Shown one piece after another: positions 1 through 64,000 of a DNA stretch of 64,000 nt. Source of the DNA: an uncultured Chlorobiota bacterium (GTDB lineage: Bacteria; Bacteroidota; Ignavibacteria; UBA10030; UBA6906). Made by a program: the position numbers and the translations under genes. The stretch lies in NCBI GenBank assembly GCA_900696645.1, contig CAADGV010000021.1, positions 137,040 to 201,039 of the forward strand, given 5' to 3'. Below the pieces are notes generated by a model. It made no database searches, was not told where the DNA came from, and worked only from the letters and a program-made list of their open reading frames with translations. Each line of letters starts with the position of its first letter. Position 1 is the first letter of the stretch.

Positions 1-91
1 CGCCGTCGAGAATCGAGAACGATATGTCCTTCAGAACAATCTTCGGACCGTAACCCAGCGTCGCATTGCGAAATTGAATCAGTGGTTGCAT
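1..91 (-). CDS. ABC transporter ATP-binding protein, N-terminal fragment
   Basis: The first 30 codons of a minus-strand gene that runs off the left edge. The ATG at 91 opens MQPLIQFRNATLGYGPKIVL and continues KDISFSILDG, the beta-strand and A-loop start typical of ABC ATPases (the aromatic in LGYG stacks on adenine). The Walker A motif would lie just outside the window. It begins 9 bp after the stop of a ZnuA-like binding protein on the same strand, so it is most likely the ATPase of that zinc/manganese importer (ZnuC/MntB role). Family and strand are clear; metal specificity is inferred only from the neighbour. Confidence 0.8.
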   Translation of the reverse strand, partial: MQPLIQFRNATLGYGPKIVLKDISFSILDG

Positions 92-100
92 TGCAGGTCC

Positions 101-979
101 TTATTTCAATGCCTCAACGAGTGTACGAATATTGTAGTCCATCATCGAAATGTAATCCCTCGCTTCATCAACTCCTCCCACGGAAGTCGGAAGCCGGAGC
201 ACCGTGGCCGAGGTTGAGCGCGCAATTTGCTGCGGGGCGCTTGCATCATAGAACGGCTCGACAACAATCGCCTTGATGTTTCCCGCCCTCACTTTTTGGA
301 TGAGTTGCGCCGTGTGGCCTGGCGACGGCTGTATGCCGGGCTTCGGCTCAACCTGATCAACGACGTCGAGGCCCAACCAAGCTGCAAAATACGACCAGCT
401 TTTGTGAAAGGTGATGAGTTTTGCGCCTTTGAGCGGCCTCATCGCGTCTTCCCACTCCGTAATCTTCGTATCAAGCTTTTTCAGAAATGCCTCAGCGTTT
501 GTGCGAAAGAACTGCTCATCGGCGGGAGAGGATTTGATGAGAGACGCGACGATCTCGTTGACGATGGCTCGAATATTTCGCGGATCAAGCCAGTAATGCG
601 GATTACCGTACCGATGAACATCTCCCTGGCTTGCGTCAACTTTGTCGGGCACTTCCAGCTTGTGGATGGATTTTGAAAGATTGACAACGTCGAGGCGGGC
701 ATTGCGTGAGCCGTCAATAATCTGCGGGGCCCACATCTCCAACTCCATTCCAATCATGAGAAACACGTCGGCCGATTTCAGCTTCATCATGTAGCTCGGT
801 TTCACTTCCACAAAATGCGGGTTCTGATCTCCGCGAACGATGTGATCAACCGTAACTTTGTCGCCTCCAATCTGCCGGGCAAAATCGGCAAGATCGGGAA
901 GCGTGGTGACGACGCGGACTGTTGCGTGTGCGACAATCGGCAGGGTCATCATAGCAAGAACTGCAAGTATCTTCTTCAT
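101..979 (-). CDS. znuA: Periplasmic metal-binding protein of a zinc/manganese ABC importer (ZnuA-like)
   Basis: About 293 residues, the usual size for cluster A-I binding proteins. A signal peptide (MKKILAVLAMMTLPIVAHA) is followed by the fold's hallmark segments: QNPHF near residue 55, NPHYWLDP near 130, FHKSW near 195 and VEPFYD near 255, which hold the His and acidic metal ligands. The His-rich loop common in zinc-specific members is short here, so Zn versus Mn cannot be decided. The ATG at 979 is preferred because AAAGGA lies 8 nt upstream; an ATG at 985 is too close to that site. It sits between an outer-membrane protein gene and the ABC ATPase, and probably delivers metal to the ABC permease. 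Confidence 0.88.
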   Translation of the reverse strand: MKKILAVLAMMTLPIVAHATVRVVTTLPDLADFARQIGGDKVTVDHIVRGDQNPHFVEVKPSYMMKLKSADVFLMIGMELEMWAPQIIDGSRNARLDVVNLSKSIHKLEVPDKVDASQGDVHRYGNPHYWLDPRNIRAIVNEIVASLIKSSPADEQFFRTNAEAFLKKLDTKITEWEDAMRPLKGAKLITFHKSWSYFAAWLGLDVVDQVEPKPGIQPSPGHTAQLIQKVRAGNIKAIVVEPFYDASAPQQIARSTSATVLRLPTSVGGVDEARDYISMMDYNIRTLVEALK

Positions 980-998
980 GTTCATAGTCCTTTCACTG

Positions 999-2129
999 TT
1001 AGAAGGGATGCGCTTTATGCGGACCCAGCGAGAACAGCACCTGTAATGCAATCGAGTTTACCGACTGACTTACTCCGGCAATGTCCGTTCTGGTGTTTTG
1101 ATACTGCAAACGAAGGCCCAGTGTTTCTTCAACAGGATAGTAACCGAAGAACACGGCGATAGCCCGCGCTTTGTCATCATCGTCGTATGGTGATTGGCTC
1201 CAATCGAAGCGGGCACCGACGCTGTACGTTTTCAAGAACTGATAGTCGGCAAAGATGTACATGCCGGACGTTTTAATACTGCGTCGTTCCGGATTGCCGG
1301 CATCATCAACAAACTGGTTGAACTCGCGGTCTTGACGGCCTTTTCTGGTGTTGAACAGATATTCTCCCTGCAGCGTGAGCGACGTGTACATGTCGGGTTT
1401 ATACTTGTATTTGAAATCGAAATTCCAATACCAGAACCGGTCGCGGTTGTACGGATCGTGAATGCCGGTGTACATGCTGATGCCGGTTTCAAGATCGCTG
1501 TAATCGGTCAGCGTGAAGAAACTCATCACGCGTCCCGACGTTGCATAGGTCGGCTTGGCTTCAGTGGTATCCTCAATTCCGGTCGCTTCGCCGATCGATG
1601 TTCCTCTGAGCAGATCGAAGGTGAGTTTAGTGTAGATGTTGCCGGTAGGAAGCAATGTGCTGACCGACAGGCCGAGATCGTTCAGTCCCTCGTCTCCGAA
1701 GAACCGTTCCTGCGAAAGGGGTTGTGTCACAAATGCCCATTGATGCGGGTGCATCATGTTGATCTTGCCAAAGTCAACCCGGTACTTTCCCAGCCGTACG
1801 TTCAGGTCAAGCGGCAAGCCGCGGAATACTGTTGCGTATGCTTCTTCCAGACTGAAATCAACATGATCACCGTTGTGACTGTGCATCGCCAGGACAACAT
1901 CGGCGCGTGAAAACGGATTGAGATACGATGACACGACAAGCTCGAGTTCCTGGAAACGGAAATCGGGGCGGCTGAATTCGCGAACGCCGTCTGCCAAGCG
2001 TTCTCCATCATGTGAATCAATGATGAAACGCGGGATAACACTGATATCGGGATTAAGAGATGTTTGAGCATTGCCGGAAACGAACACAAGCGCGAGCAAT
2101 GCCCCTGCACAAATTGCATGACGAAGCAT
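999..2129 (-). CDS. Outer-membrane beta-barrel protein of the metal-uptake operon
   Basis: A 376-residue protein with a signal peptide (cleavage likely after VSGNAQ), alternating amphipathic strands, and a terminal Phe (HKAHPF), as expected for a Bam-dependent barrel. Exposed His clusters occur (MHSHNGDHVDF near residue 83; MMHPHQW near 128), fitting a metal-linked pore. The start has a strong ribosome site (AAGGAGG, 5 nt spacer). It lies 20 bp upstream of the ZnuA-like gene on the same strand, so the three genes probably form one operon that moves metal across both membranes. No TonB box or plug domain is visible, so it is a porin-like barrel. Function is inferred from context. Confidence 0.72.
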   Translation of the reverse strand: MLRHAICAGALLALVFVSGNAQTSLNPDISVIPRFIIDSHDGERLADGVREFSRPDFRFQELELVVSSYLNPFSRADVVLAMHSHNGDHVDFSLEEAYATVFRGLPLDLNVRLGKYRVDFGKINMMHPHQWAFVTQPLSQERFFGDEGLNDLGLSVSTLLPTGNIYTKLTFDLLRGTSIGEATGIEDTTEAKPTYATSGRVMSFFTLTDYSDLETGISMYTGIHDPYNRDRFWYWNFDFKYKYKPDMYTSLTLQGEYLFNTRKGRQDREFNQFVDDAGNPERRSIKTSGMYIFADYQFLKTYSVGARFDWSQSPYDDDDKARAIAVFFGYYPVEETLGLRLQYQNTRTDIAGVSQSVNSIALQVLFSLGPHKAHPF

Positions 2130-2151
2130 AAAATCCTCCTTATTGGATTAC

Positions 2152-2172
2152 TTACGATAATTGGAAGCGTAA
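2152..2172. promoter_or_regulatory. Candidate Fur/Zur-family operator upstream of the metal-uptake operon
   Basis: A 7-7-7 inverted repeat: TTACGAT, seven-base centre AATTGGA, then AGCGTAA; six of seven arm positions are complementary. It lies 23-43 bp upstream of the barrel gene's ATG, where a repressor would block transcription. Its size and position fit a Fur-family metal repressor box, but the sequence is not a textbook Zur box and no regulator gene is in the window. Low-confidence prediction. Confidence 0.3.
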
Positions 2173-2186
2173 AAGAACAGGAGAAG

Positions 2187-2534
2187 TTATGCGAAAGGCG
2201 GGCCGCGCTTGCCGGAATAAACTACATCTGTTTCAACTGTTTGCCCGGTATGCGAAGGGAATATGGCAATGGAAACAACGGCAGCATCAAATGTGAATGA
2301 GCGGCTGACATCAGCGGAAAAACGTTGCGCAAACTGTGAGCAGGCAAGGCAATGACGCGCCTGATCGAGCGGGACGTGAATTTCCCTGGCGCCGCAGTCG
2401 TGGCTGGAGAGAACCGGCTCCGAATGCAGCGGCAGGTTTGCGTGATCGTGGTGGGCCAGATCGACCAGCGTGTTGCCAAGGAGGTACCCCAGAATGGCAA
2501 AAACGGAGAACGTATGTCGTAAGAACAAAGCCAT
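2187..2534 (-). CDS. Small secreted His/Cys-rich protein, metal-linked
   Basis: About 115 residues from the ATG at 2534 (a TTG at 2576 would add 14; neither has a clear ribosome site). A hydrophobic N-terminal helix (FSVFAILGYLLGN) is followed by a His/Cys-rich segment: DLAHHDHANLPLH, then SSHDCGAREIHVP and ARHCLACSQF. The tail ends in KRGPPFA. The pattern resembles small periplasmic proteins found beside metal efflux and TonB receptor genes, of the DUF2946/DUF6660 type, but I cannot assign it firmly. It lies between a receptor remnant and the metal-uptake operon, on the same strand. A role in periplasmic metal binding is an inference. Confidence 0.6.
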   Translation of the reverse strand: MALFLRHTFSVFAILGYLLGNTLVDLAHHDHANLPLHSEPVLSSHDCGAREIHVPLDQARHCLACSQFAQRFSADVSRSFTFDAAVVSIAIFPSHTGQTVETDVVYSGKRGPPFA

Positions 2535-2579
2535 TGCGTGTAGAATATATGCGAAGCGGGGGCGAGAAACAAGCAACGT

Positions 2580-2723
2580 CTACAATCGTATCTTCACTCC
2601 GCCGTTCATCACAAACCCGTCCACGGGGGCAAAGAGGTCGTTGAAAATCGGATTCGTGATTGTGCCTGTGTAAATGCTGCCGTATCGTGTCAGACACACA
2701 AATGGTTCGATCTGAGCTATCAT
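2580..2723 (-). pseudogene. C-terminal remnant of a probable TonB-dependent receptor
   Basis: An open stretch of 47 codons ending in TAG at 2580-2582. The translation includes IEPFVCLTRYGSIYTG and, further on, NPIFNDLFAPVDG and NGGVKIRL, which resembles the last beta-strands of TonB-dependent receptors. Nothing upstream in any frame extends it: the czcA stop lies just 18 bp before its first ATG. It therefore looks like the 3' stub of a receptor gene whose body was deleted. It has no plausible ribosome site of its own. The family call rests on pattern recognition only; it could be the end of another barrel type. Confidence 0.45.
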
Positions 2724-2740
2724 GGGCAGGGGCTCAGTCC

Positions 2741-5700
2741 CTACTCGGTTTTTGCTGTCTTCCGCCTTGACTCAATCATGCTGTATATCAACGGCAGCGC
2801 AAACATTGTCAACAATGTTGACGTTATCAACCCCCCTATGACAACCGTTGCCAACGGTCGCTGCACTTCAGCACCAGTCCCATGAGAAAGTGCCATGGGA
2901 ATGAAACCGAGGCTTGCAACGAGTGCGGTCATTAGCACGGGACGTAACCGGTCTGATGCGCCTTTGATGACTGCAAACATCAGCTCGTGACCTTCCTTCA
3001 GAAGTTGGTTGATGTGGGAGATCATCACCACGCCATTGAGGACTGCGACTCCAAACAGTGCGATGAATCCGATCGAAGCAGACACACTCAGGGGAAGGTC
3101 ACGGATGAACAGGGCTACCACTCCTCCGCATAACGCAAAGGGGAGATTCAGCAAGATGAGAAGCGAGTGGCGCAAGTTTCCGAAGGTCGTAAACAACAGG
3201 ACAAAGATGATGAAAATGGACAATGGGACAACAACCAGCAGGCGTTGTGTGGCACTCTCTTGATGCTCGAATTGACCGCCCCAGGTAATGTAGTACCCGG
3301 CAGGCAAGCTCACTGAGCGCTCAATACGCTGCTTTGCTTCTGCGACAAAAGTCCCGATGTCGGTTCCACGAACATTGCATTCGACGACTATCCTTCGCTG
3401 CCCGAACTCACGGCTCACCTGCACCGGCCCTTCCTCAGCAACGATGTGGGCGACTTGTTTCAAGGGTATTGTTCCACCGCTCGGCAAGCTGACAAGGGTA
3501 TTCTCGATACCCTGGATGTCTCCTCGAACACTCTCAGGATAACGGACAAGCACCCCATATCTTGCCTGGCCTTCGATGACTTCTGTGGCAATCTTCCCGC
3601 CGATAGCGGTCTCAATGACACGCTGAACATCGGCGACATTCAGGGCGTAGCGTGCGATGGCGGCACGGTCAACATAGATGTTCAGATATGTTTGTCCTGC
3701 AACCTGCTCAGTCGATACATCGGCTGCTCCGGGAACGGTACGAACGATGTCGGCGATCTGATCCGCCTTCTCTTTGAGGATTGTGAGATCGTCCCCGAAA
3801 AGCTTGATGGCAATATCAGACTTAACTCCGGTGACAAGCTCGTCAACACGCATGGCGATTGGCTGTGTGACATTGTAGTTCACGCCCGGAATGTGCTCCA
3901 GTTCTTTGACCATCTTATTCACAAGCTCTTCTTTGGTTTTCGCGGTCTTCCATTCCGATTTGGGTTTGAGGGTCACATAAATGTCGCTCAGGTTTACTCC
4001 CATGGGATCCGTGGCTATGTCTGGACGACCCAAACGACCTACCACGAATTCCACTTCCGGAAACTGCATAATGATCTGCTGGATCTTCTTCTCCATCTCA
4101 ATGGATTCTGTCAGCGAGATGCTCGGCATGCGGATCGGCTGAATGAGAATGGAACCTTCATCTAACTCGGGAATGAACTCTGTCCCGAGGCTCGGAACCA
4201 AAGCAAACGAGCCAACAAGAACCGCAAGGGCAATAGTGAATGTGATTGTTTTACGCCTGACCGCTCTTTCGAGCAACGGCGTGTAAACCAAACGAATCCA
4301 GTGAATCAGCCTCGGTTCCTTGTGCGTTTTCTTTTCTCGCAACAGCAGACTGCTGACAACGGGAACGAATGTCAGCGTAAGTAACAGCGATCCTATCAAT
4401 GCAAGCCCCACCGTCAACGCCATCGGCTTGAACATCTTTCCTTCGATGCCCTCCAGCGTTAGAATGGGGATGTACACCGCTATAATGATGAGAATGCCAA
4501 AGAGTATTGGGCGCCCCACTTCTTTTGCTGCGCTGGAGATCAATTGCAGTTTGGTCTCGTCGGCTTCCTTGTGTGTCAGTCTGCGAGTGAAGTTCTCCAC
4601 CATCACCACAGAGCCGTCAACGATCATCCCAAAGTCAATTGCGCCAAGGCTCATCAGGTTGGCTGTCAATCCAAGCCATTCCATCCCGATAAATGCAAAC
4701 AGCATCGAAAGCGGGATAGTTGATGCGACGATGAGAGCAGCCCGAATGTCGCCAAGGAAAAGAAGCAGTACGGCAATTACAAGAAGTCCGCCTTCAACGA
4801 GGTTCGTGCGAACGGTGGTGATGGTCTTTTGAACAAGATCAGTTTGATCGTAGTACGGATGGATCTTGACATGCGGAGGAAGAGACTTGTTGATCTCTTC
4901 GACTTTTGCCTTGACACGCTGAATGACCTTCTGACTGTTCTCCCCTCTGAGCATCATTACAATGGCAGCACTCACCTCGCCACGACCCTGCATGACAACT
5001 GCTCCCTGCCGGTTTTCAGGTCCGATTGTCACCCGTGCAACGTTCCTGATGTATATAGGGGTGCCATGATCGTTCTTGACAACAATGTTCTCGAAGTCCT
5101 GCTCTTTGCTTGCAAGACCAATCCCCCGAATAATGTATTGCTCTGAGGCATGTTCGAGGTAGTTGCCGCCTGCGACGGAATTGCTTTTCTCCACAGCCTC
5201 AAACACCTCGTCGAGAGTAAGGTTGTAGCTCAACAGCTTGTTGGGATCCACGATGATATGATACTGCTTCACAAGTCCGCCGAAGCTGTTCACTTCCGTT
5301 ACGCCGGGCACTGTGCGCAGTTGTGGCTTGATGATCCAGTCCTGGATTGAGCGAAGTCCCATGAGGTCAAGACTATCGCTTTCAAGGAAGTACTGGTAGA
5401 TTTCTCCCATCCCCGAAGCGATTGGCCCCATCTCCGGTTCGGGAACCGTCGGAGGGAGAGACTGCCTTGCTTTCTGGAGTCGTTCAAGAACAAGTTGCCG
5501 AGCGAAATAGATATCCACGCCATCTTCAAACACAACCGTTATCACGCTCAACCCATACTTGGAAATTGACCTGACTTCGGTGAGGCGAGGAAGGCCGTTC
5601 ATTGCCACCTCGATGGGGAAGGTGACAAGCTTCTCCACCTCGACGGGGGAAAGCCCGTGTGCTTCGGCAATGATTTGCACTTGAACATTCGTCACATCGG

Positions 5701-5818
5701 GGAACGCATCAATGGGAATGTTGTTCAGCGAATACAACCCGAGAGCGGCAAGCAGGATTGTCATTGCAGCAACGAGCAAGCGCTGCTTGAGAGCAAAGTC
5801 TATTATTCGATCAATCAT
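2741..5818 (-). CDS. czcA: RND heavy-metal efflux pump, inner-membrane component (CzcA type)
   Basis: A full-length 1025-residue HME-family RND pump with twelve expected membrane helices and two large periplasmic loops. The proton-relay motif in helix 4, DFGMIVDGSVVMVEN (residues about 395-409), keeps the Asp-Asp-Glu set of the CzcA/divalent group and differs from the copper/silver CusA form. N-terminal PIDAFPDVTNVQV is the normal family start. It uses the proton gradient to export Zn, Co, Cd or similar ions through the membrane-fusion and outer-membrane partners encoded just upstream (15 bp from the czcB stop). It is the last gene of a C-B-A operon. The exact metal is not decidable from sequence. 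Confidence 0.93.
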   Translation of the reverse strand: MIDRIIDFALKQRLLVAAMTILLAALGLYSLNNIPIDAFPDVTNVQVQIIAEAHGLSPVEVEKLVTFPIEVAMNGLPRLTEVRSISKYGLSVITVVFEDGVDIYFARQLVLERLQKARQSLPPTVPEPEMGPIASGMGEIYQYFLESDSLDLMGLRSIQDWIIKPQLRTVPGVTEVNSFGGLVKQYHIIVDPNKLLSYNLTLDEVFEAVEKSNSVAGGNYLEHASEQYIIRGIGLASKEQDFENIVVKNDHGTPIYIRNVARVTIGPENRQGAVVMQGRGEVSAAIVMMLRGENSQKVIQRVKAKVEEINKSLPPHVKIHPYYDQTDLVQKTITTVRTNLVEGGLLVIAVLLLFLGDIRAALIVASTIPLSMLFAFIGMEWLGLTANLMSLGAIDFGMIVDGSVVMVENFTRRLTHKEADETKLQLISSAAKEVGRPILFGILIIIAVYIPILTLEGIEGKMFKPMALTVGLALIGSLLLTLTFVPVVSSLLLREKKTHKEPRLIHWIRLVYTPLLERAVRRKTITFTIALAVLVGSFALVPSLGTEFIPELDEGSILIQPIRMPSISLTESIEMEKKIQQIIMQFPEVEFVVGRLGRPDIATDPMGVNLSDIYVTLKPKSEWKTAKTKEELVNKMVKELEHIPGVNYNVTQPIAMRVDELVTGVKSDIAIKLFGDDLTILKEKADQIADIVRTVPGAADVSTEQVAGQTYLNIYVDRAAIARYALNVADVQRVIETAIGGKIATEVIEGQARYGVLVRYPESVRGDIQGIENTLVSLPSGGTIPLKQVAHIVAEEGPVQVSREFGQRRIVVECNVRGTDIGTFVAEAKQRIERSVSLPAGYYITWGGQFEHQESATQRLLVVVPLSIFIIFVLLFTTFGNLRHSLLILLNLPFALCGGVVALFIRDLPLSVSASIGFIALFGVAVLNGVVMISHINQLLKEGHELMFAVIKGASDRLRPVLMTALVASLGFIPMALSHGTGAEVQRPLATVVIGGLITSTLLTMFALPLIYSMIESRRKTAKTE

Positions 5819-5833
5819 TTGATTCTCCGACGA

Positions 5834-6952
5834 CTAATGTTCTTCACCAAACGTTTCCTTGGCAAGCTCCGACTTGAGGAAGAAGCCGCCTTTGACAACA
5901 ATTCTCTCTCCCACAAGCAAGCCGTCAAGAACCTCGGCAAACTCTCTTGTCTCAACTCCGGTGCGAACATCCCGGCGTTCAAATGTTGTATCATTCAGAG
6001 CGATGAAGACAAAATGCTTCTCGGTTTCTCCGAGAAGTGCGCTTGCCGGAATCTTGATCGTCTCTTTCCCGAATTGGGTCTGGACGTTTACCGTGCAGAA
6101 CATCTCCGGCTTGAGTCTCCCGCGCTTGTTTGGAACGTCGACTCGTGCCTTTACGGTTCGGGTTCTCTCGTCCAGCACATTGTAGATTGTTGAGATCGAC
6201 CCCGGGAAGGAATCGGGATATGCAGCGACGATCACAAATGCTTTCATTCCTGCACGCACAAGGGGGAGGTCCTTCTCATAGAGGTCGGCAAGTACCCACA
6301 GTGTCGAAAGGTCTGCAAGCTCAAAAAGCTCAGTGCCAACTTGCACATAGGCGCCACGACGAACATTGCTCTTGATGATGGTTCCTGCGAAGGGTGCTCG
6401 AATGTGAAGATGTGATTGAGGAACCCGGTTGACTTCCAGGTCATCCACCTCTGCATCGCTCAAACCGATGACGATAAGTTTTTGCTTTGCTGACTCGTAG
6501 ATTGCCCTTGCCGCCACGCTGTCATCACTCGCTTTGGACCGAGAACGTTTCCAACGCTCGGATGCCTGCAGGAATTCGTTCTGCAATGACAGGAATTCCT
6601 GGCTGAACAGTTCGAGAAGAACTGCGTCCTTGCCAGCGTAGTCATTGGTGAAGGCAGAGACATTTTCTATTCTTCCGCTGACACGGGCGGTGATTTGAGC
6701 AAGGTGACGCTCGTCGAAGCTGACATTGCCGGGCAGTGAAAGTGGAACAGCGACGGACTTTCTTTGAACAGACTCGACTTTTATCCCGGCATGGAAAACC
6801 TTGTGCCTGTCGAGATGAACAACTGTTCCCGCAGCTTCCTCCTTCATGTGTTCATTGTGGTCTTCGTCTGACTCTTTGGCTTGTTGCCGACAACCCGAAA
6901 GGGTAATGACTGCAGCAAGCGTAATGGCAAGTGCGTATGTCGTGTATGTCAT
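5834..6952 (-). CDS. czcB: RND efflux periplasmic adaptor lipoprotein (CzcB type)
   Basis: 372 residues from the ATG at 6952, chosen because AGGAG lies 7 nt upstream; a TTG at 6958 is less likely. The signal peptide ends in a lipobox (LSGC), followed by an acidic and His-containing linker (DEDHNEHMKEE) that may bind metal. Then come the adaptor's barrel-sandwich (lipoyl-like) halves flanking an alpha-hairpin (about residues 100-180), and the beta-barrel and membrane-proximal domains. It links the CzcA-type pump to the outer-membrane channel. The start follows the czcC stop by 2 bp (TGA at 6955-6957), implying translational coupling. Confidence 0.92.
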   Translation of the reverse strand: MTYTTYALAITLAAVITLSGCRQQAKESDEDHNEHMKEEAAGTVVHLDRHKVFHAGIKVESVQRKSVAVPLSLPGNVSFDERHLAQITARVSGRIENVSAFTNDYAGKDAVLLELFSQEFLSLQNEFLQASERWKRSRSKASDDSVAARAIYESAKQKLIVIGLSDAEVDDLEVNRVPQSHLHIRAPFAGTIIKSNVRRGAYVQVGTELFELADLSTLWVLADLYEKDLPLVRAGMKAFVIVAAYPDSFPGSISTIYNVLDERTRTVKARVDVPNKRGRLKPEMFCTVNVQTQFGKETIKIPASALLGETEKHFVFIALNDTTFERRDVRTGVETREFAEVLDGLLVGERIVVKGGFFLKSELAKETFGEEH

Positions 6953-6954
6953 GC

Positions 6955-8217
6955 TCAATCTCCTGAAGAAAACAAAGTGTCAAAGGGCAATTCACCGGAC
7001 GCTTCCAATGCGGCAAGTGCTGCGGCGTGGTTGTACATCGCTCGAAGATGTTCGACTTGCGTTGCCTGATACGTGCGATAGATATCAAGCAAGTTGAGAA
7101 TGTCTAGCTGGCTGTTCTGATACTGATTGATGGCGCTGGAGAGAATGTCGTCAGCATCCGCAAGAAGCGACGTATCGAAGGTGATCAATTGAGATTGCGT
7201 GGTTTTGACCGCCTCGATTGCGTTGCGAATGCTTGCCTGCACCTGCAACGCTACGGCGTTCTGGTTCAATCTCGCAGCATCCCCGAGCACACGAGCTTCT
7301 TGAACTTGCCCGGCAGGTTCCTGCCAGAACCAGAGAGGGAGAGTCGCCTTTAATTCGATCCCCCACAATGGAGCAACACTTCCACGGCGCTGATGTGCAA
7401 GACCAAGCTGGAAGTCCGGTAAGTATGTTGTCCTTGCCAGAGAGAGTATTTGGTCTTGGCGTTGGATACCAAGCTCTGCAATTCGCATTGTGGAGCTACG
7501 CTCACTGAGTGAAGCGGCGACCGAGTCGAGGTTCAAATGCAAAGGCAGCGTAGGGAAGTCATCGATGAGCACGATTGGCTGTTCAGCATCTCTGCCTAAG
7601 AGGAGATTGAGTTCATGCTTGTGTCGCTGCTGCTCTCGTTGCGCTTCGATGATATCATTCGTCAACCGTGCATGTTCGACTTTGGCTCGAAGGATTTCAA
7701 GGTACGAACTCGTCCCGGCCTGGTACTTTGCATTGAGCTGTTCCTGGAGGTCTCGGAAAAGAATGATCTGCCGGTCCAGATTCTTGACAACCCTTTGACT
7801 TAGGAGCAATCGGAAGTATGTCTGTTTTACCTCAGCGGCAATGAGAACAACTGCCCTGCCATAGCGAAGACGTGCAACTTGCACCTCGGTTGAGGCGACG
7901 TCAATCCTTGCGCTCCTCTTGGTTGGGAACTCAATTGGTTGGGTGATGCTGATGTCTCTTTCGTTGGCCTCGTTCGGTTTGAGAATAGATTGACTTTCGT
8001 TCCAGGCAACGCCAAGTTCAGGATTTGGAATTCGTCCCGCCTGCAAGATGCGGGCGTCCGCAACTTCCTGAAACTTGCCGGCTTTGAGAACCGTTGGATT
8101 GTTCTGTAGTGCCACGATGATGGCATCAGAGAGGGAGAGTCGATCCTGGGTTTGTGCCCGTGCGGACATTGTGCCCATGAGCAAAAGCAATCCCGCCCGA
8201 ATGAAATACATTCTCAA
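6955..8217 (-). CDS. czcC: Outer-membrane efflux channel (TolC/CzcC family)
   Basis: About 420 residues with a signal peptide (cleavage near MSARAQ) and two OEP-family repeats of long alpha-helices, including LSLSDAIIVALQNNPTVLK near the N-terminus. It is the outer-membrane exit duct for the RND pump encoded downstream, and the first of the three efflux genes. A TTG at 8217 has GAGG 6 nt upstream, while the ATG at 8211 has no well-spaced site, so I chose the TTG; the difference is two residues. It probably shares a transcript with the small Cys-rich gene 93 bp upstream. Confidence 0.9.
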   Translation of the reverse strand: MRMYFIRAGLLLLMGTMSARAQTQDRLSLSDAIIVALQNNPTVLKAGKFQEVADARILQAGRIPNPELGVAWNESQSILKPNEANERDISITQPIEFPTKRSARIDVASTEVQVARLRYGRAVVLIAAEVKQTYFRLLLSQRVVKNLDRQIILFRDLQEQLNAKYQAGTSSYLEILRAKVEHARLTNDIIEAQREQQRHKHELNLLLGRDAEQPIVLIDDFPTLPLHLNLDSVAASLSERSSTMRIAELGIQRQDQILSLARTTYLPDFQLGLAHQRRGSVAPLWGIELKATLPLWFWQEPAGQVQEARVLGDAARLNQNAVALQVQASIRNAIEAVKTTQSQLITFDTSLLADADDILSSAINQYQNSQLDILNLLDIYRTYQATQVEHLRAMYNHAAALAALEASGELPFDTLFSSGD

Positions 8218-8310
8218 GGCGAACCTCGCTGCAAAGTGATAATTAGTTGAATAACTGAGATTATGGAGTTGGTCGTCGTATGCGACTGAGCAACTCCCGT
8301 AGGAATCTGC

Positions 8311-8637
8311 TTACGCAGTTATGGGAGGGCGAAACACCGACTTCTTTGGCGGTGAAGGAACCGTGAAAGAGAAAGAGGCGAAAGGCGGTTCAGCAGCCTG
8401 CGCGTAGCTGGGGGTGGCCGTTCTATGCACGACCGCAGGAACGTGACAGACACAAGAGCAAGCAGAAGAGCCCATAGTAGATGGAGACTTTGTTGAGGAA
8501 TCATGATTCCCCGACAGTGAACACACTAACGAGCTGCAACTATTCTCTGTTGTCCCATTCAGACAATCGGTATCGCCACACCAAACGATTGAGGCTGTAA
8601 AGCAAAAAAAGATAAGTATTTGGCTGAAAGTCATCAT
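8311..8637 (-). CDS. Small secreted Cys-rich protein at the head of the efflux operon
   Basis: 108 residues with an N-terminal signal-like helix (MMTFSQILIFFCFTASIVWC), then scattered Cys (DTDCLNG, NSCSSLVCS) and a dense CSCVCHVPAVVH segment near residue 62. The tail ends VFRPPITA, similar to the KRGPPFA end of the other small protein at 2187-2534. It resembles DUF6660-like proteins that sit next to metal efflux pumps in Bacteroidota. No Shine-Dalgarno is visible, but a good promoter lies so close that the transcript would be nearly leaderless. A periplasmic metal-binding or sensing role is inferred. Confidence 0.6.
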   Translation of the reverse strand: MMTFSQILIFFCFTASIVWCGDTDCLNGTTENSCSSLVCSLSGNHDSSTKSPSTMGSSACSCVCHVPAVVHRTATPSYAQAAEPPFASFSFTVPSPPKKSVFRPPITA

Positions 8638-8648
8638 AAGACTAAAGG

Positions 8649-8677
8649 AATATATCTAATCGGCATCGCAATTCCAA
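8649..8677 (-). promoter_or_regulatory. Sigma-70-like promoter for the small Cys-rich gene and czc operon
   Basis: On the minus strand a TTGGAA box (8672-8677), a 17-bp spacer and TATATT (8649-8654). The predicted start of transcription is near 8642, about 5 nt before the ATG at 8637, so the mRNA would be nearly leaderless, matching the lack of a ribosome site. The same TATATT -10 appears before lon and before the TPR gene at 43900. The remaining bases up to the plus-strand gene at 8909 show only a short hairpin (GCTCC/GGAGC near 8858-8873). Confidence 0.5.
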
Positions 8678-8908
8678 AAAACTGAGAGAGACGGTCTGAA
8701 ACCGCAAATAACGCTAACTGTTGAAACGGCGAAGACATGCAACGTAATGATGAATGCCATGACTCTCATGAATTTAACATTCGAAGAGATGTCATGAAAT
8801 GAAACTGATGATATTCTTTCCTACCATCATTCACAAAAAATCACGTCATTACTGTAGCTCCCTTTCAGGAGCCCCGTCTTTCCCGACTTGTCTCAAGAGG
8901 AGAATGTA

Positions 8909-11032
8909 ATGTTCGTTCCGCGTGTGCGGGTTATTCTGTTGTGCCTCTCTATGCTCTCGGACGTTTATGCGACTGGAAATGACATGAATGCCACGCAACC
9001 CCCGATGGCGGAAATCAAACCGCATGTGTTGGAGAAACACGGCCATATCCGCACCGACAATTACTACTGGCTGCGCGAGCGTGACAATCCGCAGGTTCTT
9101 GAATATCTCAACGCTGAAAACCGCTACACCGATGCCGTGATGGCTCCGGTGAAGCAATTTGAGCAGAAGCTGTTCGATGAAATGAAGGCACGCATCAAGC
9201 AGACCGACCTTTCTGTTCCATACAAACTGGATGACTACTTCTACTACACTAAATACGAGAGCGGTAAAGAATACCCCATCTACTGCCGGAAACGGGGCTC
9301 ACTTGATGCGCTGGAAGAAGTGATGCTCGATGGAAACGAGATGGCGAAAGGCCACGGCTTCTTCAACATAGGAAGTACGGCAGTCAGTTTTCAGCAGGAT
9401 ATCGTTGCTTTCACTGTTGACACTGTTGGACGCCGCTTCTATACAATCCGTTTCAAGGATCTCAGATCCGGTGAAATCATGCCGGACGAGATACGCTCAT
9501 CTACCGCAAATATCGCATGGGCAAACGACAACACAACTCTTTTTTATACGAAGCAGGATCCGGCCACCCTGCGGGCCCATAGAGTGTACCGTCATACGTT
9601 AGGTACAGACGCATCGAAGGACACTCTCGTTTATGAGGAAGAGGATAGCACGTTCAGTTGCAGCGTCTTCCGGACGAAATCCAAACAATACATAATGATT
9701 GCTTCACGGCAGACCCTCAGTACGGAGTATCGCTACTGTGATGCCAACACGCCGGACGGCCAGTTCAGAATCATTATGTCCAGAATGGATAATCACGAGT
9801 ACTCCGTTGAACATTTCGAGAGCAACTTTTACATCCGGACGAATTACAAGGCAAAGAATTTCCGTCTGATGCGAACACCGGTATTGGACACGCGCATGCT
9901 TTCCTGGAGAGATGTGATTGTTCACAGGCGAGGTACGCTGCTGGAAGGATTCGCGATCTTCAAGGACTTTCTTGTTGTTACAGAGCGAAAGAACGGTCTG
10001 CGCCAGATACGCGTTCTTCCCTGGAGCGGCGGCGAGCATTACATCCAGTTCGACGAGAGTGTCTACGCTGTAGGTGTCGGAATCAACCCGGATTTTGACA
10101 CACATCTGCTTCGCTACAATTACCAATCATTGATCACTCCCAACTCCGTTGTTGAGTATGACATGGCGAGGCGGACGAGGACGGTGTTGAAGCAGGATGA
10201 AGTGTTGGGGGGCTACAATCCCGACAGGTACCAAACGGAGCGTGTGTTTGCAAAAGCGCCTGACGGACTCCTTGTCCCGATCTCGCTTGTCTATAAAAAG
10301 GGGATGAGAAGAAACGCAGACAATCCGTTGGTGCTGTATGGCTACGGCTCGTACGGCATAAGCACGGACGCGACGTTCGCATCCAACCGGTTGAGTCTGC
10401 TCGACCGCGGGTTCATCTATGCTATCGCGCATGTTCGCGGGGGGCAGGAGCTTGGGCGCGAGTGGTATGAAGACGGAAAGATGCTGAAGAAAAAGAACAC
10501 CTTCACCGACTTCATTGCGTGTGCCGAATTTCTCATTCAAGAACGGTATACAACTCCCCGGAAACTCTTTGCACAGGGAGGAAGTGCCGGCGGCCTGTTG
10601 ATGGGCGCGGTGATGAATATGGCGCCCAACTTCTTCAAGGGGATTGTAGCAACCGTTCCCTTTGTTGATGTCGTCACGACGATGCTTGACGAGACGATTC
10701 CGCTGACAACATCGGAGTATGACGAATGGGGAAATCCGAACGAAAAAGAACACTACGACTACATGCTTTCATATTCCCCCTATGATAACGTTGAGGCAAA
10801 GAACTATCCCAACCTGTTGGTGATGACGGGGTTGCATGACTCGCAGGTACAATACTGGGAGCCGGCCAAATGGGTTGCAAAACTCCGTGCTCTGAAAACC
10901 GACAACAATCTGCTTCTCCTCAAGACAAACATGGAAGCCGGACACGGCGGCTCCTCCGGCAGGTTTCGCAGGCTCCGCGAAACTGCGCTGCAATACGCGT
11001 TCATATTGCATCTCGTCGGGATAACAAGATAG
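8909..11032 (+). CDS. ptrB: Oligopeptidase B / prolyl oligopeptidase family serine peptidase (S9A)
   Basis: 707 residues. The ATG at 8909 is preceded by AGAGGAG with a good spacer; the upstream in-frame start at 8888 lies inside that ribosome site. A hydrophobic N-terminus (VILLCLSMLSDVYA) suggests export. The N-terminal beta-propeller begins after RTDNYYWLRERDNP, the characteristic S9A entry. The C-terminal alpha/beta-hydrolase domain carries the catalytic triad: Ser in GGSAGG, Asp in LHDSQV, and His in EAGHGG. It should cleave short peptides after basic residues (oligopeptidase B specificity). The YbaN-like gene follows after 1 bp, so the two are probably co-transcribed. Confidence 0.88.
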   Translation: MFVPRVRVILLCLSMLSDVYATGNDMNATQPPMAEIKPHVLEKHGHIRTDNYYWLRERDNPQVLEYLNAENRYTDAVMAPVKQFEQKLFDEMKARIKQTDLSVPYKLDDYFYYTKYESGKEYPIYCRKRGSLDALEEVMLDGNEMAKGHGFFNIGSTAVSFQQDIVAFTVDTVGRRFYTIRFKDLRSGEIMPDEIRSSTANIAWANDNTTLFYTKQDPATLRAHRVYRHTLGTDASKDTLVYEEEDSTFSCSVFRTKSKQYIMIASRQTLSTEYRYCDANTPDGQFRIIMSRMDNHEYSVEHFESNFYIRTNYKAKNFRLMRTPVLDTRMLSWRDVIVHRRGTLLEGFAIFKDFLVVTERKNGLRQIRVLPWSGGEHYIQFDESVYAVGVGINPDFDTHLLRYNYQSLITPNSVVEYDMARRTRTVLKQDEVLGGYNPDRYQTERVFAKAPDGLLVPISLVYKKGMRRNADNPLVLYGYGSYGISTDATFASNRLSLLDRGFIYAIAHVRGGQELGREWYEDGKMLKKKNTFTDFIACAEFLIQERYTTPRKLFAQGGSAGGLLMGAVMNMAPNFFKGIVATVPFVDVVTTMLDETIPLTTSEYDEWGNPNEKEHYDYMLSYSPYDNVEAKNYPNLLVMTGLHDSQVQYWEPAKWVAKLRALKTDNNLLLLKTNMEAGHGGSSGRFRRLRETALQYAFILHLVGITR

Positions 11033-11033
11033 C

Positions 11034-11498
11034 ATGAACCGATCCCAACATCAGAATCCCGCCGGATTCAAACCCTTGCCGCTATTCACAAAAATCCTGC
11101 TTGTCACGGCGGGAACGATATCGCTCGGCGTCGGCATCGTCGGGGCGTTTCTTCCTGTGCTGCCGACAACGCCGTTTGTGCTGCTTGCCGCAATCTGCTA
11201 CGTTCGCAGTTCGCAACGTTTGTACGAGCGCCTGATGCAAAGCCGGTTTGCAAGCAAGCATGTCCACAACGTGCTGGCCGGGAAGGGCATTCCGCTCTCG
11301 GTCAAAGTCATTTCACTTTCTATCTCTGCAGTCATGATCGGGTATGTGAGCATCTTCGTGACGGAACATTTCGTCGTTCGCATGTTGCTCGGCCTGCTGT
11401 ATCTCGTACAACTCGGGTTTATGTTGAAGATGAAGACCCTGAAGCATCATCAGGCAGAAGCCGATTTTCCTGAAGGCCGTTTGCTGGACGAGGCGTGA
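11034..11498 (+). CDS. YbaN family inner-membrane protein (DUF454)
   Basis: 154 residues with hydrophobic helices at roughly 25-60 and 95-135. The signature GVGIVGAFLPVLPTTPFVLL followed by the YVRSSQRLYERL region is diagnostic of DUF454. Function is unknown in the family. The ATG directly follows the oligopeptidase stop, implying translational coupling, although no functional link is evident. The C-terminal tail is short, acidic and probably cytoplasmic. Confidence 0.85.
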   Translation: MNRSQHQNPAGFKPLPLFTKILLVTAGTISLGVGIVGAFLPVLPTTPFVLLAAICYVRSSQRLYERLMQSRFASKHVHNVLAGKGIPLSVKVISLSISAVMIGYVSIFVTEHFVVRMLLGLLYLVQLGFMLKMKTLKHHQAEADFPEGRLLDEA

Positions 11499-11586
11499 TT
11501 CGTTTTCTACCGGAAGATGTATGCGGAGAAGTCTGTCGATTTTCGTATCTTCTTGATGCTGTTCTCACAAACTGAAAGATACGATC

Positions 11587-12672
11587 ATGCAAATCGGAAT
11601 TGTCGGACTTCCGTTTTCCGGAAAATCCACGCTCTTCCAAACCATCACGAAATCCCACTTTGATCCCGCGGCTCTTGGCAAGGCTGAAGCCCATCATGCC
11701 GTTGTGAAAGTGCCCGATGCCCGGCTGGATGAGTGTTCCCGAATCTTTTCCCCGAAACGGACAGTCAACGCTACCATTGAATTTGTCGATGTTGTTGGAT
11801 TGAAAAAAGGCGAAACGGGCTCGACGCAATTCACAACGAACTTTCTCTCCAACGTCAAGACGAACGACGCGCTTGTTCAGGTTGTACGCCTCTTTGCGAA
11901 TGATGCCGTACCGCATCCCGACGGAACGATTGACGCACAACGGGATATTGATTCCTTCGAAACAGAGTTCATACTTTCGGATCTCGCCGTTGTGGAGAAC
12001 CGGGTCGAGCGGCTGAAGAAGCAGGTGATGAAGTCGGGAGATGAGTTGGGCAAACGCGAACTGCCAGTGTTGGAGAAATGCAAACACATTCTTGACTCGG
12101 CAACACCGCTGCGCGAACATGACTTCTCGAAAGAAGAACTTCAATTGCTGAAGACGTATCAGCTTCTCTCCATCAAACCGATGTTGATCGCCTTGAACCT
12201 TGATGAATCGCAGCGCGATCAGGCCGATTCTCTGCGCAAAAAGGTCGCCGAACTGAAGGAAGGGAAGCATACGAAAGTCGTTTCCTTCTTCGGCAAGATC
12301 GAAATGGAGATGTCGGAACTTGCGGATGAAGAAGCCTCTGTATTCATGCAGGAATACGGCATCACCGAGTCTGCGCTTGACACACTGATTCGCGAGTCGT
12401 ATGCAATGCTTGGCTTACAGTCATTCTTCACGGTTGGCGAAGACGAATGCCGTGCATGGACGATACGACGCGGGATGACAGCGCAGGAGGCGGCGGGCGT
12501 TATTCATTCTGACTTCTTTGCAAAGTTCATCCGTGCCGAGGTCGTGCATTATGATGATTTCATTGCCCACGGCGGTTCGTTTGCGAAAGCAAAAGAGGCA
12601 GGCGTGTGGAGACTTGAGGGAAAAGAGTACATTGTGAAAGACGGGGATATAATTTCGATTCGACACGGTTAA
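11587..12672 (+). CDS. ychF: Ribosome-associated ATPase/GTPase YchF (OLA1 family)
   Basis: 361 residues, the normal YchF length. The P-loop GLPFSGKST is at residues 7-15. The usual NKxD motif is replaced by N-x-x-E (ALNLDES), the change that gives YchF/OLA1 its ATP preference. A helical insertion is followed by a C-terminal TGS domain (about 278-361) ending EYIVKDGDIISIRHG. It acts on ribosomes and in redox stress responses in other bacteria. A hairpin terminator lies 28 bp downstream, so it is probably monocistronic. The start has only a weak upstream GAAAGA. Confidence 0.95.
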   Translation: MQIGIVGLPFSGKSTLFQTITKSHFDPAALGKAEAHHAVVKVPDARLDECSRIFSPKRTVNATIEFVDVVGLKKGETGSTQFTTNFLSNVKTNDALVQVVRLFANDAVPHPDGTIDAQRDIDSFETEFILSDLAVVENRVERLKKQVMKSGDELGKRELPVLEKCKHILDSATPLREHDFSKEELQLLKTYQLLSIKPMLIALNLDESQRDQADSLRKKVAELKEGKHTKVVSFFGKIEMEMSELADEEASVFMQEYGITESALDTLIRESYAMLGLQSFFTVGEDECRAWTIRRGMTAQEAAGVIHSDFFAKFIRAEVVHYDDFIAHGGSFAKAKEAGVWRLEGKEYIVKDGDIISIRHG

Positions 12673-12699
12673 GCAGGGCGACGACATCCGTGTATGCAA

Positions 12700-12747
12700 C
12701 AACGCCATCCCACCGGTTTGACAGGCTGAGATGGCGTTGACGTTTTT
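12700..12747 (+). terminator. Intrinsic terminator between ychF and rplS
   Basis: A perfect 10-bp inverted repeat (CAACGCCATC at 12700-12709, GATGGCGTTG at 12730-12739) with a 20-nt loop, followed by ACGTTTTT on the plus strand. It separates the convergent ychF and rplS genes. The minus-strand side lacks a T-run, so termination should be stronger for ychF. Confidence 0.7.
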
Positions 12748-12757
12748 GAAGAATGAA

Positions 12758-13096
12758 TTACGAAGTCTTCTGCCGGATTTGCTTTGCTGCGAGGTGGCGC
12801 ACATAATACATTTTTGCGCGACGCACCGAACCCTCCTTCACCCGCTCGATCTTAGCGATGCGTGGGGAGTGAAGGGGGAAAATACGCTCAACGCCCACCC
12901 CATCCGAAACCTTCCTGACAGTAAATGTTGCGCTCATGCCCGACCCGTGGCGGCCTATCACGACCCCTTGAAACTGCTGGATACGTTCCTTGTCCCCTTC
13001 GATGACCCGCACATGTACGTTGATGGTATCTCCTGCGGAGAACGCCGGAAGATCGCTCTTCATTTGCGTCGCATCCACTAACTTTAGCTTTTCCAT
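12758..13096 (-). CDS. rplS: 50S ribosomal protein L19
   Basis: 112 residues, typical of bacterial L19, with the family core [18 protein letters not shown] (about residues 30-47) and [12 protein letters not shown] near 73-84. It binds at the interface of the two ribosomal subunits. It is the last gene of the ffh-rpsP-khpA-rimM-trmD-rplS run and lies 24 bp after trmD. A GGAG sits 8 nt before the ATG. Confidence 0.97.
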
Positions 13097-13120
13097 GACT
13101 CCTTCTCCAAACTACGTATG

Positions 13121-13801
13121 TTATGATTGTTCAAGTAAATCTTTCCGGCGTTCCTCGGTGCGTTTTAGTCGCTGCTCCGCGCGCCATGCTTCAATTTCTT
13201 TATGATTGCCCGAAAGCAGAACATCGGGCACTTTCATTCCGTGGAACTCTTCAGGACGGGTGTACTGGGGTCCATCAAGCACACCGTGCTGGAATGAATC
13301 CGTCAACAACGATTCACCGTCCCCGATTACGCCAGGAATCAATCGCACGACGGCATCGATAAGCACAAGCGCCGGAAGTTCTCCCCCCGTCAGCACATAA
13401 TCGCCAATGGAAATCTCCCTCGTGATAAGTGCTTTCCGGATGCGCTCATCGATTCCCTTGTAATGCCCGCACAACAGAAGGAGGTTATCCTTCAGTGAGA
13501 GTTCGTTGGCGATCTTTTGCGTCAACCTTTCGCCATCGGCGCTGAGGTAGATCACCTCATTGTAGTGCCGCTTCTTCTGCAGGGATTCGATACACGCAAA
13601 CACCGGCTCGGCCTTCAGGATCATTCCCGCGCCGCCGCCGTACGGCGTATCATCGATCGTTCTATGTTTGTCGGTTGCAAAGTCCCGAAGGTCGTGCAGT
13701 TCGATCTCGACGATCCCCTTTGCCTTCGCCCGCTTGATGATGCTTTCGTTCAGCGGACTGTGCATCAGATTGGGAAATCCTGTAACCACATCAATCCGCA
13801 T
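13121..13801 (-). CDS. trmD: tRNA (guanine37-N1)-methyltransferase TrmD
   Basis: 226 residues from the ATG at 13801, which gives the canonical start MRIDVVTGFPNLM; an open frame upstream would add 15 non-conserved residues lying inside rimM. It methylates G37 next to the anticodon, using S-adenosylmethionine bound in a trefoil knot. Signature segments are present: PYGGGAGMILK near 60, and SIGDYVLTGGELPALVLIDA near 130-150. The first codons overlap the last 11 bp of rimM, so the two are translationally coupled. Confidence 0.96.
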   Translation of the reverse strand: MRIDVVTGFPNLMHSPLNESIIKRAKAKGIVEIELHDLRDFATDKHRTIDDTPYGGGAGMILKAEPVFACIESLQKKRHYNEVIYLSADGERLTQKIANELSLKDNLLLLCGHYKGIDERIRKALITREISIGDYVLTGGELPALVLIDAVVRLIPGVIGDGESLLTDSFQHGVLDGPQYTRPEEFHGMKVPDVLLSGNHKEIEAWRAEQRLKRTEERRKDLLEQS

Positions 13802-14342
13802 CGGGTGCCTCCGACTCTTCGGCAGACTCGTCGAGCATTCCCTCAATAAGTCGTACCGTCATCGTTCCGGATTCCATGTCGATCTTCTTGATGAACTCTT
13901 TTACTGCTGGGAGCAGAACCTCGTTGCCGTACCGCTCCACGACGTACACATCGTTTGCAGGATATTTGAGAACATCTTTCACGACACCGATTGCCTCGTC
14001 ATTCTCGCCAATGACGCGCAACCCGATAATGTTGTGAATGAAGTAACTTCCCTTCGGAAGTCGGACTGCATCCTTCTCATCTACAAAGAGAAGTGAACCG
14101 ACGAGCTTTTCTGCTGCAGTTCTATCCGTAATGCCCCGGAGGGTAATGCGCACGCCCCGCGGCTCAACACGAGCCGATAGAATGCCATAGTCGGCCACCT
14201 GAGCATCGGTCGGGCCGACCAGCACGTGTTTCAGTTTTCTAAACCGCGCCGGATTGGTCGTCATGGGAAGCACAACAAGTTCACCCCTGATGCCGAACGG
14301 CTTGACGATTTTGCCGACTGCTAACAGTGTTCGACTGCTCAA
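13791..14342 (-). CDS. rimM: Ribosome maturation factor RimM
   Basis: About 183 residues. The N-terminal RimM domain starts VGKIVKPFGIRGELVV; the PRC-barrel domain follows (about 98-175) with GSYFIHNIIGLRV and an acidic tail. It assists 30S head assembly (S19 region). The only start in range is a TTG at 14342 with AAGGA very close upstream, so the first residues are uncertain. It sits between khpA (15 bp upstream) and trmD (overlapping), the normal order for this cluster. Confidence 0.93.
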   Translation of the reverse strand: MSSRTLLAVGKIVKPFGIRGELVVLPMTTNPARFRKLKHVLVGPTDAQVADYGILSARVEPRGVRITLRGITDRTAAEKLVGSLLFVDEKDAVRLPKGSYFIHNIIGLRVIGENDEAIGVVKDVLKYPANDVYVVERYGNEVLLPAVKEFIKKIDMESGTMTVRLIEGMLDESAEESEAPDAD

Positions 14343-14357
14343 TTCCTTCGCAAAGGC

Positions 14358-14588
14358 TTAGTCTGCAATCTCCAGAATTGCCCGTTTACCTTCCTTGGCT
14401 GCAACTGCCGCAAGCAATGTACGCATTGCCTGTGCTGTTCTGCCTTTTCGTCCGATCACTTTGCCGACATCTGCCTGCCCCACTTGAAGTTTGAATATCA
14501 CCTTGCCGTCTTTCTCTTCCTGGTCGAGAATGACTTGCTCGGGATTATCCACGAGATGTTTGGCGATGAACGTTACAAATTCTCGCAT
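14358..14588 (-). CDS. khpA: KH-domain RNA-binding protein KhpA
   Basis: 76 residues from the ATG at 14588 (MREFVTFIAKHLVDNPEQV), with GAGG 6 nt upstream. The longer open frame adds 32 residues that do not look conserved. The single KH domain carries the expected GXXG loop in VGKVIGRKGRTAQAMRTLL. KhpA/YlqC proteins bind RNA broadly and in some bacteria pair with KhpB. The place between rpsP and rimM is its standard position. Confidence 0.93.
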   Translation of the reverse strand: MREFVTFIAKHLVDNPEQVILDQEEKDGKVIFKLQVGQADVGKVIGRKGRTAQAMRTLLAAVAAKEGKRAILEIAD

Positions 14589-14746
14589 AGCGCGCCTCTT
14601 GAGTTGGTTGTTAGATCTTACCTGTCCTAAGACCGCCGTGCACTCCTTGCACATGGTCTTTAAGATCTGACGTCTGTACGACAACCCCCGCCCTGTCGTG
14701 CGGGATGTTGCCAGCGAGAAGCCTGCTCGCCTCCGTGCGAGTTAGG

Positions 14747-15184
14747 TCAGGCCGCGGCAGTTCCTGGTTCTGCCGGTGCCGGCTCGCCGCCGGCACTTTT
14801 TCGAGCCTTACGTTTTGCAGCAAGACGACGTGCTTTGCGCGCTTCATCGCGCTGTTGCTTTTCAGCCTGCGCCATTTGCCACTTCTCCATAGTGCTCGCA
14901 ATTGTGGCTTCGTCCGTTCCTTTCTTGAGCAGGCTCCACTTCAGCCATGTGCCGTTCCGTTGCAGCAAACTGCGCAAGGTATCCGTGGGTCGCGCTCCGG
15001 TCTTCAGCCAATACATCAACCGCTGTTCTTTTGTTTCAATAAGCATCGGATTGCGCAGGGGCTCGTAGCGGCCGATTATTTCCAGAAACTTGCCGTTACG
15101 GGCTGCACGCGAATCCGCCGCGACGATGTGGTACTGCGGCATTTTCTTCTTGCCGACTCGTCGCAATCTGATACGTACTGCCAA
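14747..15184 (-). CDS. rpsP: 30S ribosomal protein S16
   Basis: 145 residues. The first 85 or so form the S16 core (AVRIRLRRVGKKKMPQYHIV; GRYEPLRNP; PTDTLRSLLQRNGTW). A basic and Ala/Pro-rich tail of about 50 residues follows (EARKARRLAAKRKARK, ending GTAAA), longer than in E. coli but seen in related phyla. The start codon is TTG at 15184, supported by AGGAGG 5 nt upstream. The 158 bp between it and khpA hold no gene or clear terminator. Confidence 0.95.
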   Translation of the reverse strand: MAVRIRLRRVGKKKMPQYHIVAADSRAARNGKFLEIIGRYEPLRNPMLIETKEQRLMYWLKTGARPTDTLRSLLQRNGTWLKWSLLKKGTDEATIASTMEKWQMAQAEKQQRDEARKARRLAAKRKARKSAGGEPAPAEPGTAAA

Positions 15185-15268
15185 TGGTTCCTCCTCTATG
15201 TTTGAACATTCTGTAGAGTAGTCATGCCTCCGCTCCTCGCCGGACGAGCGGATTCACTTTCTTGCATC

Positions 15269-16597
15269 TCAAAACGCCGCTTTCATGCGTTGGGACATCT
15301 TGAACTTACCGCCCCCTTTTCCGAAACTCTTCATCATCTTTTGCATTTGCTCGAACTGCTTGATGAGTTTGTTGACTTCCTGAACCGATGTTCCGCTTCC
15401 GATCGCAATCCGCTTGCGCCTGCTGCCGTTCAGCACGTCGGGATTGTCCCGCTCCTTTTTCGTCATTGATTGAATGATGGCTTCGATGCGAACAAGTTCC
15501 TTGTCATCAACATTCACATCCTTCGGCAACTTGTTCATACCGGGCAGCATTCCCATCACCTGGCTGAGCGGCCCCATCTTCTTGATTTCCTGAAGCTGAT
15601 CGAGAAAATCCTCGAACGTAAATTGCGACTTTCGAAGCTTTTGTTCAAGCTTGACTGCCTTCGCCTGATCGAACGTCTGTTGTGCCTTCTCGACAAGCGT
15701 GACTATATCGCCCATGCCGAGAATGCGGCCTGCAAGCCGTTCGGGGTGAAACTTCTCCAGCGCATCAAGTTTCTCCCCCACACTGATAAACTTGATTGGC
15801 TTGCCGACAGTTGCACGCAACGAGAGTGCGGCACCACCCCGCGCATCGCCGTCCATTTTGGTCAGTACCGCGCCATCGAAATTCAGGCGGTCGTTGAACG
15901 CCTTTGCCGTGTTAATGGCATCCTGCCCTGTCATGGCATCGACGACGAAGAGGATTTCATTCGGTTTGGTCGAGGCCTTGATCTCCTCAACTTCCTTCAT
16001 CATCTCTTCATCAACGTGCAGGCGTCCTGCGGTGTCGATAATGACAACATCGCGGGCATTCTTTCGGGCGTGGTCGATGGATTGCTTTGCAATCTTCACG
16101 GCGCCGGAATCCCGTTCGGAATACACCGGAACGGATATCTGTTTTCCGAGCGTAATCAGTTGATCGATTGCGGCAGGCCGGTACACATCTGCGGCAACGA
16201 GCAGCGGGCTTCGACCCTGACCCTTCAGGTGGTTGGCCAACTTTCCTGCGAACGTCGTTTTGCCCGATCCCTGCAATCCCGCCACCAGAATAACCGATGG
16301 CGGCATTGATGAGAACGAAAGCTCGACTTTCTTTTCGCCCAGTAACCGTACCAACTCGTCGTAGATGATCTTGACAATGAGTTGCCCGGGGGTAATACTG
16401 GAAAGAACTTCTGCCCCGACTGCCCTTCTCTGGACGTCATCTACGAACTGTTTTGCAACTTTGTAGTTGACATCGGCATCAAGCAGCACTCGCCGGACTT
16501 CACGGAGAGTTTCAGCGACGTTTGCCTCTGAAATCTTTCCCTGACCCCGCAGCTTCTTCAGCACCCCATCTAATTTCTGACTCAGATCTTCAAACAT
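15269..16597 (-). CDS. ffh: Signal recognition particle protein Ffh
   Basis: 442 residues with N, G and M domains in order. The G domain shows the P-loop GLQGSGKTTFAGKLA (about 107-121), DTAGRLH and TKMDGDARGG. The Met-rich M domain (MGPLSQVMGMLPGMNKLP, then QMQKMMKSFGKGG) binds 4.5S RNA and signal sequences. It targets membrane and secretory proteins co-translationally. It is the first gene of the minus-strand translation cluster. A short perfect hairpin (ACCCATC/GATGGGT, near 16636-16651) lies just upstream in its leader or promoter region. Confidence 0.97.
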   Translation of the reverse strand: MFEDLSQKLDGVLKKLRGQGKISEANVAETLREVRRVLLDADVNYKVAKQFVDDVQRRAVGAEVLSSITPGQLIVKIIYDELVRLLGEKKVELSFSSMPPSVILVAGLQGSGKTTFAGKLANHLKGQGRSPLLVAADVYRPAAIDQLITLGKQISVPVYSERDSGAVKIAKQSIDHARKNARDVVIIDTAGRLHVDEEMMKEVEEIKASTKPNEILFVVDAMTGQDAINTAKAFNDRLNFDGAVLTKMDGDARGGAALSLRATVGKPIKFISVGEKLDALEKFHPERLAGRILGMGDIVTLVEKAQQTFDQAKAVKLEQKLRKSQFTFEDFLDQLQEIKKMGPLSQVMGMLPGMNKLPKDVNVDDKELVRIEAIIQSMTKKERDNPDVLNGSRRKRIAIGSGTSVQEVNKLIKQFEQMQKMMKSFGKGGGKFKMSQRMKAAF

Positions 16598-16737
16598 CGG
16601 CCAAACAGGAGAAGTAGCACAAGAACAGAATCGTACCCATCAAGATGGGTGATTAAAGTACAGAAAAACAAGAAGTTAAGCAAGGCAGTCAGATTAAGAA
16701 TTGTTGAGCTTGACTGGCATTTCCGCGCTTCTTTGCC

Positions 16738-16766
16738 TTGAAACTCACGCACCAATTGGGTAGAAT
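16738..16766 (+). promoter_or_regulatory. Sigma-70-like promoter for the DUF3857 gene chain
   Basis: TTGAAA (16738-16743), a 17-bp spacer, then TAGAAT (16761-16766): five of six matches to each consensus hexamer at ideal spacing. Transcription would start near 16773, giving a leader of about 38 nt before the GTG at 16811, which has its own AGGGA ribosome site. It probably drives the chain through DUF4175. Confidence 0.65.
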
Positions 16767-16810
16767 GAATTACGCATTTTCTGTCAAAACTGCTTGTAGG
16801 GAACTTGATT

Positions 16811-19800
16811 GTGACAAGACTTCAGACACTCGTCTTAGCCCTTCCGTTCTGTTTCTGCGGAGCCGCTGCTTTTGCATCCACCTCAAATGATTTGGTTGAG
16901 AAGGGATGGAAAGCGCTTGAGCCGGCCGCGACCCCGGGAGGCGGACAATCCGATGCTGAGAAGTTCTTCAAGGCGGCAATTGATGCGGATAAATCCAACA
17001 CGCGGGCCTATCTCGGGCTTTCCTTATTATATGAGATGCAAGAACGGAAACCCGAAGCGTGGAATGCGTTTCGAAACGTGCTCACGACGGAGAAGAACTA
17101 TTACCCCTATCTCTCGGCGCAATGGCTTTACACATGGGACGACAAGCTGCGCAATTTGCCGAACTCCGGAATGATCGAGCTTCTGAAGCAACTCAGCGTC
17201 AACGCAAACCCTGACGGCATGATAAAAGCTCAGGCAGCCGAGCAACTTGGCACACACTTCATGAACCGGGGCGACCTGCCGCAGGCACGAGGCTGGTTCA
17301 ATACAATGAATGCTATCACACAGTGGATGGTGATCGGGCCGTTTGATAATATCTCAGCGTCGGGGTTTGACAAGGTGTTTCCTTTGGAATATGAATTTGA
17401 TTTGTCAAGAACGTACGAGGGGAAGAACGGCATTCCGGCCTCGTGGTTCGAGCCGAAGGCGATGCGATTTGACCGGTGGGTCGATTTCACGCGTTACTTT
17501 GCTTTCTCGCAGGCGGTGTACTATGCCAATAATTTCGTTTTCTCCCCGAAGAAGCAACCTGCGTGGATACGCATCGGAACGTCGGGATCGTTGAAAACTT
17601 TTCTGAACGATGAGGAGATCATTCAGTATTTCGATGAGAACAACAATGATCTCGACACCTATATCATCGAAACGGAACTGCAGGAGGGATGGAACCGCCT
17701 GCTCATCAAATGCGGCTACTCCGAAATCACGCGCTGCAATTTCATGGTACGCGTCACCGACTCGTCCGGTAATCCTATCGACGGATTGCAAATCTCTCTT
17801 TCTCCACAATCATATACAATGAAGCCGGGCGCCCCGAGCAGGCATGTCGAGAATTTTGCCGAGGCGTTCTTCAAGGGAGAAATCAGGAATCATCCGGAGC
17901 GGCTGGAAAATTACGTTCTTCTTGCCCAAGTCTACCTCATGAATGACAAAGCTGTTGAGGCCGAACTGCAGTTGCGGCACGCTCTGAAACGTTCTCCCAA
18001 CAACATTCTCCTGCTGAACAAAATGCTTGAGGCATACATTCGCGGACAGAAGTTCGACGAGATGACACAAACGCTCGAGAGACTGTTGACCATTCACCCG
18101 AACGTACCTTCGGCAATTCTGTACACGTTGCAACGTGCCATTGAGAACGAGGATTTCGAAACAGCCGAGAAGTCATTGCAACAATTGAAGTCGCTTCTGC
18201 CGAATTCCGAGCAGGCATATCGTCAGGAGATTGCCTTCTATAGTAAGAAGAAACAGAACGAGAAGGTGATTGAACTGAACAAAGAGGCATATGCGAAACA
18301 TCCCGATGTCTGGGAGTTCGCATATCTCGAAGCGACGTTTGCCCAAACACGGCAGCGCAATACCGATCGCGCAAAGCAGATCGTTGCGCAATATCTGAAG
18401 AACAACTACAACGCAAACGTATTAAGCACGCTTGCGGAGTACAGCCTCGCTTCAAGCCTTTCCGAGTGGGAATCATACTATGCAAAGATGATCGAGCTGG
18501 AACCGGCCGCGCCCGGCTATCACTACAAAATGGCAAAAGTGTATTCCTCGCTTGAGTTGTACGACAAAGCCGTGCAGGCAATGCGCCGCGCGATCGACAT
18601 CTGCCCCAACAGCGACTCATATTGGTCGGAACTGGGTGAGCTGTATCGCATCCGGAAAGACAATCTTCAGGCGATGGAGGCTTATCAATCGGCGTTGAAA
18701 TTCAATCCCGCCAACTACGATGCGCGTGAAAAGCTGCGCGAGTTGCAGGGGAAGAAATCGACCTTTTCACATTTTCAATCTGCAAGCATAGACAGCGCGA
18801 TCAAGGCCTCACCTAAATCGGGCGACTATCCGAATGATAACGGCGTCATCTTGCTGGACGATACGAAGCGTGTTGTGTTCGACAAGGGAACGTCAATGTC
18901 GCAACACGAATTGCTTGTGAAACTCTTCAACAAAACAGGGATTGACCAATACAAGGAGTTCGGCGTTCCGTACAATCCCTACACGGAAACGCTTATCATT
19001 GAAAAGGCTGTTGTCATCAAAAAGGACGGGTCGGAGGTGAAGGCCGACATTTCAAGAAATGCGATGGTGTTCAAACAGCTTGAGGAGAATGACTGCATTC
19101 ATATCAAGTGGAAAACAAAGAACTACTACAACGGACGGCTTTCCAATCAATTCTGGGACGAAAACTATTTCAACGGCGGATACCCCGTTTTGCTTGCGCG
19201 ATACAGTCTGCTTGTCCCCGAACAACTCGCGTTCAACCACCGGACGCAACACATGCCCGATAGTCCTGTGAAACGAACAACCGAAGACGGCTTGCTGTAC
19301 GAATGGACAGCCGGCAACGAGCCGGCAATTGTGTACGAGGCAGACATGCCTCCGCTCACCGACGTTGCAAAGGTGCTGTATATTTCCAGCATCCAGTCGT
19401 GGGACTATTTGGTGGATTGGTACACCGATCTGGCGAGAACCAAGACACGCAGCACGTTTGAAATACGCGAACAGGTTGAGGAATTGTTTGAAGGGAAGAA
19501 GCATCTTTCGGAAGAAGAGAAAATCAGGATCGTGTACAACTTCATCACCGAGAATATCCGGTACAGCAGCGTCCCCTTCAGGCAGTCGCCGCTTGTGCCG
19601 CAGAAAGCGCGGGATGTTCTTGTAAATCGTATAGGCGATTGCAAGGATGTTGCGACGCTGTGTATTGCCATGCTGCGTGAAGTCGGCATCACGGCGCATC
19701 ATGTTCTCGTCAACACGGCCGATCAGGGATCGAATGCAAACATTCTTCCCACCATTGCGTTCAATCATGCGATCGCTGCAGTGGAAACTGAGCAAGGAAT

Positions 19801-20572
19801 CCGCTATCTCGATTTGACGGCGAATAACTTTCCGTACGGCTCAGCCCCGTTTCCCGACATTAATGCGTTCGCTCTTCTGATTGCCCCGAACAACACGAAG
19901 CCAGAGTATCTCGGCAAGAAGGAATTCAGTCCCACCAACGTGCATTGCACAACAACGGTAACGATTGCCGCCGACAACAGCATCAGCGTCAGGCATGAAT
20001 CGAAAAGAACTGGCGAAGAGACGGCGAGCGTGCGGTATTTCTATCGCGACAAAAGCCAACAGGACAGGGAGAAAGTCTATGTGCAGGAACTGACTGCGGA
20101 TTTCCCGAACGTACGGTTGACATCGTTGAATTTCACCGGACTTGATACCGTAACGAATGTTGTGACCGTGAGTTCCGGATTCGAAGTGCCCGACTATGTG
20201 TCCGAGTCGGGAAGGTTCAAGTTTCTCAAGCTTCCGTGGGCCGACAAGCTTGGCCCGAACCCGGCCCTCGTGTATGAGAGCCGTATGTATCCGATTGTGG
20301 ATTATGGCCATGAAGACACGTTGCGAGAGCAGATCACCGTGAAGTTTCCCAAAGGATATGCTGTGGAAGGCCTTGCCCCGAAGGTAAGACTCTCCTCACC
20401 TGCGGCGGAGTATTCGGTTGTGTACAAACTTTCCGGTAACTCGCTGCTTGCAACGCGGGAGTTTATCAGAAAGAAGAATACTGTTTCGCCCGAGGAATAC
20501 GCTGCGTACAGAAAGTTCTACAACGATGTGCTGAAAGAAGATACAAGGCAGATTGTGTTGAGGAAGAAATGA
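16811..20572 (+). CDS. Secreted TPR / DUF3857 / transglutaminase-like protein
   Basis: About 1253 residues from the GTG at 16811 (AGGGA 8 nt upstream); a TTG at 16805 is too close to that site. A signal peptide (LALPFCFCGAAAFAS) is followed by TPR-type helical repeats, a glycosyl-hydrolase-like jelly-roll stretch near 170-330, more TPRs to about 650, a DUF3857 beta-domain (about 690-870) and a transglutaminase-like core. The core has a complete triad: Cys in NRIGDCKDVATL, His in AFNHAIAAVE, Asp in RYLDLTANN. Substrate is unknown; the family may act on or scaffold envelope proteins. The stop overlaps the next ATG (ATGA). Confidence 0.82.
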   Translation: MTRLQTLVLALPFCFCGAAAFASTSNDLVEKGWKALEPAATPGGGQSDAEKFFKAAIDADKSNTRAYLGLSLLYEMQERKPEAWNAFRNVLTTEKNYYPYLSAQWLYTWDDKLRNLPNSGMIELLKQLSVNANPDGMIKAQAAEQLGTHFMNRGDLPQARGWFNTMNAITQWMVIGPFDNISASGFDKVFPLEYEFDLSRTYEGKNGIPASWFEPKAMRFDRWVDFTRYFAFSQAVYYANNFVFSPKKQPAWIRIGTSGSLKTFLNDEEIIQYFDENNNDLDTYIIETELQEGWNRLLIKCGYSEITRCNFMVRVTDSSGNPIDGLQISLSPQSYTMKPGAPSRHVENFAEAFFKGEIRNHPERLENYVLLAQVYLMNDKAVEAELQLRHALKRSPNNILLLNKMLEAYIRGQKFDEMTQTLERLLTIHPNVPSAILYTLQRAIENEDFETAEKSLQQLKSLLPNSEQAYRQEIAFYSKKKQNEKVIELNKEAYAKHPDVWEFAYLEATFAQTRQRNTDRAKQIVAQYLKNNYNANVLSTLAEYSLASSLSEWESYYAKMIELEPAAPGYHYKMAKVYSSLELYDKAVQAMRRAIDICPNSDSYWSELGELYRIRKDNLQAMEAYQSALKFNPANYDAREKLRELQGKKSTFSHFQSASIDSAIKASPKSGDYPNDNGVILLDDTKRVVFDKGTSMSQHELLVKLFNKTGIDQYKEFGVPYNPYTETLIIEKAVVIKKDGSEVKADISRNAMVFKQLEENDCIHIKWKTKNYYNGRLSNQFWDENYFNGGYPVLLARYSLLVPEQLAFNHRTQHMPDSPVKRTTEDGLLYEWTAGNEPAIVYEADMPPLTDVAKVLYISSIQSWDYLVDWYTDLARTKTRSTFEIREQVEELFEGKKHLSEEEKIRIVYNFITENIRYSSVPFRQSPLVPQKARDVLVNRIGDCKDVATLCIAMLREVGITAHHVLVNTADQGSNANILPTIAFNHAIAAVETEQGIRYLDLTANNFPYGSAPFPDINAFALLIAPNNTKPEYLGKKEFSPTNVHCTTTVTIAADNSISVRHESKRTGEETASVRYFYRDKSQQDREKVYVQELTADFPNVRLTSLNFTGLDTVTNVVTVSSGFEVPDYVSESGRFKFLKLPWADKLGPNPALVYESRMYPIVDYGHEDTLREQITVKFPKGYAVEGLAPKVRLSSPAAEYSVVYKLSGNSLLATREFIRKKNTVSPEEYAAYRKFYNDVLKEDTRQIVLRKK

Positions 20573-21026
20573 AACGGTATCGCGTATACGCAGACACGTC
20601 TGTTTTCGGAGGATGCTTTGACGACGAGTTTCGTATGAGAGTATAAAATTCTTCGAAGAAGTGGCACAGCGGAAGTTCATACTGGTCTTGTCATAGGTAA
20701 CATTGCGCGAATTAAACGAAGCCCCAGAGCATGTGCAAAGAACACTTGAGAAGATCCCAGCAGACACCATCGAAGTAGTTGATGATGCGGAAGAGATTAC
20801 ATTGTTACGCGATTCATATATTGAAGCGGGTGTGCTTGGGCGGGCAAGCGCTGACGATGCAGAACACATCGCAGCGGCTTCGGTCGCAGAGGCAGACTTC
20901 GTGGTAAGCTGGAACTTCAAACATATTGTTCACTACGAGAAAATACAGGGCTTTCAAGCTGTGAATCTTCTGAAAGGGTATAAACCAATTCGTATTTATT
21001 CACCGAGGGAGGTGGTCGAGTCATGA
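20569..21026 (+). pseudogene. Broken PIN-domain toxin gene (frameshift plus nonsense codon)
   Basis: The ATG at 20569 overlaps the previous stop and encodes a PIN start (YADTSVFGGCFDDEF), then a stop at 20644. Shifting to the next frame from about 20637 continues the protein (ESIKFFEEVAQRKFILVLS) to a TAG at 20694-20696. In the same frame it resumes VTLRELNEAPEHV and runs to 21026, including the PIN segment SADDAEHIAAASVAEADF. So one base appears lost near 20630-20637, and a codon (probably GAG) became TAG. Catalytic Asp positions remain in both halves. A TTG at 20703 could only give the C-terminal part. Sequencing error cannot be excluded for either lesion. Confidence 0.8.
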
Positions 21027-21208
21027 AGAGGGGAAAGAAATTCGATGCCGTTCAAATGAAGTGGGAAGTACAACGGAAGATCGCCGAGGAGTTTGCCAAT
21101 GTTCCGGCATCGGAGGCGCGTAGGATTCAAATGGAACGAATCAAAAAGAACCCCATCCTTGGCGAGATTGTTCGCAAGGCGAGAAAAGGAACGGTTGCAG
21201 GTAAATGA
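21023..21208 (+). CDS. Small basic protein, likely antitoxin partner of the PIN gene
   Basis: 61 residues, charged and helical (DAVQMKWEVQRKIAEEF; SEARRIQMERIKK). Its ATG overlaps the PIN gene stop (ATGA), the usual toxin-first arrangement for some PIN pairs, and its own stop overlaps the DUF4159 start. I do not recognise a named antitoxin family; the role is inferred from position and size. It has no disabling change although its partner is broken. Confidence 0.65.
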   Translation: MKRGKKFDAVQMKWEVQRKIAEEFANVPASEARRIQMERIKKNPILGEIVRKARKGTVAGK

Positions 21209-21873
21209 TGCAAGTCCTGAAGATATTCCTCGTGTTGGCCTTCCTTCTCGATTGCTCGCTCGCTCAACAACGCATCTCCAGCGCCTTCAAAATAGCCCGC
21301 CTGAAATACTCCGGCGGCGGCGATTGGTACAACGATCAATCGGCGGAAGTCAACCTGCTGAGATTTGTCAGGGAGAACACCACCATTCACGTCGAGCCGA
21401 CGTATGAATTTGTGGATCTGAACAGCGAGCAACTCTTCACATACCCGATGCTGTTCATGACAGGACACGGCAATATCTCGTTCAGCGAACAGGAAGTTCG
21501 CCGTCTGCGAACGTATTTGGAGAATGGCGGCTTCCTCTATGCCGATGACGATTACGGAATGGATAAAGCATTTCGCCGCGAGATGAAGAAAATTTTTCCG
21601 GGACAGGAACTCGTCGAGATGCCGTTCAGCCACGGCATCTACCGGAGCCGGTTCGAGTTTCCGAACGGCCCACCCAAAACGCATGAACACGACGGTAAGC
21701 CGGCGCAGGGCTTCGGGCTGTTTCACAACGGGCGGCTTGTGGTGTACTATACGTACGAGTCCAACCCGAGCGACGGCTGGGCCGATCCCGAAGTTCACAA
21801 CAACACTCCCCAGAAGCGGGAAGAGGCATTGAAGTTCGGAACAAACATCATCGTGTGGGCGTTGACGAATTGA
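21205..21873 (+). CDS. DUF4159 family secreted protein
   Basis: 222 residues with a signal peptide (LVLAFLLDCSLAQ). The DUF4159 hallmarks are present: ARLKYSGGGDWYND near the mature N-terminus, PMLFMTGHGNISFSEQE, and YLENGGFLYADDDYG. The fold is thought to be related to class I glutamine amidotransferase-like/ThuA domains, but no catalytic role is established. DUF4159 genes are usually found beside DUF4175, as here (21 bp before it). The first ATG overlaps the preceding stop; a second in-frame ATG follows immediately. Confidence 0.88.
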   Translation: MMQVLKIFLVLAFLLDCSLAQQRISSAFKIARLKYSGGGDWYNDQSAEVNLLRFVRENTTIHVEPTYEFVDLNSEQLFTYPMLFMTGHGNISFSEQEVRRLRTYLENGGFLYADDDYGMDKAFRREMKKIFPGQELVEMPFSHGIYRSRFEFPNGPPKTHEHDGKPAQGFGLFHNGRLVVYYTYESNPSDGWADPEVHNNTPQKREEALKFGTNIIVWALTN

Positions 21874-21894
21874 GAGCTAATCTGTGAACTGCGA

Positions 21895-24800
21895 ATGAGC
21901 GAAAACACGCCGAAAATACTCAGCGAGTTGATTGTCCGACTTGCATCCGTACGGAAGAAAGAGAATTCATCTTCACTTCTTTACGGCATCCTGTTTTCTG
22001 CTTCCTTGATTGTCGGCGCTGCGGGATTTGTGATTCTTGTTGAGCAGATATTCTATCTGCCGGTTCCGGCCAGAACGATCATTTTCTGGGTCGTCATCGC
22101 TGTGTCGGTTGGCTTGCTTGCATGGTTTGTTCTTCGCCCGCTGCTGAAGCGGTTCGAATTGCTACCGGCAGAAAGCAATGCACAAACGGCGGAGAAAGTC
22201 GGTAAAGCATTTCCGAACATCAACGACCATCTCATCAACATTCTTCAACTCTATAACGAGCGGGAGAGCAGCCGGTTCTACTCGCCCGATCTCATTGATG
22301 CATCATTCGAAGATGTCCGGAAGGAAATCGAGCCGGTTGATTTCACGGCCGCGGTGAGTTTTGCCCGTCCCCGAAAATGGGGGAGAATTCTCGGTATTGT
22401 AACAGGCATCGCATTACTCCTGTTGGCAGTGTTTCCTTCAGGATTCTTGGGAGCCGCGAACAGGCTCTGGCACTACACCGAATCATTTGAAGCGCCGCTG
22501 CCCTTCCGGTTCATCGTCGAGCCCGGCAACAAGGAAGTCGTGAAGGGTGCTTCTGTGCCGATTGTTGTGAAGGTGGAAGGCGTGCCTCAAAAGCAGATCA
22601 CGCTTTCGTCAAAGCCGTCGGGTCAAATTCAGTTTGACGAGAAGACTCTTGCGGCCAACGCTGACGGCACGTTCAGCTACGAAATGCCCGCATTGAAATC
22701 CACGACACTATACCGGGTAAGTTCCGGCGACGTTTCCAGCGAGGAGTACACGCTGACGGTTATCGACAGGCCGATGGTGAAAATGCTGCGGCTGAATCTC
22801 GCGTTTCCGTCGTACGCGAAACTCTCTTCCCGCCAACTCGATGATAATGTCGGAGACGTGACGGCGCTCAAGGGAACACGGATCACGTTTTCTCTCGAAG
22901 CCAACAAACCACTCGCCGTGGCGAAACTCATGTTCTCACAACCGGCGAATGAAACGAAACCGAACGCACACTCTCTCACCGTTTCGGGAAGCAAAGCATC
23001 CGGTTCGCTTACGCTGCTCAAGGAGCAGACGTATTACATTCATCTCGTCGACGAGGAAAATGTCGCAAGCGCCGAGCCGATTGAGTACAGCCTCAAGATT
23101 GTGCCCGATGCATTCCCGACCGCACAGATTCTCTTTCCGGGAACGAACATCGACATCGCCGAAAACAGCCGGCTGAACATGCTGTACAAGATCACCGACG
23201 ACTTCGGCTTCTCGTCGTTGCGTCTTGCCTACCGGCTCATTCAGTCGCGCTACGAACAGCCGTGGGAGGATTTTCGCTATCTCGCCGTTCCGATTCCGTC
23301 GGCAATCGTAACCGGGGGCGACATTGCCCATCTGTGGCCGCTTTCCGAACTCAATCTCGTTCCGGAAGATGTTGTGAGTTACTATCTCGAAGTGTTTGAT
23401 AACGACAATATTTCCGGCCCGAAGTCAGGCCGGAGCGAAATCTACACACTTCGTCTTCCATCTCTCGAAGAAGTCTTTGCCGATCTCAACCAGTCGCACG
23501 ATGTGAGTCTCGAAGCGATGAAGGAGTCGTTGAAGCAAGCGGAGGAAGCAAAGAAAGAACTTGAGCAGCTTCAGCAAGAGATGAGGAAGAACCAGCAGAA
23601 AATGGATTGGCAGCAGCAGAAAAAAGCCGAGGAGATGCTGAAGAAATATGAAGAGATTCAGAAGAAGATGGAGGAAGTGAACAAAACCATCAACGAGATG
23701 GTGCAGAAGATGGAGAAGAACGAGGTTCTCTCGCAAGAGACGCTCGAAAAATACCAGGAACTGCAACAGTTGATGGAGCAGATGAACTCGCCCGAGTTTG
23801 CCGAGGCGATGAAGAAAATGCAGCAGGCAATGCAGCAGATGAATACCGAGCAGATGCGGCAGGCGATGCAGAATTTCCAGTTCAACGAAGAGAACTTTCG
23901 GAAAAGCATCGAGCGGACGATGAATCTTCTGAAGCGGATACAAATCGAGCAAAAGGTCGACGAGGCGATCAAGCGTGCCGAAGAGATGATGAAGAAGCAG
24001 GAGGAATTGCAGAAGCAGACTGAACAGACGAATCCTTCTGACAGAAACAAACTCGACGATCTTGCCCAGCAACAGAAAGATCTGAAGGAAATGCTCGACC
24101 AATTGCAGAAGGAGCTTGCCGAGTTGCAGAAAAAGATGCAGGAATTCCCCGCCGAAATGCCTCTCGACGAGATGCAGAAAGCGCAGGAACAACTCGACCA
24201 GAGCCAGCTTGACGAGATGATGGAACAGATTGCCCAACAGATGCAGCAACAACAACTCTCGCAGGCAATGCAGAACCAGCAAAGTGCCCGGCAGAAGATG
24301 CAGCAATTCATGCAACAGATGCAGCAAATGCAGCAGGCGATGCGGCAGAACCAGCAGCGACAAATTGTTAACGAAATGCGGCGAGCATTGCAGGATGTGC
24401 TGAATCTCTCGAAGCGCCAGGAACAACTCAAGAACCAGTCGCAGCGCATGGAGCCGAACTCGCAGCAGTACCGCGACAACGCACAACAGCAGATGGATGT
24501 TCTGCGCGATCTTGCCAACGTCACGCAGGGACTTTCACGCCTCTCGCAGAAAACATTCGCCATCACGCCCGAGCTCGGCAAATCCATCGGCGATGCGATG
24601 CGGCAGATGAGCCAGGCAATGCAGTCGCTTGACCAGCGTAGCGGCAACCAGGCGGCGGGACAGCAGCAGGGCGCGATGGGTTCGCTCAATGAAGCTGCCG
24701 AACAACTCCAGAGCGGCATCAACGGCATGATGCAGGGGGGACAAGGAATGGGGATGGGCATGGCGGGTTTTATGCAGCGCTTGCAACAAATGTCGGGACA

Positions 24801-25311
24801 GCAGCAGGGCATCAACCAAGGAACGCAGAACCTAGGCGGTATGTCGGCGCAGCAGCAGGCGGAGATGGGCCGGCTTGCGGCCGAGCAGGGAATGGTGCGC
24901 AAGTCGCTTGAGCAGCTTGCGAAAGAGGCGGCGCAAAGTGGCGAGTTGAGCAAGATGTTGGGCGACCTGAACCGTGTTGCCCAGGAGATGCGCGAGGTAC
25001 AGACCGACCTCGCTCAGGGCAACGTGAACCCCGAAACGATGAAGAAGCAGGAACGGATACTCTCACGCCTGCTCGACTCGCAACGCTCGGCGCGTGAGCG
25101 TGACTTCGAGAAGAAGCGGCGGGCCGAATCAGGAACGAACGTTGCCCGCAAAAGTCCCGGCGAAATTGACCTGAACACGCAGGAAGGCCGCAACCGCCTC
25201 CGCCAGGATTTGCAAAAGGCGATCGAGGAAGGCTACGCAAAAGACTACCAAGAGTTGATTAAGAAATACTACGAGGCGCTGGAGAGGTTGGAGAGTGCGC
25301 CTCAATACTGA
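21895..25311 (+). CDS. Giant coiled-coil membrane protein, DUF4175 family
   Basis: 1138 residues. Two hydrophobic helices near residues 22-85 and one near 160-185 anchor the N-terminus. A beta-rich region (about 200-530) has Ig-like strands. From about 540 to 900 lies an uninterrupted coiled coil unusually rich in Gln, Met, Glu and Lys (repeats such as QQMQQMQQAM), then a Gly/Gln/Met-rich low-complexity stretch and a charged tail. This matches DUF4175 architecture. Function is unknown; it is expected to be an envelope scaffold working with the DUF4159 product. The repetitive coding sequence creates long false frames on the other strand. No good ribosome site is visible. Confidence 0.85.
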   Translation: MSENTPKILSELIVRLASVRKKENSSSLLYGILFSASLIVGAAGFVILVEQIFYLPVPARTIIFWVVIAVSVGLLAWFVLRPLLKRFELLPAESNAQTAEKVGKAFPNINDHLINILQLYNERESSRFYSPDLIDASFEDVRKEIEPVDFTAAVSFARPRKWGRILGIVTGIALLLLAVFPSGFLGAANRLWHYTESFEAPLPFRFIVEPGNKEVVKGASVPIVVKVEGVPQKQITLSSKPSGQIQFDEKTLAANADGTFSYEMPALKSTTLYRVSSGDVSSEEYTLTVIDRPMVKMLRLNLAFPSYAKLSSRQLDDNVGDVTALKGTRITFSLEANKPLAVAKLMFSQPANETKPNAHSLTVSGSKASGSLTLLKEQTYYIHLVDEENVASAEPIEYSLKIVPDAFPTAQILFPGTNIDIAENSRLNMLYKITDDFGFSSLRLAYRLIQSRYEQPWEDFRYLAVPIPSAIVTGGDIAHLWPLSELNLVPEDVVSYYLEVFDNDNISGPKSGRSEIYTLRLPSLEEVFADLNQSHDVSLEAMKESLKQAEEAKKELEQLQQEMRKNQQKMDWQQQKKAEEMLKKYEEIQKKMEEVNKTINEMVQKMEKNEVLSQETLEKYQELQQLMEQMNSPEFAEAMKKMQQAMQQMNTEQMRQAMQNFQFNEENFRKSIERTMNLLKRIQIEQKVDEAIKRAEEMMKKQEELQKQTEQTNPSDRNKLDDLAQQQKDLKEMLDQLQKELAELQKKMQEFPAEMPLDEMQKAQEQLDQSQLDEMMEQIAQQMQQQQLSQAMQNQQSARQKMQQFMQQMQQMQQAMRQNQQRQIVNEMRRALQDVLNLSKRQEQLKNQSQRMEPNSQQYRDNAQQQMDVLRDLANVTQGLSRLSQKTFAITPELGKSIGDAMRQMSQAMQSLDQRSGNQAAGQQQGAMGSLNEAAEQLQSGINGMMQGGQGMGMGMAGFMQRLQQMSGQQQGINQGTQNLGGMSAQQQAEMGRLAAEQGMVRKSLEQLAKEAAQSGELSKMLGDLNRVAQEMREVQTDLAQGNVNPETMKKQERILSRLLDSQRSARERDFEKKRRAESGTNVARKSPGEIDLNTQEGRNRLRQDLQKAIEEGYAKDYQELIKKYYEALERLESAPQY

Positions 25312-25383
25312 GCGGAGCGAAGTATCCTCATCTCGAAGAAACTTGAATGCCGGGATCACGCGACCATAAGAAAGGGAATATGA

Positions 25384-25420
25384 GGACATGACGGCCTACG
25401 GCTGATAGAGAGTCATGTCC
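25384..25420. repeat. Intergenic palindrome (9-bp perfect arms)
   Basis: GGACATGAC (25384-25392) and GTCATGTCC (25412-25420) are perfect inverted copies around a 19-base loop. It lies in the 244-bp gap between DUF4175 and the M14 gene. No T-run follows on either strand, so it is not a standard terminator. It could be a dispersed palindromic unit or a protein site. I see nothing else in this gap. Confidence 0.5.
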
Positions 25421-25555
25421 CTACAGGATGTTCTCCACGAACTCACGACAAATGAGCAGTAACAAGTGTCGTGACAGAACACGCCGGTACTTAAGTTGTA
25501 AATCCTGTTTGGAATAATTAGATTAAGCGTCACATATTCCGCTCAGGATTTATTC

Positions 25556-26779
25556 ATGGCATTTGCGAGATTACTCAAGGGGAAAGACCCCGCCCGGACT
25601 CCCAACACGCTGGCCCGCCATCTTTTTTCTTCCTATGAACAGTATCGTCTCGACCATCTTGGCCCCCACAATTGCAATCACACCGAGATAACCGCAGCCG
25701 TTCATTCTGTGGTTGCAAGCAGCAGGGGGTTGTTGGATTTTCAGGAGGCCGGAAAATCGCTTGAGGGGAGAAGCATCAATCTCATCTCCTGCGGAAAAGG
25801 AAACAAGCGCATTCTTCTCTGGTCACAGATGCACGGCGATGAATACACTGCAACTCTTGCGTTGATGGATATCTTGAACATGCTCGTCCGCAGATCTTCT
25901 GAAGAGAAGTGGATTCACGAGATGTTCGACGAGGCGACGCTATATTTCCTTCCGATGCTGAATCCCGACGGAGCCGAACGGCGGCAGCGGCGTACCGCGC
26001 AGAATATCGATATGAACCGCGATGCGCGGGCGCTGATAACACCGGAAGCGCAACTGTTACGCAACCTGCAGCACCGCCTCAAGCCGCAGTTCGGATTCAA
26101 CTTGCATGATCAGGAACTGTGGGCTGTCGGCGATACGAAGGAAATCTCGGCGATTGCGTTGCTGGCCCCGGCACTTGACCACAAGCGTTCATCACCGATG
26201 GTTCGCGTACGTGCCATGCGTGTTGCCGCGCTGATTACCCGCGTGCTGGCACAATTCATCCCGAAAAACCTTGCAACGTACGATGATGCATTTGAGCCGC
26301 GGGCGTTCGGTGACAACATGCAGTTATGGGGAACAAGCACCGTGCTTGTCGAATCGGGACATTGGCCGGGAGATAGGGCGAAGAAGTTCATTCGCAAGCT
26401 GAACTTTGTCGGTATACTCACTGCCTTGCGGTGTATCGCCAACGGTTCGTATCAGGATGCCGAACTTGATTTGTACAAAGAGCTTCCTCAGAACGGCAAG
26501 GCAATCTATGACATCATTATCCGCGACGTCGTACTCAAACATTCTCTCAACGGAACGTCCGAGTGGGCTCAGAGTGTTGACATCGGGTTGAGCATACCCG
26601 TCAACACCAATCCTGATCCTGTCGTTGTTACTGTCAAGGATATTGGCGACTTGAGTACGTACGCAACTCTTGAAACGATCAACGGCAACAAGCGCTCAAT
26701 TGCATCCTCCCTGCTGACGTTGGAACAGGAAATCCCTCTTTCAGGGTTGCTCAATGCGCTGCAACTCTACCACCGGTAG
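25556..26779 (+). CDS. M14 zinc carboxypeptidase-family protein
   Basis: 407 residues. The zinc site of the M14 family is complete: HxxE in QMHGDEYTATL (near residue 92), the downstream His in FNLHDQE (near 184), and the catalytic Glu in STVLVESGHWPGD (near 262). MLNPDGAERRQRR, with its Asn-Pro-Asp-Gly, is also typical. No signal peptide is visible, so it is probably cytoplasmic. The C-terminal 100 residues form an extra domain of unknown role. The natural substrate may be a murein peptide or other peptide and is not known. It is flanked by intergenic gaps and seems to be a single-gene unit. Confidence 0.83.
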   Translation: MAFARLLKGKDPARTPNTLARHLFSSYEQYRLDHLGPHNCNHTEITAAVHSVVASSRGLLDFQEAGKSLEGRSINLISCGKGNKRILLWSQMHGDEYTATLALMDILNMLVRRSSEEKWIHEMFDEATLYFLPMLNPDGAERRQRRTAQNIDMNRDARALITPEAQLLRNLQHRLKPQFGFNLHDQELWAVGDTKEISAIALLAPALDHKRSSPMVRVRAMRVAALITRVLAQFIPKNLATYDDAFEPRAFGDNMQLWGTSTVLVESGHWPGDRAKKFIRKLNFVGILTALRCIANGSYQDAELDLYKELPQNGKAIYDIIIRDVVLKHSLNGTSEWAQSVDIGLSIPVNTNPDPVVVTVKDIGDLSTYATLETINGNKRSIASSLLTLEQEIPLSGLLNALQLYHR

Positions 26780-26878
26780 TACGCGATATTGCTTACAAAC
26801 ACGGCTTGAATGTCGGGGGCTAATGTCGTAACTTGGCTCGTGAGGTAACTATGTTATGTTCAATCTTCCCGGAACTCC

Positions 26879-27451
26879 ATGGCGCGGGCTGCCGTTACGC
26901 AAAAACAACGTGAATTTCAGGGTGAAGCCCTTCCACACATGGACTTTCTGTACAACTATGCCTTGCGAATGACTTTCAATGCGGCCGATGCCGAGGACCT
27001 TGTGCAGGAGACGTTTTTGAAGGCGTTCCGGTTCTGGGACTCGTACGAGAAGGGAACGAATATTCGCGCGTGGTTGTTCAGAATCATGAAGAATGCGTTC
27101 ATCAACCGCTACCGGAAGGAGAAGAAAGAGCCGGAGACGGTTGAGTACCAGGAAGTCGAGAACTTCTACAACAGCGTCCGCGAAAGCGCGGTTGAAACCA
27201 GCGACCTGCAAGAATCTGTTTTCAAAAATCTGCTGGAGGATGAAGTAGCCGTTGCGATTGCAGAGTTACCGGAAGATTTTCGTACCGTGGTCATCCTCTG
27301 CGACATCGAAGAGTTGACCTACGAGGAGGTTGCAGAATTCATAGATTGTCCCATCGGAACCGTTCGTTCACGGCTTCATCGTGGCAGGAAACTGTTGCGG
27401 GCCCGGCTTATGGAGTATGCCCGGAAGCGCGGTTACGTTGAAGAAAAATAA
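26879..27451 (+). CDS. ECF-type RNA polymerase sigma factor
   Basis: 190 residues with sigma region 2 (NYALRMTFNAADAEDLVQET and KAFRFWDSYEKGTNIRAWLF) and region 4 (AELPEDFRTVVIL, ELTYEEVAEFIDCPIGTVRS, RLHRGRKLLR), but no regions 1.1 or 3, as in extracytoplasmic-function sigmas. It redirects RNA polymerase to its own stress regulon. The next gene is a zinc-type anti-sigma factor 47 bp downstream, so the pair forms a classic switch. Target promoters are not evident here. The start has only a weak ribosome site. Confidence 0.94.
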   Translation: MARAAVTQKQREFQGEALPHMDFLYNYALRMTFNAADAEDLVQETFLKAFRFWDSYEKGTNIRAWLFRIMKNAFINRYRKEKKEPETVEYQEVENFYNSVRESAVETSDLQESVFKNLLEDEVAVAIAELPEDFRTVVILCDIEELTYEEVAEFIDCPIGTVRSRLHRGRKLLRARLMEYARKRGYVEEK

Positions 27452-27498
27452 TAGAAAGAAATCTACTGCTTATTTGCTAATAGTCCGGTCAGGTTAAC

Positions 27499-28335
27499 GT
27501 GGAGTGTAGGAAATATCAAGAGCATATTACGGCCGCGGTCGACAATGCTCTGGAAAAGACGGAGAGAGATGCGCTGGAATTGCATCTCGCCGATTGCCCT
27601 TCGTGCAGAAACGAATTTGAAGTGGAGAAGCTGACACGCAACCTTGTGAGAACGCGTTGTCAGCGCAAGCGTGCCCCCGGCTACGTGCTGCAGCAGATTT
27701 CCCAACGCCTCGAACATGAAGATCAGCCAACACGACAAGTGTCATGGTGGAAGACGCTTGTCGGTTCTACCTACTTCAAGCCGGCGGTTGCCTTTGCCAC
27801 TGCGTGTGTCGCAATTATCTTCCTGGTTAACAATCCCTCGCTAAACAGTCCGAGAGTGATTGAAGCATCTCTTCTTCCCCAAAATGACATCATCAAACAA
27901 TCACTTGCCAATCATGTTGCAGTGGTTGCGGGAGAAATAACCCCGCAAGTGGTTTCCAATCAAGCCGAATTTGTTCAGGGATTCTTTGCAGGAAAGACAA
28001 AATTCCCGGTTGTGCTGCCGAAGATGACGGATTGTACATTGGTGGGCGGTGTACTCAACGACTTCGGCGGTGAAGCGCTGGCTCACGTTGTGTACAGTTA
28101 CAACAGCTCGGAAATCATTTACGTGTATGAGGCCTGCTGGAAAACCGTCTTGAATGGCTCGCCATTTCATCTCAGCCGGGATGTTGTTGATGAGTTGCAA
28201 CGCACACAGCGGTACAGCACAACCACTCCCGATGGACGCTCGCTTGTGCTTTGGACTGACGGCAGAACCCTCTGTGCTGCTGTCTCGCGTATCGAGGTCG
28301 CCGCACTCATTGCGTGCCTCGACGCGGCACGATAG
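27499..28335 (+). CDS. Membrane-anchored anti-sigma factor with zinc-finger domain
   Basis: 278 residues from a GTG at 27499 (AGG 5 nt upstream). The N-terminal ZAS/zf-HC2-type motif is clear: MECRKYQEH, then LHLADCPSCRNEF (H-x3-C-x2-C). A single membrane helix follows near residues 93-110 (KPAVAFATACVAIIFLV), then a periplasmic domain of about 160 residues of unknown family. It should hold the upstream ECF sigma factor inactive until a redox or envelope signal releases it. The C-terminal periplasmic domain may sense that signal. Confidence 0.87.
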   Translation: MECRKYQEHITAAVDNALEKTERDALELHLADCPSCRNEFEVEKLTRNLVRTRCQRKRAPGYVLQQISQRLEHEDQPTRQVSWWKTLVGSTYFKPAVAFATACVAIIFLVNNPSLNSPRVIEASLLPQNDIIKQSLANHVAVVAGEITPQVVSNQAEFVQGFFAGKTKFPVVLPKMTDCTLVGGVLNDFGGEALAHVVYSYNSSEIIYVYEACWKTVLNGSPFHLSRDVVDELQRTQRYSTTTPDGRSLVLWTDGRTLCAAVSRIEVAALIACLDAAR

Positions 28336-28400
28336 CTCTGTATTGCGCTTGTTGGCGGTTTTGTAGCCGTGTGAATCACTCTTCATGAAAGGCAGATTGC

Positions 28401-28826
28401 ATGTATTCGCGCATACTCGTCCCTACCGATTTTTCAAGATCATCCTTCGTTGCATTTAAGCCCGCTCTCGAAATAGCAAAACGGTTCAAAGCAAAAATCT
28501 ACCTGCTGCATGTTACAGAGGAAGTACCTGTGTATGCGTACCGCATCGGCATTTCGCAGAGTGAATTCAGTGAACGCTTTCTCGAGCACGCGGCAAATGA
28601 AATGCGCAAGGCGGCAAAACGCCTCGGCGATCCCGGGGCCGAATTGCTGATCCGTCGGGGTGTGGTGCTGAAAGAGATTCTCAATATCGTGAAGGATAAG
28701 AAGATCGACTTGATAGTTATGAGCACACATGGCCGGACGGGACTTGCGCACGCCGTTGTGGGAAGTATTGCGGAAAAAGTCGTGCGGCGGGCGCCGTGCC
28801 AAGTGCTAACCGTCAAGCCGAAGTAG
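28401..28826 (+). CDS. Universal stress protein (UspA family)
   Basis: 141 residues. It begins YSRILVPTDFSRSS and ends with the nucleotide-binding signature MSTHGRTGLAHAVVGSIAEK followed by VVRRAPCQVLTVKP, i.e. the G-x2-G-x9-G(S/T) ATP-binding pattern. It is a soluble single-domain Usp, expected to dimerise and respond to stress. AAAGG lies 8 nt before the ATG. It sits between the sigma/anti-sigma pair and lon, a small stress-related neighbourhood. Confidence 0.93.
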   Translation: MYSRILVPTDFSRSSFVAFKPALEIAKRFKAKIYLLHVTEEVPVYAYRIGISQSEFSERFLEHAANEMRKAAKRLGDPGAELLIRRGVVLKEILNIVKDKKIDLIVMSTHGRTGLAHAVVGSIAEKVVRRAPCQVLTVKPK

Positions 28827-28883
28827 CCTCCCGGGCTTTCTATTCAGGAGTAAGATGAGTCATAGTGTCCGCCCCTGCATTTC

Positions 28884-28912
28884 TTGACATCCCTTCTTTA
28901 TCTTGGTATATT
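28884..28912 (+). promoter_or_regulatory. Near-consensus sigma-70 promoter of lon
   Basis: TTGACA (28884-28889, perfect), a 17-bp spacer, and TATATT (28907-28912). Transcription should start near 28919-28920, giving a leader of about 65 nt before the lon ATG. An open frame across this promoter is therefore not the true lon N-terminus. Confidence 0.75.
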
Positions 28913-28927
28913 TTTTCGAGTGAACAT

Positions 28928-28950
28928 AAAGGTGTCGTGCCGACACCTTT
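28928..28950 (+). promoter_or_regulatory. Leader hairpin with T-rich tail at the 5' end of lon mRNA
   Basis: AAAGGTGTCG, loop TGC, CGACACCTTT: ten complementary pairs with a three-base loop, then TTCTTT. It begins about 8 nt after the predicted transcription start, too close for ordinary intrinsic termination. It could be a repressor operator, an mRNA-stabilising 5' stem, or a thermosensitive element. It is not CIRCE (which contains TTAGCACTC). Confidence 0.6.
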
Positions 28951-28984
28951 TTCTTTCGTTGAATTCGACAGGGTCAGTTACTTC

Positions 28985-31366
28985 ATGCAATCAGATTCGC
29001 TAACAGGAGGCGGGCCGCAGTACAGCGATCAGCTCGATGCGATTCCCAATCAACTGCCGGTGTTGCCGCTTCGCGACGTCGTTGTCTTTCCCTACATGAT
29101 TTTTCCCGTTCTCGTGGGACGTGAGTCATCGCTCAAAGCGGTGAATGAAGCGCTTGAACGCGACAAATTCATTTTTCTTGCTGCGCAGCGCAACTCCGTG
29201 ACGGAAGAACCCGGCATTGAGGATATCTATCATGAAGGTACGATCGCCAAGATCATCCAGATTCTCAAGCTTCCCAACGGGTTGATGAAAATTCTGGTGG
29301 ATGGTGTTGTACAGGCCTCCGTCAAACGCTTCATCTCCAACGGAAAGTTTCTTGAAGCGGAGCTGAAGATCAATTTCGACCATGTGGCGATGGACTCCGA
29401 GCTTGATGCACTTCTCCGTCATACCTCAAGCCTGTTTGCCGAATACGTTCACCTGAATCGCAACGTGCCGAGCGAGGTGTTGCTTGCGTTTGAGAACACC
29501 AAAGACGTGCAGCGAAAGGTGTTCTATATCGCGTCGAACATCCTGCAGAATGTGGACGTCAAGCAGAAAGTTCTGCAAATCACCACCACCCGCGAGCAAC
29601 TGCACGAGTTGATACGGATTCTGAATTCCGAAAATGATGTCCTGAAGATTGAGAAGGAAATCGATTCGAAGGTTCATGACAACATTGCCAAATCGCAGCG
29701 GAAGTTTTTCATCCAGGAACAGATCAGAATCCTTCAGGATGAGTTGGGTGATGAAGATTCATCTCCCGAACTCCTGAAACTTCGCGACGACATCAGGAAA
29801 GCAAAGATGCCGAAGCCGGTGGAGGAGAAGGCTGTCGAGGAGTTCGGCAAACTGAAGAAGACACCGCCGCTCTCACCCGAATCGACCGTCATTCGCAGTT
29901 ATCTCGATTGGATGGTGAACGTCCCGTGGCACAAGCGAACCAAGGATAATCTGAATGTTCAACACGTCAAGGCAATTCTGGACGAAGATCATTTCGGCCT
30001 TGACAAGCCGAAAGAGAGAATTCTGGAACACATCGCCGTTCTGAATCTTGTACGCGAAATGAAGGGACAAATCCTGTGCTTTGTGGGCCCGCCGGGTGTG
30101 GGGAAAACGTCCCTCGCGAAATCCATCGCCCGCGCGCTGGGGCGCAAGCTTGTGCGCATTTCTCTTGGCGGTGTGCGCGACGAAGCCGAAATTCGGGGGC
30201 ATCGCAGAACGTACATCGGGTCCATGCCCGGCAAAATCATCCAGTCAATGAAACGGGCAGGTGTCATCAATCCCGTTATTCTGTTGGATGAAGTGGATAA
30301 GATGAGCATGGATTTCCGCGGTGATCCTTCTTCGGCCTTACTCGAAGTTCTCGATCCCGAGCAGAACTCCACATTCAACGATCACTATCTTGATGTAGAC
30401 TACGATCTGTCGCATGTCATGTTCATCACGACTGCAAACGTCCGGTATCAAATACCGTTGCCGTTGCAGGATCGGATGGAGATTATCGAACTCGCGGGGT
30501 ACTTGCAGCACGACAAGCGTGAAATCGCGAAACGGCACATTATCCCGAAGCAACTGGAAGAACATGGTCTCACGAAGAACAATGTTGAATTCCAGGATGC
30601 TGCCATCGACAAGGTCATCTCCGCCTATACGCGTGAAGCGGGCGTACGCAACCTCGAACGTGAATTGGCTTCCGTGTGCCGGAAAATTGCCAAAGAGATT
30701 GTCGTCGGAAATCAGAAGAATGGAAAGAAAGAACGGCAGGCACTTTCGCTTGCTGTCACTCCGGAAAAGGTGGAGGAGTACCTCGGCGTTCCCAAGTTCC
30801 GTAGCCGGTTGCGTGCCGAAACAAACCGCGTCGGTTCGGTAACGGGGTTGGCATGGACGAGTGTCGGCGGCGACATTCTGCATGTGGATGTGACTATCAT
30901 GAATGGGAAAGACAAGCTGACACTCACCGGGCAGTTGGGTGACGTGATGAAAGAGTCGGCTCAGGCAGCCCTCAGTTATCTTCGGTCCAATGCTGAAGCG
31001 TTTGGTCTTGGGCCCGACTTCTATAAGGACAAGGAGATTCACATTCACTTGCCTGAGGGCGCTATTCCGAAAGACGGCCCGTCGGCAGGGATAACAATGG
31101 TTATGGCGATGTACTCCGCTGTGAGCGGCAAGCCCGCACGGGCTGAAGTGGCGATGACGGGCGAGATTACGTTGAGGGGCGAAGTTCTGGCCATCGGCGG
31201 GTTGAACGAAAAACTGATTGCTGCACAGCGCAGCGGCATTACCACTGTCCTGATTCCTCAGGAGAACGTGAAGGACCTGACGGAAATTCAGGCGAAAGTG
31301 AAGGAAGGATTGTCGATCATTCCGGTCAATAAAATTGAGGAAGCGCTTCAATACGTCTTCCCGTAA
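28985..31366 (+). CDS. lon: ATP-dependent Lon protease
   Basis: 793 residues from the ATG at 28985 (MQSDSLTGG). The open frame extends 40 codons upstream, but those codons cover the promoter and leader hairpin. Domain order is LON N-domain (LPVLPLRDVVVFPYMIFPV), coiled linker, AAA+ module (Walker A GPPGVGKTSLAKS; ILLDEVDKM) and S16 protease domain with catalytic Ser in PKDGPSAGITM and Lys in NEKLIAAQRSG. It degrades misfolded and regulatory proteins in the cytoplasm. A strong promoter and structured leader suggest regulated, probably stress-responsive, expression. Confidence 0.97.
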   Translation: MQSDSLTGGGPQYSDQLDAIPNQLPVLPLRDVVVFPYMIFPVLVGRESSLKAVNEALERDKFIFLAAQRNSVTEEPGIEDIYHEGTIAKIIQILKLPNGLMKILVDGVVQASVKRFISNGKFLEAELKINFDHVAMDSELDALLRHTSSLFAEYVHLNRNVPSEVLLAFENTKDVQRKVFYIASNILQNVDVKQKVLQITTTREQLHELIRILNSENDVLKIEKEIDSKVHDNIAKSQRKFFIQEQIRILQDELGDEDSSPELLKLRDDIRKAKMPKPVEEKAVEEFGKLKKTPPLSPESTVIRSYLDWMVNVPWHKRTKDNLNVQHVKAILDEDHFGLDKPKERILEHIAVLNLVREMKGQILCFVGPPGVGKTSLAKSIARALGRKLVRISLGGVRDEAEIRGHRRTYIGSMPGKIIQSMKRAGVINPVILLDEVDKMSMDFRGDPSSALLEVLDPEQNSTFNDHYLDVDYDLSHVMFITTANVRYQIPLPLQDRMEIIELAGYLQHDKREIAKRHIIPKQLEEHGLTKNNVEFQDAAIDKVISAYTREAGVRNLERELASVCRKIAKEIVVGNQKNGKKERQALSLAVTPEKVEEYLGVPKFRSRLRAETNRVGSVTGLAWTSVGGDILHVDVTIMNGKDKLTLTGQLGDVMKESAQAALSYLRSNAEAFGLGPDFYKDKEIHIHLPEGAIPKDGPSAGITMVMAMYSAVSGKPARAEVAMTGEITLRGEVLAIGGLNEKLIAAQRSGITTVLIPQENVKDLTEIQAKVKEGLSIIPVNKIEEALQYVFP

Positions 31367-31396
31367 TGGAGTTTTCAATTTTTCCCCTTGTGATCT

Positions 31397-33130
31397 ATGA
31401 GTGACTACATCGTTACCGCCCGCAAATATCGTCCGATGAAGTTCGATGATGTTGAAGCGCAGGGTCACGTGACGCAAACGCTGAAGAATGCCATCAAGCA
31501 GAAACGCCTTGCGCATGCATATCTGTTTGCCGGGCCGCGCGGTGTCGGAAAGACCACGACCGCCCGCTTGCTTGCAAAGCTTGTCAACTGCCAGAATCCG
31601 ACGAAGGACTTCGAACCTGACAATACATGCGAGATCTGCCGGGAGATTACGGAGGGAAGAAGCTTTGATGTTCTGGAAATTGACGGCGCCTCAAATCGCG
31701 GTGTAGAGGAAATCCGCAACCTGCGCGAGTCGGTACGGTACGCTCCCGCCAAGGGTGCATACAAAGTGTACATCATCGACGAAGTACACATGCTGACAAA
31801 GGAGGCATTCAACGCGCTTCTTAAAACGCTCGAAGAGCCGCCGCCGCACGTGATGTTCATCTTTGCGACAACCGAAATCCACAAGCTTCCCGCTACAATC
31901 ATTTCACGCTGCCAGCGATTCGATTTCCGCCGCATTTCGATTGAGGAGATCATGGCCAACCTCGGCAGCATTGCGAAGAAGGAAGGGCTGGAGATTGACA
32001 ATGATGCGCTGCTGTTGATTGCAAAGAAGGGCGACGGGTCGATGCGCGACTCGCAGAGCATCTTCGATCAGATTGTGGCCTTATGCGGCTCAACGATTGC
32101 GAAGGATCAGATTCTACAAGCTCTCAACATCGTCGATCAGGATTTCTATTTCCGTGTCACCGATCTCATCAAGACGAAAAACGCAAAAGGCGGGCTTGAT
32201 CTCGTTCAGGATATCATGAATCGCGGCTACGACATCAAGGAGTTTCTGGGCGGGCTGACGGAACATCTCCGCAACATCTTGACGACAGTAACAACCGGAT
32301 CGACCGCCTTCATTGAGGAATCCGACTTCTACAAACAGAAATATGTCGATGTCGCGAAACAGTTTTCCGTTGCCGACGTGCTGCGGTTGCTGAAGTTCGT
32401 AAACAGCACCGAAGCTGCCATCAAGTGGAGTGCCCAACCCCGTTTCAAGCTTGAGACGGATATTGTTCAGATGATTACAATGAACAGTGCTGCCGAAGTT
32501 GGAGAGGTTCTGAAAAGAATTGACGACTTGTCAAAAGGTATCCCGCAGGAGAAAAAAAAACTCCATGAAGATAACCGCGCCCCGGTAGTTCGAGCCGCCG
32601 CGCCTCCCGTTGAAGAACGGCAGCCGGAAGCAGGATTTGTCTCTCCTCAAACGTCAACCACAACATCACGATTTGCTGTACGCCCGACCTTCGTGCGTCC
32701 AGCGGCCCGGACGAAAAGCGACGAATCCCCTGCGCATGATGCTGCCATTCAGACATCACTTTCGGAAGGAGAAGTTGTTTCGCGATGGGATGAGTTTCTT
32801 GCCGAAGTTCGCCGTCAGCGTATTGCTGTGGGAACCGCGCTTGAATCGGCAGACCTGCTTGGTGTCAGCGGGATAACGATCCGTGTGCGGGCAAGTGATT
32901 TCACCGCCTCGTCGATAACCCGTAACCGGGAGTTACTGGCAACAATTATCCAAAGAGTATTCAATACGCGCGGCAGAATAGAAGTTGAAATCGGCCAGGA
33001 GAAGGAGTCGGCAGTATCTCCCGATACACATTCCGCTTCCTCGACCGAACTTCCGCCGCCTGACCGGTTGGAGAAGGAACATCCCGTCATCAAAGCAATG
33101 ATCCGTGAACTTGGCGTCGAGCCGCTGTGA
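31397..33130 (+). CDS. dnaX: DNA polymerase III subunit gamma/tau
   Basis: 577 residues. The AAA+ clamp-loader core begins YIVTARKYRPMKFDDV, with Walker A AGPRGVGKTTTARLL and DEVHMLTKEAFNALLKTLEE. In the zinc-finger segment only three Cys are visible (VNCQ and NTCEICREI), where four are usual; one position holds Asp. The core ends near residue 370. An A9 run encodes Lys386-388, followed by a Pro/Ala-rich linker and the tau-specific C-terminal domain (about 445-577). It loads the sliding clamp and, as tau, couples polymerase and helicase. It follows lon by 30 bp. Confidence 0.96.
   Translation: MSDYIVTARKYRPMKFDDVEAQGHVTQTLKNAIKQKRLAHAYLFAGPRGVGKTTTARLLAKLVNCQNPTKDFEPDNTCEICREITEGRSFDVLEIDGASNRGVEEIRNLRESVRYAPAKGAYKVYIIDEVHMLTKEAFNALLKTLEEPPPHVMFIFATTEIHKLPATIISRCQRFDFRRISIEEIMANLGSIAKKEGLEIDNDALLLIAKKGDGSMRDSQSIFDQIVALCGSTIAKDQILQALNIVDQDFYFRVTDLIKTKNAKGGLDLVQDIMNRGYDIKEFLGGLTEHLRNILTTVTTGSTAFIEESDFYKQKYVDVAKQFSVADVLRLLKFVNSTEAAIKWSAQPRFKLETDIVQMITMNSAAEVGEVLKRIDDLSKGIPQEKKKLHEDNRAPVVRAAAPPVEERQPEAGFVSPQTSTTTSRFAVRPTFVRPAARTKSDESPAHDAAIQTSLSEGEVVSRWDEFLAEVRRQRIAVGTALESADLLGVSGITIRVRASDFTASSITRNRELLATIIQRVFNTRGRIEVEIGQEKESAVSPDTHSASSTELPPPDRLEKEHPVIKAMIRELGVEPL
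32552..32560 (+). promoter_or_regulatory. A9 slippery run inside dnaX (predicted gamma-forming site)
   Basis: Nine consecutive A's form three in-frame Lys codons right after the clamp-loader core. One extra A, or a -1 shift, meets TGA at 32566-32568; one missing A, or a +1 shift, meets TAG at 32586-32588. Either slip gives a product of about 390-396 residues, matching a gamma-like subunit. Thermus dnaX uses an A9 run for transcriptional slippage in the same way. Confidence 0.6.
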
Positions 33131-33304
33131 TGCAAGGAATGTGAGGAAGGCCAAATGTCGTCACCCCATTCATTCTGCAATCAGCCTAATTTTGCCGTAT
33201 TGTGAAGGTTCGGTGACGGTGAATGTGATCTTGAGCCTTGATTTTCAAGCCTCATTTTCTGATTATGAAGCCACAAACTCAGGAGAGCCCTTACTGCAAG
33301 CATG

Positions 33305-33359
33305 ATACAGTGCTGTATGTAGTTCACTGTAAACTTAATCCGTCCGGCCAACAGGCCGG
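33305..33359 (+). promoter_or_regulatory. Palindromes in the leader of the PorV-like gene
   Basis: Two inverted repeats: ATACAG-TG-CTGTAT (33305-33318) and CCGGCC-AACA-GGCCGG (33344-33359). The second is a GC-rich hairpin ending just before the GAGAGG ribosome site, so it could affect translation. The first could be an operator. A possible promoter (TTGATT, 17 bp, GATTAT) starts near 33238. The rest of the 250-bp gap shows nothing further. Confidence 0.4.
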
Positions 33360-33380
33360 TGTATTTTCGAGAGGTGAAAG

Positions 33381-34439
33381 ATGAAAGCTCGTTGGTGTGC
33401 AATCGTGTTGTTGATGTGTGCGGCCTCTTTCGGGGCAATGGCCGGTGGCACGAGTGTCGCAAAGTATGCCGGGGAATTTACCTCGATTGGAGTTGGAGGA
33501 AGGGCTCTCGGTATGGGCGGCGCATTTGTGGCGCTCGCCAATGATGTGACCGCGGGATATTGGAATCCGGCAGGACTCTCGCACATTATGTATCCGCAAG
33601 CGGCGCTAATGCACGAAGAACGGTTCGGAAGTGCCGTCAATTACGACTACGGTGCAATTGCATTTCCGCAGGGGACCAATACGAGTTGGGGATTCAGCGT
33701 CATCCGCATTGGTGTTGATGATATTCAGGATACCCGCAACGCTGCAATTGATGCAAGCGGACGTTTGGTTGATTACCAGACATACATTCAGAATCCGGAA
33801 AACTACCGGATTGACCCGAGCCGCGTTACGTACTTCAATGCGGCGGATTGGGCCTTCTTCTTTACCTATTCAAAAAAGCAATCGGAAGATTTCTCGTACG
33901 GAGCAAGCCTCAAGGTGATCCGTCGTGAATTGGGTGATGCGTCGGCAACAGGCTTGGGGCTCGACATCGGCGTATGGTACATGCCGATGGATAATGTCAT
34001 GCTGGGCGTAAATCTTCAGGATATTACCACGACATTTCTTGCGTGGAATACCGGCACCAACGAGCTGATTTCCCCGACAATGAAAATAGGCTCGGCATAC
34101 TTCATCGAAGCATTCGGCGGGCGGTTTGCACCGGCAATTGATTTTGATATCCGTTTTGAGAATCGCAAGTCGGCATCAACCTTCGCCCTCGGTCCGGTGA
34201 GTTTCGATGCGCATATCGGAACGGAGTTTCTGTTCAGGAATCTCGTCGCATTCCGTGTCGGCTACAATGATGTGAAACAGGTATCATTTGGCGCTGGGCT
34301 TCATCTCCCGAAACTCAGCATCGACTATTCGTTTGCGCGGTTCGCACAATCCGCCGGAGATCGTCTTGACGATACCCACCGCATTTCGTTGATGTTCACG
34401 CTTGAAGCAGAACAGTTCAGGAGAGTGGACGGCTATTGA
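33381..34439 (+). CDS. PorV/PorQ family outer-membrane protein
   Basis: 352 residues with a signal peptide (IVLLMCAASFGAMAGG). The diagnostic segment GGRALGMGGAFVALANDVTA followed by GYWNPAGLSHI matches the FadL-like PorV/PorQ family. The remainder reads as alternating strands of a 14-strand-type barrel. PorV shuttles T9SS cargo to the surface in Bacteroidota, and PorQ-like paralogues have less certain roles. The window holds T9SS-tailed cargo but no other T9SS core gene. GAGAGG with a 6-nt spacer supports the ATG at 33381. It is monocistronic, ending at a strong terminator. Confidence 0.83.
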   Translation: MKARWCAIVLLMCAASFGAMAGGTSVAKYAGEFTSIGVGGRALGMGGAFVALANDVTAGYWNPAGLSHIMYPQAALMHEERFGSAVNYDYGAIAFPQGTNTSWGFSVIRIGVDDIQDTRNAAIDASGRLVDYQTYIQNPENYRIDPSRVTYFNAADWAFFFTYSKKQSEDFSYGASLKVIRRELGDASATGLGLDIGVWYMPMDNVMLGVNLQDITTTFLAWNTGTNELISPTMKIGSAYFIEAFGGRFAPAIDFDIRFENRKSASTFALGPVSFDAHIGTEFLFRNLVAFRVGYNDVKQVSFGAGLHLPKLSIDYSFARFAQSAGDRLDDTHRISLMFTLEAEQFRRVDGY

Positions 34440-34463
34440 GTTTGATGGTGTTGCGATGATGAG

Positions 34464-34495
34464 AGGTGTGTTCAGGGATTGAGCACACCTTTTCT
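34464..34495 (+). terminator. Intrinsic terminator after the PorV-like gene
   Basis: AGGTGTGTTCA (34464-34474), loop GGGAT, TGAGCACACCT (34480-34490): eleven pairs with one G-T wobble, then TTTTCTGTTT on the plus strand. It separates the PorV-like gene from the convergent cyclase gene. The minus side has no T-run. Confidence 0.8.
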
Positions 34496-34514
34496 GTTTC
34501 AGGAGGAGAAAGGG

Positions 34515-36704
34515 CTACTTTGTTGTCAATTCGAATACCCCGCTCCAATCGGCAGGAGGCGGATTGCGCTTGAAGAAGCCTGCGCGTTCAGTGTACAACT
34601 GTGAAGGGTAGTCGTCTTTCCGAAGCATTGCCGCTTCGCTGAATTTTCGTTCCGCTTCGTCCCACTTTCTCAATCTGTACAGATGCAATCCTTCCGTGAA
34701 GAGTTGAACAAATCTCTCCAGCGCAGGATCAAGGTCCGCATCCCGTTGTTGAATCAACTCGAATGTTCGTACGGGTTCCGAGCGTCCCTTTACGGAGAGC
34801 AGGTCGAGTTCACGTCCGAGTATACTGTGTTTCACAGCCTCATACGTTGTCTCGCTGACGATGATCCCCGTTCGATACACTTTATTTGCTCCCTCAAGGC
34901 GTGAGGCAATGTTGACACTATCCCCAATAACAGTATAATCGAACTTCTCCGCGCCACCCATGTTGCCGACAACCATTTCACCCGTGTTAATCCCGATGCG
35001 CGTGTAGATCATCGGTCTGCCGTCCTGTTTCCAGCGATTCCGGATTTCCGCCAGTTTGTTCTGCATTTCCAAAGCTGCGGCACATGCGCGCAATGCGTGA
35101 TCTTCTTGCGATAGCGGCGCCCCCCAGAATGCGATCACCGCATCGCCAAAAAACTTGTCGAGTGTGCCGTTGTTGCGGAGAATAATGCTGCTCATTTCCC
35201 CGAAATACTCGTTCAACAATGCAACAAGCGCATCGGACTCCATTTTCTCGGAAATCGAGGTGAAGCCTTCAATATCACTGAACATGACAGTAAGCTGCTT
35301 GCGTTCTCCCCCCAACTTCAGCTTCTCCGGGTTGGCTATCAGCTCATCAACAACGGTCGGATTGACGTAGGTGCTGAACATTGTTTTGATCATGAGCCGC
35401 TGCTTGCGCTCGGTGACGAAGTGATACCCCGTGCTGGCGACATATCCGCCAAGCACTGCCACAATGGGGCTGATTGCCGCCATGACAAATTGAGAGTGGA
35501 TAAACAGCCAGAGCGTTGCTACTGCAATCACCGCAAGTTCGAACATCAGAAACAGGAAACCGAATAACTCGAAGACAAAGTGCCGCTTGCTTCGTCCGCT
35601 TCTCAGGGCGGATGTGACATAGAATGTGAAGAGCGAAAAGAACAGAACAAGAAGAATCTCCGATCGGGCTGACTGCTTGTACAGAAAGTTGTTCCGGAAG
35701 ATGCTCTCGATAACATTGGCGTGTATTTCCACACCATACATGAGATTGTCGCCGCGTTGCAACCCTTGTGCAATTGAGACAGGAAAGAGATCATGATCTT
35801 CGGGAAGTGTCGAACCGACAAGAACAATCTTGTCCGTAAACGTGCCGTCATAGAGGTACCCGTAGTCGGGGTCGCTGAACGTATTAATCGATTCGCCCGT
35901 TTCCGTTTCCTCGTTGGTGACGATGTCTTCGTCATCGATAACATCCGCAAACTTGACACGGCGAAATGTGCCGCTGGGTCCGAAGAAATTGATAAGCAGG
36001 GAGGAAGGATCGTATTGCGGAATCATTCTTCCGGCATACGTGAACCGTTTCTCTTCAACCGTTGCAACGTGCAGGGGAGGCAGCCCGAAGTATTTGTTGA
36101 GAACGGCAAAGCCGAATGTCGGTACGCGTACAGTGTCGTGCCGCCTGATGTGTGTTGCCTCCCAGAACGGGCTGTAGCGCCTGTACACGCCATCCGGGTC
36201 GTTACGGATATTGACGAGCCCGAGTGAACTATCCACCGTGAAGAAAATGTTGCCAAAGTGTTCATCGGCTTCAACCAATGTATAGTCCTGCTGCTTCGTT
36301 TCCAGCTTGCCGGCCAGAATAACAATGCCTGTTTCGCGAATTGCCGCCCGCAGATCGTCGTCGTTCTCCGGAGACTGTATCTCCGCTTCGCTCAGGATGA
36401 TATCGATTCCGACGGCTTTTGCACCGGCCGCCTTCAGATTGCGAACAAGGCGGGCATAGTACGAGCGGGGCCACGGCCAGCGGTCGGGCAGCGACCTGTA
36501 CGACTCATCGTTGACTTCCACAATCACGACATGACTGGATTCACGCAAGCCGGGATATGCACCGCGTGCCTGAAAGCGGTAGTCCAGGGTTGCCATCTCA
36601 AGCCGTTGCACAACTCCCAGTTGGAGTATATCGTCATGTGTGAGAATGATGGTGAGAACGGCGACAACAATGGCGACGAGTAGTTTTCTGACCTGCGGGT
36701 TCAT
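34515..36704 (-). CDS. CHASE2-domain membrane adenylate cyclase (class III)
   Basis: 729 residues. One N-terminal helix (LVAIVVAVLTIILT) leads to an extracytoplasmic CHASE2 domain (about 30-330; VVIVEVNDESYRSL and GAKAVGIDIILSE). Three membrane helices follow (about 345-430), then a cytoplasmic cyclase domain (about 465-650). Metal Asp residues are in MFSDIEGFTS and KFFGDAVIAFWG, with an adenine-selecting Lys. The transition-state Asn/Arg pair is in GDSVNIASRLEG. It should make cAMP in response to an external or periplasmic signal. It starts 6 bp after the barrel gene stop, in a locus with a FecR-domain protein, a pairing known for CHASE2 sensors. Confidence 0.93.
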   Translation of the reverse strand: MNPQVRKLLVAIVVAVLTIILTHDDILQLGVVQRLEMATLDYRFQARGAYPGLRESSHVVIVEVNDESYRSLPDRWPWPRSYYARLVRNLKAAGAKAVGIDIILSEAEIQSPENDDDLRAAIRETGIVILAGKLETKQQDYTLVEADEHFGNIFFTVDSSLGLVNIRNDPDGVYRRYSPFWEATHIRRHDTVRVPTFGFAVLNKYFGLPPLHVATVEEKRFTYAGRMIPQYDPSSLLINFFGPSGTFRRVKFADVIDDEDIVTNEETETGESINTFSDPDYGYLYDGTFTDKIVLVGSTLPEDHDLFPVSIAQGLQRGDNLMYGVEIHANVIESIFRNNFLYKQSARSEILLVLFFSLFTFYVTSALRSGRSKRHFVFELFGFLFLMFELAVIAVATLWLFIHSQFVMAAISPIVAVLGGYVASTGYHFVTERKQRLMIKTMFSTYVNPTVVDELIANPEKLKLGGERKQLTVMFSDIEGFTSISEKMESDALVALLNEYFGEMSSIILRNNGTLDKFFGDAVIAFWGAPLSQEDHALRACAAALEMQNKLAEIRNRWKQDGRPMIYTRIGINTGEMVVGNMGGAEKFDYTVIGDSVNIASRLEGANKVYRTGIIVSETTYEAVKHSILGRELDLLSVKGRSEPVRTFELIQQRDADLDPALERFVQLFTEGLHLYRLRKWDEAERKFSEAAMLRKDDYPSQLYTERAGFFKRNPPPADWSGVFELTTK

Positions 36705-36710
36705 TGCACG

Positions 36711-39149
36711 TCAGAAATCGAAGCGGTATTTGACGCTCCAGAAATCATCGTTCGGAAGGCCTATGTTGCCAAAGAGGCTGTACTGGAGGATGATGTTCAT
36801 TGCCCGTGCCACAGCCCATTGAGCAGACAGATCGAATGTGACCCGCTTGAAATCGCCAAATGTCGGACTGACGGTGCAGGAAATTGACGCAACGTCATCT
36901 GGAAGTGTGTACACACCGTTGGCGAACACGTTTGTATACCGCAGCCGCATGCGCGCCCCGAACGGTCCGGGATAATTATTGTAATTGTGCGTGAACCCCA
37001 TTGTGGTTTGAAGCGGTATCCGGTATCGCGTATTGAGATTCAAGGCCACGGAGGTGTTGCGCACGTCGAGGTTTTGCGGCGTGTAATCATTCCGTTTTGA
37101 CCCGGACAGACTGATGGATGCGGTATGTGATGCGTGGAAGTTGAACCGCTGAGCAAGAAGAACAAAAAGCCTGTTCGTCTGATCGTCCACTGCGCCGATC
37201 ACGAATCGTGGAGAAAGGTTGTTGATGTTTCGATAATGTGTGAAACCCACGGCTATGCTCGGTAAGATCGAACGCGGATCGTAGTTGACAGCAACATTGT
37301 ACGTTGTAAAGTGGGTTGTTACCGCTTTTGATTTGCTGGTATTGTCCGAAAGACGCTCGTACCCGAGAGTGATGAAGAGATTCTGAGCCGGAAGCTTGAT
37401 CCGATCGGTGATATTAAAGCCCGCTATGTCCGTTCGCAGGAACGTCTGTCCGAATGAATTGTAGTCGCTTCCCCGAAACTGGTAGTTGATTCTGAATGCG
37501 TTATCGAAGTAGTTCAGGGCAAGGCCCACGTCGTACGCAACAGTTGAGAGTTTTTTGAACGACAGAGGCCGGAGGTTATCGTTAACCGTAATGAAACTCT
37601 TCAGAATATCCCGCGCATTTTTGATGGCAGCCGCATCCTTCTTGTACACCGAGTCGATATACGCATCGGTGAAGCTGCCGCTTGAAATATCATTATTGTA
37701 TGCGCTGAATGCAAACTGTCCGGTTAACTCAATTCTGCTGTTATCGAAGCGCGACAACAAATCCGCTCCCAGCACAAGATTTTCCTTCGGTCTCGTTCCG
37801 TACCGGATTGAGTTTATGTCGTCTTTTGACTTCAGCCAGGTGAAGCCAATCTGGTATGTCTCGCCCGATCCGAAACTCGGCCGCACAGCAAAAAGGCTGC
37901 GCGAGTAGGTTCCGTAATTGTACTTTCCCCAGAGAAGCGAATCGATTTTTGCATAGGCCGCCAGGGAGTCGATCTGCTGTTCGTACGCAAGCTGTTCGAT
38001 GGGAATAACTTTCAGCAGAGTTCCCTCAACATCCCGGACTGTTCTTCCGGCTGCAACTTCCACGTTGAATTTACCGAGCCTGATTGCAGAATTCAGCCCG
38101 CGGACTCGTTTTCCATTCAAGATCAGACTTGGAAAGTACGGGTAACTGTCGCCGTATCCAACAAGAAGCCATTTCGATTCCAATCCGGCATAGTATCTGT
38201 TCTGCGGCTGTCGATTCAAGCGTTCATCCGATGTGACGAAGGCATTAGCATTGAAACGCCACGCCCCCTGGCTGCCGTTGAAGCGGAAGTTGCCCCGATT
38301 GTACCACGTTTCTTCGCGGTTCACTTTCTCGCGCCTGAGCTCAAGGTCAACCGATCCTGTTGACACAAATGCTGTACCTCCCCGTTCGGGTGGTTGTCCC
38401 TCTGCAAGCACATTGAATGACGTTGTGACCTGCCGGTGCAACAATCCCTGGCGGTTGTACAACAGCACCGAAGCCGTGTAACGTCCCGGCTTGAGAGTGA
38501 CTCCATGATTGGCCGGAACATACACGAGAATGTCATCGCTGATAACAATATGGCGCGTAACATTTGTATTGTTCAGAAAGAGTTGTGTCGCCCTCTTGAC
38601 AACCATCGTATCCGCCCTGTACAGCGAAACGGAAATCAGCACATCGTTCGTCTCATAGGATGCGTTTGGTTCAGGACTGAGGAACACCGCCTGCACATCA
38701 TCTTCCTTCTTCATAACAGGAAGCTGAAGGGTTTTCCCGGGTGCATTGGAAAGCGGGTCGGGGTTTTCGCTTACAGGGTATGATTCAAGCTGCCCCGAAC
38801 GATTCACGAGCACGATATAGTATTCAAGAAACGGCGGTGATACATGTCTGGGAGGAACTCGTGCTATTGCCGTGTTTCCCATCAGTTCCATCTCCACTCT
38901 TGTCCAGCCCGACTCGGTGAATGAGCGGTAGAGAAAGTACACACGTTCGATCGTTTCTCCATGCCGCAGCTCGGCACGGACTACCAACGGTGATTCGCTA
39001 ACAGCCTCAGATGGCGAGAACGAAGAGATGCTCGTTGAAACCTGGGCCTGTAGCGATGAAGCACAGACGAGAAGAGAACAGAGCAGGAACAGAGTATGCA
39101 GAACACGGCAACGGCACCTCGATAGGGTCGGCGAAAAGCCAATTGTCAT
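36711..39149 (-). CDS. Outer-membrane beta-barrel protein with N-terminal Ig-like domains
   Basis: About 812 residues from the ATG at 39149; a TTG three codons earlier is possible, and ribosome-site support is weak. After a signal peptide (FLLCSLLVCASSLQAQ) come two Ig-like segments (about 35-140 and 150-250), then roughly 500 residues of alternating strands with Asn/Arg/Tyr-rich loops. The protein ends YRFDF, with a terminal Phe as in barrels. I do not recognise a named family. It lies between the FecR-domain gene and the CHASE2 cyclase on the same strand, suggesting it is the surface component of a signalling or transport system. Confidence 0.7.
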   Translation of the reverse strand: MTIGFSPTLSRCRCRVLHTLFLLCSLLVCASSLQAQVSTSISSFSPSEAVSESPLVVRAELRHGETIERVYFLYRSFTESGWTRVEMELMGNTAIARVPPRHVSPPFLEYYIVLVNRSGQLESYPVSENPDPLSNAPGKTLQLPVMKKEDDVQAVFLSPEPNASYETNDVLISVSLYRADTMVVKRATQLFLNNTNVTRHIVISDDILVYVPANHGVTLKPGRYTASVLLYNRQGLLHRQVTTSFNVLAEGQPPERGGTAFVSTGSVDLELRREKVNREETWYNRGNFRFNGSQGAWRFNANAFVTSDERLNRQPQNRYYAGLESKWLLVGYGDSYPYFPSLILNGKRVRGLNSAIRLGKFNVEVAAGRTVRDVEGTLLKVIPIEQLAYEQQIDSLAAYAKIDSLLWGKYNYGTYSRSLFAVRPSFGSGETYQIGFTWLKSKDDINSIRYGTRPKENLVLGADLLSRFDNSRIELTGQFAFSAYNNDISSGSFTDAYIDSVYKKDAAAIKNARDILKSFITVNDNLRPLSFKKLSTVAYDVGLALNYFDNAFRINYQFRGSDYNSFGQTFLRTDIAGFNITDRIKLPAQNLFITLGYERLSDNTSKSKAVTTHFTTYNVAVNYDPRSILPSIAVGFTHYRNINNLSPRFVIGAVDDQTNRLFVLLAQRFNFHASHTASISLSGSKRNDYTPQNLDVRNTSVALNLNTRYRIPLQTTMGFTHNYNNYPGPFGARMRLRYTNVFANGVYTLPDDVASISCTVSPTFGDFKRVTFDLSAQWAVARAMNIILQYSLFGNIGLPNDDFWSVKYRFDF

Positions 39150-39172
39150 TGTATCCAAGCGGAGAATGATTC

Positions 39173-39209
39173 AAAAAAAAGCCCTGCAGAACATCACATC
39201 CACAGGGCT
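39173..39209 (-). terminator. Intrinsic terminator after the FecR-domain gene
   Basis: On the minus strand AGCCCTG, a 16-nt loop, CAGGGCT, followed immediately by eight T's. It lies between the FecR-domain gene and the barrel gene, so the locus is either two transcription units or one with partial read-through. Confidence 0.75.
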
Positions 39210-39228
39210 ACTTGCGTGTGAACGTCAC

Positions 39229-39924
39229 TTATCTGAATTTGATTTCGATATTCTTCTTGTTGCCCCCGCCATCTTTCAACTCGATATCAAGTCTGCCATC
39301 CTGCTCTCCTGTACGCGAGGAAAGCTCGGCGGCTACTTTTTCTTCGGGTGTTGAAGGGCGGACTTGCAAAGTGCCATCGGGATAGGAAAGTCCCGTAAAC
39401 CCACCGCCTACATCGACAGCTCGCGATGAAACCTTGCTTGAAAGTACAACCAGTCCGTCGAGGACGATCAACTTGTCCAACGAATCCGAGGCGCTGAATT
39501 GTCCGCTTGTTCCCCGCACCGACGCAACAGAAGTCGGCGACGAAAAGCGGAAGCCCTCACCCTGCTGCTGCTTCTTGATGCTGAAGCCGATAACGCCACG
39601 CTCGAACTCCGTCGATTTCAGGGTTGAAGTTCCATCCTTCAGATCGTTAAGCAGAACCTCGGTCTTTTCCCGCACGCGCAACATGCTGTTATCCTTGAAT
39701 TTGATTACCGCGATCGATTTCTCGCCGGTTTTCAAACGTTCGCCCGACGAAAGCATTTCACCCCGCTTGGCTGCCTGCCAGGCTTTGTCGGGTTGTTTGC
39801 GCGTAACGTCGAGAATAACTCTGCTGATAAGCGCGATTGTTGTATTCTGTGTCGGGGGAGGAACTGCGCCCGGAAGCACACAGAGCATCACCAAAATCAA
39901 GCCTGCTAAACCTGTTGTTTTCAT
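39229..39924 (-). CDS. FecR-domain secreted protein
   Basis: 231 residues from the ATG at 39924, supported by GGGGAG 7 nt upstream. A signal peptide (LAGLILVMLCVLPGAVPPP) is followed by a FecR domain (about 60-165): GEMLSSGERLKTGEKSIAVI, MLRVREKTEVLL, FSSPTSVASVRGTSGQF. The C-terminal 60 residues are charged and low-complexity (KDGGGNKKN). It lacks the cytoplasmic anti-sigma region of true FecR, so it is a periplasmic FecR-like protein. Such proteins recur next to CHASE2 cyclases. It follows the FN3-like gene by 16 bp and precedes the barrel gene. Confidence 0.88.
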   Translation of the reverse strand: MKTTGLAGLILVMLCVLPGAVPPPTQNTTIALISRVILDVTRKQPDKAWQAAKRGEMLSSGERLKTGEKSIAVIKFKDNSMLRVREKTEVLLNDLKDGTSTLKSTEFERGVIGFSIKKQQQGEGFRFSSPTSVASVRGTSGQFSASDSLDKLIVLDGLVVLSSKVSSRAVDVGGGFTGLSYPDGTLQVRPSTPEEKVAAELSSRTGEQDGRLDIELKDGGGNKKNIEIKFR

Positions 39925-39940
39925 TGTCAGACTCCCCTGA

Positions 39941-41011
39941 TTATTCAACGATTACCGAACTGACTGATTCCGGGCTTGACCGGATATCATTCAATGCGTT
40001 TAACAAGTCGGCCAAAGAAATAGGGGAGCCATTAAACCGGAATGTTCCGGACGGGCTGAGATCCTGGGCGCGAATTTGATCGAACACGGGTTTGTATGAA
40101 GGAGGCAGTGCATCTTCCAATTCCTGAAGAAGCCAATCCAGGGAACTTCTGCGCTGAGTCGAAACAGAGAATGACCGCAAAGCGCTTCGAAGTTCGAGAT
40201 CTGTTCCGCCCGCTGTGCCAACCAATCCCTTGACGTGCCACACGTATGTCCGGCCAGGCATCAGAGGGCGCGCCCCTGTTACAGGATAGCGGAATGATCG
40301 CGTTGAAACGGTTGCGGTTATCTGGGGAGTACCGGAAGCCACTTCTTCAAGGCTCCGCTGACCGGGAAGCATTTCATAGATACTAATTGTTGCGCGCGGC
40401 CCGTCGTATTGCCATTCAAACAACGGCAACTCTTCCACCACTGTCTCGCCCGCTGCAGGTGCAAGCAACACAGGGGATGACGGATTGGTTAGATTGAATT
40501 CGAAGATCCCCTGGCCCGTGGCATTGCCAGCGGTGACATCCACCGTAAACCTGTACGTGCCTGCCGGCATCGAGCCGCTCGGAAGGGCGATCTCCTGAAA
40601 TGCCGCCTTCGCCTGTGGGTTGAATATGTAACCATCAACATCGCGCTGCGGTATGCCTCTTCCTCTTCCAAGTTCGAGGTTGGTAACAGTTCTGGTACCA
40701 TCCAACATGAATGGCTTCGAGATGAACTTCGCGGCATTCACGTAGGTTTCACCGGCAGCCAAATAGACATCAAGGTTGATCGTGAGTATCACTTCAACCG
40801 ATTGAGGCGACGACATAGTGATTGTAAAAAGCCACTTCGGTGTGGTCGCATTGAGAAAATCAAGGTCGCTAATACTCAAAGTATTAACGGGTGCACGAAG
40901 GGTGGTAACGGTGATTTGGCTCTGTGAGGTGGCCGGCCACAGAAGAACTGTCAAGCAGAAAAGAACCCCAAGGACTCGCCCAGTCCTTTTCCCATCAAAC
41001 ACATTCTTCAT
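39941..41011 (-). CDS. Secreted protein with FN3/Ig-like domain, first gene of the FecR/CHASE2 locus
   Basis: 356 residues with a signal peptide (VLFCLTVLLWPATSQSQ). An N-terminal beta-rich region (about 35-180) may form a Bacteroidota-type Ig fold. An FN3-like domain follows (about 182-285: PVLLAPAAGETVVEELPLFE, then PGRTYVWHVKG), then a helical C-terminal region with SLDWLLQELEDALPP. No enzymatic motif is seen and I do not recognise a family. The start has AAGGGG 7 nt upstream. It probably acts at the envelope with the FecR-like and barrel proteins encoded downstream. Confidence 0.72.
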   Translation of the reverse strand: MKNVFDGKRTGRVLGVLFCLTVLLWPATSQSQITVTTLRAPVNTLSISDLDFLNATTPKWLFTITMSSPQSVEVILTINLDVYLAAGETYVNAAKFISKPFMLDGTRTVTNLELGRGRGIPQRDVDGYIFNPQAKAAFQEIALPSGSMPAGTYRFTVDVTAGNATGQGIFEFNLTNPSSPVLLAPAAGETVVEELPLFEWQYDGPRATISIYEMLPGQRSLEEVASGTPQITATVSTRSFRYPVTGARPLMPGRTYVWHVKGLVGTAGGTDLELRSALRSFSVSTQRRSSLDWLLQELEDALPPSYKPVFDQIRAQDLSPSGTFRFNGSPISLADLLNALNDIRSSPESVSSVIVE

Positions 41012-41114
41012 AATTGTTCCCCTTCAGATTATGAATAGACAAGATTCCCCTTGAAATGATAAGAAAAACCCCATTGGATAGCAAACCCGATAATCTTTGC
41101 GATTGTTCAACGCA

Positions 41115-41149
41115 CAAAAAAGGGAGGGCTCTTCAAAATGCCCTCCCTT
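41115..41149 (-). terminator. Intrinsic terminator after rseP
   Basis: On the minus strand AGGGAGGGC (from 41148), a ten-base loop, GCCCTCCCT, then TTTTTT. It ends the dxr-rseP transcript and insulates the secreted-protein gene at 41011. Confidence 0.85.
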
Positions 41150-41177
41150 AGCCCGATTCACCTCCGGCGATGGCGAC

Positions 41178-42494
41178 TTAGAAATTTCTGATGTCGTTGA
41201 ATACGACAAAGGCCATAAATGCGAGGAGGAGGAAGAATCCCGCTCGTTGCACCGCAAGCTTGATTTTCGTCGGGATTTCTCGCCCCATTATTCCCTCAAT
41301 TCCGAGAAACACAAGGTGCCCGCCATCAAGGGCAGGGATTGGCAGGATATTCAGGATGGCGAGACTGATGCTGAGAAACGCCATAAAGGTCAAGTAGGTA
41401 ATGATGCCAAGTTCGGCTGTCTGCGAAGCGAGTTGTGCAATCTTGATTGGCCCCGCGACGGACTCACGGAACGGGGTCTTGCCGCTGACTATACTTCCAA
41501 TTCCTTTGACTGTCAGCCCGACCACATTGCTGATGCTAACAATGCCCTCATTCAGGGCTTCGAACAGTGAATAGTTCGTGTGTTTGACCGGCCCGTTGTA
41601 ACGCAACCCGAACGAGATACCTATCAATCCTTTGTCACTTGGCACAACCGTGCCCGACATCAGCGAGTCACCTCGTCGCCATTCAACAGCCAGCGGTTTG
41701 CTTGCATGTGCACGCACGATTTCGTTTACCCTGCGATCGTAGCGGATTGGCTGATTGTCGAGCGAGATGAGAACATCACCCGGCTTGAGTCCCAACTCCG
41801 CGGCGGGCCTGCCCGGATCAACCGTATTGATAACGAGTTCCGTGTGGTTTGGCGTAATGCCGAATGATCCTTCGTTGAGGGATTGCAGAGTCTGTTCCGG
41901 GGCGTTGACGGTTACTTTATTCCCGTCCCGCAAGACAACGAAGTGAAGTTCCTTCCCGATATTCTGGAGATAGATGTGGTTCCTGACATCATCCCAATGC
42001 TCAATCGTCTTGTCGTTGATTGTCAGGATTTTGTCGCCGCTCCGTAAGCCGGCCGCTTCGGCAGGGCTGCCTTCAAGTACGTAGCCGATTTCCGTCGTGT
42101 CCGAAACACTCTTGCCTTGCGAGTAATGGATTCCCCAGAAAATTCCGACGGCGAGAAGAATGTTCATTATGACGCCTGCAGAAATGACGATCATTCTCTG
42201 CCAGATTGGTTTCGAACGGTATTCCCACGATTGAGGTTCTTGTTGCAAGTATTCGGTATCAAAGCTCTCGTCGATCATGCCGGCGATCTTGACATACCCG
42301 CCTATCGGAATCCAGGAGATGCAGTAATCCGTTTCGCCGATCTTCTTGCCGAAGGCGCGTGGGGGAAAGCCGAGCGAGAAGACATCAACCCGCATACCGA
42401 ACATTTTCGCCGCAAGAAAATGCCCCAGCTCGTGGATAAACACCAGAATACCTAACGTGACAACAAAATAGAATATCGTGTTGATGACTTCCAT
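41178..42494 (-). CDS. rseP: Site-2 intramembrane zinc metalloprotease RseP
   Basis: 438 residues. The first helix carries the zinc motif HELGH (residues about 21-25); the second ligand motif NILPIPALDGGH is near residue 385. Two PDZ domains lie between (about 115-290; VLEGSPAEAAGLRSGDKIL and VDPGRPAAELGLKPGDVLIS). It cleaves membrane-bound anti-sigma factors and remnant signal peptides within the bilayer. The anti-sigma factor at 27499-28335 is a conceivable substrate. AAGGA is 5 nt before the ATG. It follows dxr by 12 bp, a widespread arrangement. Confidence 0.95.
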   Translation of the reverse strand: MEVINTIFYFVVTLGILVFIHELGHFLAAKMFGMRVDVFSLGFPPRAFGKKIGETDYCISWIPIGGYVKIAGMIDESFDTEYLQQEPQSWEYRSKPIWQRMIVISAGVIMNILLAVGIFWGIHYSQGKSVSDTTEIGYVLEGSPAEAAGLRSGDKILTINDKTIEHWDDVRNHIYLQNIGKELHFVVLRDGNKVTVNAPEQTLQSLNEGSFGITPNHTELVINTVDPGRPAAELGLKPGDVLISLDNQPIRYDRRVNEIVRAHASKPLAVEWRRGDSLMSGTVVPSDKGLIGISFGLRYNGPVKHTNYSLFEALNEGIVSISNVVGLTVKGIGSIVSGKTPFRESVAGPIKIAQLASQTAELGIITYLTFMAFLSISLAILNILPIPALDGGHLVFLGIEGIMGREIPTKIKLAVQRAGFFLLLAFMAFVVFNDIRNF

Positions 42495-42506
42495 GCGATT
42501 CCTTCG

Positions 42507-43667
42507 TTACTGTACCGTTGTAGAGAATTCGTGAGCACGCTGACGCGTCTCAGCATCAATACGCACGATCTGTTCGTACGTTGCATTGTGAACCACTGTG
42601 TGTGAACGCAGCGCCTCTTCGATGACATCAGGAATGGACGAAAAAGGGATTTCTTCACTCAAGAACTTCTGTACGGCGACTTCATTGGCGGCGTTGAGAA
42701 CGGTGGTTGCCGTCCCTCCTTTCTCCAATGCCGTGAACGCGAGATCGAGGCATTTGAACTTCTCGTAATCCGGTTCATCAAAAGTCATTTCCTTCAAGGT
42801 CGAGAAATCGAGCCTCTTGTGTGGCGCTGCGGGGCGTTCGGGATACATCAGTGCGTATTGTATCGGGACTTTCATATCCGGCATGCCGAGCTGCGCCTTC
42901 GTCGATCCGTCCTTGAATTCCACCATTGAATGAATGATAGACTGCGGATGAATCACAACGTCAATGCATTCGTGCGGTAACCCGAACAGCCAGTGTGCTT
43001 CTATTATTTCAAGCCCTTTGTTCATCATTGTTGCCGAGTCGATCGTGATCTTGTTTCCCATGCTCCACGTCGGATGATTCAATGCATCAGCAACCGTGAT
43101 CGTATGAAAGAGTTCTTTCTCCATCCGCCGGAACGGCCCTCCCGATGCTGTAAGAATCAGCCGCTCGACACTTCCGATCTCTTCGCCTTGCAGACATTGG
43201 AGGATGGCGCTATGCTCGCTGTCCACCGGAAACATCCTGACTCCGTATTTCCTGACAGCGTTCATCATGATTTCGCCCGCAACAACAAGCGTTTCCTTGT
43301 TCGCAAGGGCGATATCCTTTCCGGCCTCAATGGCATGCAACGTCGGTTTCAGTCCGGCAAACCCGACCAGGGAACTCACAACAACATCAACATCCTCACG
43401 CTGAACAATCTCACAGAATGCATCTTCGCCGGAAAGGACTTCTGTTGTTCCGTTGACGAATTTTCTCAGAACCGATGCATTGCACTCGTCAAGCACAACA
43501 ACCGCACGCGGGTTGAATTGCCGGATCTGCTTCTGCAACAAGTCGATATTCTTGTGCCCCGTCAGATAGGTAACGCGGAAGCGGTCGGGAAACAGGGAAA
43601 TAACATCAAGTGTGCTGCGCCCGATGGAACCTGTGGAACCGAGGATGGCTATGTTTTTCTTTCTCAC
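42507..43667 (-). CDS. dxr: 1-deoxy-D-xylulose 5-phosphate reductoisomerase
   Basis: 386 residues. The NADPH-binding motif ILGSTGSIGRSTLDV is at the N-terminus. The catalytic and metal segment includes FPVDSEHSAILQCL (about 147-160), with MNKGLEIIEAHWLF (about 212-225) later. It catalyses the committed step of the MEP isoprenoid pathway, making methylerythritol phosphate. The start is GTG at 43667 with no clear ribosome site. It heads the dxr-rseP operon and has an unusual structured leader upstream. Confidence 0.96.
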   Translation of the reverse strand: MRKKNIAILGSTGSIGRSTLDVISLFPDRFRVTYLTGHKNIDLLQKQIRQFNPRAVVVLDECNASVLRKFVNGTTEVLSGEDAFCEIVQREDVDVVVSSLVGFAGLKPTLHAIEAGKDIALANKETLVVAGEIMMNAVRKYGVRMFPVDSEHSAILQCLQGEEIGSVERLILTASGGPFRRMEKELFHTITVADALNHPTWSMGNKITIDSATMMNKGLEIIEAHWLFGLPHECIDVVIHPQSIIHSMVEFKDGSTKAQLGMPDMKVPIQYALMYPERPAAPHKRLDFSTLKEMTFDEPDYEKFKCLDLAFTALEKGGTATTVLNAANEVAVQKFLSEEIPFSSIPDVIEEALRSHTVVHNATYEQIVRIDAETRQRAHEFSTTVQ

Positions 43668-43689
43668 TATCGAAAATCACTCTCTCACA

Positions 43690-43737
43690 AAGAAACAAAA
43701 TCACCAAGAGATTCGTTCTTGAATCAAAGCTTGGTGA
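43690..43737 (-). promoter_or_regulatory. Terminator-like hairpin in the dxr leader (candidate attenuator)
   Basis: On the minus strand TCACCAAG and CTTGGTGA (43701-43737) form an 8-bp stem enclosing a second GATTC/GAATC stem, followed by TTTTGTTTCTTT. It lies 33 bp upstream of the dxr GTG with no gene between it and the divergent TPR gene. Possible upstream pairing (TTCGCA/TGCGAA near 43790) could form an alternative structure. Regulation is inferred. Confidence 0.45.
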
Positions 43738-43864
43738 TGAAAAAACGTCGTTTCAAATCAGCAAAAAGGTACGTAAATCGCATTTCGTTCGCAAGGAATG
43801 CGCTGCGAAGCAACATAACAACCGGGCTTCCTTATGGGATAGAAACACGCTTATTCCCCGCATA

Positions 43865-43892
43865 TTGTATAGTTATGTGAATTTGGTATATT
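43865..43892 (+). promoter_or_regulatory. Sigma-70-like promoter giving a leaderless TPR transcript
   Basis: TTGTAT (43865-43870), a 16-bp spacer, TATATT (43887-43892), then only seven bases before the ATG at 43900. Transcription would begin at or next to the start codon. No ribosome site is present, consistent with leaderless translation. Confidence 0.55.
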
Positions 43893-43899
43893 ATTTCAC

Positions 43900-45789
43900 A
43901 TGAATCGAAATGTCCTGAAAAAAACTTGCCTTCTGCCTGCAATACTCTGCGCGATTACGGTGTGGCCTTGTGCCGGAACGTTTCGGGTTGCTGCTCAGTC
44001 TCCCGATACGAACAATCGTTACCGGTTGGCGCAAAGCTACGAGCAAGGCGGCGATTTTGAGAATGCGGCAAAGTTGTACCGCGAGCTTCTCCTTGCCGAT
44101 CCTGCGAATTACGTGTTCTTCGACGGACTCAGGAGGTCGTACTTTCAGCTTAAGAGATATGATGATGCGATTATTCTGATTCGCCAGCGTTTGATTTCGA
44201 ACCCGCGAGACTTGAATCTGCTTTGCCATCTCGGCAGCGCGCAATATCAGTCCGGCCAGGAACGTGAGGCAAGCGCATCGTGGGAGCAGGCGACTGAGGT
44301 CGATCCGAAGAATGCCAACGTCTACCGTATTGTTGCAAACACACTTATTGAAAACCGTCTGCTTGAGAAAACCGCCGAACTGTACCGCCGGGCACGTGTT
44401 GCGTGCAACGATCCGAATCTTTTCACACTCGAACTTGCGCAGCTTCTTTCCGCAACAATGGACTATGCCGGCGCAACAACGGAGTTCCTCCGGTATTTGC
44501 AACAGATTCCCACACAACTCGGCTATGTACAGAGCCGGATGTCGCAATACACGGGGAAAGAAGATGCACGCAACGCGGCAATTGATGTTGTTCGCTCGGC
44601 ACAGCGTCGCTCCGACGACCTGAACCTTCACCGCCTTCTTGCGTGGCTGATGATGGAGGCAAAGAATTTCGGCGAGGCGTTCAGTGTGTATAAAAGGATC
44701 GACGCGTTAACGAATGCCCAAGGGGTTGAACTTCACTCCTTTGCCGACCGGGCATACAAAGAAGGCGCGTTTGGCATTGCCGCGGAAGCGTACAGGGCTG
44801 CAATCGCTACACCTCTCGCGTCGCAGCGGCTTCCGCACGCAAAGTTCGGGCTTGCACTTGCCGTCAAAGAGTTGAGCATTCTTGAAGACTCCATCAAAGG
44901 AACTTTGCAAGCCGCAGGCACTGTGCCTGAGTCCCAATCAAGGTTTGTTACGGCGATTGATCATTTCAGAACGCTGATAACAGAATATCCCAACAGCGAG
45001 TTTGCTGCCCGTGCATATCATCAGATCGGGCTGCTCCAGTTTGAAAAGTATTTTGATCTCGACGGCGCGCTGGCGTCGTTTCAGAATGTTGAAAAGGGAT
45101 TGTCCCCGATGAATCCCGTCAGATTCGATGCACTGATCAAGCTGGGAGAGGTGTTGACGGCGAAAGGCGACACTGCCACGGCAGCAATCCGGTTTCGTTC
45201 CGTAATGGCTGCACCCAACGCAACGCCTGATCAGCAGGACGAAGCAACGTACAGGCTTGCCGAGCTGGAATATTTTGCCGGGCACTTCAACGAAGCAATC
45301 CGGAACCTTGATGCTATCAGCACAAACCTGAAAGCCGACTACACGAACGATGCGTTGCTGCTCCGCTCCTTTCTGCAGGAGAATTCGCAAGGAGCCGAAA
45401 TCCCCCTCAAGGAATTTGCACGGGCCGACTATCTTGCCCGACAGAAGAAATACACCGAGGCAATATCATTGTTTCAGAATGTCATCGACAAAAACCCCCA
45501 GGCGCTGTTTGTTGATGATGGTATGATGAGGATTGCAACGTTGCAAACGAAGGCAACGCGGTATGCCGATGCGCTTGCAACGTATCAGGCCTTGGTGTCG
45601 CAATTCAAGGAGAGCAGTATCGCGCTTGACAAGGCGCAGTTCAGTATCGCAGAATTGTATGACTACAATTTGAACAACAAGGTGCAAGCTATAGCGGCGT
45701 ACGAGAAACTGCTGGCTGACCATCCGCAGTCGCTGCTGAATGAAAAAGCACGCCGGAGGATCAGAGAGTTGAGAGGAGATTCTTTATGA
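43900..45789 (+). CDS. Secreted TPR-repeat protein
   Basis: 629 residues. A signal sequence (LLPAILCAITVWPCAGTFRVAA) is followed by TPR-type helix pairs over nearly the whole length, e.g. YEQGGDFENAAKLYRELLLA, LGSAQYQSGQEREASASWEQ and, near the end, VQAIAAYEKLLADHPQS. The repeat array indicates a periplasmic protein-protein scaffold; no enzymatic domain is seen. Its stop overlaps the next ATG (ATGA at 45786-45789), so the two products are probably made together and may form a complex. Confidence 0.83.
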   Translation: MNRNVLKKTCLLPAILCAITVWPCAGTFRVAAQSPDTNNRYRLAQSYEQGGDFENAAKLYRELLLADPANYVFFDGLRRSYFQLKRYDDAIILIRQRLISNPRDLNLLCHLGSAQYQSGQEREASASWEQATEVDPKNANVYRIVANTLIENRLLEKTAELYRRARVACNDPNLFTLELAQLLSATMDYAGATTEFLRYLQQIPTQLGYVQSRMSQYTGKEDARNAAIDVVRSAQRRSDDLNLHRLLAWLMMEAKNFGEAFSVYKRIDALTNAQGVELHSFADRAYKEGAFGIAAEAYRAAIATPLASQRLPHAKFGLALAVKELSILEDSIKGTLQAAGTVPESQSRFVTAIDHFRTLITEYPNSEFAARAYHQIGLLQFEKYFDLDGALASFQNVEKGLSPMNPVRFDALIKLGEVLTAKGDTATAAIRFRSVMAAPNATPDQQDEATYRLAELEYFAGHFNEAIRNLDAISTNLKADYTNDALLLRSFLQENSQGAEIPLKEFARADYLARQKKYTEAISLFQNVIDKNPQALFVDDGMMRIATLQTKATRYADALATYQALVSQFKESSIALDKAQFSIAELYDYNLNNKVQAIAAYEKLLADHPQSLLNEKARRRIRELRGDSL

Positions 45790-47072
45790 GAAGTTTCTGC
45801 ACCCTGGCGGGAATACGTTTTCTGCTTTTCGGCATGCTTGCGTACAATGCCGCGGCAGCTCAATCGAAAGTTCTCATCCCGATGGATTTATCCCAGACGG
45901 ATCATCTGAAGGCATACGGCATTGCTTACTGGGCCCTGACCAAAGGAATTGAGATTGACTGGCTGCTGAACTATCGCGGCGGCTCATTCATGATAGATGA
46001 TCACAGCGTGGTTTCGGCAGAATGCCGTATACGCGGTGTCGGTTTCACGTTTGTCAGCGCTTCCGAGGCTTCGCAGATTTACTCCGAAGTCCAGCAGGAA
46101 GACAACAATATGGATGTTATCCGATTGGAGAAAGCGCCGAAAGTTGCCGTGTACGTGCCGCCGGGTTTCCAGCCCTGGGACGACGCTGTCACGCTCGCCC
46201 TCGAATATGCCGAGATCAAATACGACAAGTTGTGGGATACCGAAGTAATGGCGGACAAGTTGAACGAGTACGACTGGCTTCACCTGCATCATGAAGATTT
46301 TACCGGCCAGTACGGGAAGTTCTACGCGTCGTTCGCCCAGGCAACGTGGTACATTGAACAGCAGGTGACACTTGAGCGGGAGGCCAAGAAGCTCGGATTC
46401 AAGAAGGTTTCCGAATTGAAGAAAGCCGTTGCGCGAAAAATCAAAGAGTATGTCGGCAGCGGCGGGTTCATGTTTGCCATGTGTTCTGCAACGGACACGT
46501 ACGATATTGCACTGGCCGCCGAGAATACCGATATGTGTGATGTGATGTACGACGGCGACCCGCCGGACCCGAACGCGCAGCAAAAACTGGATTTCAGCAA
46601 GACACTGGCATTCACGAACTTCACTCTTGAAAAGAATCCTCTGCGATATGAGTACTCCGACATCGATCAACCGCCGAGTGATCTGTTGGGATTGCAGAAT
46701 CCTGAAACCGATTATTTTACGTTGTTTGAGTTCTCCGCCAAATTCGATCCCGTGCCGACAATGCTCACGCAGAACCACGTCAACGTGCTGAAGGCATTTC
46801 TCGGGCAAACGACAAACTTCAAGAAGAACCTGATCAAGAACACTGTTACGATTCTTGCGGAGAAAGAGGGATTGGATCAGGTGCGGTACCTGCACGGCAA
46901 TTTCGGACGGGGAACGTTCACGTTCTATGGTGGGCACGACCCTGAAGACTATCAACACGCGGTCGGCGACCCGCCGACGGATTTGTCACTGCACAAGAAT
47001 TCTCCAGGGTACAGACTCATTCTTAATAACATTCTCTTCCCGGCCGCAAAGAAGAAGCAACAAAAGACTTGA
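45786..47072 (+). CDS. Conserved periplasmic Bacteroidota-type protein (often labelled asparagine synthetase B)
   Basis: 428 residues with a signal peptide (FLLFGMLAYNAAAAQS). Highly conserved blocks include LKAYGIAYWALTKG, DWLLNYRGGSFM, DWLHLHHEDFTGQYGKFYA, GGFMFAMCSATDTYDIALAA and TFYGGHDPEDYQH. I recall this family being annotated as asparagine synthetase B, but the synthetase hallmarks (N-terminal nucleophile Cys, SGGxDS ATP site) are absent and the protein is exported. The Cys in FAMCSAT resembles the nucleophile elbow of glutamine-amidotransferase-like folds; that is inference. It is translationally coupled to the TPR gene. Confidence 0.75.
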   Translation: MRSFCTLAGIRFLLFGMLAYNAAAAQSKVLIPMDLSQTDHLKAYGIAYWALTKGIEIDWLLNYRGGSFMIDDHSVVSAECRIRGVGFTFVSASEASQIYSEVQQEDNNMDVIRLEKAPKVAVYVPPGFQPWDDAVTLALEYAEIKYDKLWDTEVMADKLNEYDWLHLHHEDFTGQYGKFYASFAQATWYIEQQVTLEREAKKLGFKKVSELKKAVARKIKEYVGSGGFMFAMCSATDTYDIALAAENTDMCDVMYDGDPPDPNAQQKLDFSKTLAFTNFTLEKNPLRYEYSDIDQPPSDLLGLQNPETDYFTLFEFSAKFDPVPTMLTQNHVNVLKAFLGQTTNFKKNLIKNTVTILAEKEGLDQVRYLHGNFGRGTFTFYGGHDPEDYQHAVGDPPTDLSLHKNSPGYRLILNNILFPAAKKKQQKT

Positions 47073-47136
47073 AGCCGGGAATAATAACCAAGCATATATC
47101 CATTTCATTCAATAACGAACAAGTAAAGGAGATACT

Positions 47137-47763
47137 ATGAAAAAACTCGTGCTGGCGTTAGCGGCCTTGATTATTCTTGCTGCACCATCGTTCGCAGCAG
47201 GGCCTGTGAGTTTTGGTTTGCAGGCAACAGGGGCAAACATCAATATTGACGGGCCGCTGAAAGACGTGTATGGTTTTGGTTTCGGTGGCGGGGCACATCT
47301 TGACATCAACCTGCCGGTATTGTTTGCCATTCGGCTTCAGGCGGACTATATAACATTCTCCCCCGACAACGGGAAGTATCAAGCGCTGATCGCCGGTCTG
47401 ATTCCCGGGTCAGCGTCAGCAGATTTTTCGATTGATGGAGGGAGAATAAATATCTTTTCGGCCAATGCCAACGGCAAACTGAGTCCGCTGCCTCTTCCCA
47501 TTATCTCCCCTTACATTACAGGGGGAGTTGGATTGGCAAATCTCGGTGCAAGTGATGCAACGATCAAATATCAGGGCAATCCGCTTCAGGGGGGCACAAT
47601 CCCGGGAGCAAAATCGGAAACCAATACATCTGCAAATCTCGGTGTAGGCGTTGACCTTGACCTGCTCGTGCTCAAGCTCTACGTTGAGGCGCGCTACACA
47701 TGGATCTTCACTTCGGGTGCGACAAGCACATACATCCCCGTATCGCTGGGCGTAACATTCTAG
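47137..47763 (+). CDS. Small outer-membrane beta-barrel protein
   Basis: 208 residues with a clear signal peptide (LVLALAALIILAAPSFAAG). Alternating strands with Gly-rich turns and an aromatic-ended C-terminus (YIPVSLGVTF) fit an OmpA/OmpW-like 8-strand barrel. No specific family is recognised. AAGGAG precedes the ATG with a good spacer. It lies 64 bp after the preceding gene and before a strong terminator, so it may be the third gene of the TPR transcript. Confidence 0.78.
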   Translation: MKKLVLALAALIILAAPSFAAGPVSFGLQATGANINIDGPLKDVYGFGFGGGAHLDINLPVLFAIRLQADYITFSPDNGKYQALIAGLIPGSASADFSIDGGRINIFSANANGKLSPLPLPIISPYITGGVGLANLGASDATIKYQGNPLQGGTIPGAKSETNTSANLGVGVDLDLLVLKLYVEARYTWIFTSGATSTYIPVSLGVTF

Positions 47764-47789
47764 TCACACAAAATCTTCACATGAAAAAC

Positions 47790-47823
47790 AAAGGGCGAGC
47801 CGGTTTCGACTCGCCCTTTTTTT
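47790..47823. terminator. Bidirectional terminator between convergent genes
   Basis: AAAGGGCGAG (47790-47799) and CTCGCCCTTT (47810-47819) form a ten-pair stem. It is followed by seven T's on the plus strand and by TTTGTTTTT on the minus strand, so it can end both the barrel gene and the large T9SS cargo gene. Confidence 0.88.
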
Positions 47824-47850
47824 ATGCCGGTGATTTCGATTGCTCGACCT

Positions 47851-50800
47851 CTACTTGAGGAGGATCATCTTCTTCAGACTTGTGAAGTTCTGATCTCCCG
47901 CCGTTGATGTTGCTTCCATCCGGTAGAAGTAGATGCCGCTGCTCACCTTGCTTCCCGCCTTGTTCGTTCCATCCCACGTTGCGAGGAAGTACCCCGCATT
48001 CCTGACCTCGTCGGCAATCGTAATGATTTCCTGTCCGAGCAGGTTGTAGATGGTCAACTTCACCCTGCTTTCCGTCGGTAGTCCGAACTTGATGGTTGTT
48101 GCCGGATTGAACGGGTTGGGATAGTTCTGCGTTAATGTGTATTCTTCCGGAACTCCCAATCCGGCTTCCGTCACTCCGGTCGACCCGGTCACGAGTAGGC
48201 GGACCGGCACGCGAAGCGTATCTGCCAGCGACGAATTTGTGGCTACAACCGAAATTTCGCCAAAGTAATTGCCGGGGTGGTTGCTAATCGATGTGTCCGT
48301 CGCATCAAAGTACGCTGTCATGAGTACCGAGTCTCCCACCGCCACCGAGCCTTGGATCGGCTCAAGGGAGAGCCATGTTCCGCCGGAGATGTCGATGCCG
48401 CAGTGTGCCATCAGGTTGGAGGTGTTTGCAAACGGCAGAGGGCAGCTTGCGCCGACGAGAGATGCCAGTCTTCTCACACCTGAAATGCCGGTATGATATG
48501 TCGAAATTCCGGTGCCAACTCTCGCGCATTGATTGATGTCTATAACCAGACTCTGCGTCGGGTCGTACGCAAACGGGATATCGAGATCAATACTCAGCCA
48601 GTCGCCAATTGCGGCTACCGAGAGGGAATCCGTTGCCCGGGAATAGACGGTTTGCATCGGCCCCGCGTACCAGTCGGTCGATGGCAACTCGGTAAGTGTT
48701 GTTTGCCCCATCTTGATCTCTAATTGAGAGAACACACCGGAACCGACCGTGGAAATCCTGAAGTGAAGTCTTGTGATTCTGCCTTGCGGAGCCGGTGTTG
48801 GCTGAGAGAAATCTCCCGGCAGGTAGATCCATTGAATACGCTTTCCTGCAGTTACATTGAACGGAAATGTATTGCCTGCACCGCCGGTGTTGAAGTTGTA
48901 ATGCATCGGAATGGCTGCTACTCCGTTTCCTCTCGACAAATCTTCCGGGGTCGAGGGATCGTACCCGTCCGTTATCGGATCGGGGCTGCCTGATGCGACT
49001 GCGTTGGCGGGTTTGACCGTGACCGGAACGGTAATCGGCTGCGACTTTTCACCGCCGGGTCTTTGCGGGAACATCCTGACAAGCGCTCTGAACTCGCCGT
49101 TGCCGGTGCCCGCGTTTCGCATGTAGAATTGGATCGAGTCGCGATTTCCGCCCTGAAGGGTTCTTGTCAGCGAGTCGGCACGTACGCGGAATGCTGGCGC
49201 GCCAAGGCTGGATGCATACAGTTGTACCGACGGAGCAGCCGGATCATTCGACACAAAATTCATCGTGCCTGTGTGTGGCGCTCCGGGTGCAGGGGCGGTA
49301 AATGTGACATGTACTGTTTGTGAATCAAGTGACGCCAGCGTGAAACTCGTCGGGCTTGCCGAGAAGTTCGCGTTGCTCATTGTAATGTTGGTGACCGTCA
49401 ATGTTGCGCCGCCGATGTTTCGCACAAGAAGGGCGCGTGACCTGCTCGAATCAATCTGTACGGCTCCGAAGTTCAACGAATCCTTGTTAACAGCGAGGCG
49501 TGCGCCTGCGGGTGGTATGACGAATAACCGTGACGGTACTCTCAACGTATCAGCCAAGGCGGAATTGGTTGCGATAACGTCGAGTCTGCCAAAATAATTG
49601 CCCGGATTGCCGTAAATGGACTCTTCCGTTGCATCGAAGTATGCCTTCATCGTTATCGAGTCGTTGATGGCAACTGTTCCTGTAGTCGGAGCAACCGAGA
49701 ACCAGTTGCCGGTGCCAACCTCGGTGTTCCACGTCGATGCAATCTCAACATCAGAGAGTGCCCTGCTGTACATGCGGAATTCATCCATCAGCCCGCCTGC
49801 GGGAATACCGGTGGAGGTAGAATATGCCCCGACTCTGAATGGGGCTGTTCCGTTCAGATTCAGCGCGCTTTGTGCAACAGTGGTAACAAGCACGCCGTTT
49901 CTGTACGCTTTGATATTGGGGCCGCTGGCGTCATAGACGAAGTGAACGACAGTGGGGCCCGGCGCCACTCCCGGAAGGTCAACATTTGTGATTCCCGTGC
50001 CGCGCAGTGTTACAACTCCGGCACCTGCCGCGCCTCCAAGGAAACACCGGAAGCTTGAAGCCGTGTTATCTCCCCACAAATAAAAGAGTGAAGTATTGTT
50101 GGGGAGATTGTTCAGCCACATGCTGATCGTCCAACTTCCATTGCCGAGCGCTGTGTTCCACCCGGTGTTGACGAAGTTGTTTGTGGCTCCGGTTCCAATC
50201 AATGCGCTGCCGAATTGTCCTGTCCCTCCCATCGTTTGTCCGGTAATCGGAGCCGGGTTGGTTCCGACTCCCGGAACTGCGTGATTTTGGGTCGACGTCC
50301 CGCCAGCTTCATCGAACTTGTAGTACAGCAATTCAGGAAATTGCGCCATGATTGTTGATTCGCCGCCGGAGAAGCCATCGATTGTCAATGGGATTTCGAC
50401 GGGTTGACCTTCCGCTCCGGTGGGACCCGTTCGAGGGAACATGATTGCTCGCGCGGAGAAGTTCCCGGATGTTGTTCCGACGTTTCTCATTCTGAAAGTG
50501 ACGGAATCGCGCGTACCGCCTTCAAGCGTTCTGGTGAGCGAATCGACGCTGGCCGTGAAGTGCGGAACACCGATGGCTGTACCGTCAAGGATGACATCCT
50601 TGCGTGGTGTGTAGATGGAATTGCTCAGCACTATGACGCGTCCGGTGTCACTTCCCTCAGCCGTCGGCGTGTAGGTGACGTAAATCTTGACCGAATCTTG
50701 CGCCGGAATCACCACGTTCGTCGGGGAAACCGCAAAGTCGGGATTGGTTGTGGTGAGTGAGCTTAATGTTAACGGTGTTGCAAACTGATTCCGCGCCGTC

Positions 50801-52623
50801 AGACTGTCACGCTTTGTGCCCGGTACCGGCGTGGGGGGGAAGGAGATGCTTGCTTTTGTGAGAACAAGATCCAGCGGCCGCAACCCGAAGTTCCGCGTCA
50901 GCGTGTCGTTGCGCGTGATGGTGACGGCAAGTGTCGTATCGAGGAAACCAAATCTCCGTGCCCGCAGGGTGAGATTTGCCGTTGTTCCCGGCGTATCCAC
51001 CTGCGCACCGGCAAAGTACAATCCTGTTGCATCGCTCGTTCCGCTCTGCTGTAACACATTCTGCACAAAATCAATCGCAACGCTCTGAATCGGGGCGCCG
51101 CCTACCGTGTTGGTCACCGTGCCGCGTATCCAGCCGAAATTCTCGCCGTAAATAATGCGCTCAATGTAGGCTTTGTTGCTGGCGCCAGTCGCTCCGCTGC
51201 GGCGGTCGGTCCAGAGTACCCACGCTTTGCCGCCTGCCGCTGCTGTTTCATAGTAGTCGCCGTTGTAGGTGGTGTTCGTGCTTGGCGTTCCCTGCGGGGC
51301 CCACGTTGCACGCACATCGCTCACAACCCAATTATCCCACGTGGTACCGCCATCCACCGAGTAGGCGGCATAGCGGTTGGCCATCGTCGTCGATGCCGTC
51401 GAGTCGAAACTGTAGTAGCTGACAGTGATGCCGCCGGTTGAGGGATCTACCGCAATGGAGGGCATCCACTGCCACCGGCCTGCCACGACATCGGGGCCGT
51501 TCACTTTAATGCGGGAGCTCCACGTTGAGCCGCCATCGGATGATCGATAGACATAAATATCAGCTTGACCGCTGGTCGGCACATCCAACTCGGGAACCAC
51601 AACATAAATCCATCCGCGGCGCGGGCCGTTGGAGCGGTCAACATCATGATACGGGAAACTTGCTGCACGCGTGCCGTTCAGTGCGGCAATGGCGCCGTTG
51701 GAAATTCTGATACCATTGATAGGGAAGGCAATCGCCGGCGTGCTGTACGTTGCACCGCCGTCGGTGGATTTGGCAAAGCCGATACCCACTTCTGCCGTGC
51801 CCGTTGTGTAGTGTGCCCACATCGGGTAGACTTCACCGTTCGGGCCGATGGCAATATGCACACCCTGACCGCGATTCGAGCCGATGGGCAGTGCCACGCG
51901 CGGCAACCACGTTACGCCGCGGTCGGTCGAGCGGGAGATTTGTATCGGTGTTCCCGTCACCCCGAAATCCGTCCATGCCGCATACACGTTGTTCGGGAAT
52001 GTGCCGGAGAAATCCGCCGTTGCATGCTGCTTATCATCATTCGTGCTGTTCAGATTGTCTGCATTCGCGCGGGCACTCCATGTGGTACCAAAATCCGTTG
52101 TCGTCACAAAGTAAATCCCGCCCGGAGAACCGAGTGTACAGTAATACGCTTTTCCGCCCACGTCAAAAAATGCCACCGGATCGCCGAAGCTGTCGATGAT
52201 ATTGGGGGGAAGATCTTCACTCTGCATCGATGTGGGCCAGGTGACGCCCCCGTCGGTGCTGAAAGCCCACGGCTGGTGTACCACGGGATTGGATCCCGGA
52301 ATGCGGCCGTTGGTCGAGACCATGAGTTGATTGGGATTGGAAAAGTTCACACCGATGGAGTTTTCGCTCTGCCAGAACAACGACGGATTGAAGACCTGGA
52401 TATCCGGCGTGTTGGGCGGGCTGTCCGCATTGTCGCCCCGACGCGGGTTGCGTGTGGCTTCCGCCGGCATTTGCACCGCCTGCGCTCCCGGCGGCGCCGC
52501 ATCAATCCCTAACTTCCACCGCTTCGCCGCATTCCACATCGCACTCTGATCTTGCGCATGTGAGACGCCGATAAAAGATACTCCCAATACTACACAACAG
52601 AGATGTAGCAGTCTCTGATTCAT
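47851..52623 (-). CDS. Giant secreted BNR/Asp-box protein with T9SS sorting tail
   Basis: 1590 residues. A signal peptide (VVLGVSFIGVSHAQ) is followed by a sialidase-like propeller (about 70-490) with Asp-boxes STDGGVTWP, STDRGVTW, STDGGATYS, SSDGGSTWS and SVDGGTTWD. Next come a carboxypeptidase-regulatory-like domain (about 500-590), HYDIN/choice-of-anchor-D domains, a LamG-like domain (about 770-930; WTISMWLNNLPN), duplicated SLTRTL modules and a T9SS type A tail (QNYPNPFNPATTI; SSGIYFYRM). No sialidase catalytic set is evident, so a binding or structural surface role is likely. GGAG lies 7 nt before the ATG. Confidence 0.87.
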   Translation of the reverse strand: MNQRLLHLCCVVLGVSFIGVSHAQDQSAMWNAAKRWKLGIDAAPPGAQAVQMPAEATRNPRRGDNADSPPNTPDIQVFNPSLFWQSENSIGVNFSNPNQLMVSTNGRIPGSNPVVHQPWAFSTDGGVTWPTSMQSEDLPPNIIDSFGDPVAFFDVGGKAYYCTLGSPGGIYFVTTTDFGTTWSARANADNLNSTNDDKQHATADFSGTFPNNVYAAWTDFGVTGTPIQISRSTDRGVTWLPRVALPIGSNRGQGVHIAIGPNGEVYPMWAHYTTGTAEVGIGFAKSTDGGATYSTPAIAFPINGIRISNGAIAALNGTRAASFPYHDVDRSNGPRRGWIYVVVPELDVPTSGQADIYVYRSSDGGSTWSSRIKVNGPDVVAGRWQWMPSIAVDPSTGGITVSYYSFDSTASTTMANRYAAYSVDGGTTWDNWVVSDVRATWAPQGTPSTNTTYNGDYYETAAAGGKAWVLWTDRRSGATGASNKAYIERIIYGENFGWIRGTVTNTVGGAPIQSVAIDFVQNVLQQSGTSDATGLYFAGAQVDTPGTTANLTLRARRFGFLDTTLAVTITRNDTLTRNFGLRPLDLVLTKASISFPPTPVPGTKRDSLTARNQFATPLTLSSLTTTNPDFAVSPTNVVIPAQDSVKIYVTYTPTAEGSDTGRVIVLSNSIYTPRKDVILDGTAIGVPHFTASVDSLTRTLEGGTRDSVTFRMRNVGTTSGNFSARAIMFPRTGPTGAEGQPVEIPLTIDGFSGGESTIMAQFPELLYYKFDEAGGTSTQNHAVPGVGTNPAPITGQTMGGTGQFGSALIGTGATNNFVNTGWNTALGNGSWTISMWLNNLPNNTSLFYLWGDNTASSFRCFLGGAAGAGVVTLRGTGITNVDLPGVAPGPTVVHFVYDASGPNIKAYRNGVLVTTVAQSALNLNGTAPFRVGAYSTSTGIPAGGLMDEFRMYSRALSDVEIASTWNTEVGTGNWFSVAPTTGTVAINDSITMKAYFDATEESIYGNPGNYFGRLDVIATNSALADTLRVPSRLFVIPPAGARLAVNKDSLNFGAVQIDSSRSRALLVRNIGGATLTVTNITMSNANFSASPTSFTLASLDSQTVHVTFTAPAPGAPHTGTMNFVSNDPAAPSVQLYASSLGAPAFRVRADSLTRTLQGGNRDSIQFYMRNAGTGNGEFRALVRMFPQRPGGEKSQPITVPVTVKPANAVASGSPDPITDGYDPSTPEDLSRGNGVAAIPMHYNFNTGGAGNTFPFNVTAGKRIQWIYLPGDFSQPTPAPQGRITRLHFRISTVGSGVFSQLEIKMGQTTLTELPSTDWYAGPMQTVYSRATDSLSVAAIGDWLSIDLDIPFAYDPTQSLVIDINQCARVGTGISTYHTGISGVRRLASLVGASCPLPFANTSNLMAHCGIDISGGTWLSLEPIQGSVAVGDSVLMTAYFDATDTSISNHPGNYFGEISVVATNSSLADTLRVPVRLLVTGSTGVTEAGLGVPEEYTLTQNYPNPFNPATTIKFGLPTESRVKLTIYNLLGQEIITIADEVRNAGYFLATWDGTNKAGSKVSSGIYFYRMEATSTAGDQNFTSLKKMILLK

Positions 52624-52962
52624 GATTGCTCTCCCTTATGATTATTAATGAATGATGCAGAAAGTTAATTGATGCGGGTTCGTGTTGTTCGTCTCTCCCC
52701 TGCGAGTCGTCAAACGAATGGCATGGTGCCGTTAGTACAGCAGGAAAGTTGAGTTGTAGTGACAGCGTGGTGACAGGACTGCGTGATGGCTCTGGAGGCA
52801 TCAGCCTTCCCGAAACAACCTATCTGATTATCAAAGTCCCGCTGGAAAGAACCGAGCCGGGTTGGAAGTGTGAAACCCTTCACTCAATTACATAAAATAA
52901 TACAAACCACGGAGTGGAGTTGCAAGACTTTTCTCAAAGAAATGCAGAATCTTTACATGACG

Positions 52963-52989
52963 GGGCGCGATCACAATGTGGTCGCGCCC
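52963..52989 (-). terminator. Strong hairpin in the 390-bp gap between the two T9SS cargo genes
   Basis: GGGCGCGATCAC, loop AAT, GTGGTCGCGCCC: twelve pairs with one G-T wobble, 25 bp beyond the stop of the gene at 53014-54975. A T-run is missing, so it may act as a Rho-dependent end or mRNA 3' stabiliser. The rest of 52624-53013 holds no gene I can support; the part next to 52623 must contain the promoter of the BNR gene, but I cannot identify its boxes. Confidence 0.5.
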
Positions 52990-53013
52990 ATGATCTGTAA
53001 GGACAGGCTTGGC

Positions 53014-54975
53014 TCAGCGGATAAGAGCCATTTTTCTTGTTGCAACCTGCGATGATCCGCTATATAGCGTATAGAAGTAGATGCCGCTGGCGAAATCCGA
53101 CGCATCCAGGGTGTAAGCGTGCCGCCCTGCTTCCAGACTCTCATTGACCAAAGTGGCGACTTTTTGCCCCAACATGTTGTATACAGCAAGTGTCGTCGGG
53201 CCCGGTTGCGAGAGCGTGAACTCGATTGTCGTAGCGGGATTAAATGGATTCGGATAATTCTGTTCCAGTCCAAATGCAAGAGGGACCCCGCTTCCCGGTC
53301 CTGCAGATGTCACGCCGCCCGGCGACATAGTAATGTTGACGTTGTCGAGCGACAGCACTGATGGAGGAAGAACGACTGTTGTTGTCGCGAGGTTGTAGCC
53401 GTCCCTGTCTGCCGTCAGTGTGATGGAACCAGATGTTACAGCCTCAATAGCATAGTAGCCCGACGGTTCACTGACGCCGATGCCGACAAGGATTCCATTT
53501 TCTGTTTCAGCTGTGATTGTGGCTCCGCGCAGCGTTGCATTGGCGTTTGTTCGCACAACGCCACTGATGCGGGCGAGGCCGTTGCCGCGAATCTGACGTA
53601 CACAGATATTGATGTTGGTGATATTACCTGCAACATCCACGGTATCCGCCTGATCCCGGCGATTCACACCGCATGCGTTAGCTTTGTAGTACGCTGGTGC
53701 AAAACCGAGAAACGGATGCGCGCTGACGAAATACTTCCCTGCTTCGACATTATTGATGATGAAATTTCCCAGTGAGTCTGTGTGTCCGTACCTAACCGGG
53801 GTAATCGATGGTTGGGGCAGTCGTGCAGGATGCAGGTACACGCGCGAGGGAACACCATTGCCAAGTGAATCAACTACGCGTCCCGCAACGCTGTTCTGCG
53901 GAAGCGGCCGGACGCTGAGGGAGAAATCAATCCCCGACGTATCGCCCGTGAAGTGAATGATATCGGCTAATTGGGGTGTCGGCTTGTTGTCGAAATACTC
54001 GGGCCAGTAGCCGGGTTTTGATGCCATAACTATGTAATTGCGCCCCGTGATCAGATGAGCAGTATAGCGCCCGAGCGAATCGGTAATGCCACTCCATTGT
54101 ACGCCCATCGTAAAGCCGACACCGTCGAGTGTCATGCTTTCCTCGCCGCCCGGCAGTCCTCCGTTTGCAGCAACGGAAATCATGTTCTGCATCGTTCGCA
54201 GAACCGCAACGCGTGCGTGTGGAATCGGATTGTTGAGAGTGTCCCGAACAGTGCCGCGCATCGTTGCATACCGCGGCGGCGAAACACGAGTAAGCCCGAA
54301 GTCTGCCGTGAATGTTGTACTGTCGCCGACAACGATAACTGTGGCTTTGGATGGCTCACGCACGTCATCGTAATATTCGGGATAGTAACATCCGGTATTG
54401 GAGGCACACAACGCCTCGGCACGGACGATATATCGTCCCGTGTCAAGCGCTGCATGATAACGTCCGAGTGAATCAGTAAATGCAAACGCCGGTGGGGTTG
54501 TCATCGCATTTGCCAGACGGAAGAACCGGATGCGCGCATTCCGGATGGGTAGATTCGTCGAATCGTCCGTCACCGTTCCGTCGATAAATCCGTGCACCGT
54601 CGGGCCCAGAGGCGGAACGAGAATCTCGGCCACATTGCTTCGCGGACCCAACACTGTGGGGAAATTCAGTGAAGACGCACGAACATAGTAGAAGTATCTC
54701 GTTCCTCGAACAACATTGAAATCGCGGAACATCTGATTACGAATGCCCGTTGCTATCTGTTGATACTGAGTCGTGTCATGTGCCGAACGAAACACAACGA
54801 ACGCCCACTGTCCGGCAGCAGGCATTTGCCACTGCAACTTGACACTGCCCCACGAATTCGGAGTCGGGGTTTCGAATGTTGCGGTGAGATTAGCCGGAGC
54901 TGGCGGGAGTTGACCGAAGACGGTGACACTCGCAAGAATGAGTATCATCCACAAAAGGACAAAGCGGTAGATCAT
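53014..54975 (-). CDS. Secreted multi-domain protein: FN3, carboxypeptidase-regulatory repeats, T9SS tail
   Basis: 653 residues. A signal peptide (LLWMILILASVTVFGQ) is followed by an FN3 domain (about 24-125; APANLTATFETPTPNSWGSV). Four carboxypeptidase-regulatory-like beta-sandwiches start at FIDGTVTDDSTNLPIRNARI, TMRGTVRDTLNNPIPHARV, VAGRVVDSLGNGVPSRVYL and RISGVVRTNANATLRGATI. The protein closes with a T9SS type A tail (QNYPNPFNPATTI; ASGIYFYTL). No catalytic domain is visible, so it is probably a surface or extracellular structural or adhesive protein. AGGGGG lies 5 nt before the ATG. It has the same orientation and tail type as the 1590-residue neighbour. Confidence 0.87.
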   Translation of the reverse strand: MIYRFVLLWMILILASVTVFGQLPPAPANLTATFETPTPNSWGSVKLQWQMPAAGQWAFVVFRSAHDTTQYQQIATGIRNQMFRDFNVVRGTRYFYYVRASSLNFPTVLGPRSNVAEILVPPLGPTVHGFIDGTVTDDSTNLPIRNARIRFFRLANAMTTPPAFAFTDSLGRYHAALDTGRYIVRAEALCASNTGCYYPEYYDDVREPSKATVIVVGDSTTFTADFGLTRVSPPRYATMRGTVRDTLNNPIPHARVAVLRTMQNMISVAANGGLPGGEESMTLDGVGFTMGVQWSGITDSLGRYTAHLITGRNYIVMASKPGYWPEYFDNKPTPQLADIIHFTGDTSGIDFSLSVRPLPQNSVAGRVVDSLGNGVPSRVYLHPARLPQPSITPVRYGHTDSLGNFIINNVEAGKYFVSAHPFLGFAPAYYKANACGVNRRDQADTVDVAGNITNINICVRQIRGNGLARISGVVRTNANATLRGATITAETENGILVGIGVSEPSGYYAIEAVTSGSITLTADRDGYNLATTTVVLPPSVLSLDNVNITMSPGGVTSAGPGSGVPLAFGLEQNYPNPFNPATTIEFTLSQPGPTTLAVYNMLGQKVATLVNESLEAGRHAYTLDASDFASGIYFYTLYSGSSQVATRKMALIR

Positions 54976-55111
54976 ACATACCCCCTTGATATTGTTTAAG
55001 ATGACATCAGGCCTAGTTAAACCTACGGACTACAACATCAAAATGCAAGACTATGCGTTGAGGAGATTTCGGGTTGAGAAGGCAACTGTTGAAACACTCT
55101 ACAGTGGTTTA

Positions 55112-56641
55112 TCAGGCAACATCGTTTAGTCCAATGGTTCTGCCCACTGCGCATTCGGAGCATCGGACGGGCGTGCAGTAGTAGCGGAACAAATGAATCG
55201 CGCCCTGCTGGTGAAGTGACGAGTGGAGGGAGTTCCGCGAGCGGGTCAGTTGATTCCGGACGATTTCAACCACGCTGTTCTCTTGCGTGGGTGTGAGATA
55301 CGCCAGCAGAGAGCGGGCGTTCTTGCGCATGGCGTTATCATTAAAGATTCGCGCATACAGCAGCACAACGGGAATCAGCACATTCACGATGATATCATAA
55401 GCGCGGGCAACGCCGAGTGTTGTCCGGGCTGAGTCGGAGGTATGTTCGTTGTCTGCAGATGTTCTTTTACTTCTTCCTTTGAAATGATAGTGCGTGTGCC
55501 AGAACGCATCGGCGTCAAAATCAAACAGGGCATTGAGTTTCTCATTCCGCTTTTTCGCCGAGTGCATATCCGATTTGAACGTGCCCATTATTGTACGGAA
55601 TGATCCTTCGCCGAACAGTTGCGGAAGCAGAAAACACATGGCGGCAAGCCGCGCCGTTGGAAAATTACTCGGACGCAAGCGGAAGAAAAGCCAATCCGCT
55701 TCGTTCAGTACAGAACCTTTGAACTCCGGCCGGAGTTGTTTCCACTTCTTCTTCAATGAGGCAACATACGTTCGGGAAGCGGAATCGGGAACCTCTTTTG
55801 CAGCAGGCAGAAGTCCGGCAGCGCCGAACAACAGCGCCATCATTGTCTGCGTTTCCGTGAGCGCATGTTTACGGAGAAACTGAAGCCGCATCGAACGGGA
55901 AAGCGTCAGAAACGGCCTGCTGTTTTTCGAGTAGCCGAGCGCTTCCATTATTCCCTCATACAACAACTGCTCCCACAATGTCCGTTCGATGAAATCGTTC
56001 TTTCCATATTCCTTCTTGGGAGAAGGAATGTCGGCGGGATTACCGTAATAGCGCGGATACGGCTCGCGAATAATCTGCCTCGACTCATCAACAAGCTGCT
56101 TGAGACGTTCTTCAAAGCGGCGGACTTTCAATTCAATCCTCTCTTTGCCGAGTTTTTCAATCCAACTCGCAATCGTTGTAGATGGAACCGACTGGTTGAT
56201 TCCGGCACAATGCAGCGAACTGTCGGTTCCCGTCTTCTCATCCTGAATAGATTTCTCCCACGCGTTGTGAAATTTCTCGTCGAGAAACGGATGGAGAACG
56301 AGCAAAGGAATTGCCCTGCGGCTTGCCGTACGACTTGGCGGGGAAAGTGGATCGGCGGTCATGACAACATGCAGAATTACTTTGTTATAATGCGGATCGA
56401 AATCGTGCTTGTGCGAGAGCCATTCGCCGGCGTTGATATGCAACTCGACATCGCCGTGATAGGTAGTTGTGCCGATGGAGATTCTGGCGTTGAGGAAATC
56501 AGGGCCGCCGTCGGTGTTGGGAACGCCCGGCGAAATAATGCGGACCGGTTTCCCGTCCTTCGTGGCAAGATGATCTTGAGTGAAGGATTGTTCCTGCCAA
56601 ATAAGGCGTAGGATTGATTCGGGCATGTCGGGGAAGTTCAT
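55112..56641 (-). CDS. DUF2851 family protein
   Basis: 509 residues, no signal peptide. The N-terminus carries the DUF2851 signature: ESILRLIWQEQSF, then GVPNTDGGPDFLNARISIG and HGDVELHINAGEW, followed by HYNKVILHVVM. These Asp, Glu and His blocks resemble a nuclease-like core, although no activity is proven. A helical domain fills the middle. The C-terminus has YYCTPVRCSEC, a possible metal knuckle. DUF2851 is characteristic of Bacteroidota/Chlorobi and supports the taxonomic guess. GAGGA lies upstream of the ATG. Confidence 0.88.
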   Translation of the reverse strand: MNFPDMPESILRLIWQEQSFTQDHLATKDGKPVRIISPGVPNTDGGPDFLNARISIGTTTYHGDVELHINAGEWLSHKHDFDPHYNKVILHVVMTADPLSPPSRTASRRAIPLLVLHPFLDEKFHNAWEKSIQDEKTGTDSSLHCAGINQSVPSTTIASWIEKLGKERIELKVRRFEERLKQLVDESRQIIREPYPRYYGNPADIPSPKKEYGKNDFIERTLWEQLLYEGIMEALGYSKNSRPFLTLSRSMRLQFLRKHALTETQTMMALLFGAAGLLPAAKEVPDSASRTYVASLKKKWKQLRPEFKGSVLNEADWLFFRLRPSNFPTARLAAMCFLLPQLFGEGSFRTIMGTFKSDMHSAKKRNEKLNALFDFDADAFWHTHYHFKGRSKRTSADNEHTSDSARTTLGVARAYDIIVNVLIPVVLLYARIFNDNAMRKNARSLLAYLTPTQENSVVEIVRNQLTRSRNSLHSSLHQQGAIHLFRYYCTPVRCSECAVGRTIGLNDVA

Positions 56642-56688
56642 ACGTTCCTCACAGAAGTCCCCCCGATGAACGGTACGTTTTCGAAAGA

Positions 56689-57507
56689 TCAGAAGTATTT
56701 TTCTCTGACGGAGTTCATCCGATCGCGCAGAGTCAACGCCGCCTTGCGAGCCGAGTCGGCGAAATCCTCCCCGCCTGATGCGTAGATGATGCCGCGACTT
56801 GAATTGATGAGGGCCATCTCGCCGTTCTTGTCACAGCCGTAGCGGACTGCCGCCGTCAAATCGCCGCCTTGAGCACCGACGCCCGGAATCAGCAGGGGCA
56901 TATCCGGAACGAGTTTGCGAACACGCTGTAGTTCCTTGGGACGAGTTGCGCCAATGACGAGGCCGCAGTTCTTCTTCACATTCCACTTCTTCACTTTGGC
57001 AATCACATGCTCGTACAGCGGCTTTTCTTCAATCTTCAAATACTCGAAATCTTTCGCTCCGGGATTTGATGTGAGTGTGAGAATGAACGCGCCGTGTCCT
57101 TCGTCTTTGATGAACGGCTCTACGGAATCAAATCCCATATACGCATTGACAGTCGCGGCGTCAAATCTAAAATCCTCAAACAAACCTTTTGCATACATCT
57201 CCGCCGTGTTGCCGATGTCGCCGCGCTTTGCGTCACCAATCGTGATAATATCAGGCGGAATTGCGGCAAGCGTCTCTTTTACCGTCCGCCAGCCGGTTTC
57301 GCCGAGCGCTTCGTAGAAGGCAAGATTCAGCTTGTACGCGCAGACGAGATCTTTCGTTGCGTCAACAATGCGTTTGTTGAATTCGAGAATAGGGTTCGCC
57401 GCGCCGAGCAGATGTTTCGGAATCTTCTTCAGATCGGAATCGAGCCCGATGCAGAGGAGGGAGTGCGATTGTTCTTGAGACTGACGGAGTGTGGAAGAGA
57501 AAGTCAT
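56689..57507 (-). CDS. pyrF: Orotidine 5'-phosphate decarboxylase (type 2)
   Basis: 272 residues from the ATG at 57507 (MTFSSTLRQSQEQSHSLLCI); a longer frame adds 21 non-conserved residues. The type 2 form is clear from GLDSDLKKIP near the start, the catalytic DAKRGDIGNTA (about 92-102), and LLIPGVGAQGGD near the phosphate site. It converts OMP to UMP in pyrimidine synthesis. No other pyrimidine gene is in the window. It lies 47 bp upstream of the DUF2851 gene on the same strand. No clear ribosome site is seen. Confidence 0.95.
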   Translation of the reverse strand: MTFSSTLRQSQEQSHSLLCIGLDSDLKKIPKHLLGAANPILEFNKRIVDATKDLVCAYKLNLAFYEALGETGWRTVKETLAAIPPDIITIGDAKRGDIGNTAEMYAKGLFEDFRFDAATVNAYMGFDSVEPFIKDEGHGAFILTLTSNPGAKDFEYLKIEEKPLYEHVIAKVKKWNVKKNCGLVIGATRPKELQRVRKLVPDMPLLIPGVGAQGGDLTAAVRYGCDKNGEMALINSSRGIIYASGGEDFADSARKAALTLRDRMNSVREKYF

Positions 57508-57579
57508 AACTGGGCGAAATGAACTACGATATGTTCTGCTGAAAGAAAATACTTCTTGGCAAGTCAACAAGCAAGCGAT

Positions 57580-58128
57580 CTACCGCTGCCTCTCGAACGT
57601 TCTCACAAAATCATGCTGCGGTCCCATCTCGAGAGCGTGACATCCTGTACACCCTGCGCCCCGCTGGGTCATCGAAATGAACGTCGCTCCGTTGGGATAG
57701 AACTCCGCCCAGAGCCAGCCGTTGCCCGCCAGCGGGTTGTTGCGGTCTTTGTACATGACGGCAAGCAGAGTTGTGGCGCCGTCATCGTCCTTGATTTTTT
57801 TCACGATAATGGATCTATCCGGGAACGGTGCGGCATAGCGGCCGCTTTGCAGCGCGTCAAGCGCCAGCGCGTTCATACTGACACGGACAAGCGGGCGGTG
57901 GGCTGTTGATCCGTTGAGCGAGCCGGCCGTTACAGAGTCGGCATGTGGGAAGAGAGTGTAATTCCGATATGGCTGCGTTTGCGAGATGATGCGAAAGAGG
58001 TTAGCATCGCTCGAAACCACTTCGACCATTCCCTCAGGCGGCGGTGTGCCGGACGGTGATTGCTTGTCCCTGCACGAGTAAGCGCAGAAACCGGCAGTCA
58101 GTATGATAATGAACACATTCAATCTCAT
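57580..58128 (-). CDS. Cytochrome P460-like c-type haem lipoprotein
   Basis: 182 residues from the ATG at 58128 (GGAG 6 nt upstream; an ATG at 58143 is less likely). A lipoprotein signal ends at AYSC. The cytochrome P460-type domain (about 55-180) has VKKIKDDDGATTLLAVMYKD, GWLWAEFYPNG and a single C-x-x-C-H haem motif (GCTGCHALE) near the C-terminus. It is probably an outer- or inner-membrane-anchored redox protein on the periplasmic side. The substrate is unknown. It is followed by pyrF after 72 bp; no functional link is apparent. Confidence 0.82.
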   Translation of the reverse strand: MRLNVFIIILTAGFCAYSCRDKQSPSGTPPPEGMVEVVSSDANLFRIISQTQPYRNYTLFPHADSVTAGSLNGSTAHRPLVRVSMNALALDALQSGRYAAPFPDRSIIVKKIKDDDGATTLLAVMYKDRNNPLAGNGWLWAEFYPNGATFISMTQRGAGCTGCHALEMGPQHDFVRTFERQR

Positions 58129-58187
58129 GCGCTGCTCCTTCATGAAAACACTCTATCTCAAATAACACCGTAAGTGTCACAAAAGTG

Positions 58188-58607
58188 TCACCCGGTGTAC
58201 TGGGTGTAATGTTCAATGATCTCCGGAGGGATCACGAGCGCCCGTCCCGTTTTCATGTCGATCATCGTGCTGATAAAATAGCCTTCTGCCGCCACCTTTC
58301 GGGGTTCTTTCTTGAAGATCTGAAAGCCCACCTTCACATCTGCCTTCTCGAATGAATCCAGCCACGTCTGCACAATCACGCGATCTGCCAGCGTCAGCGC
58401 CCGCTTGAACTCGATATGAAATGCTTTCTGGTACCAATTCCAGCCGTTCTTCAGAAAATCATCCATCGGCATGCCGTAGCAGCGCCCCATCTGATCGTAC
58501 CGTGCTGCAAGCACATAGTCGAGATACTTTGAGTTATGAACGTGATTGTTCATATCAATATCGTCGGGTCGGACGATCAATTCGGATTCGAAACGGGTGT
58601 AGGGCAT
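58188..58607 (-). CDS. Acyl-CoA/acyl-ACP thioesterase, hot-dog fold (YbgC family)
   Basis: 139 residues. The 4HBT signature RPDDIDMNNHVHNSKYLDYV (about 13-32) carries the catalytic Asp and the following Asn-His-His region. The rest fits a single hot-dog domain (RALTLADRVIVQTWL; KVGFQIFKK). It hydrolyses acyl thioesters; chain length is not predictable. No ribosome site is visible. It lies 15 bp after the MFS gene on the same strand, so the two are probably co-transcribed. Confidence 0.88.
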   Translation of the reverse strand: MPYTRFESELIVRPDDIDMNNHVHNSKYLDYVLAARYDQMGRCYGMPMDDFLKNGWNWYQKAFHIEFKRALTLADRVIVQTWLDSFEKADVKVGFQIFKKEPRKVAAEGYFISTMIDMKTGRALVIPPEIIEHYTQYTG

Positions 58608-58622
58608 AAAATGATCTTAAGA

Positions 58623-59957
58623 TTACGGATTGGGGATTGTCGAGCCTGCCAAGCGCCTCCCATCAATCCTCTTCGTCACCCTTGCATAGATGAACAGTGC
58701 AATGGCCGAGGTCAGCCCGATTGCCAGGAAGTAGTACCAAATGAAATTTGCATCGGCGTACGCGGTTGTCATTTGATCGGGGGTCAGGGTTCTCGGGTCG
58801 GGACAGTATTTCGTGAGCAAGTAGCCCGAAAGTCCAAAGCCGAGCAGGTTGGCAACAAACGAATGCAAATGACCAAAGCCGAGGTACAGTCCTTCTTCAC
58901 CTTTCGGGGCCTGCTTCGAAAAGAACTCGAGATATCGCGGTGAAATGAAACACTCTGCCAATCCCTGAACAACAATTCCCGCAATCAGCATGATCGTTAT
59001 CGGATGCGCGGTGATGCCGAAGGGAAGAGAAATGGACGTGCCCAAAAGCGATTCCAGCGTGGGGCTGGAGGCCATCAACAATGCCGAAAGGGGCATCAGC
59101 AACATGCCGATGGTCATTGAGGTGATGGCCATCGCCTTCCTCATAAGTTGCGTGACGATGACGACGAATGTGACAACAACTGCCGGATTGACGTTGGCAA
59201 TCCATTCCGGTGAAGCCTCCTGACCGACAAGACGAATGACGTACTTCGGCATCGTTGCGTACATCTGATGTTGAATCATCCAAAAGCCGGAGACGATGAG
59301 AATGAGTGTCACAAGCCGGGGATTCGTCAATACGCGAACAAGACCCTGCCATACCTCTTGCAGACTTTTTCCTTCACCGGCCGTGCTGATATTTTTGTAC
59401 CAGAAGAACACAACAATCACCGCTAGCAGACTTAGCGCCGCCGAGAAATACTCGATTGATTCAAGTCCCCAATTCAACCGCAGCGGATATGAAATGGACT
59501 TTCCGGAAAACGAGCCGACGTTGACCATTCCGTAAAAGATCGAGTATGCGCGTGCGCGTTGATCGGAGGTTGATGTTTTAGCAACAGTGCCGGTGATCAG
59601 GCCCTTGATAAATGATCCGCCGATAATGAGCAGGATAACAGCCGGTACAACAGTCGGCTTATACGGCAACGCTCCGAGCGAGAAGAACCCGATTGCGAGT
59701 AACCCAAATGCAAGCAGCATTGCATTGCGAAAACCCATCTTGTCGGCAAATGCGCCGGTGAACGGCGGAAGGAGATAAACGCCTGCGGCGTAGAAACCGC
59801 TCAGCCACGCAGCGTCGATATCATCGAAGCCGACAACGTTTGAGAGATACAGAGTGAAAGTTATGAAGACAGCATAGAACGAAGCGCGTTCGAGCAGCTC
59901 AACGCCGTTGGCAACCCAGAACGCCTGCGGAAATTTCCATGAAATGTGTGAGGACAC
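58623..59957 (-). CDS. MFS transporter, POT/PTR-like
   Basis: 444 residues with about twelve hydrophobic helices. The first helix contains NGVELLERASFYAVFITF, resembling the ExxER-type motif of proton-coupled peptide transporters, and GAFADKMGFRNAMLL matches the loop 2-3 motif of the superfamily. It is an inner-membrane secondary transporter; peptide or another small substrate is possible. The start is a GTG at 59957 with AAAAGG 6 nt upstream. The thioesterase gene follows after 15 bp. Confidence 0.82.
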   Translation of the reverse strand: MSSHISWKFPQAFWVANGVELLERASFYAVFITFTLYLSNVVGFDDIDAAWLSGFYAAGVYLLPPFTGAFADKMGFRNAMLLAFGLLAIGFFSLGALPYKPTVVPAVILLIIGGSFIKGLITGTVAKTSTSDQRARAYSIFYGMVNVGSFSGKSISYPLRLNWGLESIEYFSAALSLLAVIVVFFWYKNISTAGEGKSLQEVWQGLVRVLTNPRLVTLILIVSGFWMIQHQMYATMPKYVIRLVGQEASPEWIANVNPAVVVTFVVIVTQLMRKAMAITSMTIGMLLMPLSALLMASSPTLESLLGTSISLPFGITAHPITIMLIAGIVVQGLAECFISPRYLEFFSKQAPKGEEGLYLGFGHLHSFVANLLGFGLSGYLLTKYCPDPRTLTPDQMTTAYADANFIWYYFLAIGLTSAIALFIYARVTKRIDGRRLAGSTIPNP

Positions 59958-60062
59958 TATAGGCCTTTTGATGAGTGATTGTCGAAGTTAGTGTGTTGGA
60001 GGAGCATCGAAAATAGACGCACCCAATTTCTGGAGAATCGGGGAGAGAAACAATTCATTTTG

Positions 60063-61298
60063 TCAAAACTGGCTGATGTCACGCCCAAACACTTTTGCCT
60101 TCATCCAATCGAACAGCACGAGAGTCTTGTTCTTCAAGCTCACAATGCGGGAGAGGTATGCCGAACGCCAGAACAGCCACGTTGCCCAACCGCGGCCCTT
60201 CACGCCTTCAAGGTCGGCAAGGGCTTTGTTGTCGCCGACGTATGCCAACATCCCGAGATGTTTGTAGCGAAATGGTTCGACGTCCGTATTGCGGGCATGG
60301 CGCGTTAGTGATTTTGCGAGATACTTCCCCTGCTGTTGCGCTACTTGCGATGTTGCGGGAAGCGGATTGTTCTTGATGATGCTGCAATCGCCTAAAGCGT
60401 AGATGTTGTCAAATCCCTCCACTCTGAAAAAATCGTCTATGAGGATTCTTGATCGATTGTCTTTTGGCAGATTGATACGTTCAACGAACGGAGTAGGGCC
60501 GTTTCCGGTACTCCATAGAAGAAGTCCATATGGAAGTTCTGAGCCGTCTTTCAAATAGACTGTTGTTTCATCAACTTTTGTTACCGGAGATTCGGTAAGA
60601 ACGCTGATGCGCTGGCGGGCGAAGAGTTCCGTTGCATACCGGCGAAGCTTCTCGTCGAACGCGCCGAGGATTTCCTTCATTGCCTCTACAAGAGTAATGC
60701 GGGCCTCGGCAACAAGATGAGGATACGCCTTTTGCAAATCCTCCAACATGAAATCATTCAGCTCTGCGGCAAATTCAACGCCCGTCGGTCCGCCGCCGCA
60801 AACGATGAAATGCAGCAACCGCTGGCGCTCCTCCACACTAATGCCCGGCAGATTCGCCTGCTCGAAGTTGCGGACAATGCGCTGACGCAGCTCGCGGGCA
60901 TCGTTCAGTTCTTTCAGGAACATTGCGTGTTCTGCCACGCCCGGCACGCCAAACGAGTTGCTTACCGCCCCGACGGCAACCACAAGCACATCATATCCGA
61001 CTTCGAACTCATGCTTGTCCGCAACGCCGATACATGCAACCGTGTTACCGGCTGTATCTATGCCAACCACTTCTGCGTGATAGAACCGAATATCCTTCCG
61101 TGCATGCCGGATTGGCTCGATGATGCTGCGGAACTCGATCGTGCCGACAGTTGTGCTTGGGAGAAGCGGCGTGAAGAGAAAATGATTGCGCGGACTGACG
61201 ACGATGATTTCGTAATCGTCTTTCAGATTCTTGACAAGATTGAACGCGCCGAAGCCGGTGCCGAGAACGAGAAGGTGAGCACGAGTTCTGTTGCTCAT
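60063..61298 (-). CDS. ndh: Type II NADH dehydrogenase (NDH-2)
   Basis: 411 residues from the ATG at 61298 (MSNRTRAHLLVLGTGFGAF); the longer frame adds 43 residues without similarity. FAD binding is shown by LGTGFGAFNLVKNL and IYALGDCS, NAD(P)H binding by FIVCGGGPTGVEFAAEL (about 160-176). A C-terminal amphipathic region (GWATWLFWRSAYLSRIVSLK) anchors it to the inner membrane. It passes electrons from NADH to quinone without pumping protons. It appears to be a single-gene unit; the 105 bp to the MFS gene hold nothing evident. Confidence 0.94.
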   Translation of the reverse strand: MSNRTRAHLLVLGTGFGAFNLVKNLKDDYEIIVVSPRNHFLFTPLLPSTTVGTIEFRSIIEPIRHARKDIRFYHAEVVGIDTAGNTVACIGVADKHEFEVGYDVLVVAVGAVSNSFGVPGVAEHAMFLKELNDARELRQRIVRNFEQANLPGISVEERQRLLHFIVCGGGPTGVEFAAELNDFMLEDLQKAYPHLVAEARITLVEAMKEILGAFDEKLRRYATELFARQRISVLTESPVTKVDETTVYLKDGSELPYGLLLWSTGNGPTPFVERINLPKDNRSRILIDDFFRVEGFDNIYALGDCSIIKNNPLPATSQVAQQQGKYLAKSLTRHARNTDVEPFRYKHLGMLAYVGDNKALADLEGVKGRGWATWLFWRSAYLSRIVSLKNKTLVLFDWMKAKVFGRDISQF

Positions 61299-61447
61299 GA
61301 ATGGTATGATAGGGTTGTATGAATTCTCTATGACAATGAACGCGACAGCATTGCGGTTCAAATATAGCCCGTTTCGGGAAACAATGAAAGCGTTGAAATC
61401 GAGCATGGCAAGCGCAAAGTTACACAATAGAGCGTATTGACTTTCTA

Positions 61448-61456
61448 CCCCCCCCC
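61448..61456. repeat. C9 homopolymer tract upstream of the secreted peptidase gene
   Basis: Nine consecutive C's flanked by CTA and GTAG, in the 252-bp gap between divergent ndh and the secreted gene at 61551. The flanks CTAC/GTAG can close a small hairpin. Tracts of this kind are prone to length change and, in some bacteria, vary promoter strength. No other feature is clear in the gap. Confidence 0.6.
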
Positions 61457-61550
61457 GTAGTACATTGCGACAGCGGTAGCACTTGATCCAACCCGTTCTT
61501 TGCTTCAGTCCCTCACAGATCCCCTTGTTTTGAAAGCAGAGGCTAAACTC

Positions 61551-63374
61551 GTGTTTTCAACCATTCGAGCAGTAGGCTCGTGTCTTCTTGGAAAATTCCT
61601 GTTCATTTGGATCCTTTTTACATTGTGGGCACATATCCACGTTGCACACGGACAGGTAGTGATCAGAGAAACGGTGACGTTGAGTCCCGAAGTGACAGGT
61701 ACGCCGAATCGCGTGACCGGCAATGTTTTTGTTGCGCCGGATTCCGGCACGTATTGGGGAAGAATCGGGCTGGCGAGAAAGTACTCCCCCATAACGTATG
61801 GCCCGCTAACAGTTGTCCACAGGGATACGATGTACGTATTTGATACAAGGGAGTACGTGTTGAATACTTGGAGTTACCAACAAGTGCAATGGCGATGCAG
61901 CGATCCGAACACGCCGATATGGTACACGGCGTACTATGCTTATGATACTGAAAACCCCTTGCGCTTTTTCCTGCCAGATGTTCACGTTGGGGATACGATC
62001 CAGTTTATGTATGCCGGCGTTTTGGGGACGGACGATTGTCCGCCCGGTGGCGTATCTGCAACTATTTGCATGTATGCATCTGATTCATGTTACTATTACA
62101 TGGAAGGCGAGCTTCAGGAGTTGTGGTACTGCACAGTGGAACTTGGGGTTTTATCTGCCGAGCATGCAGGATATCGCGTTGTTGCTGAAGACGATACGAT
62201 TGGCGCGGGGACGTCGACGCCGGTTCGGGCGATTGCCGTGGATTCAACAGATTGGGAAGTGCCCACTAATTCAACCACCCGGCTTGTGTACCGGTTGATT
62301 CCTGACACGCTGGGCAGATTTGTTGATGCGGCAGGAGATACGCTGCCGTCTCCACTTCCGAACGTACTGTACGCCGATGCGCGAGCAGGCCGGGTACGAT
62401 TCCTGGCTGCTGATTCACTGAAAGACAGCGTTTTCGCTGTCATTGAGGTGGTTCAATCACTTGACACTACCAAGAGGGGGTACGACACGGTGTGGATCAG
62501 GAACCCGGTGAAAGTGGTGTTCACAAGACCGGATTCTGCTGTCGTATACCCGACCTACGCCGGGCACAATGACGCCGCGGCGAGAAGAAACTGGATCGAC
62601 TTGGAATTGAGGGTCATATCCGGCGATTCCACGCCTGTACCAAACTACTGGGTCAAGGTGCTGAAGCCTGTGCTGGTCGACAGCGGTGGGCATTCCCACG
62701 GCGGGAACAGACCGATGGGGGAGTATCGGCATCCGATTGGTTCAGCGACTTCAGTTGACACAATTAGGGCACAGACGGACAGTACCGGTAGATTGAAGTT
62801 TCGGTATATGGCCTCGCAATTCGGCGGCGCAGAAAGTATCCGCGCGCAAGCCGTGGGTGATACGACGAAGTTCGATACGCTGAGTCTACTGACAAGGGTC
62901 CCGGGGTTGCAACTCCTGCCGCAAGGAACAAATTATGTGAAAATAGGTGGGACATGTAGACATCACGGCCCTGAGGGGCCAACCAGTTGCTCAACACCGG
63001 ACAACGATCACTGGGCGACAGCAGGGTTGATTGAGAATATCAGAACTATTGCAGACAGTTTTGCGCATTATTACCCGAATTACAGGATCAGGATAAATGA
63101 CATAAGTCTTCCGCATGGCGGCGGCTTCGACCTCGGTGGAGACTGGGAAGCTGACATCATCGACCAATTTCCTGCCTCTCGAGACACATGCAACCTTGTT
63201 GGCCATTGTACTCACCGTGAAGGAAACATGGCTGACATCAGTTACTATGTTCGCCCTCCGTCCGGGCCGGACTCGTTAATGACTCCTTCCCAAAGGCGGC
63301 GCTTAAGGCGTATTCTGGACAACACAGCTGGTTCAGTTCTCGAACATGGACATTATCATTTTCGTGGGAGGTAA
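61551..63374 (+). CDS. Secreted protein with C-terminal LAS-type metallopeptidase signature
   Basis: About 607 residues from a GTG at 61551 (AGAGG 8 nt upstream); a TTG at 61500 would bury the signal peptide (FLFIWILFTLWAHIHVAHGQ). The N-terminal part (about 25-200) is Cys- and Tyr-rich. Two or more Ig-like strand regions follow. The last 110 residues contain CTHREGNMADISYY, which has H-x6-D spacing, and EHGHYHFRG with an HxH, the zinc-ligand pattern of the lysostaphin/D-Ala-D-Ala peptidase (LAS) group. NDISLPHGGGFDLGGDW lies just before. It could cut peptide cross-links in murein or other substrates. The fold assignment is inference. Confidence 0.65.
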   Translation: MFSTIRAVGSCLLGKFLFIWILFTLWAHIHVAHGQVVIRETVTLSPEVTGTPNRVTGNVFVAPDSGTYWGRIGLARKYSPITYGPLTVVHRDTMYVFDTREYVLNTWSYQQVQWRCSDPNTPIWYTAYYAYDTENPLRFFLPDVHVGDTIQFMYAGVLGTDDCPPGGVSATICMYASDSCYYYMEGELQELWYCTVELGVLSAEHAGYRVVAEDDTIGAGTSTPVRAIAVDSTDWEVPTNSTTRLVYRLIPDTLGRFVDAAGDTLPSPLPNVLYADARAGRVRFLAADSLKDSVFAVIEVVQSLDTTKRGYDTVWIRNPVKVVFTRPDSAVVYPTYAGHNDAAARRNWIDLELRVISGDSTPVPNYWVKVLKPVLVDSGGHSHGGNRPMGEYRHPIGSATSVDTIRAQTDSTGRLKFRYMASQFGGAESIRAQAVGDTTKFDTLSLLTRVPGLQLLPQGTNYVKIGGTCRHHGPEGPTSCSTPDNDHWATAGLIENIRTIADSFAHYYPNYRIRINDISLPHGGGFDLGGDWEADIIDQFPASRDTCNLVGHCTHREGNMADISYYVRPPSGPDSLMTPSQRRRLRRILDNTAGSVLEHGHYHFRGR

Positions 63375-63380
63375 GCCAAC

Positions 63381-64000
63381 ATGAAACAAGGAAGATTCTG
63401 GATTCTTGTTATTTTCTTGCCTGTGCTCATTGTGGACTTGTTTGCGCAGGATACTATCCCGTATCCGTCCATGAGTGAAGTCGAACCGTCTGTCTCTATA
63501 TCAGTTCAAAAAGCAAATGGGTATCAGTATAGTTACACCGTTTCGAATGGCCTTGGTGCGTCGCAGGATATATGGGAGTTTATGGTTCAGATTCTAAGCG
63601 CGAATGTGCTTGGCACTGCTCCGTTCAACTGGGATGTGTCCAAGGCAACAAGGCCGAATCTTGTGGCTGCTACCTGGGGCTCAATTGACTCCACTAGGGA
63701 CATTGGTCCAGGTTCTTCGCTTTCTGGTTTTCAGCTTTCTGGTCAAGGTCTCCCCGCAATCGTTCAGTTCTACGCTGTCGGATATATTCCAATACCTTAC
63801 GGGGAGTATATTCCGGCAGATCAAACCGATGACATCTTCGTTAATAGTGCCCAAGGACGTACACTCGGCCCAGCTGATCCCCCCACCCCCTTCAACGCCC
63901 TCACCTTCCTCGACACCATCGCCTCCTACATCACCGAGAGCCGGACGCTCGGCTGGATCGCGAACGATCCAACCAAGAACAAATACACACGCCTCATCGA
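63381..64000 (+). CDS. Secreted protein of unknown function, N-terminal 206 codons (runs off window)
   Basis: An ATG at 63381, 6 bp after the previous stop, opens a frame that stays open to the window end. The upstream GGGAGG lies 8 nt before it. A signal peptide (WILVIFLPVLIVDLFAQ) is followed by a beta-rich region (about 22-165; ANGYQYSYTVSNGLGASQD). After PADPPTPFNALTFL the sequence becomes helical (DTIASYITESRTLGWI) and C-ending codons increase. That segment resembles helical repeat modules seen in secreted proteins of this group (FIMAH-like), but I cannot confirm it. It is probably co-transcribed with the peptidase-like gene. Confidence 0.75.
   Translation, partial: MKQGRFWILVIFLPVLIVDLFAQDTIPYPSMSEVEPSVSISVQKANGYQYSYTVSNGLGASQDIWEFMVQILSANVLGTAPFNWDVSKATRPNLVAATWGSIDSTRDIGPGSSLSGFQLSGQGLPAIVQFYAVGYIPIPYGEYIPADQTDDIFVNSAQGRTLGPADPPTPFNALTFLDTIASYITESRTLGWIANDPTKNKYTRLI

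Follow-up and report, generated by a model that had tools for sequence, protein, structure and literature searches.

A conserved four-gene envelope unit of Ignavibacteria and related bacteria, with a probable role in relaying outer-membrane signals to a CHASE2 cyclase

Introduction

Apart from TonB/sigma systems, signalling from the outer membrane to a second-messenger enzyme in the cytoplasm is still largely a puzzle, as are most of the signals perceived by CHASE2 domains. The closest known system to the locus described here is NsrA-CyaK of Sinorhizobium meliloti. According to published accounts (PMC7529298, PMC13001267), NsrA combines a FecR domain, TPRs and a C-terminal barrel in one outer-membrane receptor and is needed for CyaK-dependent signalling to uL2 protein; the cAMP response to an external cue depends on this barrel protein. 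An outer-membrane barrel together with a FecR domain and a CHASE2 adenylate cyclase is already known from this system.

The same parts occur in other combinations here and in three further systems. In Campylobacterota, the gene cluster around a CHASE2 adenylate cyclase also encodes an outer-membrane protein with a FecR domain, a TPR protein and a phosphodiesterase; neither an FN3-like protein nor a separate barrel is described for it (PMC9239204). Magnetotactic bacteria carry the gene for MtxA followed by a CHASE2 adenylate cyclase gene; MtxA is a single secreted protein with TPRs for which no barrel is described, and its deletion gave no phenotype under standard conditions (PMC4439547). The Burkholderia BiofilmReg operon places a FecR-domain secreted protein beside a CHASE2 sensor, with a histidine kinase as output and LysM in place of the barrel (PMC5192318). 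Our literature search found no paper linking CHASE2 with Ignavibacteria. Here we describe a four-gene locus from an Ignavibacteria-type genome (GTDB Bacteroidota), contained in a 64,000-nucleotide stretch of DNA that was analysed as a whole and is referred to below as the window.

Results

Locus and transcription signals

The initial annotation had called four genes at this locus, and the ORF list agrees, placing all four on the minus strand (Table 1), with the likely start codons corrected to ATG 39924 for FecR and ATG 39149 for the barrel. The genes form a co-directional unit transcribed in the order FN3-like, FecR, barrel, CHASE2-cyclase, and are separated by gaps of ~16 nt (FN3-like/FecR), ~79 nt (FecR/barrel) and ~6 nt (barrel/cyclase). 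The intrinsic terminator 5' of the unit ends the upstream dxr-rseP transcript and sets the unit apart from rseP, so the unit probably has its own promoter, for which the consensus match in Table 1 is a candidate. No Rfam RNA was found in the region. A gene of the PorV/PorQ family (window 33381-34439) converges on the cyclase gene, and such a gene adjoins the cyclase in the window's taxonomic order and also in a distant family (f21).

Table 1. Coordinates of the four genes and the associated transcription signals in the window
Feature	Coordinates	Strand	Evidence
FN3-like secreted protein, 356 aa	39941..41011	-	ORF call; no Pfam/NCBIfam; AlphaFold; FN3 structure matches; synteny
FecR-domain secreted protein	39229..39924 (ORF 39229-39948)	-	Pfam FecR 1.5e-11; alignment
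Terminator-like hairpin, 11 pairs + T run, FecR/barrel gap	39180..39209	-	Hairpin scan
Outer-membrane beta-barrel, 812 aa	36711..39149 (ORF to 39158)	-	AlphaFold; MtrB structural match; no Pfam family
CHASE2 class IIIb adenylate cyclase, 729 aa	34515..36704	-	Pfam; hydropathy; catalytic residues; CyaK similarity
Promoter-like site 5' of unit	41056..41084	-	9/12, consensus match only
Intrinsic terminator, perfect 10-bp stem, 10-nt loop, T run	41115..41149	-	Direct sequence reading

In the FecR/barrel gap, a loose scan for hairpins followed by a T run gave matches at 17 of the 51 loci; several of the matches are weak, and the recurrent hairpins differ in sequence and are non-homologous between loci. 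The same scan matched five barrel/cyclase gaps and no FN3-like/FecR gap, an imperfect control given that gap lengths differ. Relatives with a hairpin in the FecR/barrel gap include L033, L036, L042, L050, L051, L055, L057, L146, L147 and L160. It is possible that the hairpin is an internal attenuator, which may raise the output of FN3-like protein and FecR above that of barrel and cyclase.

The CHASE2 cyclase

Pfam matches to CHASE2 (E 1.4e-51) and to the cyclase (E 2.1e-25) fall within one protein, in which hydropathy and Pfam place an N-terminal TM helix, CHASE2 at residues 25-359, about three TM helices at 348-425 and the cyclase domain at 469-648. The catalytic residues had been reported as intact, and this holds across homologues: D477, D521, K517, T591, N598 and R602 are identical in 24/24 sequences, the enzyme thereby retaining the two metal Asp, the Lys/Thr substrate pair and the transition-state Asn/Arg, the pattern of class IIIb adenylate cyclases. 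Adenylate cyclases are also its nearest relatives of solved structure, and its best matches in a plasmid collection include S. meliloti CyaK (E 3e-71, 32% identity). The genome encodes cNMP-binding proteins. The output of the enzyme is probably cAMP.

The FecR protein

The FecR protein has a signal peptide, its FecR domain and a conserved C-terminal tail, with SPTSVASIRGT as the alignment core. The FecR region of NsrA (FecR domain E 2.3e-15), the gene for which directly adjoins cyaK, matches the window FecR profile with an E-value of 6e-10. In the PDB, the same profile came close to significance with MtxA alone, in a weak match (E 0.016); MtxA is secreted, like the window protein, and has an Ig/FN3-type domain.

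The presence of a FecR domain together with an outer-membrane barrel could also be read as surface signalling of the FecI-FecR-FecA type, acting on a sigma factor. The domain content contradicts this reading, which we rejected as extremely improbable: by Pfam the barrel has no TonB plug or signalling domain and the FecR protein no anti-sigma domain, FecR has no membrane anchor but a signal peptide, the immediate neighbours of the unit include no recognised sigma-factor gene, and it is a cyclase that is conserved as the partner.

Folds of the barrel and the FN3-like protein

An 812-residue outer-membrane barrel with Ig-like domains had been proposed from the sequence, and the AlphaFold single-chain model (pLDDT 83.9, 50 sequences) bears this out, with a signal peptide, a pair of beta-sandwich domains at the N-terminus and a barrel of about 26 long strands. 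A structure search returned MtrB as the closest solved barrel (6r2q_B: Z 18.3, rmsd 5.1, 462 residues aligned), with the alginate exporter AlgE also among the closest structures (Z 15.8). These matches to the model confirm a large outer-membrane barrel, not its family, and neither the barrel nor the FN3-like protein matched any Pfam family. Although the MtrB match might suggest that the barrel is an MtrB-like electron conduit, none of the four proteins contains a CxxCH haem motif and Pfam gave no match to the MtrB/PioB family; a role in electron transfer was therefore dismissed as hardly credible.

The FN3-like protein, too, had been described as secreted, in agreement with its signal peptide and with an AlphaFold single-chain model (pLDDT 85.3) of two FN3/Ig-type beta-sandwich domains (residues ~33-285) and a helical C-terminal region. 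The best structural matches of the model are FN3/Ig tandems (Z about 10); there was no match to an NCBIfam family, and a profile of the protein found no solved relative by sequence. Homologues of the FN3-like protein adjoin FecR across the phylum.

The FecR proteins of four relatives contain the N-terminal domain of the barrel (domain E 3e-10 to 2e-15), in one copy or, in one case, in three. In these proteins (L052, L055, L057 and L058) it forms an insertion that separates the FecR domain from the conserved C-terminal tail. The sharing of this domain between FecR and barrel is the strongest hint, drawn from sequence, that the two may associate physically. Secreted proteins of very large size in other members of the phylum also match the barrel N-terminal domain.

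Comparison with NsrA-CyaK

As in NsrA-CyaK, an outer-membrane barrel and a FecR domain are encoded beside a CHASE2 adenylate cyclase, and CHASE2 and a class III cyclase are joined in one inner-membrane protein. Unlike in NsrA-CyaK, the window's barrel gene stands between the FecR and cyclase genes, and an FN3-like protein is added to a set that is spread across a different phylum. Whereas NsrA holds FecR, TPRs and barrel in one 1200-aa protein, the window encodes FecR and barrel as separate proteins, in neither of which Pfam detected a TPR region. The window barrel profile, run against the single NsrA sequence, gave no match in what is a weak test. Since FecR and barrel are not fused here, we regard the set as a variant of the NsrA-CyaK kind and not as an NsrA orthologue; what is new relative to NsrA-CyaK is the split into separate proteins, an unrelated-looking barrel and the FN3-like partner.

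Distribution and synteny

The barrel is found in 35 genomes of a set comprising the window's genome and 40 relatives, and strong matches to it are present in 74 of the 296 genomes of our phylum sample. CHASE2 is also present in 73 of these 74 and lies within 700 bp of the barrel in 64, an association that at the genome level is far beyond chance (Fisher p about 5e-40, kinship ignored). Gene order was inspected at 60 barrel loci, and at 45 of them the complete set of four is present with order and strand unchanged. The barrel and FN3-like genes are in this way co-conserved with FecR and CHASE2, contrary to the outcome that the initial annotation had named as one that would speak against it.

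The other 15 loci comprise six cut by contig ends, one in G027, seven of Chlorobia-type (an inferred assignment) and one distant barrel in G068. In G027 the unit is split with all four genes kept, the cyclase being on another contig. Eight Chlorobia-type genomes have the unit dispersed over three loci and retain all four families, FN3-like and FecR still adjacent and the barrel and CHASE2 cyclase elsewhere. In a tree of the cyclases those of the cassette form one clade (support 0.994), which takes in the G027 copy and the Chlorobia-type orthologues tested: in each of seven Chlorobia-type genomes examined this way, the cyclases include one inside the clade. The other CHASE2 cyclases of the sample, including those associated with NHL giants, fall outside it. 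Barrel, FecR and FN3-like protein are all absent from the four genomes of a sister genus (g7), in which matches to CHASE2 or cyclase are partial only, with at most 33% identity, one of the CHASE2 matches (in G008) being to a CHASE2 sigma-54 activator. One genome (G294) has FecR and CHASE2 with no recognised barrel.

The unit lies beside dxr-rseP in the window's taxonomic order, as would be expected if the four genes were chance neighbours travelling with that region. It is found beside priA in one family (f2), however, and its order is kept in contexts without dxr-rseP in others, for example f7, f14 and f32. The unit is thus not tied to a single neighbourhood, and all parts are retained when dispersed. 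Hitch-hiking is contradicted by this survey, and we rejected it as a most improbable account.

Mean pairwise identity rises from 22% for the FN3-like protein through 30-31% for FecR and barrel to 41% for the cyclase, a gradient that fits an outward-facing, fast-changing sensor with a conserved output. Divergence is correlated among the four proteins (r 0.72-0.92); since shared descent accounts for the correlation, we did not read it as a sign of contact.

Taken together, synteny, co-retention, co-loss, the shared domain and the analogy with NsrA-CyaK make it well supported that the four genes are one functional set. This part of the initial annotation stands, while the barrel is less exceptional than had been claimed.

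FN3-like/barrel sets without a cyclase

Related sets of FN3-like protein and barrel without FecR or CHASE2 occur in the same genome (L202) and in G068 (L153), and a weaker FN3 match lies beside a barrel relative in G052 (L163); such pairs indicate that barrel and FN3-like protein can serve a function by themselves. The set in the window's own genome (C14, L202:8920-17210) is paralogous and encodes a 1487-aa protein with an FN3-like start, a 704-aa Fn3 protein and a 563-aa barrel of the same superfamily. As the main alternative to a signalling relay, barrel and FN3-like protein might accordingly form a machine that exports a polysaccharide, or the FN3-like protein itself, or anchors it at the surface, with FecR and the CHASE2 cyclase only monitoring its working or loading; the AlgE match and the position of the FN3-like protein as the most divergent member of the unit would agree with this. 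Against it, the cassette has no synthase, chaperone or T9SS tail, the structural matches are to generic large barrels, and the barrel and FN3-like genes are unlinked in Chlorobia-type genomes. We consider an export machine unlikely.

Other CHASE2 loci

The window's genome encodes a second CHASE2 protein (C14:102422-103426; L065:6339-9023), which is fused to a sigma-54 activator (AAA+) and is not a cyclase, and has a close counterpart in G008 (L203). At three loci (L176, L179 and L167) CHASE2 cyclases follow a giant secreted protein of 1500-1670 aa (NHL/TPR in L176) and are also preceded by a TPR-tailed secreted protein of 224-259 aa; the two apparently make up a parallel outer partner. Beside the CHASE2 loci with NHL/TPR giants there are small proteins that had looked FecR-like by eye; given weak hhalign results (14.7% and 1.6%), we do not assign them to FecR. 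In the reduced genome G322 the genes upstream of a CHASE2 cyclase encode a CsgG-like protein and a protein of 831 aa (L178).

Discussion

We think it likely that the four-gene unit is a three-layer signalling relay from the outer membrane to a cytoplasmic cyclase, for which we infer the partner contacts, the topology, the direction of signalling and cAMP as the product. The barrel would be lodged in the outer membrane, its beta-sandwich domains facing the periplasm, and the FN3-like protein would bind it as a surface or periplasmic co-receptor, the two sensing, or assembling, at the surface. FecR would act as an adapter in the periplasm, responding to the state of the complex of barrel and FN3-like protein and contacting the CHASE2 domain, which would in turn set the activity of the cytoplasmic cyclase, and the resulting changes in cAMP would be read by CRP-type proteins.

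A broader proposal, which we offer tentatively and regard as rather doubtful, is that the unit represents a phylum-wide, ancestral class of cyclase receptors reaching from the outer to the inner membrane, with a separate and exchangeable protein for each of the roles of receptor, co-receptor, adapter and cyclase. A surface machine of FN3-like protein and barrel might have come first and gained its link to cAMP once FecR and a CHASE2 cyclase were added, with FecR recruiting the barrel through copies of the barrel's N-terminal domain.

The set ties the reports on NsrA, MtxA and Campylobacterota into one parts list, consisting of a CHASE2 sensor, FecR, Ig/FN3 or TPR, and an outer-membrane element. 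Its four parts are separable and widely conserved and come with natural experiments (dispersal, co-loss, barrel loss and domain sharing), so that the path of the signal is open to gene-by-gene dissection in a unit that probably reports surface events to the cell.
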